Below, in pieces: positions 1-30,010 of a stretch of 30,010 nt of DNA. The translations under genes were made by a program, and so were the position numbers. The notes under the pieces were generated by a model that was not told where the DNA came from, searched no databases, and saw only the letters and a program-made list of their open reading frames with translations. Numbering within the stretch: position 1 is the first letter of the stretch; each line of letters starts with the position of its first letter. The DNA comes from a virus. The stretch lies in the IMG/VR virus record IMGVR_UViG_3300029908_000831, positions 1 to 30,010 of that record, one strand, 5' to 3'.

Positions 1-1
1 T

Positions 2-1057
2 GAGGTGAACGCCTGCATTGGTGCCAACGCAGATCAGGAGGAGCTTGTTGACCAGCCTGAAATGGTGAGGGGAGTAGTTCGCGTGAGCGGGCCATTCACC
101 GTTGAAGCTGTGCAGCCGCCGGAGATGTTCTTGGGAGCCGCAAAGATTATTACTGTGGGCGAGTTCGGCGGTGCTCCCGATGAGATGGAGACCTTCGAGA
201 TGCGCATGGTTGAAACCCGCGCTGACCAAGAGGCACAGAACCTGGATGCCTATCTGGATCAGATGATGCGCTATCTCAAGATGGACGGCGTTCTCTTCCC
301 AAATAACAAGGTCATGCAGTTCCATCGGCTGGAGTCGGTGATGGATGGCAGCGTCATCCACGCCGAGGGACGCTGGGCAAATGGCGATGTGGACAAAGAC
401 CCGGAAGGCAAGGCCAACGTGGGAGTTGTCTTTGGTCCCCAGTACGGACCAATTTCTGCGATGCAGGTCGAAGAAGCAATCCGGCAAGCAAACCGCCGCG
501 GATATGACCATCTCGTGCTGGCGGGCTTCAGCTTTGACGGCACGGCACAAGCGGTCATCGCAGAAGCAACTCATCCCAAGCTGAAAGTACATTCCGCGCA
601 CATCCGCCCGGACGTAAACCCGGCGATGGCCGGATTGTTGAAAGAGCAGCCGGGGAGCCAGTTATTCAGTGTCTTTGGCCAGCCTCGGACCAGGCTTGAC
701 GGCCCTAACGCCGAGGGCGAGTATACGGTGACGATGGAGGGCGTGGACATTTACAACCCAGTCGATAACACTGTGACGCCCACCAAGGCCGACAAGGTGG
801 CGGCTTGGTTTGTGGACGGTGACTACGATGGGCGCACGTTCTGCATTACCCAGGCATTCTTCCCCGACAAGAGCGCGTGGGAGAAACTGAGCAAGGCGCT
901 GGACGGCATTGTGGATGCCGAACGGTTCGAGGCGTTCAGCGGTACTGAGTCCCTGCCGTTCCCACCGGGGAAACACAAGTGTGTTGCTGTGAAGGTGATT
1001 GACCCACGCGGCAACGAAGTGATGCGGATTCACAAACTGGAGGATCGCCGTGGCTGA
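2..1057 (+). CDS. DNA methyltransferase of a restriction-modification system, C-terminal part (partial)
   Basis: The reading frame is open to the left edge, so this is the 3' end of a longer gene; the GTG at 5 is not a convincing start. About 350 residues are visible. The early segment with LVDQPE and GVVRVSGPF resembles the C-terminal half of large site-specific adenine methyltransferases that pair with type III-like restriction helicases. The catalytic motifs (SAM-binding FxGxG and the DPPY-type motif) would lie outside the window, so activity cannot be judged. The stop TGA at 1055-1057 lies inside the start of the next gene (8-base overlap), which shows an operon with the restriction subunit. 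Expected role: methylation of host DNA at the recognition site to protect it. The family call rests on sequence style plus context. Confidence 0.65.
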   Translation, partial: EVNACIGANADQEELVDQPEMVRGVVRVSGPFTVEAVQPPEMFLGAAKIITVGEFGGAPDEMETFEMRMVETRADQEAQNLDAYLDQMMRYLKMDGVLFPNNKVMQFHRLESVMDGSVIHAEGRWANGDVDKDPEGKANVGVVFGPQYGPISAMQVEEAIRQANRRGYDHLVLAGFSFDGTAQAVIAEATHPKLKVHSAHIRPDVNPAMAGLLKEQPGSQLFSVFGQPRTRLDGPNAEGEYTVTMEGVDIYNPVDNTVTPTKADKVAAWFVDGDYDGRTFCITQAFFPDKSAWEKLSKALDGIVDAERFEAFSGTESLPFPPGKHKCVAVKVIDPRGNEVMRIHKLEDRRG

Positions 1058-4000
1058 TAAAACCGGACAGCTTCCGATCCAGCCAGTGAAACGGCCCATT
1101 CTCTGCAGCCCCTACGAGATGCCGGATGCGCACTGGCTTTACAACACCAAGACGGGCGAGCCCAGGGAGAATCCGGGGCGGCGCGACGCCGGTTATTGGT
1201 ACAAGACGGATAAGGTGGGCGGCGCGCAGACAAAAATGTTCGTTGAGGAGGAACGCGACGACATTGAACTGGTGAACGCGCTCCGGAAAGACGTGAATCG
1301 CTGGCGGGACTCCAAGTATCGCGGCGCATCGAATGTCACGAAGGATCTGCTGAACCATTGGGCCAGCAAAGACCGTGGGCGCAGATTATTCTTCTGCCAG
1401 CGAGAGGCCGTCGAGACAATCATTTATCTGGCAGAAATTCGGATACCAGGGCGCACCAGCAGGACACAGTTCAAGGACTTCGCGGTCACGGACGAGGACA
1501 TTCAGCAGCTTCTCAAAGGGGAGCGCCCCGGCTTCTATCAGACTGCAACGGACTACTTCCCGACGCTGGTAGACCCGTCACCGGATGCAAGTATCCTGCC
1601 GCTGCAACGGCTGGGCTGCAAGATGGCGACTGGCTCTGGTAAGACGGTCGTGATGGCGATGCTGATCTCCTGGGCGTTTTGCAATCGCGGCATGAACCCC
1701 AACAGCAAGGAGTTTCCCAACGCCGTGCTGGTAGTGTGTCCGAACCTGACAGTCAAAGAGCGGTTGCAGGTTCTACGGCCAGAGGATGCAAAGAACTATT
1801 ACGCCGAGTTCGACATTGTCCCGGTAAAGTACCGGCCTCTGATGCAAAAGGGAAAGGTATTAGTAACAAACTGGCACCTCTTCAATCCGCAGTCCGAACA
1901 TGAGGAGGGCGGCAAGACATACGCCGTCGTGAACAAGGGACCCGACACACCGGAGACCTTCGCAAGGCACATCCTCGGAGACGATCTTTACAGGCGCATG
2001 CCGATTATGGTGTTGAACGACGAAGGGCACCACTGCTGGCGCCCATTGGCGAACGGCAATGGTGATGAGGCGCAGGCTGGCAACGGCGATGATCTTGAGG
2101 AAGAGGCGGAGGAAGCGAAGGTCTGGGCTGGCGGCTTGGACAAGCTGAATAACTCGAACCCGGAAGGTCCGAAGGCGCGGGGTATCGCGCTATGCGTTGA
2201 CCTGTCGGCCACGCCGTTTTACATCGGCGGCAGCGGCCACCCAGAGGGCCGTCCCTTCCCATGGCTAGTGAGCGACTTCGGCCTTGTGGATGCCATCGAG
2301 AGCGGGATCGTCAAGATTCCGCGTATGCCGGTAATGGACGTGACAGGGCTTCCCGATCCGAAGTATTTCAAGTTGTGGGAGACGATCAGGGGCAGCCTGC
2401 AACCGGCGGATTTCCTGCCAGGCAAGGCCCGTAGGCCAAAGCCTGCCGTGGTGTATCGGGAAGCCGAGGGTGCTTTGCAGCAGCTTGCGGGTCAGTGGAA
2501 GGAGCGCTTCGAGTACGTTGAGCGGGCCACACCCGGCCAGGAGCACGTGCCGCCGGTGATGATTGTCGTCTGCGACAACACGGATATTGCCGAGTTGGTC
2601 TATCAGAAGATCAGCGGCGAAACCCAAGTGGAGCTGGTCACTCAGGCCGACATCGAGGACGAAGACGAAGAAGAATCGCCAGTCAAGGGCAAGAAGAAGC
2701 CCAAAGTAAAGTGGATTACCAGCTACGGCCAGAGCGAGGTACTGCCGCATTTTGAAAACACGGAAAGCCGGAAGCACACCATCCGCATCGACACGAAACT
2801 ACTGGCCGAGGCCGAAAGCGGCGATCCCAAGAAAGGCAAGAAGGACTTTGCCGAGGAGTTACGCCAGGTTGTCGCCACGGTCGGTAAGCCCGGTCAGCCG
2901 GGTGAGCACGTCCGGTGCGTTGTGTCTGTCGGAATGTTGACCGAGGGCTGGGACGCGAACAACGTAACCCACATCCTCGGCATTCGCGCTTTCGGCAGCC
3001 AGCTACTTTGTGAGCAGGTTGTCGGGCGCGGACTGCGCCGCATGGACTATACGCCAACCAAGAACGAACAGGGAAAAGAGCTTCTAACGGAAGAGTACGT
3101 GGACGTATACGGCATTCCTTTCTCGGTGATCCCGTTCAAAGGAAGGCCCGTATCAGCCAGTGCAACAGAGGACAAGCCCAAACAGCACGTGATGGCCCTG
3201 CCGGAGCGCAAGGCTATGGAACTCCAGTTTCCGGTTGTTGAAGGGTATGCGTTTGCACTACGGAAGAATTTGATTAAGTGCGACGTGGCCTCCATGGAGG
3301 AGTTGGTTGTTGAGCCGCACCGGGAGCCAACTGCTACGTTTCTGACCGCCACCGTCGGGTACAAAGAGGGTCACGCGGCTTCTGGCTCGCTAGTGTTGCC
3401 GCTGATCGAGCAGGACCGGCATACGTACTACGAGCAGAACCACATCGAAACGATCAAGTTCAACCTTGCCAGGATCATCGTTGAGTTGCTCTCGGACGCC
3501 TCGCACCAGGGCAGCGACAGGAAGGCTCGCGTCTTCCGGTTGCAGTCCAAGCATCAGCTTTTCCCGCAGGTGTTCTCGGTCGTCGATGAATATGTTCGGA
3601 CCAAGGTCAATTTCCAGAACGAAAATCCGTCCGAGCTTGGCTTGGGAATCTATGTGCAACGGATCATCGAGCGCCTACTGGCGCGGATAGAACCGGACGA
3701 CGAAAGCGGCGAGATGCCGTTGATGCCCGTTCTCAACCGTTACAAGTCAATCGGATCGACTGCGGATGTCGAATTCAAGACGACGAAGCCGTGCTTCGCT
3801 ACGGCAATGAGCCATATCAACCAGGTTGTCGCGGATACTCAGCGGTGGGAACAGAGCGCCGCTTTTCGTCTTGAAATGGCCTCCAAACACGGAATCGTCT
3901 TGTTTTACGCAAAGAACGACCACCTCGATTTGCTGATTCCCTACGAGTACTTCGGGGTCGAGCATAACTATATCCCCGACTATCTCGTAAGGATGGCGAA

Positions 4001-4193
4001 CGGCGTGACCCTGCTTCTGGAGATAAAGGGCCAGGAAGACAATCAGGACAATGCGAAGCACGACTCAGCGCGACGCTGGATTTCTGCCGTCAACAACTGG
4101 GGCAAGCTCGGCACTTGGGACCTCCACGTTTGCCGCAATCCGCAGATGCTGGAGAGAGAGCTACAGTACGTCCTCAGTGGCCGCGCGAAATAG
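1050..4193 (+). CDS. Type III-like restriction endonuclease subunit (DEAD/DEAH helicase plus PD-(D/E)xK nuclease)
   Basis: This 1047-residue protein starts at a GTG overlapping the methyltransferase stop. It shows superfamily 2 helicase motifs in order: Q117 in FFCQREA, Walker A ATGSGKT at 193-199, a DEAH-box variant NDEGHH at 323-328, motif III SATPF at 386-390, EGWD at 632-635 and the arginine-finger motif QVVGRGLRR at 656-664. Near the C terminus IPD977YL followed by LLE991IK993G is a PD-(D/E)xK nuclease core. ATP-driven translocation combined with DNA cleavage is the established role of this Res-type family. The sequence closely matches the style of BPTD_3080-like restriction proteins (from memory, not checked by search). 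All motifs look intact. A Lys/Glu-rich low-complexity linker lies near residues 530-555. The paired methyltransferase lies directly upstream, so the two form one defence operon. Confidence 0.88.
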   Translation: MADKTGQLPIQPVKRPILCSPYEMPDAHWLYNTKTGEPRENPGRRDAGYWYKTDKVGGAQTKMFVEEERDDIELVNALRKDVNRWRDSKYRGASNVTKDLLNHWASKDRGRRLFFCQREAVETIIYLAEIRIPGRTSRTQFKDFAVTDEDIQQLLKGERPGFYQTATDYFPTLVDPSPDASILPLQRLGCKMATGSGKTVVMAMLISWAFCNRGMNPNSKEFPNAVLVVCPNLTVKERLQVLRPEDAKNYYAEFDIVPVKYRPLMQKGKVLVTNWHLFNPQSEHEEGGKTYAVVNKGPDTPETFARHILGDDLYRRMPIMVLNDEGHHCWRPLANGNGDEAQAGNGDDLEEEAEEAKVWAGGLDKLNNSNPEGPKARGIALCVDLSATPFYIGGSGHPEGRPFPWLVSDFGLVDAIESGIVKIPRMPVMDVTGLPDPKYFKLWETIRGSLQPADFLPGKARRPKPAVVYREAEGALQQLAGQWKERFEYVERATPGQEHVPPVMIVVCDNTDIAELVYQKISGETQVELVTQADIEDEDEEESPVKGKKKPKVKWITSYGQSEVLPHFENTESRKHTIRIDTKLLAEAESGDPKKGKKDFAEELRQVVATVGKPGQPGEHVRCVVSVGMLTEGWDANNVTHILGIRAFGSQLLCEQVVGRGLRRMDYTPTKNEQGKELLTEEYVDVYGIPFSVIPFKGRPVSASATEDKPKQHVMALPERKAMELQFPVVEGYAFALRKNLIKCDVASMEELVVEPHREPTATFLTATVGYKEGHAASGSLVLPLIEQDRHTYYEQNHIETIKFNLARIIVELLSDASHQGSDRKARVFRLQSKHQLFPQVFSVVDEYVRTKVNFQNENPSELGLGIYVQRIIERLLARIEPDDESGEMPLMPVLNRYKSIGSTADVEFKTTKPCFATAMSHINQVVADTQRWEQSAAFRLEMASKHGIVLFYAKNDHLDLLIPYEYFGVEHNYIPDYLVRMANGVTLLLEIKGQEDNQDNAKHDSARRWISAVNNWGKLGTWDLHVCRNPQMLERELQYVLSGRAK

Positions 4194-4232
4194 CATCTGC
4201 ATCCAGAGAAACAACGAAAAGGAGAGTAGTTC

Positions 4233-4481
4233 ATGGCAATTTCAGAAATCTTGGCAACAATCGACAGCGAAATCGCAAAACTCCAGCAGGTGAAAGTCCT
4301 GCTTGGTGGTGGCGCTTCACCAGTAGCAAGGAAGGTCGGCAGACCAAAGAGGGTTGTGGCGGCTGTCTCACCTGTAGAGCAACCCGCCAAAAAGAAACGG
4401 AGTCTCAGTCTGGCGGCAAGGAAACGTATCGCCACCTCTCAAAAAGCAAGGTGGGCAGCAAAGAAGGCGGCAGCAAAATAG
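4233..4481 (+). CDS. Small basic protein with C-terminal KARW-type motif
   Basis: This 82-residue protein is preceded by a good ribosome binding site (AAAGGAGAG at about 4218-4226). The first 25 residues look like an amphipathic helix (SEILATIDSEIAKLQQVKVL). The rest is rich in Lys, Arg and Ala and ends with a segment of the type SLAARKRIATSQKARWAAKK. Small proteins with this ending are, from general knowledge, frequent in Acidobacteriota; their function is unknown, and a nucleoid or DNA-binding role is only a guess from the charge. It lies 39 bases after the restriction gene and directly before a strong terminator, so it is the last gene of the restriction-modification operon. It could be an accessory or regulator of that operon, or an unrelated passenger. 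Confidence 0.75.
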   Translation: MAISEILATIDSEIAKLQQVKVLLGGGASPVARKVGRPKRVVAAVSPVEQPAKKKRSLSLAARKRIATSQKARWAAKKAAAK

Positions 4482-4493
4482 CTTCACAATAAC

Positions 4494-4530
4494 AAAAGGC
4501 CGTCACCCCATTTTTGAGTGACGGCCTTTT
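4494..4530 (+). terminator. Rho-independent terminator, probably bidirectional
   Basis: A perfect 13-base inverted repeat (AAAAGGCCGTCAC / GTGACGGCCTTTT) encloses an 11-base loop. The stem ends in a T-run on the plus strand and, because of the A-run on the other arm, also on the minus strand. It closes the restriction-modification operon, 12 bases after the stop of the small basic gene, and isolates it from the WG-repeat gene. Confidence 0.93.
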
Positions 4531-4645
4531 GAGCTAATAGCCCTTGCTTGCGGAGAACACGGCGAAAAACGATGTGATAACCGTCACATTCATATCCGGA
4601 CATAAGCGGTTACAATCCGATCCGTATTGCAAAGGGATCGTATTT

Positions 4646-6166
4646 ATGGGTATTCGGAAAATGTTTATAATTGCAAGTAAAGTATTCTGTGCCATTACTG
4701 TTATTCTCTTAATACTCATTATCCAACGGAGCATCATGACCCTGCATATCATTGGAATGATTGCAAATCGGGCACCAGGATTTGATCAATATTTCAGCCT
4801 TATGAACGAGGCGCAGTTCGAGATTCATGAAAGTGCACACTTCCGAAACGGACTCGCACCGGTTCGGATTCATGACAAATATGGATATATTGATAAAACA
4901 GGTCGAGTAATCATCCCTCCTCAATTTCTTGAAGCGGGTAACTTCTCCGATGGAGTTGCATGGGTTTCCTTTGGTAGTATTCAGCGGAACGGCGGTGCTA
5001 ACCTAGGAATTATTGATACAATGGGACATTTAACTCCAACGCCTCAAATAACGACTAATTCATACTTTCTTCTACCTAAACCATTTTCTGAGGGTTTTGC
5101 AGCTTTTACACAGTATAACGAGATGCAAGGCGGTAAAATCCATGACAATGACGCATTGATTGGGTATGTCAATAAGTACGGTACAGTCATTCTTCAACCG
5201 AGTTTTATTAGCGGATGCCCTTTTTCTAGTGGTCTTACGAGTGTAGTATTTGCTGGGAGTCGGGAACAAGCATTAATAGATATAACACTTTTTACACGCA
5301 TTACGTCTGATTATGGATTTTTTGGTTGCTTCTCAGAGGGGTTGCAAGGTGTTGTGCACACAGAAAACGGCAATATGAAAACAGGGTATATAGATCGTCA
5401 TGGTGAGATAATTATACCTTTAAGCGAATCAATTACATATCGAGGAGATTTCTCGGAAGGCCTTGCACCAGCTACAGTCAACGGAGAATGTACATATACA
5501 GATATAAAAGGTGTAATCAGGATACCGCCATTCAAATGCGAATCAAATTACCCTTTCAAAGAAGGTGCTGCCATGATAGAACTTGATAACGGTTTGTTAG
5601 GCTACATCAACAAAATTGGTAATTGGATAATACCTGCTCAGTATGAGAAGGCAGGGGATTTCTCCGAAGGACTGGCACTCGTTGAACGTGGAGGTAAGCA
5701 GGAGTTTATCGATGAGACTGGGAAAACTATTTTAACAACATCAATGATTTCATTGAAAGGACCAGGTATAGATCTAAAACCAGTTGAACATACCACTTCT
5801 CAGACTGTCTCAAACCAGATAAAACAGTTGGATTTGCCGGCTCTCAGTTTCATGATCGGCCAAGATCCTGTTAGTGTAATGGAAAATCCTAACCTTAAGT
5901 TGCGCTTTGAGAAAATATTAGGCCCGTCGTTACCTGATTTCGAAGCTCGATTAGAAATAAGTAGCAATACTGAGAAGAACGGTGATTTGATTGTAGGAAC
6001 AGGACTTATGCCGCACCGCGGAGAATTTGATGACGCTGCGTACGCCATCAATATTCAAACTGGTACTGTATGTGCAGTTATGAGAGTAAATCAGGAAGTG
6101 AAAGTTTTTGGAGTGAACGCGGTTACAGAACTTCCAAAACCACTCACTGACTGGCTTGAACAGTGA
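4646..6166 (+). CDS. WG-repeat protein with N-terminal membrane segment and possible Ivy-like C-terminal domain
   Basis: The ATG at 4646 is preferred over an upstream TTG at 4544, because AAAGGGA lies about 8 bases before it and a hydrophobic segment follows at once. The product has 506 residues. Residues about 7-27 form a membrane anchor or uncleaved signal. Then come about six WG-type repeats of the form GYIDKTGRVIIPPQF...FSDGVAWV, seen for example at GYVNKYG, GYIDRHG, GYINKIG and EFIDETG. The last ~105 residues (from IGQDPVSV) differ: LRFEKILG, GLMPHRGEFDDAAYAIN and LPKPLTDWLEQ recall a widespread domain distantly similar to the lysozyme inhibitor Ivy (PH loop), but without its cysteines. 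That link is tentative. The gene is clearly AT-rich (one hand-counted 60-base line has 22 G/C) beside the GC-rich restriction genes (37 of 60), which suggests separate acquisition. Function unknown. Confidence 0.82.
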   Translation: MGIRKMFIIASKVFCAITVILLILIIQRSIMTLHIIGMIANRAPGFDQYFSLMNEAQFEIHESAHFRNGLAPVRIHDKYGYIDKTGRVIIPPQFLEAGNFSDGVAWVSFGSIQRNGGANLGIIDTMGHLTPTPQITTNSYFLLPKPFSEGFAAFTQYNEMQGGKIHDNDALIGYVNKYGTVILQPSFISGCPFSSGLTSVVFAGSREQALIDITLFTRITSDYGFFGCFSEGLQGVVHTENGNMKTGYIDRHGEIIIPLSESITYRGDFSEGLAPATVNGECTYTDIKGVIRIPPFKCESNYPFKEGAAMIELDNGLLGYINKIGNWIIPAQYEKAGDFSEGLALVERGGKQEFIDETGKTILTTSMISLKGPGIDLKPVEHTTSQTVSNQIKQLDLPALSFMIGQDPVSVMENPNLKLRFEKILGPSLPDFEARLEISSNTEKNGDLIVGTGLMPHRGEFDDAAYAINIQTGTVCAVMRVNQEVKVFGVNAVTELPKPLTDWLEQ

Positions 6167-6213
6167 TCGAAATGCTGTTTATAGTAAGAGTTATATGATT
6201 GATCTCCCACACA

Positions 6214-6360
6214 CTATGATATCGGGGGTCTAGTCTCCAGTTTGGAGGTTCGTTCAGAGAGTTCTTGACGACATTCTTTAAGATTGGCGGCTAGTTCATC
6301 CTGCTTATCACTGATTCGATTGAGTGCGTCTGTTATGAGATTTACTGCTTGGTCTTCCAT
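6214..6360 (-). CDS. Small coiled-coil-like phage protein (48 aa)
   Basis: This gene reads from an ATG at 6360 to a TAG at 6214-6216 and gives 48 residues (begins MEDQAVNLITDALNRIS, ends LETRPPIS). It is preceded on the minus strand by AAAGAAAGGGA about 6 bases before the ATG, a good ribosome binding site. The sequence is rich in Glu, Gln, Lys and Leu with heptad-like spacing and is probably one amphipathic or coiled-coil helix. It is the last gene of the phage transcript, 18 bases after the 111-residue unknown gene. Short helical proteins of this kind often sit next to holin or lysis genes, but no holin can be shown here. Function unknown. Confidence 0.6.
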   Translation of the reverse strand: MEDQAVNLITDALNRISDKQDELAANLKECRQELSERTSKLETRPPIS

Positions 6361-6378
6361 GCCGTTCCCTTTCTTTAA

Positions 6379-6714
6379 CTACGTCGCTATGCCATAGTTT
6401 GGCTCAACCTCAGCCAGCGTTGCTATCAGTGCCCCCATTGACATTCCGGCTGTCGCTCCCTGACCGGCATACGCAGCTATGATTGCCGAGTTCACCGGAG
6501 TTGGGTCATACAGCAGAGGGCAGACAACTATTCGCGGGTCTTCCTTTGCTGCCGCTATCTGATGCGTGCTGCACAGAACTTGGCAAAGGGCAGAGCCACC
6601 CTCTGCGGGGAATTCTGGGCAGTGCCACCCGTTACCATAAGCAGCAGCTACAGGTGCCATCATTCCTATTTGCTCATCATGAACAAACTGCGAAAACATC
6701 CAACGCGATTGCAT
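6379..6714 (-). CDS. Phage protein of unknown function downstream of the tail tip gene
   Basis: This gene encodes 111 residues. The ATG at 6714 follows the tail tip stop codon by a single base (TAA T... ATG region at 6712-6718), with GGTGAG just upstream, so translation is probably coupled to the tail tip gene. The N-terminal half has four cysteines and a histidine (HCPEF, ALCQVLCSTH, VVCPLL), which suggests disulfides or a metal site. Residues about 74-98 are Ala/Gly-rich and moderately hydrophobic (NSAIIAAYAGQGATAGM), which could be a membrane segment. I do not recognise the family. Its place at the end of the tail module would fit a host-interaction, tail or lysis-associated role, but nothing in the sequence proves one. 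Confidence 0.7.
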   Translation of the reverse strand: MQSRWMFSQFVHDEQIGMMAPVAAAYGNGWHCPEFPAEGGSALCQVLCSTHQIAAAKEDPRIVVCPLLYDPTPVNSAIIAAYAGQGATAGMSMGALIATLAEVEPNYGIAT

Positions 6715-6715
6715 A

Positions 6716-9700
6716 TTAGCTCACCATCATCATGTTGTGTATCAGTAAGTCGCCAATGTAGTAGTTGTGGTCATTGTCAGCACCAGCCTCAACAGTAAGC
6801 AAAACCTTAGTGCCCTTATCCCCATTAAACGTAGCTCCCGGAACCATAAAAGCTGGCATCCACTGACTGTTGTAGTAGACAGATTCACACGGGCTATTCT
6901 TGTGCCCGTCAATGACACGCCACGCATGACAAGTCTCCTTGCGTATGTGGATGACCCGTCTGTATACATCCTCGCCAGTTGAGAATGAGTGACCGAGGAT
7001 GTAGTCGCCCACAACCGCATCATCAGCGGCTATCTTGCCCTTACCCTGCACACACACCAGCTCTTGAGATTCTGGACAACCGCCTCCGCCACCACCACCA
7101 CCAGTACCACCACCGGATGCTGAGGTGGTAATCGTGACTGCTCCGAGTGAGATACATCCATCAGCGGCTGCTTGCAACGCCATCGTTGCATTGGCAACAG
7201 TTGGTGGCGGGTTGCTGTTTGCCGCCATCAGATTGCCCGATGCAACTGGAATATACGGGTATAAGCAGTATGTGGTGGATGAGGTCAACCCTGTATAACT
7301 CAACGATGATGCATTAACCGTCTGTGTACTCCCATCGGCACGCAACAGCGATTGTGCGCTCACTGCCATACCTACTGTAGAGGGCGAACATGAGGTCGTG
7401 TATACCACATTTTGGTTAGGGATGATGCTACCCTGCCCGTTGAGCAGGGTACTCGTACCGTTGCCAACCAGTGCGCCTTGCTCAATAAGTCCGGTTGATG
7501 CGGACACGGTGCCGGGATTAAGGCCGGGAACGGTGAAGGCTACTGCCGTCAATGTTGATAAATCCTGAGCGCAATTGCCAGCCCAATTCACACTTTGAAA
7601 CTTGAAATAGAGAGTCTGACCCGCCCAAGTGGGGTCATACGTGTATTTCAGCACAGCGGAGTCCAGCCGCATGAACAGAGCACCCATCGCGTGAGCACCA
7701 ATGGTGGAACCCATTTGTCCACGACGGAGATACCCGCTCATCGTGAAGGTGTTATTGCCGGTCAGGGCACACGTCGAGTAGCTGATGATTTCTCCATCAA
7801 CAAAGCACATCGTATTATTCGAGTTGGCATCCAGTTCGGTCGCGGACTCCAGCGGGGCGCTGTTGTCAATCAATTCAATAACCAGATTCTGTACTGTGTC
7901 AGGGTCTGGTCCTGTCACCATGGCGGCTGCAAGTGTCCCAAGCCGAGCGGGTGTGCTAATAGTGCCGACCTGCAAGTATTTTGTGCCATCCTGCGAAACC
8001 CATACGTTGCAGGAACCCCAATCGCGCGATTGTCCTGCCGCACCAATCCAGATTTGGTTGCCTTGATACTGGGTCAATCTGCTTGTGGCCTCAAACATCA
8101 CGACTTCGGAGTTGCCGGGTTGTGAGTAGGAATTAAGTAGGGCTGTCCCGGTCGAGATTTCTTTGTTGTAAATCGAAGGCTGATGTACGCCCCAAAGGTA
8201 ATCCTCACACGCGATCTCAAGCCCGTCCTTGGGGTCATCGACAACCTTGGTAATCCGCACCGGCAAAGTTATGATGCCTAGACTGATATTGTTTGAATTC
8301 ACAGCCCACAAAGAAGATGTGGTGATGTTGATAATATCCATCGGCTCAAGGTAGGAGTAATTGTAGGGCACCGAAAACGTGTAAGTGTTCCGAATGTTAA
8401 CCGACCGCTTGACGCGCATCGAGGCTGCAAACGTTGCGGTTGGCAGTGTGGTGATAAAGTCCCAGTCTTGCGGGTCTTCAAGCCTCAGCCCATACCTGTT
8501 AATGGCACCCTGGTCAGATTCTTGCACGATCTCATCTGCATATTGATTCGAGCGATTCTTGAACTGGACCTGTACTTTGTTATTGGCATCCTGCCATGCA
8601 CTACGCTCAATCTTTACCGGGTCTTCACCGTCCTTGGCGATGAAGCAAGTGTCATCAAGAGAAACAATAGACTCCGTGGGAGCAATCCATGTGCAGCCGT
8701 TCCCCGCTGCGCTCGTATCACCGTAGGGGACGAGCTTCATCATCCCCTCAGACATAAAGGCGGCACACATACCAGCCTCAAGCCACTTGCTCATGGTGGA
8801 TGCGGCAGAGTCTTGACTGTCAATGACCGGGGAGATGAAATAGTTCTGAGCAGCGAACCAATTCCATGCCGTGCTATTTGCTGACTGAGTGCCCGCAGTT
8901 GCCGGTGCTCCCCATGTGCCGGATGCGCCGTTATCAATAGTGGAGACGGGGAACGGGACTTGCCCACTTCCTAATCCCCACATGGGGTTGGTTAGCACCG
9001 CCTGGATACAAGTGACGGGGTTACAATCCACAATCCCCCCACCGTAGGAGTAGCCGCCGGTTAAGACTTCAAATACGTTGTCTTGAATCTCTGCGTCTGT
9101 ACCTAAACTCATCGGGGCAAACAACAGATACGCTATACCCGTGTAACCCATTGCCTCGCCGGAGTATAGATATTCGGCGGCTGACTGACCTTGTGTTCCT
9201 TCAAATAGCTCAAAATTCAGCGTCGTGGGGGCTGGGGAGGCAACAGCATTAAGATTCTGGTACGACCAGGTGATGAGGACTTCATTGCCAATGTCACCGG
9301 AGGCAAACTGGTATTCTGGCGCTGACGAGTTGTTTGAGGTGAAGCTATAGGTTCCTGCAAGAGTTGGAGTGCCACTGACAGCAGTCAGTGCCTTACCATC
9401 AAGGCTGTTGCCGTTGTTGTAATATGCGACACCGAAGTCAATCTGTGGTCCGTTGTTGCCACCGGGATAAATGGCATGAGAACTGGTAATGAGATCAGTC
9501 TCCTGAGCCATGAATTGCGTAAGCTGGTATTGGTAGGAGACCTCAAGGGTTTTCCCGATATTGGAGGCGGCGAAGTGGTAGGTATTGCCGACCGACGCGG
9601 CTGATGCGGTTGCAGTCTGAGCGACACCAGCGGCGTTATTGACCGTGATGCTCGTCGCTGTAGACGCAGAGCAGGTAAACGATCCGTTGTTTGCTGCATT

Positions 9701-10375
9701 GGCAAACCCGCTAATCGCAAATGCAAAACCGGCGTAGTTGTTAGACGCACCGCTGGTGTAGGGACTCGTGCCCCCGGTGAAGGTTCCTGTGTATGTGGTG
9801 CTGCCGCCTGATGCTGTGGTGCATGACGTGACGGCGAATGTGCCAATGCTGGCGGGGTTGACCGAGTATTCCCCCGCTGTCAGTGTCGTTCCATAGGGCA
9901 CCAGGATCAGTGGGGAGTAGTTTGTGCCGCCTAAGACGGTCGCAGCCGGGGCACCGTAGTCCGTGTAGCTGCCACTGTACGTCGTGGCGATCCCCACCCC
10001 ATTGTCGGCGAGCAGAGTAGTCGCATACGCTGGCGTATAAACCGAGTATGCCAGCGTAATCGAGTCGCTGCCATATTCATTAGCAAGCCAGGTTTGCCCC
10101 GCCCAAACATTGCCAATGGCCGTTACTGGTCCTGCACAGAGAGCGGTAATAACGTCGGCGGTGTACAGATACTCGTTGTCGCCTTTGCCCCCACCCTTGC
10201 CTCCGCCGCCACTATTGCTCTGCGCCTCGGTGGAGTTCAGCCCATCCAGCCAGATGAGGGATTGCTGTATTTTCTGACAACCAAGGACGACAGGGATGGC
10301 ATACCCCTGCTTGCTTTGGGAGATCCGTACCCCATTGAGTTTGGTGGGGAGATTACTACTGCCAAAGATGCTCAT
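6716..10375 (-). CDS. J-like tail tip (host specificity) protein with C-terminal Hint domain
   Basis: This is a 1219-residue protein. The N terminus (LNGVRISQSKQGYAIPVVLG, then a Gly/Lys linker GGGGKGGGKG at 57-65 and EYLYTADVITALCAGPV) is typical of the tail tip fibre or baseplate hub proteins that end the tail module of lambda-like and GTA-like phages. Residues about 179-263 look like an inserted beta-sandwich module rich in Thr, Ser, Gly and Asn. Central segments (WLEAGMCAAFMSEGMMKLVPYGD, in parts) fit the conserved hub region. After a poly-glycine stretch comes a ~115-residue Hint domain: Cys1100, VGD at 1122-1124, a block-B-like HKNSPCESV region, and the C-terminal pair HN at 1213-1214 followed only by MMMVS. 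The gene lies 2 bases after the NlpC/P60 gene. It would bind the host surface at the tail tip. The Hint domain predicts self-processing. Both assignments are from motifs, not from search. Confidence 0.85.
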   Translation of the reverse strand: MSIFGSSNLPTKLNGVRISQSKQGYAIPVVLGCQKIQQSLIWLDGLNSTEAQSNSGGGGKGGGKGDNEYLYTADVITALCAGPVTAIGNVWAGQTWLANEYGSDSITLAYSVYTPAYATTLLADNGVGIATTYSGSYTDYGAPAATVLGGTNYSPLILVPYGTTLTAGEYSVNPASIGTFAVTSCTTASGGSTTYTGTFTGGTSPYTSGASNNYAGFAFAISGFANAANNGSFTCSASTATSITVNNAAGVAQTATASAASVGNTYHFAASNIGKTLEVSYQYQLTQFMAQETDLITSSHAIYPGGNNGPQIDFGVAYYNNGNSLDGKALTAVSGTPTLAGTYSFTSNNSSAPEYQFASGDIGNEVLITWSYQNLNAVASPAPTTLNFELFEGTQGQSAAEYLYSGEAMGYTGIAYLLFAPMSLGTDAEIQDNVFEVLTGGYSYGGGIVDCNPVTCIQAVLTNPMWGLGSGQVPFPVSTIDNGASGTWGAPATAGTQSANSTAWNWFAAQNYFISPVIDSQDSAASTMSKWLEAGMCAAFMSEGMMKLVPYGDTSAAGNGCTWIAPTESIVSLDDTCFIAKDGEDPVKIERSAWQDANNKVQVQFKNRSNQYADEIVQESDQGAINRYGLRLEDPQDWDFITTLPTATFAASMRVKRSVNIRNTYTFSVPYNYSYLEPMDIINITTSSLWAVNSNNISLGIITLPVRITKVVDDPKDGLEIACEDYLWGVHQPSIYNKEISTGTALLNSYSQPGNSEVVMFEATSRLTQYQGNQIWIGAAGQSRDWGSCNVWVSQDGTKYLQVGTISTPARLGTLAAAMVTGPDPDTVQNLVIELIDNSAPLESATELDANSNNTMCFVDGEIISYSTCALTGNNTFTMSGYLRRGQMGSTIGAHAMGALFMRLDSAVLKYTYDPTWAGQTLYFKFQSVNWAGNCAQDLSTLTAVAFTVPGLNPGTVSASTGLIEQGALVGNGTSTLLNGQGSIIPNQNVVYTTSCSPSTVGMAVSAQSLLRADGSTQTVNASSLSYTGLTSSTTYCLYPYIPVASGNLMAANSNPPPTVANATMALQAAADGCISLGAVTITTSASGGGTGGGGGGGGCPESQELVCVQGKGKIAADDAVVGDYILGHSFSTGEDVYRRVIHIRKETCHAWRVIDGHKNSPCESVYYNSQWMPAFMVPGATFNGDKGTKVLLTVEAGADNDHNYYIGDLLIHNMMMVS

Positions 10376-10377
10376 GT

Positions 10378-10836
10378 TTAGCTTTCCCGGTCGTCATTAA
10401 GCGTGAATATCTTGCGTGTTACGCCGTGTAATTTAGGGTGGGTGTCGGCGTTTGCAAGCCTCACACCACCGTGTGCCAGGGCATGGACGACGGTCGGCCA
10501 CTCGATTACTATTCCGCCATGAGCATAAGCATGACCAAGCTTAAACAACACGACATCACCGGGCTTGACTTCACTCTCCGGGATTTCGTGGGTGAATCTC
10601 TCTACGATGCCAAAGTAAGTTTTATCGGGTTTATGCTGAGCAACTTGCAAACTGTAGTCCATCGCTATATTGAGGTTGCCTTGCGGAATGAGGTCGCAAG
10701 CCTGAAATACGGCTTTGAGTAGCATCCCGCAATCCACGCCACCTTTGGAGCCTTTTATCTGAGCCCAACCGCGATAGGGGGTGCCGATCCACGTCTTGGC
10801 TTCCGCTACTACTGCTTGTCTCTCTTGATCTGTCAT
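10378..10836 (-). CDS. NlpC/P60 family tail-associated peptidoglycan hydrolase
   Basis: This 152-residue protein shows the NlpC/P60 cysteine peptidase core. The early WIGTPYR and GVDCGML place the nucleophile at Cys36; KPGDVVLF precedes AHGGIVI with the catalytic His106; His118 in VVHAL is a candidate third residue. This family cleaves peptide cross-links in bacterial cell walls. Between a DUF2163 hub gene and the tail tip gene it corresponds to lambda gpK or GTA gene 14, so it most likely acts at the tail tip to open the wall for DNA entry. The length is normal for a stand-alone catalytic domain. It starts 3 bases after the preceding stop and ends 2 bases before the tail tip start, so all three are co-translated. 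Confidence 0.9.
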   Translation of the reverse strand: MTDQERQAVVAEAKTWIGTPYRGWAQIKGSKGGVDCGMLLKAVFQACDLIPQGNLNIAMDYSLQVAQHKPDKTYFGIVERFTHEIPESEVKPGDVVLFKLGHAYAHGGIVIEWPTVVHALAHGGVRLANADTHPKLHGVTRKIFTLNDDRES

Positions 10837-10838
10837 GG

Positions 10839-11774
10839 TTACACCGCGTCTGTGCTTGGTGGGGTAAACGGCGTTCCACCAAAGTTGATTAGGTTATTGG
10901 TTGATACTCCTGAGATTTGAACAACGGATGAGCACATGGACATTGTTTTGCTGCAACCTTTGATGACGCTGAATGTATCCCCGGCTGCGACCGGCATAAT
11001 CCACGGGGCATTTAGTTCTAAGTAACCTGAGGTATCGTGCAATTTGACTGATTGACTCAACCCGTCGTTGGCACCGCTGGTACATCTCACAACGCCCTGC
11101 GTGTAGTAGCCCGCAGCTTGGGAGAAGGCTGTCGCTGGAACGAGGGTGTATTGTGTGCTGGCTGACGCTGCTGTAAATGCCACGGTGTAGTTGGCTGCGG
11201 TAAGGGTGCAGTTGGAATCACAAAATGACCATGGGCAACCGGCCTGAAACAGCCGGGTGGGTATTTTCATATTCAGCAGATACATCGGGTCTGAGCATTC
11301 AAACTCGACATGGACGCGATTGATGTCACTGATTTTGGTAACGGTGCCGACGAATTTGGTTTCCAGACCAGCAGATACATTGCCGTAGTTTCCCAATGGC
11401 ATATATGCCGTAAGCACTGTAACCGTGGCAGCATCAAATAGGCCTTGCAGGGCGGCATTCAGGAGTCCAATCGTAGTGCCGGGGTATACAGTTGTTTGCT
11501 GAGACACGCAAGTCAGAGCCATGGTGTTTGCGTTCAAGTTGAACCCTGCTTCGCTCGTGATAGCACCACGGCTCCATCTGCCATATTGAGAGGAAGAGAA
11601 TGTAGTCGTCGCACCAGCCCAGCCGCCAGTGCCTGACGGGACAGTTATGTTCTGCGGCCCTTCGCATAGATAGACTTGTGTACCTGTTGGCAATGTGAGA
11701 GTAAAGAGATCGGACTTGAGGCAGTTTGGGTTAGTTTGCAAGAATGTAATTAGGGAGGTTGGCATTCGTTTCAT
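10839..11774 (-). CDS. DUF2163/BR0599-type tail hub protein with likely iron-sulfur cysteines
   Basis: This 311-residue protein matches the DUF2163 plus phage BR0599 arrangement found as the GTA gene 13 product. The C-terminal half has CPWSFCDSNC (Cys180, Cys185, Cys189) and GCSKTMSMC (Cys274, Cys281), followed by the family ending NLINFGGTPF. In lambda gpL and GTA hub proteins, cysteines in this region bind a 4Fe-4S cluster; that is established for those relatives and inferred here. The N-terminal half is beta-rich. Its role is to link the distal tail ring to the tail tip. The start ATG at 11774 has a second ATG three codons on. It follows a 124-base gap after the beta-helix gene and precedes the NlpC/P60 gene by 3 bases. 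Confidence 0.85.
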   Translation of the reverse strand: MKRMPTSLITFLQTNPNCLKSDLFTLTLPTGTQVYLCEGPQNITVPSGTGGWAGATTTFSSSQYGRWSRGAITSEAGFNLNANTMALTCVSQQTTVYPGTTIGLLNAALQGLFDAATVTVLTAYMPLGNYGNVSAGLETKFVGTVTKISDINRVHVEFECSDPMYLLNMKIPTRLFQAGCPWSFCDSNCTLTAANYTVAFTAASASTQYTLVPATAFSQAAGYYTQGVVRCTSGANDGLSQSVKLHDTSGYLELNAPWIMPVAAGDTFSVIKGCSKTMSMCSSVVQISGVSTNNLINFGGTPFTPPSTDAV

Positions 11775-11825
11775 TAGTTACCTTCTATACTGCCTTTGCA
11801 GCTTTAATAGCTCTCGTACATAGCG

Positions 11826-11839
11826 CCCAGCGTCCTGGG
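11826..11839 (-). other. Short hairpin in the gap before the hub gene
   Basis: The gap 11775-11898 separates the beta-helix gene from the DUF2163 gene and is the longest gap inside the tail module. It contains a 5-bp perfect stem with a 4-base loop (CCCAG CGTC CTGGG on the plus strand). No T-run follows on the transcribed strand, so it is not a clear terminator. I see no convincing promoter in this gap. Confidence 0.35.
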
Positions 11840-11898
11840 GGTACTGCCTTACTCGCTGTTCTCATCCGCGTAAAAGAGTATTGGGCAACAAAGTAGTT

Positions 11899-14232
11899 TT
11901 AATTCGGATTCCCAATGACAAGCACTTGCCACGTGAGCGAGTTTGTCGCGGCGGCGGTCACTACGGCATTATTGCTGGATACGGCGCAGTAGACGCCGGT
12001 TGTGTTGTTAGTAGTCGCTTGCACAAAGCAGAGCGGCGTACTGCTGTAGCTATGCTGGAGAGATACCGTGCAGGTGGACGTGCTGGACATGGAACACTTT
12101 CCGGCAAAGTCGCCTGTTGCCGCCTGATTAAGATGGTTGGTAACTGCAAGACTGTTGGCGACGGTGGCGCTGCCATTGCTGCTCACAGTAAATGCCGGGG
12201 TGCTATAGTTCGCGCCGCCCTCGTATACGACGAAGCCGCCCGTGCCCGCTGTCGAGTGGTTGTTGATGACGACTGAGGATGTTCCCTGGCTGTCGATCTC
12301 GGTGCCTCCATTCGTGTAGGCAATGAAGGGCGACATGGGAGTGGTAGCGTTGGCGTTGCGAAGTTGGCAACCGGTTAGGCTCTGGCATTCCCACTGCCAC
12401 GTCTCGGTTGAGCCGCTATAGAAATTCAACTGGCCCCACTGCGAGGTATTTCCGCTCGAATCTATGAAGTAGATTTCAGATGGTGTCGTGCCGCCGCTGT
12501 CAATAACCACACCGCCGGTTCCTGAGTTGGCAGAGCCGTTGATTACCACCGCGCCCGTGCCAGCAGAGTTGAGAACGGTCTGATTGTTCGTGCTGCCCGT
12601 GGTTGCGATCTCGGCAACCGCATTCGGCGCAGTGACCTGGTTCGACGCCGTCCACGTCACGGTTGGCTGCGAGGTGTAACTCGCTCCGCCAGCCGTCATC
12701 GTCACGCTTGAAACCGTCCATCCGCCAGAGCAGCTCGAAGCGGCCATGACCGCCGTGCCCGCCGCGCTGCTGCCGCCGCCCCCAGTGAAGACAATGGTCG
12801 GCGGCGTGGACGAGGAGTAGCAGCCGCCATTGTTCAGGATCACGTTTGTTACGACTCCGGCAGTGGGGCTGAGATATTGGCCAACCGAGATACGGTTGAT
12901 GTTGTTGAGCAGGTCCTGCACATACCAGATCTGCTGGCCCGCCGTTCCATCGCTCAAGCCTTCAACCCAGCGATAGCCGTAGTCGGTCTGGTATTCCGTA
13001 ACGCGCCCGCGCTCGTTGCCCAGGCCTATGCCGAGGCGCTGGTGATCGGTGACCGTCGCATCCTGCTGGCTCCCGTACCAGTCGCCCTTTATTCCATTCA
13101 CGGTACGATGAAATGAGTCCCAGAATGAGTTGCGGCTTCCGTTGTCGATCAGGTCACCAGTGAAGAGTGTCCCGCCTGTCGCCACGTAGTTATAGCTTGA
13201 TCCAGAATCGGCCTGATACTGGATCGTAGAGTTCTCGTTACGCAAACCGTTGATGGTGTTGTTAACGGCGTTCGCGCCGAGGTGGACCATAGTCGAGCAA
13301 CCCTCAACGTCGCCACCCGTCCATGTGTTTCCGTCACCGTAGACTACATTGATTCCATAGGTTCCAGCGATGGGATTGCCGCCGCTCGTGGGGCAGACGA
13401 TGTGCGTCTTGACGAAAGTGCTGGCATTAGCGAAGCTGCCAGCTGGACTCGTATTTCCGGTCAGATACCATCCTGTTCCAAAACCGTTCATCACTATGTC
13501 GATGAAAGTTCCGCCCGCGTAGTTTCCGCCGCCATCCAGCGTGATTCCAATTTGGCCGGCACTCTGATTTCCATTCAGATAAAGATTGTCCAGCCGTATT
13601 TCCTGCGTCCGGTAGAAGTACATCGCTTGCGCCGCGCTGCCTGCGCTGGCAGTGTTGATGTTCACGTTCTGCATCCAAAAGCCGTTTGTGTTCGCCGCAT
13701 AGGTGGGATCGCCAATCTGGAAAGCGTTGCCGCTCCCGGTGTAGACCCAGACAGTACCTCCAGCCGCGCCATTGGCGTTCGAGCCGCCCTGGTAGGTGCA
13801 TCCCTCAATGCGGACATTGCGAACGCCAACGGGAACGATAAACTGGTACGCAGACGTGAGCGTTGCGCAGGGAAGGTAGACAAGGACATTCGGGGTTGAC
13901 AGGGTAACGGTTTCGGAAATCGTCAATGCACCCGTGGAACTTCTGCCATCGCAAACGCCGCCATAGGTGGAACTCTGCGCGACTACGCAATTCATCAGCT
14001 TTGCGCCAAAGTCCGCTCCGGGGAATGAGGCGATAGAAGCAACCAGTCCGCCTACTGAAACCGAAACCGAGCCTGATACATTCACGGGATTGGAGTTGTC
14101 ATGCTGCCAAATAACATTCACACTGCCAGATGGAGCGGCTGGAGTGGTATTGGAAAAGTTCACCCCCGGAGTCTGCGCTTGTATTCCAGCCGCGAGTAAT
14201 GCAACACAACAAATAACAAATGCCTTATACAT
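11899..14232 (-). CDS. Secreted parallel beta-helix protein inserted in the tail module
   Basis: This 777-residue protein begins with a clear signal peptide: Lys3, a hydrophobic run FVICCVALLAA, and a cleavage site after GIQA. Residues about 60-400 alternate short beta strands with Asn, Gly and Ser turns (for example GGTVWVYTGSGNAFQIG and IRLDNLYLNG), as in pectate-lyase-like parallel beta-helices used by polysaccharide depolymerases and tail spikes. A middle block (NNGGCYSSSTPPTIVF ... GGASYTSQPTVTW) and two copies of a VVIN...TGGFVV-like repeat follow. The last ~70 residues (CSMSSTSTCTVSLQHSYSS ... WQVLVIGNPN) form a Cys-containing end domain. GGTGG lies about 8 bases before the ATG. The gene separates two normally adjacent tail genes and looks more GC-rich than the tail tip gene. 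It is either a receptor-binding depolymerase or a secreted morphogenetic/conversion protein. I see no catalytic motif. Confidence 0.72.
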   Translation of the reverse strand: MYKAFVICCVALLAAGIQAQTPGVNFSNTTPAAPSGSVNVIWQHDNSNPVNVSGSVSVSVGGLVASIASFPGADFGAKLMNCVVAQSSTYGGVCDGRSSTGALTISETVTLSTPNVLVYLPCATLTSAYQFIVPVGVRNVRIEGCTYQGGSNANGAAGGTVWVYTGSGNAFQIGDPTYAANTNGFWMQNVNINTASAGSAAQAMYFYRTQEIRLDNLYLNGNQSAGQIGITLDGGGNYAGGTFIDIVMNGFGTGWYLTGNTSPAGSFANASTFVKTHIVCPTSGGNPIAGTYGINVVYGDGNTWTGGDVEGCSTMVHLGANAVNNTINGLRNENSTIQYQADSGSSYNYVATGGTLFTGDLIDNGSRNSFWDSFHRTVNGIKGDWYGSQQDATVTDHQRLGIGLGNERGRVTEYQTDYGYRWVEGLSDGTAGQQIWYVQDLLNNINRISVGQYLSPTAGVVTNVILNNGGCYSSSTPPTIVFTGGGGSSAAGTAVMAASSCSGGWTVSSVTMTAGGASYTSQPTVTWTASNQVTAPNAVAEIATTGSTNNQTVLNSAGTGAVVINGSANSGTGGVVIDSGGTTPSEIYFIDSSGNTSQWGQLNFYSGSTETWQWECQSLTGCQLRNANATTPMSPFIAYTNGGTEIDSQGTSSVVINNHSTAGTGGFVVYEGGANYSTPAFTVSSNGSATVANSLAVTNHLNQAATGDFAGKCSMSSTSTCTVSLQHSYSSTPLCFVQATTNNTTGVYCAVSSNNAVVTAAATNSLTWQVLVIGNPN

Positions 14233-14234
14233 AG

Positions 14235-15032
14235 TTAGACCACCATATTGTTAACTTCGATAACACCGAATGTGCTGGTTGATGTGATGCTGCCTATTGT
14301 CGCCACTGGGGGTGCCACGACTGGTGTGACCGTCACAGCACCAGCAACTACCGCCGTAGAGTCATAGACAAATTCAGACGCGAATTTGATACTGCTCATA
14401 TCCCATAAATCCACGCCGTTATTTGAGGTGAAGGTGCGAGTGGCGTCTATCGTGTCTGAGTCGAACCGGCAAGCGAAGTAAAATGCCCCACACCACGACA
14501 GCGTTGCACCAGAAGGTGGAGCAGCGGAAAAGGTTATGAGTCCCGATTGTGACAACGTACAGGATGAAGTAATCGTCCCATTGACGTATATGTTGATGTT
14601 CCCATTTATGCTCTGGATAATGTCCAGTGCCCCCGCGATTCCGCCGATATTTCGAGCAAGCTGAAACACCGTCGAAGTGCCATTTGCAATCGCGGATAAT
14701 GGGGTAATTGAGCCGCTGGTTACGTCCACCATAGTAGAGGTAGTGAGCGGCACATAATTGTCTTGCGGGTCATTGAAAAGAAACAATCCATTCTGACCAC
14801 CGCAAGCCATAAACAAGCCCATGAATCCAGCTACGACGGAAGAGATATAAGACTCATTGCCTTGTATTGCATCCAAGTCATATTCAAAGGCCCATGTGGG
14901 GAATGGCATTAGTCCAACGGATGCGTTACCTCTACCCGCTGCTACCTTTTGCACGACGGTGTTATAAGTAGACGATTTGTGTAACCCCTTAGCCATACTG
15001 AGGGGGAAGTTTGCCATTATGGGGTATGTCAT
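14235..15032 (-). CDS. DUF2460-like distal tail protein
   Basis: This 265-residue protein contains the family-like segment TYNTVVQKVAAGRGNASV followed by PFPTWAFEYDLDAI, then FMACGGQNGLFLFNDP. It corresponds to GTA gene 12 (DUF2460), the ring that joins the tail tube to the hub; this rests on motif style and position. The middle carries a beta-rich segment and the C terminus is Val/Thr/Pro-rich (TVTPVVAPPVATIGS), possibly an added surface module. The ATG at 15032 overlaps the tape measure stop by one base (TAATG), which implies translational coupling. The stop is two bases before the beta-helix gene start. In relatives the next gene would be DUF2163; here the beta-helix gene intervenes. Confidence 0.78.
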   Translation of the reverse strand: MTYPIMANFPLSMAKGLHKSSTYNTVVQKVAAGRGNASVGLMPFPTWAFEYDLDAIQGNESYISSVVAGFMGLFMACGGQNGLFLFNDPQDNYVPLTTSTMVDVTSGSITPLSAIANGTSTVFQLARNIGGIAGALDIIQSINGNINIYVNGTITSSCTLSQSGLITFSAAPPSGATLSWCGAFYFACRFDSDTIDATRTFTSNNGVDLWDMSSIKFASEFVYDSTAVVAGAVTVTPVVAPPVATIGSITSTSTFGVIEVNNMVV

Positions 15033-17575
15033 TATGCTGCCCTTTTATTTTGTTTCCGTAGCTGGGCATTAACGTGCTTAGAGAATGTTGCAGCGTGCTT
15101 CTTTAGCATCTTCTCCACTCCGTCAGAGTCAATAGCCGAGACGTTGGGTGCATAGGTTAGGTTATTGTGGTGGTGAACATCGCCCTTGCCACCCGACCCG
15201 GTGTTAGAAGCAACCTGCTCAGTCAATGCCCTCGATACAACCGTCTCGCCAGGGCTGAGCATGGCTGGCACAGTATCCCCCGTACCGGAGCCGGGAACCA
15301 ATCCGCCCTCAGCGAAGGCTAACGCTGCTGTCATTGCGGCTGTCGCGGCTGCACCAGCGCCCGTATCAATCGGCCATGGTGCGGCTGAGAAACTAGCCAT
15401 CATGTTTGCACCGGCCAGGGATGCGGCTGCAATTTGCTGGGTTTTATCTGCTGCTATCGCTGTTGCGGCGGCTGCTGATGCACTTGCGGTATCCGATGCT
15501 TTCTGCGTGACTTGTGTCGTCTCGTGGTGAATCAGCCTCTGTATGTCGCCCCATAGGGCCTTTTCCACCTTCTTCATTTCCATTTCGATGAACTGCTCTG
15601 CCATTTGTGTGGCGAGCTGCTGCATCGACTTGCCGAAGTTCTTGCCTTCGGTGACCATCTTGGCAAAGTCAGCATTGAACTGGTTTTGCACTTCCTTCAT
15701 CTTTTGCTCTAGGGGTGTGAGGGCATCCTTCTCTTTCTGGATTGCAGCCACGCCCTGCTGTGCCGCCAGTTGCTGGTCGTGCCCCAGCTTGATTTGCAGA
15801 GCGTCAATTTCAGTCAGCAACAGCTTTTGCTGGTTGAGGAAGGCGATGTACTTGGGATCTGTCTTGTCGCCGTGGCTCTCCGCCAGTGCGGCCTGTTCGT
15901 CAAGCTGTATCTTTTTCTGGATTGCGGTAACTTCTAATGCTTCCTCTTTCGCAAGTGCAGCTTCCTTCTCTGAGGTCTCCTGGTTAATGAGCGCAATCTT
16001 TGCATCGTGCGCCTGTTTCCACGACATCGTTTCGTGAGCCACAGCGGAGTTGATAGCCTCTTCTTGCGAGGCAAAGCTCAGCTTGGTTTGCTCGTCCTCA
16101 ACTCTGAAGGCTTCCTTGGCAAACTTTATGCTCTGGTCGGATGCTTCCTTGGCGAACCCTAGCTTCCGCTTAACGGCTTCTTCGTCCAGTGCGGTTTTCT
16201 GCTTGTCCGCGTCCGCTGTTGCTTCCACATCCTTTTTGTCTCTCGCGGCTCTCGCATCCATGAATACGTTGTACAAGGCAGAAACATCGTTAGCGTACTG
16301 TGCTTCCAACTCCCTTTTCTTGGCTAGATCACCGGCTGCGGCCTTAACCTCGGCCTCGTATATCTCTCTTTTACCCTCAAGGGTTTTCTGGGCGAATGTC
16401 ACGGCGTTGGTGTATTCTGCCTGGTCTGCGGCGATGTGTGCTGCTAATTGCTTGTCAACCTGCCCATCGGATGTTGGGTTTGCTTTTGTGGCCGCTGCGA
16501 GGTTAGCCTCAACTTCCGCGTCGGCCACCTTTTTAACCATTGCTGCTTTTTGTTCCAGACCAGCGACTTGGGTTTTAACCAAGCTCACTTGCTCGGCCAT
16601 TGATTTCGTCGCTTCTCCCGTGCGGTCGTTACCTGTCACGACAGCCCTTGTTTGGTTTATAAGAGCGGTAGCCTTTTGCTGGTCCTGTAATGCATCGACC
16701 ACGGCCTGTTGCACAGCAAGGCCGTCTTTGTCTGCACCAATGCCAGCCTCTTTCAGGATGGCGTTGTCTGCTTCAATCCTGTTTAGGTGGTCAGCTACCT
16801 GAACGTGGTTTTGTGTTATGTCAATAATCTCTTGCTGAGCACGTTGAACCTTTAGTGCGGAATCGAGGGTGCCTTTGAGTAAGTCACCAGCACCTTTGGT
16901 ATCACCCTTTGCTATAAGTGCATCGTACTGAGTCTTGAAGTCATTAATAGCGGACTTTGCACCGTCAGAACCTGACTTAAACACTTCCCAAAAACTGTTA
17001 TTCGCCTTGACCTTCGCAAAGATCTGATCTGCTTCCCCACCAAACTTGTCAAATGTATCCATCAACTCTTTGAGTGATTGATGGTCAAGCAGTTCCAGTT
17101 GCTTGTTCAGGGCACCGATGTGATTACCGGCTAGTTCATCGGCTTTAATTCCAGCCTCTATCAGCCTGTCCCCAAGTCCCTGCAATACCATCGTGGACTT
17201 GGTGCCAGCGTCCACTTCAGCGTTGCCCAATTCTCTCGCGGCGGTGGCAGCTTTCTCGTGGGCTTGAACGAGCTTTGACACAACCTCAATGGCAGCTACG
17301 ACGCCGAGGATGGGCAGCATGGCCGTGAATGCAGCCCCAACAGGACCGATGCTGGCAATGAGCGACGTGAGGGCACGGGGCAGGTGTACGCCCGTGGCTT
17401 CCTCTAACAGCATGACCCCCTCACGACCTTCCCGCATCGAGCCGGAGACACGTCCACCGGCAGACTCTGATCTGTCCGCTAGATCATCAAGGTTGCCTTG
17501 CACTTTACCGAGGTCGTCTGAGAACTCAGCGGTTTCAGCCTGGAGTTTTACAGTCAGTTTGCCAATTTCGGCCAC
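15032..17575 (-). CDS. Tail tape measure protein
   Basis: The chosen start is the GTG at 17575 (847 residues). It gives the family-like N terminus AEIGKLTVKLQAETAEF and has GAGG about 8 bases upstream; a GTG at 17614 would add 13 residues that overlap the upstream gene. The protein is largely helical and rich in Ala, Lys, Glu and Gln, with long coiled-coil stretches (about residues 380-630). A hydrophobic segment lies near residues 80-105 (GAAFTAMLPILGVVAAIEVV). The end FAEGGLVPGSGTGDTVPAMLSPGE is typical of tape measure C termini. It sets tail length and helps DNA entry; at roughly 1.5 angstrom per residue it predicts a tail near 125 nm. It follows the chaperone T frame, whose stop it overlaps only if the upstream start is used. 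Confidence 0.93.
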   Translation of the reverse strand: MAEIGKLTVKLQAETAEFSDDLGKVQGNLDDLADRSESAGGRVSGSMREGREGVMLLEEATGVHLPRALTSLIASIGPVGAAFTAMLPILGVVAAIEVVSKLVQAHEKAATAARELGNAEVDAGTKSTMVLQGLGDRLIEAGIKADELAGNHIGALNKQLELLDHQSLKELMDTFDKFGGEADQIFAKVKANNSFWEVFKSGSDGAKSAINDFKTQYDALIAKGDTKGAGDLLKGTLDSALKVQRAQQEIIDITQNHVQVADHLNRIEADNAILKEAGIGADKDGLAVQQAVVDALQDQQKATALINQTRAVVTGNDRTGEATKSMAEQVSLVKTQVAGLEQKAAMVKKVADAEVEANLAAATKANPTSDGQVDKQLAAHIAADQAEYTNAVTFAQKTLEGKREIYEAEVKAAAGDLAKKRELEAQYANDVSALYNVFMDARAARDKKDVEATADADKQKTALDEEAVKRKLGFAKEASDQSIKFAKEAFRVEDEQTKLSFASQEEAINSAVAHETMSWKQAHDAKIALINQETSEKEAALAKEEALEVTAIQKKIQLDEQAALAESHGDKTDPKYIAFLNQQKLLLTEIDALQIKLGHDQQLAAQQGVAAIQKEKDALTPLEQKMKEVQNQFNADFAKMVTEGKNFGKSMQQLATQMAEQFIEMEMKKVEKALWGDIQRLIHHETTQVTQKASDTASASAAAATAIAADKTQQIAAASLAGANMMASFSAAPWPIDTGAGAAATAAMTAALAFAEGGLVPGSGTGDTVPAMLSPGETVVSRALTEQVASNTGSGGKGDVHHHNNLTYAPNVSAIDSDGVEKMLKKHAATFSKHVNAQLRKQNKRAA

Positions 17576-17586
17576 TATATCTACCT

Positions 17587-18422
17587 CTATGCCCTCTTGA
17601 GCGAGGGCCAGCACTCGTCAAACAACTGCTCCGCGTCTGTGCGGCCCTGACTTGACAGGCTTGCAATGGTTCTGGTTCGTATCTTTTGTAGCTTTTCTGT
17701 CGTTGTGCAAGCGGGAAGTTGACCGATAACCTGCTTTATGAGTCGCTTGATTTCCAGGGTGTTCTCTCTGTATGGGTCCGGCTCTCGCACGAAGTCCATC
17801 GGTTCTATCAGGGGGGCATCTGTACTGGCACGGTTCACGTTGTAAATAGCCGCTGCAGTCAGAGCATTTGCATATCTATCCATCTTGAACTTGAGGTTAC
17901 GGCGTTTACAGAGCGCCTGAAATGTCAAGGGTGTTAAGTCTTCAAATTCCTCAATTGCCAGTCCCAGGTCATACCGGGCAATCGCCCATAAGTCCACCCA
18001 GGTCTGCGGCGGCTCTTCTAGGCGGTCGCCGGAGTCTCTACGTTTGGGCTGGCAGTTGCACCCGTTTCCTCTTCTTGCGCTTTCCTGTATGCCTCCACAA
18101 CGCCGGGAAACATGAGGTTGAATATCTCATCACTGAGCAGTCGTTGCGCTTGAGGGTTGAGCATATCCAGCACGTTGTCAAGAGTGACCTCCGGGTTATA
18201 GCGATGTAATCCGCCATGAACAACTTGAGGAAACTGCTTGCCGCTGGAGATGGACTTCCATGATTCAATCTTCTTGAGGTCAAGTCCAGTTGCATCTTCG
18301 ATGAGGGCTATAGACCTGTAGTCATAGCAGAGTCTCCACACTTTCTCGGTGCCATCCTCGTTGTCGATGACTAGCTTGAAATAGGGGGTGACGCAAGTCT
18401 TAATGATACTTTCGTTTTTCAT
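17587..18422 (-). CDS. Tail assembly chaperone G-T fusion made by -1 frameshift
   Basis: The long product joins frame G (18422 to 18042) to the -1 frame that runs to the TAG at 17587. G contributes 127 residues up to Asn of the CCA AAC codons, then the T part adds 151 residues beginning RRDSGDRLEEPPQTWVDL, giving 278 residues. The -1 relation of the two frames was checked from coordinates. The T part (EEFEDLTPLTFQALCKRR) is typical of tail assembly chaperone T domains. In lambda the G and G-T proteins coat the tape measure protein during tail assembly and are absent from the virion. A GTG at 17997 would give a stand-alone 136-residue T, but lacks a good ribosome binding site and the natural N-terminal part. 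Confidence 0.88.
18018..18422 (-). CDS. Tail assembly chaperone G (unshifted product)
   Basis: This 134-residue protein has the features of a lambda gpG-like chaperone. A small N-terminal beta domain (YFKLVIDNEDGTEKVWRLCYD) is followed by helices (IALIEDATGLDLKKIESW and LDNVLDMLNPQAQRLLSDEI). The tail is Glu/Ala/Thr-rich and ends ETPATA. It is the main product when ribosomes do not shift. The gene is downstream of the tail tube gene and upstream of the tape measure gene, the universal position for this pair. The ATG at 18422 follows CGGAGAAC, a fair ribosome binding site. In siphoviruses the G to G-T ratio matters for tail assembly. Confidence 0.9.
   Translation of the reverse strand: MKNESIIKTCVTPYFKLVIDNEDGTEKVWRLCYDYRSIALIEDATGLDLKKIESWKSISSGKQFPQVVHGGLHRYNPEVTLDNVLDMLNPQAQRLLSDEIFNLMFPGVVEAYRKAQEEETGATASPNVETPATA
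18042..18048 (-). promoter_or_regulatory. -1 programmed ribosomal frameshift site, C CCA AAC
   Basis: On the minus strand the heptamer CCCAAAC is placed as C CCA AAC in the G frame, the X XXY YYZ form required for tandem -1 slippage. It lies seven codons before the G stop. The -1 frame is open from here through the T domain. A weak 5-bp stem (CGGCG with CGCCG) can form downstream of the heptamer around the G stop codon and might stimulate shifting. Confidence 0.85.
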
Positions 18423-18443
18423 AGTTCTCCGTTATGAGACGGC

Positions 18444-18486
18444 GGGAGCGTTAGCTCCCACCATCAAACACCATCCGGGGTGGTGT
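18444..18486 (-). other. Two hairpins between tail tube and chaperone genes
   Basis: The 67-base gap after the tail tube stop holds two inverted repeats. One is a 6-bp stem ACACCA/TGGTGT (18468-18486) with a 7-base loop, followed on the minus strand by TTGATGG. The other is a perfect 6-bp stem GGGAGC/GCTCCC (18444-18459) with a 4-base loop. Neither has a long T-run. They could act as partial terminators or mRNA-stabilising structures that lower expression after the abundant tail tube protein. Confidence 0.55.
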
Positions 18487-18489
18487 CTA

Positions 18490-18930
18490 TTAGGCTCCAG
18501 TTGTTACGATGGTCCACGGGCCGGTCAGTTTCACCTTGTAATCAATCGTGGCGGGTTTGTCGAGCGGTAGAGCTATTGTTGCTGATTCGACAATGCCGCT
18601 GAAATTCTTGCCGCCGAGAGAAAGAGGGTACGCAATCTCAAAGGGAACAGCAGCGCCAGCAAAGCGGATAGCTTCTAGGGCTACCTGAGAGGTTTCTCCG
18701 GGGCTGTAAAGGCACTTAATATCGCACGTGCCGGGTTCCTGAGTTCCACCGATATAGGTGTCTACACCGGAAGTAGTGAGCATATTGGTGGTTTTCTCTG
18801 TGGAAACCTTGTCTCCGCTAAATGAAACTGATGTGACGCCATTAAGTACGGTGAAAACTGTGGGCGTTGCTACTGTTGCGAATTGTACGGTGGTGCCAAG
18901 CCCAACGATGGGCGCGAATGTAGTTGGCAT
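18490..18930 (-). CDS. Major tail tube protein
   Basis: This 146-residue protein is beta-rich and short. Its pattern (VGLGTTVQFAT, then TSVSFSGDKVSTEKTTNMLTTSG, then EPGTCDIKCLY and DKPATIDYKVKLTGPW) is typical of small siphovirus tail tube subunits, which polymerise around the tape measure. It lies between the connector genes and the chaperone pair, the standard place for the tail tube gene. A ribosome binding site AAAGAG lies about 7 bases before the ATG. The length is normal for the compact tail tube families of HK97-like phages. Hairpins follow its stop codon. Confidence 0.85.
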   Translation of the reverse strand: MPTTFAPIVGLGTTVQFATVATPTVFTVLNGVTSVSFSGDKVSTEKTTNMLTTSGVDTYIGGTQEPGTCDIKCLYSPGETSQVALEAIRFAGAAVPFEIAYPLSLGGKNFSGIVESATIALPLDKPATIDYKVKLTGPWTIVTTGA

Positions 18931-18962
18931 GAGTTACTCTTTCTGCCTTTTTGGGCTGTTAG

Positions 18963-19214
18963 CTATTGTTGTACTTGAGATATTGCTTCCCTAACCTCTA
19001 TGGGTATGTCGCTGTGACTAACCCTTGTAAACCGATGATTACTTTTCTTTCCCCCGGTGCTTGCTCTCTTTGTAGGCATCGTTCGATGACTTTTGCAGTC
19101 GTTCTGAACTCTCTTTTGCTCTGCTGTCTCTTGCGTCGTTTTCTCTATGTGCGGCGTTGCGGTCTCTGCGGAGCCGGGAAGGTGACACTCTGCCAGTCTC
19201 CCGGTCATTGTCAT
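18963..19214 (-). CDS. Possible small protein overlapping the end of the gp10-like gene in the +1 frame
   Basis: An open frame from an ATG at 19214 to a stop at 18963 encodes about 83 residues. Most of it overlaps the gp10-like gene out of frame. It is Thr, Arg and Lys-rich, and ends RVSHSDIPIEVREAISQVQQ, which looks like a real amphipathic helix. It would shorten the gap before the tail tube gene from 108 to 32 bases, more in line with the compact layout elsewhere. No strong ribosome binding site is seen. It might be a separate gene, the true end of gp10 after a frameshift, or chance. Confidence 0.3.
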   Translation of the reverse strand: MTMTGRLAECHLPGSAETATPHIEKTTQETAEQKRVQNDCKSHRTMPTKRASTGGKKSNHRFTRVSHSDIPIEVREAISQVQQ

Positions 19215-19641
19215 CGTTCTCAATCATGGCCTCAGACTGATCTCTAGCGACCAGCTTGGCGTATAGTTCGTTAATGCCCAGCATGAACACGTCAAGGACG
19301 CGCTCTTGACAGTCTGACCACGCCTGGCCCATCCAGTGACGCCCCGCGATATGGCTCGTGCCGAACTCCTGCCACATGCCCCACGGCACGTGCTTATTAG
19401 GACCAACCGAGGTGATTAGTGCCTCTCCGCCATCCTCTGCCGTGCCCCACTGGTTGCGGTACACGATTGAGTCCCTCAGCGTCCCGACCTCTGTCGGAGC
19501 CGTGCTCTGCATTGCCTCAACTATTACTTGAGCGGCAGGTTTTGCACACTTGACGAGGTAAGACCTTGCGGCCTTGGGCGCGATCTGGGTAAGCATCTCG
19601 CTCAATTCTTTTAGCCCCGTAATTTCTATGGTCTTACCCAT
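19039..19641 (-). CDS. HK97 gp10-like head-tail/tail joining protein with charged C-terminal extension
   Basis: This 200-residue protein has the HK97 gp10 family layout: N-terminal EITGLKELSEMLTQIAPKAA helix, then IVEAMQSTAPTEVGTLRDSI, and the signature VPWGMWQEFGTSHIAGRHW. These small proteins sit at the head-tail interface. The family normally ends near residue 140. Here about 60 more residues follow that are extremely rich in Arg, Glu, Asp, Lys and Ser (from ENDDNDRETGR to HRGKEK) and look disordered. This extension overlaps another open frame that ends at 18963, so the true C terminus is uncertain. The start overlaps the end of the tail completion gene by 8 bases. Confidence 0.85.
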   Translation of the reverse strand: MGKTIEITGLKELSEMLTQIAPKAARSYLVKCAKPAAQVIVEAMQSTAPTEVGTLRDSIVYRNQWGTAEDGGEALITSVGPNKHVPWGMWQEFGTSHIAGRHWMGQAWSDCQERVLDVFMLGINELYAKLVARDQSEAMIENDDNDRETGRVSPSRLRRDRNAAHRENDARDSRAKESSERLQKSSNDAYKESKHRGKEK

Positions 19642-20032
19642 TGGTATGTATAACCTTAAGAGTCACAGAGCAACGGTATAAACGAGTGTCGTCCTCGAAC
19701 ATGTCCGGGATAGACTGAACGTCAGTAAAGAGCACATTCGTCCCATCAGGCAGCGTACCCACATACAAATCGAACAGTTCGTGAATGGCTTGAATCGCAT
19801 AAGCGGCATCGTGATATGTCAAACCCCACGTCGAGACATCCACCAAGGATTCGGTCGCCAGAATCGACTTTGCACCAACATCGACTCCGGCATACTTGCT
19901 GTTGACGACGGTGTAAGTGACAGCAGGGACGGTGAAGTTTAGAGGCAACACAGCTTGCATTACCCGATTGCCGACTATTGCTGACAGCGCCGGGGCATTG
20001 ACCATGGCTTGATAAAGTCCCTCGTATAGCAT
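19634..20032 (-). CDS. DUF3168-like tail completion protein
   Basis: This 132-residue protein fits the tail completion/tail terminator family (DUF3168). It starts MLYEGLYQAMVNAPALSAIVGNRV, has FTVPAVTYTVVN, and ends with DMFEDDTRLYRCSVTLKVIH, the usual strand pattern of this fold. Such proteins cap the tail tube and join it to the head connector. In this phage it lies between head closure and gp10-like genes, though the order of the two small proteins varies among phages. The start follows the previous stop immediately (TAAATG) and the end overlaps the next gene by 8 bases. Confidence 0.8.
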   Translation of the reverse strand: MLYEGLYQAMVNAPALSAIVGNRVMQAVLPLNFTVPAVTYTVVNSKYAGVDVGAKSILATESLVDVSTWGLTYHDAAYAIQAIHELFDLYVGTLPDGTNVLFTDVQSIPDMFEDDTRLYRCSVTLKVIHTNG

Positions 20033-20389
20033 TTATGCCGCCACCTCGTTTAACACATAAGCTATGATTTGCAATTCGCGGTGCCGGAAATCCTTATCGA
20101 GCAAAGCCTGTATTACAAACGTCGTGCCTTCGCACACAATGCGGTCTGCAACTGAAATAGTCACTGAGGGGGTGTAGCGAATTACGATGTTATATGCAGA
20201 CTGTGCGAGAAACTCCCCAGTGTTGTACAGCAGTTCACCACGGAGAACATCTATAGAACCCCACAGTGTCGCATAAGTAGTCCACGTGGTCAGCTCACCG
20301 CCAGCGTTAGGCGTACCGCCTAGCTGCTGAAAGCAAAGCCTTTTGTTGAGCTTTCCGCCCGGTGTAACCGCTGGATACGTCTTGGCCAT
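20033..20389 (-). CDS. Head closure (head-tail joining) protein, SPP1 gp16-like
   Basis: This 118-residue protein is of the phage head-tail joining family: PGGKLNKRLCFQQL near the N terminus, WTTYATLWGSIDVLRGELL in the middle, then FVIQALLDKDFRHRELQIIAYVL at the end. The beta-barrel of this family sits below the adaptor ring and closes the filled head. The ATG overlaps the adaptor stop by one base (TAATG), a sign of translational coupling and of equal dosage with the adaptor. Its size matches the family. Confidence 0.85.
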   Translation of the reverse strand: MAKTYPAVTPGGKLNKRLCFQQLGGTPNAGGELTTWTTYATLWGSIDVLRGELLYNTGEFLAQSAYNIVIRYTPSVTISVADRIVCEGTTFVIQALLDKDFRHRELQIIAYVLNEVAA

Positions 20390-21033
20390 TAGCGGAGATA
20401 CCCCACTGGTTGAGACTTATAGCCTTTGAGGAGTAGCGAAGCTGCGTTATTTGTAGTCATTGAGTCGCCGCGATTCTCCCACCAGTCGGTGATGAGCAAG
20501 CGCATTGCAACCAGAATTGTCTCCGGCACGAACGTGTCATACCCGGCGACAAATTGAATCTGCACAGCGTTGCGAATTGTCCAGTTGAACGGCCAGTAGT
20601 AATTGCTGACCGGGTAAATGCAACCGGGGTTGGATGCGGTGTCAACGGTGTATAGTGATGGGTCAAGCGTCTGGTATGTGCCGCCGTATGAGGGCATGTA
20701 CTGCACGGACGTTATCGACTGCAATGGAGCTTTAGGGATTCTCAGAACCTGATTCTCTGACCACCAGTTCTGGAATCTGTTGATGGTGTTTCTGGCCGGA
20801 CCAGTATTCTCCTGCCAGCCATACGGAAAGGAGTCCAGCCAGTATGTCCAATTGCTTGTAATCAGAGAACGGCCAGTAATTGTCTCCGCTCTCTCACGGG
20901 CAGCAGTGATCAGACCCGTAATGAGCGTGTCATCGGTCGTGTCGGTCGTGTCGATTTTCAGGAAGTTCTTTACGTCAGCAAGAGCCAGAGGTTCACTGCC
21001 CGTGTTTGAATTCCATTGTAAGGATATGGACAT
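20389..21033 (-). CDS. Head-tail connector (adaptor) protein, gp6-like
   Basis: This 214-residue protein matches the gp6-like/HK97 adaptor family. It begins with SEPLALADVKNFLKIDTTDTTDDTLITGLITAARERAE (in parts), the typical start of a helical connector subunit, followed by TGRSLITSNWTYWLDSFP. A beta-rich insertion and AMRLLITDWWENRGD near the end are also usual. Twelve copies bind under the portal and provide the platform for the head closure protein. It follows a 63-residue gene directly (TAAATG) and overlaps the next start by one base. Confidence 0.88.
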   Translation of the reverse strand: MSISLQWNSNTGSEPLALADVKNFLKIDTTDTTDDTLITGLITAARERAETITGRSLITSNWTYWLDSFPYGWQENTGPARNTINRFQNWWSENQVLRIPKAPLQSITSVQYMPSYGGTYQTLDPSLYTVDTASNPGCIYPVSNYYWPFNWTIRNAVQIQFVAGYDTFVPETILVAMRLLITDWWENRGDSMTTNNAASLLLKGYKSQPVGYLR

Positions 21034-21225
21034 TTATAGCCTCTTGGTTTTACGCACGGCCTTTTCATAGGGCGGCTTCGTTGCGGTCTCTACTACTGGT
21101 GTGACCGTCACAGCCAGACCAGCAGCTAACCACTCGGCGGCAATCTCGTCGGGCACGTCCACGACAGAGCCGCGAATCATCATCGTTGGGATGTACAGAA
21201 ATGACTGGGTGAGTTTAATTAGCAT
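21034..21225 (-). CDS. Small phage protein of unknown function between capsid and connector genes
   Basis: This gene encodes 63 residues. The segment GSVVDVPDEIAAEWLAAGLAV resembles a small phage module found in many head regions, where an acidic, Ala-rich helix follows a short beta strand. The C terminus is basic (KAVRKTKRL). It sits between the capsid hairpin and the adaptor gene, with its stop directly before the adaptor ATG. A minor head or decoration role is plausible from place only. Confidence 0.7.
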   Translation of the reverse strand: MLIKLTQSFLYIPTMMIRGSVVDVPDEIAAEWLAAGLAVTVTPVVETATKPPYEKAVRKTKRL

Positions 21226-21240
21226 GGATTCCTTGGTTAT

Positions 21241-21263
21241 GGGGGCTGGGTTGAGCAGCCCCC
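21241..21263 (-). other. GC-rich hairpin after the major capsid gene
   Basis: A perfect 8-bp inverted repeat (GGGGGCTG / CAGCCCCC) with a 7-base loop lies 10 bases after the capsid stop codon. No T-run follows on the transcribed minus strand (ATAACCAAGG), so it is more likely a partial terminator or a 3' mRNA-stabilising stem than a full terminator. Confidence 0.65.
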
Positions 21264-21272
21264 GGTTATGGT

Positions 21273-22433
21273 TTAGGCGTGGACGGTGAGGGACAGGACC
21301 GGAGGCATCCCAGCGTTAAGGACAACACCACCCGCACGGGCAAAGGCCACGTAAGCGACCTGATTCTGTGCCATGTAGAGTTGGTCAAGGAACTTGACGC
21401 GGATGCCGGGGTTTACCTCGCGGAGCATATAACCCTGTTTGAAATCGCCGAACTGCATAGCAACGGCAGAGGCCGCTACGTTGGGCAGGTACTGGTTAAT
21501 CTTGACTGGGTAGCCCAAGATTCCACCGGCGTAACCTGTGGTGGGAGCATCAGTGTACGGAGTGAAGATTGGACGACCGTTGTTGTCGAGAATCTCCAGT
21601 ACATAGCCCATCGTGGCCGTGTTGAAGGCCAAGCAAGCATCAGCCGTATACGCCGGGTCAAGCGTGGTGATAAGGCTGATAATGTCCTTGTAAGTGACCG
21701 TGCCTGATGCGCCACTCGTGACACCAGCAGTGATGGAAGTCAAGCCAGCGATGTTGGAGCCGTTGCCGGTCGTAATCCACTGAGACACATTGCGGATGTA
21801 GCGGGTATAAATGTCCGAAACTACCTGAGCCTGAATGTCGAACGCAGCATCCGTAATCAAGCTGTTATCCAGTAAGAGCGGGTTGAAGCGCAGGTCATCA
21901 ATCGAGATGGTGGGACCGGCAGATACAGTCGGGTCGGTCGTAGTCAGACCGGCAGAGTTGAGTACCCAGGCGTTTGACAGGTCATTCCAGTAAGGGACTT
22001 TCACGGGAGCGCCGGTCTCGGTTGCCATCTTGCCAACGAGGTCATAAATCTGCCCCGGAGACTTCTTGGCGACCACAGGCTGTGCGACAAAGGTTGGAAT
22101 CAGGATGCCATCAGCGGACACCTGAAGTTCACGAGTTTCAATCTTGCCGGTACGAAGGTAGTTGCGGAATGCCTTGCCGGTTGCTTCTTGGTCTACGGCA
22201 TCCGAAGAGCCGGTATTAGAAAGATTCAACGCCTTGGCGCGAGTCTCTTCGGTGCGCTGCTCTTCGGCCTCAAAAGACTGAATCAGAGAATCCAGACCCT
22301 TGGCATCGGCCAGCATGGCTTCCACCTTGGTGCGTAGCTCGGTGGTAAACAGCTTCATGTCTGAGGGCACCAGTGCGTTTGCGTCAGCTACCAACTTGGC
22401 ACGCTGTTCGCGGAGTACAATTGCTTTGCTCAT
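21273..22433 (-). CDS. Major capsid protein, HK97 fold
   Basis: This 386-residue protein has the layout of HK97 gp5. Residues 1 to about 95 are charged and helical (KLFTTELRTKVEAMLADAKG), the expected scaffolding-like delta domain that the prohead protease removes. Then come the N-arm and shell domain (LQVSADGILIPTFVAQPVV, GQIYDLVGKMATETGAPVKVP, TTGNGSNIAGLTS, CLAFNTATMGYVLEIL and the terminal PGIRVKFLDQLYMAQNQVAYVAFARAGG). It follows portal and protease genes in the canonical order. A 132-base gap lies upstream of its start, and the ribosome binding site there is weak. A stem-loop follows its stop. Confidence 0.95.
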   Translation of the reverse strand: MSKAIVLREQRAKLVADANALVPSDMKLFTTELRTKVEAMLADAKGLDSLIQSFEAEEQRTEETRAKALNLSNTGSSDAVDQEATGKAFRNYLRTGKIETRELQVSADGILIPTFVAQPVVAKKSPGQIYDLVGKMATETGAPVKVPYWNDLSNAWVLNSAGLTTTDPTVSAGPTISIDDLRFNPLLLDNSLITDAAFDIQAQVVSDIYTRYIRNVSQWITTGNGSNIAGLTSITAGVTSGASGTVTYKDIISLITTLDPAYTADACLAFNTATMGYVLEILDNNGRPIFTPYTDAPTTGYAGGILGYPVKINQYLPNVAASAVAMQFGDFKQGYMLREVNPGIRVKFLDQLYMAQNQVAYVAFARAGGVVLNAGMPPVLSLTVHA

Positions 22434-22482
22434 TATGTAAAACTCAATAGGGGTTGCCTATTCACTGCGTTGTTGCTTTACG

Positions 22483-22499
22483 GCTTGCGGCGTGCAAGC
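22483..22499 (-). other. Hairpin in the leader before the capsid gene
   Basis: The 132-base gap 22434-22565 between protease and capsid contains a perfect 6-bp stem GCTTGC/GCAAGC with a 5-base loop. No convincing sigma-70 promoter is visible in the gap. The hairpin may shape the capsid mRNA leader. Confidence 0.4.
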
Positions 22500-22565
22500 T
22501 CTGGCGGGTTGTTGTTATCTCGCTTGCCCATTCAAGGGCCGCACTTGGCAGCGAAGTATATTGTG

Positions 22566-23273
22566 TTAAAACTCTTTAGCGACTTCTAAAGCCAGCATGA
22601 TAGCTCTTATATTTTGGCAATCACAGTTAGGGTCATTGCAATCTTCATTGCTGCAAATGGCGCAAGCATCAGCTTGGCACTGCTCACAATCACACTGGCA
22701 GTCACCCTCTGCATTGTCATCGAGGGCCACGTCCGGGATGTCCGGGTTATCACGAGTTTCAGGGATGGTGATTTCCCCATCGGGAAACATACTCCGCAAT
22801 TGAGCCGAGGGGCTTGAATAGGCGGGGAAGGTGACACCGACTGAGACTTCATAAAGTTCTGTATCCTTGACCGTGCGAATGTTTCTGCCTTCGGCGTCAG
22901 CAGTCCAGGAGTCGGCAACGGTGCAGAATCCGAAAGAGCAGCCTGTTACATCACCCCGGCTAACGCTGATCTTCAGATCTCGTGCCGCCGTGGTGTCGGG
23001 TAGATCGCACTCGAAGGCCAGTCCCTTGTTATCTTCATGAAGCCGCAGCGTGCCACTCGCCGTATTGCCAAGGCAATGGTCGGTGTTGTGATTAGCCAAA
23101 GCACGGATGGCTGTACCGGCTGTCAATGAAGACGAGAAGCAACCAGGAGACAGCATTTCGCGGAATCCGCCCAGGTCTTCCGACAAGGAATTGAATCGTG
23201 CGATGTACCCCGTAAGGATGTTGCCAGTGGTTTGCAAATCCGATGTAGTTGACCTAATTTCGCGTTTCTTCAT
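22566..23273 (-). CDS. HK97-type prohead protease with cysteine-rich acidic C-terminal tail
   Basis: This 235-residue protein is an HK97-like prohead serine protease. GYIARFNSLSEDLGGFRE and LSPGCF are the typical N-terminal part; ALANHNTD holds the catalytic His62; VTGCSFGF holds the nucleophile Ser113; LYEVSVGVTFPAYSSP holds the probable third residue Glu142. It matures the capsid by removing the delta domain and then digests itself. Unusually, residues 192-219 carry nine cysteines (CQCDCEQC, CAIC, C, CDC) among Asp and Glu, then the protein ends in a short helix. That tail has the look of a metal-binding element. The start overlaps the portal end by 20 bases. Confidence 0.92.
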   Translation of the reverse strand: MKKREIRSTTSDLQTTGNILTGYIARFNSLSEDLGGFREMLSPGCFSSSLTAGTAIRALANHNTDHCLGNTASGTLRLHEDNKGLAFECDLPDTTAARDLKISVSRGDVTGCSFGFCTVADSWTADAEGRNIRTVKDTELYEVSVGVTFPAYSSPSAQLRSMFPDGEITIPETRDNPDIPDVALDDNAEGDCQCDCEQCQADACAICSNEDCNDPNCDCQNIRAIMLALEVAKEF

Positions 23274-24948
23274 CTGTAATGTCCTTCAACTTTTCTTTAG
23301 CTCTAATTTCGGCGGCGTCTTCTTCAATAGCGAAGACAAGACTTTTCAATAACTTTCTGAATTCGGCGTCGGCGGTTGTCTTGCCGATCCTGGTCTCAAG
23401 GCCGGTGAGGTATTTATCAATTGCCTTTTGTTCGGATGGACCGGCCATATTGCCGATTCTGAAATATGCACCGGCTGCGTTACAGACCGGCGTCAATGTC
23501 TGAGCTATCGCGGCTGTATCTTTCCTGCTGCGACTCTGGAGTCTGCTGTATGCATCATTGAAGAGAGGCTCAAGCACAGACCTTGGCTGCTGTTTCTGAA
23601 CCTGCTGTATCATCTGCGTTGCTTTTGCTGCTTGCACAGTCTCAGGGTCGTTGTTGTCAGCGTCAGTCTTTTCATCCGGGCTGGTATCAGTGGGGTCGGT
23701 GTCTGTCTCTTCCGGCACTGAATCCTGCGCAGCATCGACATAGTTTAACGGACGAATATATACGTCACCGCCCTCGACAGACTCCATGCCCAACTGCTCC
23801 CTGATGTCGTTGGCCGACAGCCAGCCGCCCATTCTGCCCGCAGTTTGCTTGGCTGTGAGTGTCAGTGTGTCTGCTGCTAGAAGTCCATCCAAGTAGTGGC
23901 GGAGGGTGTACTGGTTAGCCGCACGACCCACCGAGGGGAGCAACTTATATTGAAATTCTTGCTGAATCTTAGTCAGCCACGGTTGCAATGAGTATGAAAG
24001 AAACTCTCTGTTCTGCGCTTCCACCGTCGACTTAAGAATTTTCTCTGTGGACCCCACCATGTAACCGGGCACGCGCATAAATGCAGCTATTTCGTCTCGC
24101 GTGTACTTGGATGTGGTCGTATACTCGGCAAGTGCATTATCGTCTGTCTCGACCGGGACAATCTTTACACCGTTTGGAAGATTGGCAACCCGCCATGCAT
24201 TTGCACCCGTGGATAGCGCCTCTACATCAAGACGCATTTCTGTCATTTCTTCAGGCGTTAAGTCATGGTCAGCTTGCAAAAAGAAGCTATTACGCGCCCC
24301 ATTAGCGTAGAATCGAGCGCCAAAACGAGCGGCTACCATTGCTAAACCGATGCACTGACGAGCCATCCTGATAAAAGCCGTTCCTTGCAAACCATCGAAG
24401 GAGAAGCCAACAATGTGAAGCATATCCTCAGACTTGATCGTTGCAGGTAATCCATCGGCGGTATCGGTTGTCTCAAAAGTGAGCAGGCCATTCTTACGAA
24501 CCGGCTTTGTCTTCCAGGGGCACAGCGGCCACAGTGCTACAGGCCGCGCTCCGCTTGAATCGCGTTCAATCTTGGCGTATGCATTCGACCAACCGGCTGC
24601 TGCTGTCATGAGCGTTTGAAAGAACACCGTTGCGGACATTTGCGGGTTGGGCCGCTCGGTAAGCAGATAGTAGAGATAATGGTCAGGCGCCGGACGCTGC
24701 CCGCGTGGCATCTTCTCATACACACGCAGGGGCAAGGAACCAATCGACTCTGAAAGAATACGGACGCAGGTAAGGTACGTGGGAACTTCAAACGCTGTGC
24801 GCTCATTGACAGATTCATTACTATCGGTGAATGTCCCCATTCCAAGAGCGGTAAGTCCAGCGGCAAGTGAGACCCCAGATTGGTTAAGGTTCACGCCGTC
24901 ACGCTTTTCGAGCGGGAAGCTAAGATTAAGACTAATCAATTCGTTCAT
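23254..24948 (-). CDS. HK97-type portal protein with C-terminal extension
   Basis: This 564-residue protein matches the HK97-like portal family: FEVPTYLTCVRILSESIGSLPLRVYE near the N terminus, LLTERPNPQMSATVFFQTLM, then RFGARFYANGARNSFFLQADHDL, SKYTRDEIAAFMRVPGYMVG and FLSYSLQPWLTKIQQEFQYKLL (quoted in parts). The first ~400 residues are the portal ring. About 150 more follow: a disordered Asp/Thr/Pro linker (ETDTDPTDTSPDEKTDADN) and a helical domain. Such extensions occur in some portals, where they may scaffold assembly or bind the protease. Twelve copies form the DNA gate. The gene starts 12 bases after the large terminase stop. Confidence 0.94.
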   Translation of the reverse strand: MNELISLNLSFPLEKRDGVNLNQSGVSLAAGLTALGMGTFTDSNESVNERTAFEVPTYLTCVRILSESIGSLPLRVYEKMPRGQRPAPDHYLYYLLTERPNPQMSATVFFQTLMTAAAGWSNAYAKIERDSSGARPVALWPLCPWKTKPVRKNGLLTFETTDTADGLPATIKSEDMLHIVGFSFDGLQGTAFIRMARQCIGLAMVAARFGARFYANGARNSFFLQADHDLTPEEMTEMRLDVEALSTGANAWRVANLPNGVKIVPVETDDNALAEYTTTSKYTRDEIAAFMRVPGYMVGSTEKILKSTVEAQNREFLSYSLQPWLTKIQQEFQYKLLPSVGRAANQYTLRHYLDGLLAADTLTLTAKQTAGRMGGWLSANDIREQLGMESVEGGDVYIRPLNYVDAAQDSVPEETDTDPTDTSPDEKTDADNNDPETVQAAKATQMIQQVQKQQPRSVLEPLFNDAYSRLQSRSRKDTAAIAQTLTPVCNAAGAYFRIGNMAGPSEQKAIDKYLTGLETRIGKTTADAEFRKLLKSLVFAIEEDAAEIRAKEKLKDITDEETRN

Positions 24949-24960
24949 TCATGCCGCCGT

Positions 24961-26640
24961 TTAGAAAAACGTGATTCTCGTATATTTACGCTCAGAAGAT
25001 GGTGCTTGAATCGCCTGAGACAAAGCAATAATTGTTGCGACGGGACCGTCGATCTTATCCTCTGGCTTATTCTTGCGAGGGAAGATGTTGTCGTTAAAAT
25101 CCGTCTTAATCTCGACGTTCCCCATTTGCCAGTTCATGCATGGGTTATTGTCGTGGTGCATCGTTCCATTCAGCACACCGGATTCGAGCCGTTTCATCGG
25201 TTCTGACAGGAATTTAACTTGCTGAGGAACCTTGACACGCATTATCCCTGTGCGTGATTCAAATTGCTGCGTTATGTCGGTTGCGCCCCACGGGTCATAA
25301 CATAGAGCTTTGACATTGTATTTATCAACGTCCTTTATCAAGTCTGCGGAGATTCTTGCAAAGTCAATCTCCGCTCCCTCGGTTGAAACTAAATAACCGT
25401 CATGCACCCACTTTTGATAGTGCTGGCACGTTGGGTCGGTTGTCCTTGCTTCCGGCAGATAGAATCGCGGCACGATGTAATAGTGATACTTGCCGTCCTG
25501 CAACCTGCGAAACACCTTGACCACTGCCGCTATATCTACTGCCGAGGCCAAGTCAAGCCCTATAAAACACTCGCAACTCTTGAGGAACTCTTCGGTGAGG
25601 AATGATTCGTCTACACCTGAAGTTTGCCAATTAGTCGCATTCATCCATGCCGTTGTCGCGGTCATCCACTGGTTCAAATGCTTACAGCGGAAGATGTTTT
25701 GCTTCGCCGAGTTGCGGACAGCCTCGGCTTGGTCTAAAAGGAGTGCCTCTTCATCATTGCTAATACCCAGATTTGGGTTTGCCATAACGAGTGCATCACG
25801 AGTTGTCCAGTCTGTCTCCGGGTCTACCGTGTAAATAATCCCAAACAGCCGGTCGTTTTCTACCGTGCCGTCTAATACTCTCTCAACTTCCCTTTGCTTC
25901 TCAAGGCAAGGGCTTTGAGTTGAAACACCAGCCGTTGAAATCTCTAACAGGAGCGAGTTCTTGCGCTTATTGGCACCCGTCTTGAAGCAGTCGTACTGTA
26001 CCGCATCTAATGCCTGATGCCACTCATCCAGCACCGCAAGATAGATACTCGCTCCGTCCTTTGGTTCTCGGATGACTGACTTAAAACGGGAACGAGTAGA
26101 ACTCTGGTAGATGCTTTTTGCTGCTACTGTAATGCCATATCGCTTTGTGAGCTCCGGTACTTGCTCCAGCATCGCTTTCGCTGGCCTGAATACCTCATGG
26201 GCTTGCTCCTCTGACGCAGCACCGCAGTATGACTCCGCCCCAGGCTCACCATCGAAGAAAGTCATCCATATTGCAATGATGGCTGCTAATGGACTCTTAC
26301 CGTTTCCACGCGGAACCAAGATGAAGGCTTCCCTGTACTTGCGTGTTCCATTCTCATCAATAAATCCGAAGATATTGCAGAGAATGAATACCTGCCAATC
26401 CTCTAACCTGAAACGCTGCCCTTGTAGCCGACCTTTTTCATGCCGCATTAACTCGGCAACCCTGCAAACCTCATTCGCAATATCCGGTACAAAATACCAA
26501 CGACTCTCTGCGTTGCGGAGGTCAGTTAAGAAGCGTTTCGCTGCTAACTTTACCCATTTGCAAGATATAATCTTGCCGGTCGTTACCCGTTGGGCGTACA
26601 AAATTGCGCGTTCCGCGTAACTCAAAATCTCTATTGTCAC
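24961..26640 (-). CDS. terL: Terminase large subunit
   Basis: This 559-residue packaging motor has an ATPase domain with Walker A PRGNGKS at 110-116 and Walker B LAVLDEW with Asp205 and Glu206. The C-terminal nuclease domain shows FIGLDLASAVD (Asp363, Asp369), ALCYDPWGATD, and a final KIDGPVA with Asp531. All key acidic residues are present. With the small subunit it cuts concatemeric DNA and pumps it through the portal. The family is the Terminase_1 type common with P27-like small subunits. Its start is directly adjacent to the small subunit stop. Confidence 0.96.
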   Translation of the reverse strand: MTIEILSYAERAILYAQRVTTGKIISCKWVKLAAKRFLTDLRNAESRWYFVPDIANEVCRVAELMRHEKGRLQGQRFRLEDWQVFILCNIFGFIDENGTRKYREAFILVPRGNGKSPLAAIIAIWMTFFDGEPGAESYCGAASEEQAHEVFRPAKAMLEQVPELTKRYGITVAAKSIYQSSTRSRFKSVIREPKDGASIYLAVLDEWHQALDAVQYDCFKTGANKRKNSLLLEISTAGVSTQSPCLEKQREVERVLDGTVENDRLFGIIYTVDPETDWTTRDALVMANPNLGISNDEEALLLDQAEAVRNSAKQNIFRCKHLNQWMTATTAWMNATNWQTSGVDESFLTEEFLKSCECFIGLDLASAVDIAAVVKVFRRLQDGKYHYYIVPRFYLPEARTTDPTCQHYQKWVHDGYLVSTEGAEIDFARISADLIKDVDKYNVKALCYDPWGATDITQQFESRTGIMRVKVPQQVKFLSEPMKRLESGVLNGTMHHDNNPCMNWQMGNVEIKTDFNDNIFPRKNKPEDKIDGPVATIIALSQAIQAPSSERKYTRITFF

Positions 26641-27168
26641 TTACGCATCCCTATTAAATAATTCTGTGACTGGTGGTCTGCTAAAGTTTCCACGTGGTAT
26701 TGATATTGCAAACTCGTCATCTACACTCGGTTTTACCGACTCTGCTGACAATCTTGTACGGGATGATGGGCTGAGTCCTAGCTCCGCTCCAAACTTTCTC
26801 ATCTGATCAGCCGCAGTGTTGATAATCCCTATCAACGGATTTTGCATCGGATAACCCGTTTTGGTTCCGACAACCAGAACAGACTTCCCCTTGGTGCGTC
26901 TTAACTCGTTTAGTTCGGCTGTAGCCTCTGACCATCGGGAATACGCATCGCAATAGCTGGCAAGCATTGCCCGGTCTACGGAAGTCAGCAGTCCAACTGC
27001 TATTAGCTCCTTGCTTATGCGCGTCCACTCCCGCTTTGCAGTAGCATCGAGACAGGACGGGCAGGTGGGGATACCAGATGGCTTTGGTTCGTTCTGATTC
27101 AAAGGACGATGACCGGGATTTCCAGCAAGCTCTTTACTTATCGTGGGTTTAGGCTTTCTACCTGGCAT
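26641..27168 (-). CDS. terS: Terminase small subunit, P27 family
   Basis: This 175-residue protein begins PGRKPKPTISKELAGNPGHRPLNQNEP, in which the RKP and GNPG/RPLN signatures define P27-family small terminases. The helical part follows (AKREWTRISKELIAVGLLTSVDRAMLASYCDAYSRW, quoted in parts), where DNA binding and oligomerisation occur. Its ATG at 27168 overlaps the formyltransferase stop by one base (TAATG). So the packaging genes are translationally linked to the upstream modification-like cassette. The large subunit follows directly. Confidence 0.93.
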   Translation of the reverse strand: MPGRKPKPTISKELAGNPGHRPLNQNEPKPSGIPTCPSCLDATAKREWTRISKELIAVGLLTSVDRAMLASYCDAYSRWSEATAELNELRRTKGKSVLVVGTKTGYPMQNPLIGIINTAADQMRKFGAELGLSPSSRTRLSAESVKPSVDDEFAISIPRGNFSRPPVTELFNRDA

Positions 27169-27859
27169 TATTTACCTTGTCCGTCTCCGTCGAGACTTTC
27201 CAGCTCGTATCGAAGGCTGGTAGTACCAAGCTGTGGCAGCTCTGGGCGGAAGAGTGGTGGCCTGTCGAACGACGGCTCCCAGGTGGCGCAGCTCTCGTCC
27301 TGCGGAACCCTGACCGCGAGGCCGTGGTCCAGGTCGGCCAGCGTCTTCAGGAGCAAGCGGACTCCAAGCGGGGCAAGCTGCTCACGCCAGAGGCTCTCGG
27401 CTGTTTCGCCGGGTCGCACAAAGACGTGCTGCTGGGCCGCAATTGGCCCCGCGTCGATCTCGTTCGTTAGCCAGTACACCGAGCCGCCTGTGACTTTGTC
27501 GCCGTCGTGGATCGCCCACCGCACCGCGTCACGGCCCTTGTGAAGAGGAAGCAGAGAGGGGTGAAAGCCGATAGCCCCAAAGGTTGCCCGATCCCGCGTC
27601 TTGCGACCTATAAAATCATGAGAGTGGGCAGCGACGATGATGTCTGTGCCGGAGGGCAGCGAGTCGGCGCGAACCTCTGGCTGCCAGGGAATTCGGAGGC
27701 GTTCAGCGGTTGCCCTTACCCTGTCGAAGACCTGTACTCCGTCGGTTGAAAGATGATCTGCGAACGGCGGACTGGACACACCGAGGACACAGTACCTTTT
27801 AGCGATGGCTTCGAGTACAGACGCTCCGAATTGTTTCTGACGCAGAGGAAGACGTTCAT
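27168..27859 (-). CDS. Formyltransferase-fold protein (Formyl_trans_N), apparent 5' frameshift
   Basis: From about residue 10 the protein shows a 10-formyl-THF-dependent formyltransferase fold: KQFGASVLEAI, FHPSLLPLHKGRDAV, DGDKVTGGSVYWL, NEIDAGPI (catalytic-type Asp) and ATWEP near the end. The usual Asn two residues before the HPSLLP His is Gly here. The long open frame starts at a TTG at 27944 deep inside the previous gene and has no sensible start. The ATG at 27859 overlaps the upstream stop (TGATG) and gives MNVFLCVR, a perfect first beta strand, but in the +1 frame relative to the rest; re-reading the A at 27836 joins it to KQFG for a 230-residue protein. So one A seems to be missing, by error or mutation. 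In this cassette it may formylate a base or amine; that is inference. Confidence 0.78.
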
Positions 27860-29013
27860 CAAGTCTGTTTTTGCTCCGGCAATCCGTAGTAGCGGAAGCC
27901 TTGAATGGCTCGGAAATGACCGCCGAATCCTGTTCCAGGCGCAATCAGATCGCTGCCTAGCTTAGTGGCTGAGTTCGTGATTGAGCGGGTTGATCTAATC
28001 TTGTTGCCGCCATAAAGTACTGCTGATACCTGTACCCACTTTGGATCGCGGCGAAGACTCGCACATAGACCTGGGTGGGAAGTATGAAAAATGGTGGTCA
28101 GCGGCTTGTTCCATTTGTTTTCGCCGCGACGCCACATCTCGCAGACGGCGTTCAGGAATCGAATGCCGACTCCTGCGCCCTGCCACTCAGGCATGACCAC
28201 TAGCCTAGTTCCACGCGCTTCAAACTGACCGCGAGGAAGTGACTTGGTCGCCATCGCCAAGTGACAGACTGGCTCTCCGTCAACAGTGCCAACGAAGTAT
28301 TGGCCGGCGACCGGAAGCGGGAGTTTCAAATAGTAATGCGGAGCAAAGAGCGGCCAATAACTTGAATCTGTCTGCCAAATCTCAAGCTCGAATTTGGGGC
28401 GTCGCCAAAGCGACCCCCTTGAGAACTTGCCAGTTCCCGTGTCATAAACCCAATCGGGTTCAATCCAATCGATTACATCGTAGTGGCAGGACAGCAACAC
28501 ACACTGCCCACTCGTGCGCTTCCAGGCTTTTTGAAAAGCCAACGCGCCGAACTTGGCAATTTGCCTGTCGATTACTGAGGTGAATTCATCGACAACGATT
28601 TGCTCCGGCTTCTCGCTGATGATTCGCGCAAGGTCGGCGCGGAACCGTTCGCCAGTGGACAGCGCACTGTAAGGGCGCAGCCAGCAAGGAACGGAACCGA
28701 GGCCGACAGCGGCAAGCGCACCGGTCACGGCGTCAAAGTCGCCCTCTGGTGATATGGCATCAACGATTGGTTTGTCGGTGGGCCATCCATCAGGCGAATA
28801 GAACGCATCCGGCCCGAAGATCATCCGGCCAAGAGACGATTTCCCGGAACCGCTTGAACCGACGATTACGCCGATCTTCCAATTCGAGTCGTCAATATCC
28901 AACTCGGCGTCGAGGTTGAACTCCGCGCCAGACTCCGCATTGAAGAGAGACTTTACGCGGGCGGCGCGATAGCTGTTGAAATCCTTACAGGAGTTGCGTA
29001 CTTCAAGTTTCAT
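27859..29013 (-). CDS. ABC-type ATPase fused to a GNAT acyltransferase domain
   Basis: The ATG at 29013 overlaps the ParB-like stop (TAATG) and gives 384 residues. Residues 1-200 are an ABC ATPase: Walker A VGSSGSGKSS at 51-60, signature LSTGE at 118-122, Walker B IVVDE at 139-143 and H-loop His177. No membrane segment is present, so it is not a transporter by itself. Residues about 210-384 form a GNAT domain: GTVDGEPVCHLAMA strands, then the acyl-CoA site VVMPEWQGAGVG at 272-283. GNAT-fold proteins include phage Mu Mom, which modifies adenine in DNA. With a ParB-like gene before it and a formyltransferase after it, a nucleic-acid-modification role is a reasonable inference, not a demonstrated one. 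Confidence 0.88.
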   Translation of the reverse strand: MKLEVRNSCKDFNSYRAARVKSLFNAESGAEFNLDAELDIDDSNWKIGVIVGSSGSGKSSLGRMIFGPDAFYSPDGWPTDKPIVDAISPEGDFDAVTGALAAVGLGSVPCWLRPYSALSTGERFRADLARIISEKPEQIVVDEFTSVIDRQIAKFGALAFQKAWKRTSGQCVLLSCHYDVIDWIEPDWVYDTGTGKFSRGSLWRRPKFELEIWQTDSSYWPLFAPHYYLKLPLPVAGQYFVGTVDGEPVCHLAMATKSLPRGQFEARGTRLVVMPEWQGAGVGIRFLNAVCEMWRRGENKWNKPLTTIFHTSHPGLCASLRRDPKWVQVSAVLYGGNKIRSTRSITNSATKLGSDLIAPGTGFGGHFRAIQGFRYYGLPEQKQT

Positions 29014-29573
29014 TAAGTCACCACCACGCGGCAAAAAAGGCCCAGGCCAGTCAACTGCTCGTAAACTTTCTGCTGGTCGGCCTCATCCTCGCAGATACAA
29101 ATCACGCCGAACTGCTGTTTGTACCGGCCTTCGAGTGTTTCGGGGCCGGGTGCTCCAGTCTGCAACGCGTCGGGCTCGGTGATCTCGGTAAGTTCCTCGG
29201 CGGAAAAGAACGGTTCCAGATTGAGGTCAACCGAAAGCTCCTTGAGAACGTCCGCGTCCCACTCAAGTCCAAGTTCTGACGCGCGGTTGTCCGCAATCGC
29301 CAAGCCACGCGCTTTAGGGTCGTCCATGCTGAGGTCAGTACGCTGCACAGCTACCAACTTACTGCCGTCTGTCTGAACGACAATCACTTCCTCGATTCCA
29401 GCGTCAGCAGCCTGCGCGGCAGTCTTGTTTCCGGCAATAAGGTTCCCATCCCTGTCGATCAGAACGCTACGACCGGCACCATACTGTTCGAGAGACTTGG
29501 CTACAGCGCCACGGCCTCGCGGTGTGCCCTTATTGGCGTTGCGACTATCTTGTTTAAGGTCTGATAGCTTCAA
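29013..29573 (-). CDS. ParB N-terminal-domain-like protein (phage type)
   Basis: The chosen start is TTG at 29573 (186 residues), because KLSDLKQDSRNANKGT is the normal family N terminus and there is no ATG or GTG upstream in frame before the HNH gene. ParB/Srx-like features follow: SLEQYGAGRSVLIDRDGNLIAGN and the variant AAQAADAGIEEVIVV. A later segment ARGLAIADNRASELG matches phage ParB-like proteins. The C-terminal ~35 residues (GVICICEDEADQQKVYEQLTGLG) form a small extra domain. Such proteins often stand beside DNA methyltransferases or terminases in phages, and some ParB-like domains are nucleases or NTPases. It opens the modification-like cassette. The stop overlaps the next start by one base. 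Confidence 0.85.
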   Translation of the reverse strand: MKLSDLKQDSRNANKGTPRGRGAVAKSLEQYGAGRSVLIDRDGNLIAGNKTAAQAADAGIEEVIVVQTDGSKLVAVQRTDLSMDDPKARGLAIADNRASELGLEWDADVLKELSVDLNLEPFFSAEELTEITEPDALQTGAPGPETLEGRYKQQFGVICICEDEADQQKVYEQLTGLGLFCRVVVT

Positions 29574-29676
29574 TTTGCTTGAATACCCCCGGTGTTCATT
29601 TCGCGGTATTGATAATTTGTGGGCGCACCGCTCCCGCGTGATCGCTGAAAAATGGATTCTACTACCCGTCTGGGGC

Positions 29677-30009
29677 CTAAGAATGAGACTTCCTAACCCT
29701 CTCGGAGTCTGTCTTCGTCTTGTGACAGCCATTGCAAAGAGGTTGCAAGTTCTCTTCGTTGTCTTTGCCACATTGTGACTTAGGTACTATGTGGTCTGTA
29801 CAGGTTGCTGCTCTTATCTTGCACATACGGCAAACAGGTTCATCGTGCCGTATCCTGCGGCTCAGTACATCCCAAGCATGGCCGTAGGGCTTACCAGAGT
29901 ACCCACCTTTAATAGAGTCTTTCTTCTCCTGCTCGTGTATCGCTTTATGATCTGGGCAGTAACATTCCCGTGATAGGTTGCGGCAGCCGCTGTATGAGCA
30001 TGGTCTCAG
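29677..30009 (-). CDS. HNH endonuclease (partial, start outside window)
   Basis: An open frame enters from the right edge and ends at TAG 29677-29679, giving 110 visible residues. It begins LRPCSYSGCRNLSRECYCPDHK, a cysteine-rich motif usual at the N terminus of phage HNH endonucleases, so only a few residues should be missing. Then come GKPYGHAWDVLSRRI, two CxxC knuckles (CRMC, CNGC), and the HNH core TDHIVPK ... ENLQPLCNGCH. These small nucleases are known from HK97-like phages next to the terminase genes, where they help packaging-site cleavage. Here the ParB/GNAT/formyltransferase cassette separates it from the terminase. Confidence 0.92.
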   Translation of the reverse strand: MRPCSYSGCRNLSRECYCPDHKAIHEQEKKDSIKGGYSGKPYGHAWDVLSRRIRHDEPVCRMCKIRAATCTDHIVPKSQCGKDNEENLQPLCNGCHKTKTDSERVRKSHS

Positions 30010-30010
30010 G

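Follow-up and report, generated by a model that had tools for sequence, protein, structure and literature searches.

An S-x-x-E Hint domain and an adjacent partner gene form a cassette at the C-terminus of unrelated phage tail proteins, with possible self-processing of the tail tip

The window (the whole stretch of 30,010 nt analyzed here, a 30-kb IMG/VR record) encodes on the minus strand a tail protein of 1219 aa (6716..10375), which is similar to the GTA "megatron", or Rcc01698-like, proteins (phage-tail_3, PHROG 1101). This carrier ORF matches PF13550 (E 2.1e-18) and PF23666 (E 1e-12) in Pfam and the tail protein family PHROG 1101 (E 1.5e-60), and its match to the NCBIfam megatron model NF048004 (E 6.7e-34) is under the cut-off. 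The genes upstream of the carrier have Pfam matches to DUF2460, the BR0599 hub and NlpC/P60, in an order that we take to resemble that of GTA-type tails; both features of the GTA megatron/Rcc01698, the combination of Phage-tail_3 with Rcc01698_C and the location downstream of the hub and NlpC/P60 genes, are found in the carrier. The protein bodies of the carriers resemble GTA megatron/Rcc01698 and lambda-J-type tail proteins, but the megatron/Rcc01698 families match the body only, up to approximately residue 970 of 1219, and the Hint end lies outside. A 777-aa protein with a weak PHROG 460 match and no relatives in Pfam is encoded between the DUF2460 and BR0599 hub genes (11899-14232, minus strand). 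On the opposite strand, past the tail genes, there are genes for a WG-repeat protein (4544-6166, plus strand) and a type III restriction (ResIII) helicase-like protein (1050-4193, plus strand), possibly cargo or, in the case of a prophage, host DNA beyond its boundary.

The C-terminal part of the carrier comprises a beta-rich pre-Hint domain (STLLNGQGSI...TTSASGGG, 7106..7453, minus strand), identified by alignment and common to all three carrier types described below, then the Gly-rich linker GGGTGGGGGGGG (7079..7114, minus strand), a feature of all 18 members of the family, and the Hint domain itself, Cys1100-Ser1219, that is, the last 120 residues (6719..7078, minus strand; stop codon 6716-6718). 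With the coordinates checked by translation, the protein ends as GGGTGGGGGGGG-C1100PESQELVCVQGKGKIAADDAVVGDYILG...SPCE...HNYYIGDLLIHN-MMMVS-stop, so that Cys1100, VGDYILG and the terminal HNYYIGDLLIHN, the landmarks named in the first-pass annotation of this DNA, are all in place. The partner gene, encoding 111 aa, starts 1 nt past the Hint stop codon (6379..6714, minus strand).

The same annotation had assigned the terminal ~120 residues to the Hint superfamily, and structure prediction bears this out. The AlphaFold2 model of the domain, built with 18 homologues, has the Hint fold with pLDDT 92.5 and pTM 0.85 (a model from only 3 sequences, with pLDDT 38, was not used). The best Foldseek match in PDB is BIL2 of the Tetrahymena BUBL1 locus (E 6.6e-5, TM 0.79), and ranks 1-43 are all Hint-superfamily structures (inteins, BIL, hedgehog or Vint), among them the Clostridium BIL, the DnaB, gp41-1 and DnaX inteins, Vint 8r2c and hedgehog 1at0; in BFVD the matches are phage proteins named Hint. 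Compared by hhalign with the canonical Hints that terminate six phage tail or virion proteins, the domain scores Prob 95.3 and E 2e-8, values that refer to one profile-profile comparison and not to a database search. Moreover, one member of the family (L036) matches Pfam Vint (Hint) over residues 2-104, beginning at Cys1, with E 0.0012, under the curated cut-off. The Hint segment alone is not recognized as a member of any family in Pfam, PHROGs or NCBIfam, hence its homology rests on fold and profile comparison; judged by the predicted fold and these profiles, the Hint identification of Cys1100-Ser1219 is secure. Weak sequence matches to the PDB entries IsdH and CsoR are due to chance, as they disappear with the 18-sequence profile.

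The homologous domains, 18 in number and one of them identical to that of the window, were collected from IMG/VR by successive alignment and motif scans; the sample contains only 18 distinct sequences on 19 contigs. These are uncultivated IMG/VR contigs, with the possible exception of L038 (record 2522125054_000003), which has an isolate-like record number. Scans of bacterial genomes and searches of phage isolates and plasmids revealed no member of the subfamily outside IMG/VR, and a further viral scan produced no additional members; the rules for the terminal Ser/Cys and the partner given below rest on the same sample.

With pairwise identity down to 35%, 18 of the 120 positions are invariant across the 18 domains, and all five canonical active-site positions (C1, B:7, B:10, G:6, G:7) fall within this set (hypergeometric P 4.5e-5), thus the active site is the conserved part of the domain. 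In particular, Cys1 (Cys1100, 7076..7078, minus strand), the candidate N-terminal nucleophile, is invariant in 18/18 domains and has conservation rank 2 of 120, and the His1213-Asn1214 pair (6734..6739, minus strand), the penultimate His (G:6) and the terminal Asn (G:7) of block G, is equally invariant (18/18, ranks 3 and 8 of 120). In block F (HNYY, 6758..6769, minus strand) the His in position F:13 varies in the family alignment (H/Q/A/C) and the next Asn is invariant; no acidic residue in position F:4 is conserved among the 18 domains, though this position depends on the alignment. Purifying selection acts on the Hint domain as well as on the partner, with dN/dS of 0.05-0.22 where it could be calculated.

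The active site deviates from the canonical one in block B, where T-x-x-H, typical of catalytic Hints, is replaced by S-P-C-E (6884..6895, minus strand), with Ser1161 in position B:7 and Glu1164 in B:10; in the hhalign comparison SPCE stands opposite THEH of the canonical phage Hints. Ser, Pro and Glu are invariant (18/18) and Cys is present in 17 of the 18 domains, and its replacement by Thr in L040 indicates that Glu, and not Cys, is the constant element. A review names His in position B:10 as the best-conserved residue of inteins and knows of only two exceptions, a pseudogene and Tko CDC21-1, the latter of which still reacts, using Lys58 outside the motifs (PMC4031507). The block-B His is essential in many inteins, where its loss blocks the N-S shift, but it can be compensated by bulky residues in position -1, while in Ssp DnaB, with Gly in position -1, the loss is fatal (PMC6333167). 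The window protein has Gly in position -1 of Cys1. By analogy, Tko CDC21-1 and the bulky -1 compensation can serve as precedents for a Hint reaction without the block-B His. If the domain is active, it would share with Tko CDC21-1, a class 1 intein, the activation of Cys1 without His in B:10; unlike that intein, which employs Lys outside the motifs (PMC4031507), it has an invariant Glu in B:10 and no C-extein. No description of a family-wide invariant Glu in B:10 was found in the open-access literature.

The beta-fold (AlphaFold2, Foldseek) and Cys in position 1 (18/18) place the domain in the Hint superfamily. Splicing inteins have a C-terminal His-Asn with Cys, Ser or Thr in position +1 and a C-extein; in our family HN is present, but the residue in +1 is not constant and what would be the "extein" comprises no more than 5-8 residues. 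Class 3 inteins (W-C-T, with Cys in F:4) were rejected, since Cys1 is present and there is no conserved Cys in the F:4 region. BIL domains (Clostridium thermocellum 2lwy; Tetrahymena BUBL1 BIL2 6tmm) are the closest solved folds (E 6.6e-5 to 4e-4, TM 0.68-0.79), and by both sequence and fold the domain shares with them the absence of a homing endonuclease and of an obligatory +1 nucleophile. However, sequence identity to them is 13-15%, the carrier and partner arrangement is different, the domain profile has no sequence match to 2lwy, and BIL domains keep the block-B His, in the position where Glu is found here. Vint and hedgehog (Hog) proteins are likewise fold matches, with a self-cleaving Hint in a terminal location. 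Hedgehog has a Thr/His block B and a sterol-binding region, as opposed to the S/E block B, terminal HN pair and partner gene in our family; the protein stops 5 residues past HN, leaving no residues for a sterol-recognition region. The PT-HINT pretoxin module, with a C-terminal toxin domain after Hint in the same ORF, was rejected, since no domain at all follows HN in any of the 18 proteins and the domain has no PT-HINT match.

The carriers form three groups, nine of them being megatron-like, seven J-like (PHROG 5616 and 31), and two belonging to a third type (L040, with PA14/GLEYA domains, and L029). In blastp comparisons, the C-terminal pre-Hint beta region is the only substantial similarity between the three groups, and when this domain is used alone as a query, every relative found is upstream of a Hint. 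The partner is the immediate downstream gene in all 18 Hint loci, encoding ~110 aa and beginning 0-36 nt downstream of the Hint gene. It has no match in Pfam, PHROG or PDB, and its alignment contains no invariant Cys, Ser or Lys. An IMG/VR search with the partner alone retrieved 16 loci, all 16 on contigs carrying a Hint tail protein. When loci are compared within carrier groups, the identity of the Hints follows that of the partners (Spearman rho 0.81) and is not correlated with that of the carriers (rho -0.04). The window and L030 have Hints that are 75% identical on unrelated carriers, whereas the window and L042 have carriers that are 68% identical with Hints only 45% identical. Adjacency alone could explain the co-movement, but the gene past the partner is not conserved (similarity between loci was found in 3 of 105 pairs, compared to 147 of 153 pairs for the partner), and the cassette therefore ends sharply. 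Hence Hint and partner move as one cassette, independently of the carrier. In both carriers of the third type the gene after the partner is acetyltransferase-like (GNAT-looking). That the Hint domain of this soil phage travels with its partner between unrelated tail proteins points to a mobile accessory module, by which the tail tip would be processed or equipped.

As the favored explanation we infer, with moderate confidence, that the S-x-x-E Hint domain, representing a new subfamily, is catalytic and would process its own tail-tip carrier into the products given below, with the partner as a dedicated accessory. Acting on its own carrier, the reaction would be single-turnover. The peptide bond that follows the Gly-rich linker would be converted to a thioester of Cys1100, with the help of Ser1161 and Glu1164 (standing in for Thr and His), and water or another nucleophile would then resolve this thioester. 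The mature tail protein would then end at the Gly linker, with the Hint part released, and the short tail at the C-terminus may be freed as well, through cyclization at the conserved His-Asn. The partner of ~110 aa may be a regulator, chaperone or acceptor of the Hint domain; an accessory role is proposed on the basis of the joint inheritance of the two, in a single cassette, on unrelated tail proteins, and catalysis because the active-site positions are selectively invariant.

Still, the replacement of the block-B His by Glu in all members counts against a straightforward hedgehog-like reaction, and the conserved Hint residues could be structural rather than catalytic. The main rival to self-processing, less likely but quite possible, is that the Hint fold is catalytically dead and functions in docking or capping at the tail tip. 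The cassette (pre-Hint, Hint and partner) would then be exchanged as a module for receptor binding or assembly, with the partner bound to the Hint domain non-covalently. It would account for the altered block B and the variable F:13, and the strict pairing with a separate protein, the swapping of carriers and the movement of the pre-Hint beta domain along with Hint are all consistent with it, the first two being typical of docking modules. However, Cys1, the penultimate His and the terminal Asn stay invariant down to 35-45% identity with no obvious structural need, while a dead domain would be expected to lose at least one of them.

The tail after His-Asn (MMMVS in the window protein, 6719..6733, minus strand) is relevant to another explanation. 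The first-pass annotation had stated that no Cys, Ser or Thr follows HN; this holds for position +1, occupied by Met in the window protein, which nevertheless ends in Ser (+5). All members of the family terminate in Ser (11/18) or Cys (7/18), located at +5 to +8 from HN, with other tail residues varying. With the +1 nucleophile absent, classical splicing is indeed not expected, as that annotation had concluded. Splicing or acyl transfer of a different kind is unlikely; in this scheme the C-terminal Ser/Cys, or an amine of the partner, would attack the thioester of Cys1, and the tail or the partner would become covalently joined to the mature tail protein. The conservation of the terminal Ser/Cys in 18/18 members with tails of 5-8 residues speaks for it. 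So does the codon usage: the terminal codon in L002 is TCA compared to AGC, TGC and TGT in the others, which indicates that in part of the family, at least, it is the amino acid that is constrained. Ligation by BIL domains is also possible with no nucleophile in position +1 (Aranko et al. 2013, as cited in PMC4031507). On the other hand, the nucleophile is at +5 to +8 rather than +1, the partner lacks an invariant Cys, Ser or Lys, and the Ser/Cys state changes only once on the tree, implying long conservation within two groups and not repeated exchange. Moreover, where the gap is 0-2 nt, the terminal AGC may double as part of the Shine-Dalgarno sequence of the partner, an origin excluded for TCA (L002, 36 nt gap) and for the members with TGC or TGT. 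The Cys-ending proteins form one clade (-SPC, -NPC, -LPC, -PAC, -RLC; L036, L037, L038, L039, L040, L042, L043). Slightly less probable again is a portable attachment device, in which the Hint thioester would move any fused tail protein onto the terminal Ser/Cys peptide or the partner; if true, phages would possess a swappable, covalently fitted tail-tip piece.

Finally, a decayed intein or BIL relic, drifting after loss of the C-extein, is very improbable: the diverged active site and the absence of a C-extein past 5-8 residues fit it, but the domain is found on 19 contigs, on carriers of three types, and its partner is conserved; an inactive relic was rejected on account of strong purifying selection and the invariant active-site positions, including the nucleophile and Asn.

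The first-pass annotation had considered that the processing of a receptor-binding phage protein by such a domain would be notable, a claim weakened by the fact that C-terminal Hints on phage tail proteins are already known and annotated: canonical Y3-like ones are present on tail or virion proteins in 55 phage records, one of them annotated "contains intein domain". Erwinia phage Y3 gp110 (with the annotation "contains intein domain"), Yersinia fHe-Yen9-02, Alcaligenes Afa-NA1 and phage NCTB have Hint at the extreme C-terminus of a tail or virion protein, starting with Cys1 and ending with LVHN and a few residues; the NCTB domain matches the BIL structure 2lwy by sequence. Unlike our family, the canonical Hints mostly keep T-x-x-H in block B (5 of the 6 aligned), have ~20-30 extra residues and no terminal Ser/Cys, and are found on other carriers (collagen-like in Y3) with other downstream genes. 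New in the present family are its active site (S-x-x-E), the Ser/Cys with which every member ends, and the mobility of the Hint and partner cassette, found on three kinds of tail protein. No paper on the function of Hints terminating tail proteins was found in the open-access literature. If self-processing does occur, this would be a natural family-wide Hint using Glu for the block-B His, directly testing how B:10 activates the scissile bond, and autocatalytic processing with a dedicated partner would add to the mechanisms of tail-tip protein maturation and exchange in phages. If, instead, the domain is inert, the strict cassette on unrelated tail proteins still represents a new kind of module, located at the end with which phages of uncultivated hosts recognize those hosts.

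Several loci with other Hints were observed as well. In L004 (4981-6417), L060, L061 and L063 (Erwinia, Yersinia and Alcaligenes phages) the canonical Hint, C1...T-x-E-H-P...LVHN with ~10-15 aa after it, is followed by two small tail-fibre genes, and in L061 and L063 "large intein domain" genes are located near the Hint tail or virion proteins. A separate phage tail ORF in L013 (13586-14189), with collagen-like repeats (GPQGPKGQKG), contains an internal Hint-like domain ending in HNYFVGDLLVHN-T, with TSVD rather than TxxH in block B and no Cys in position 1.
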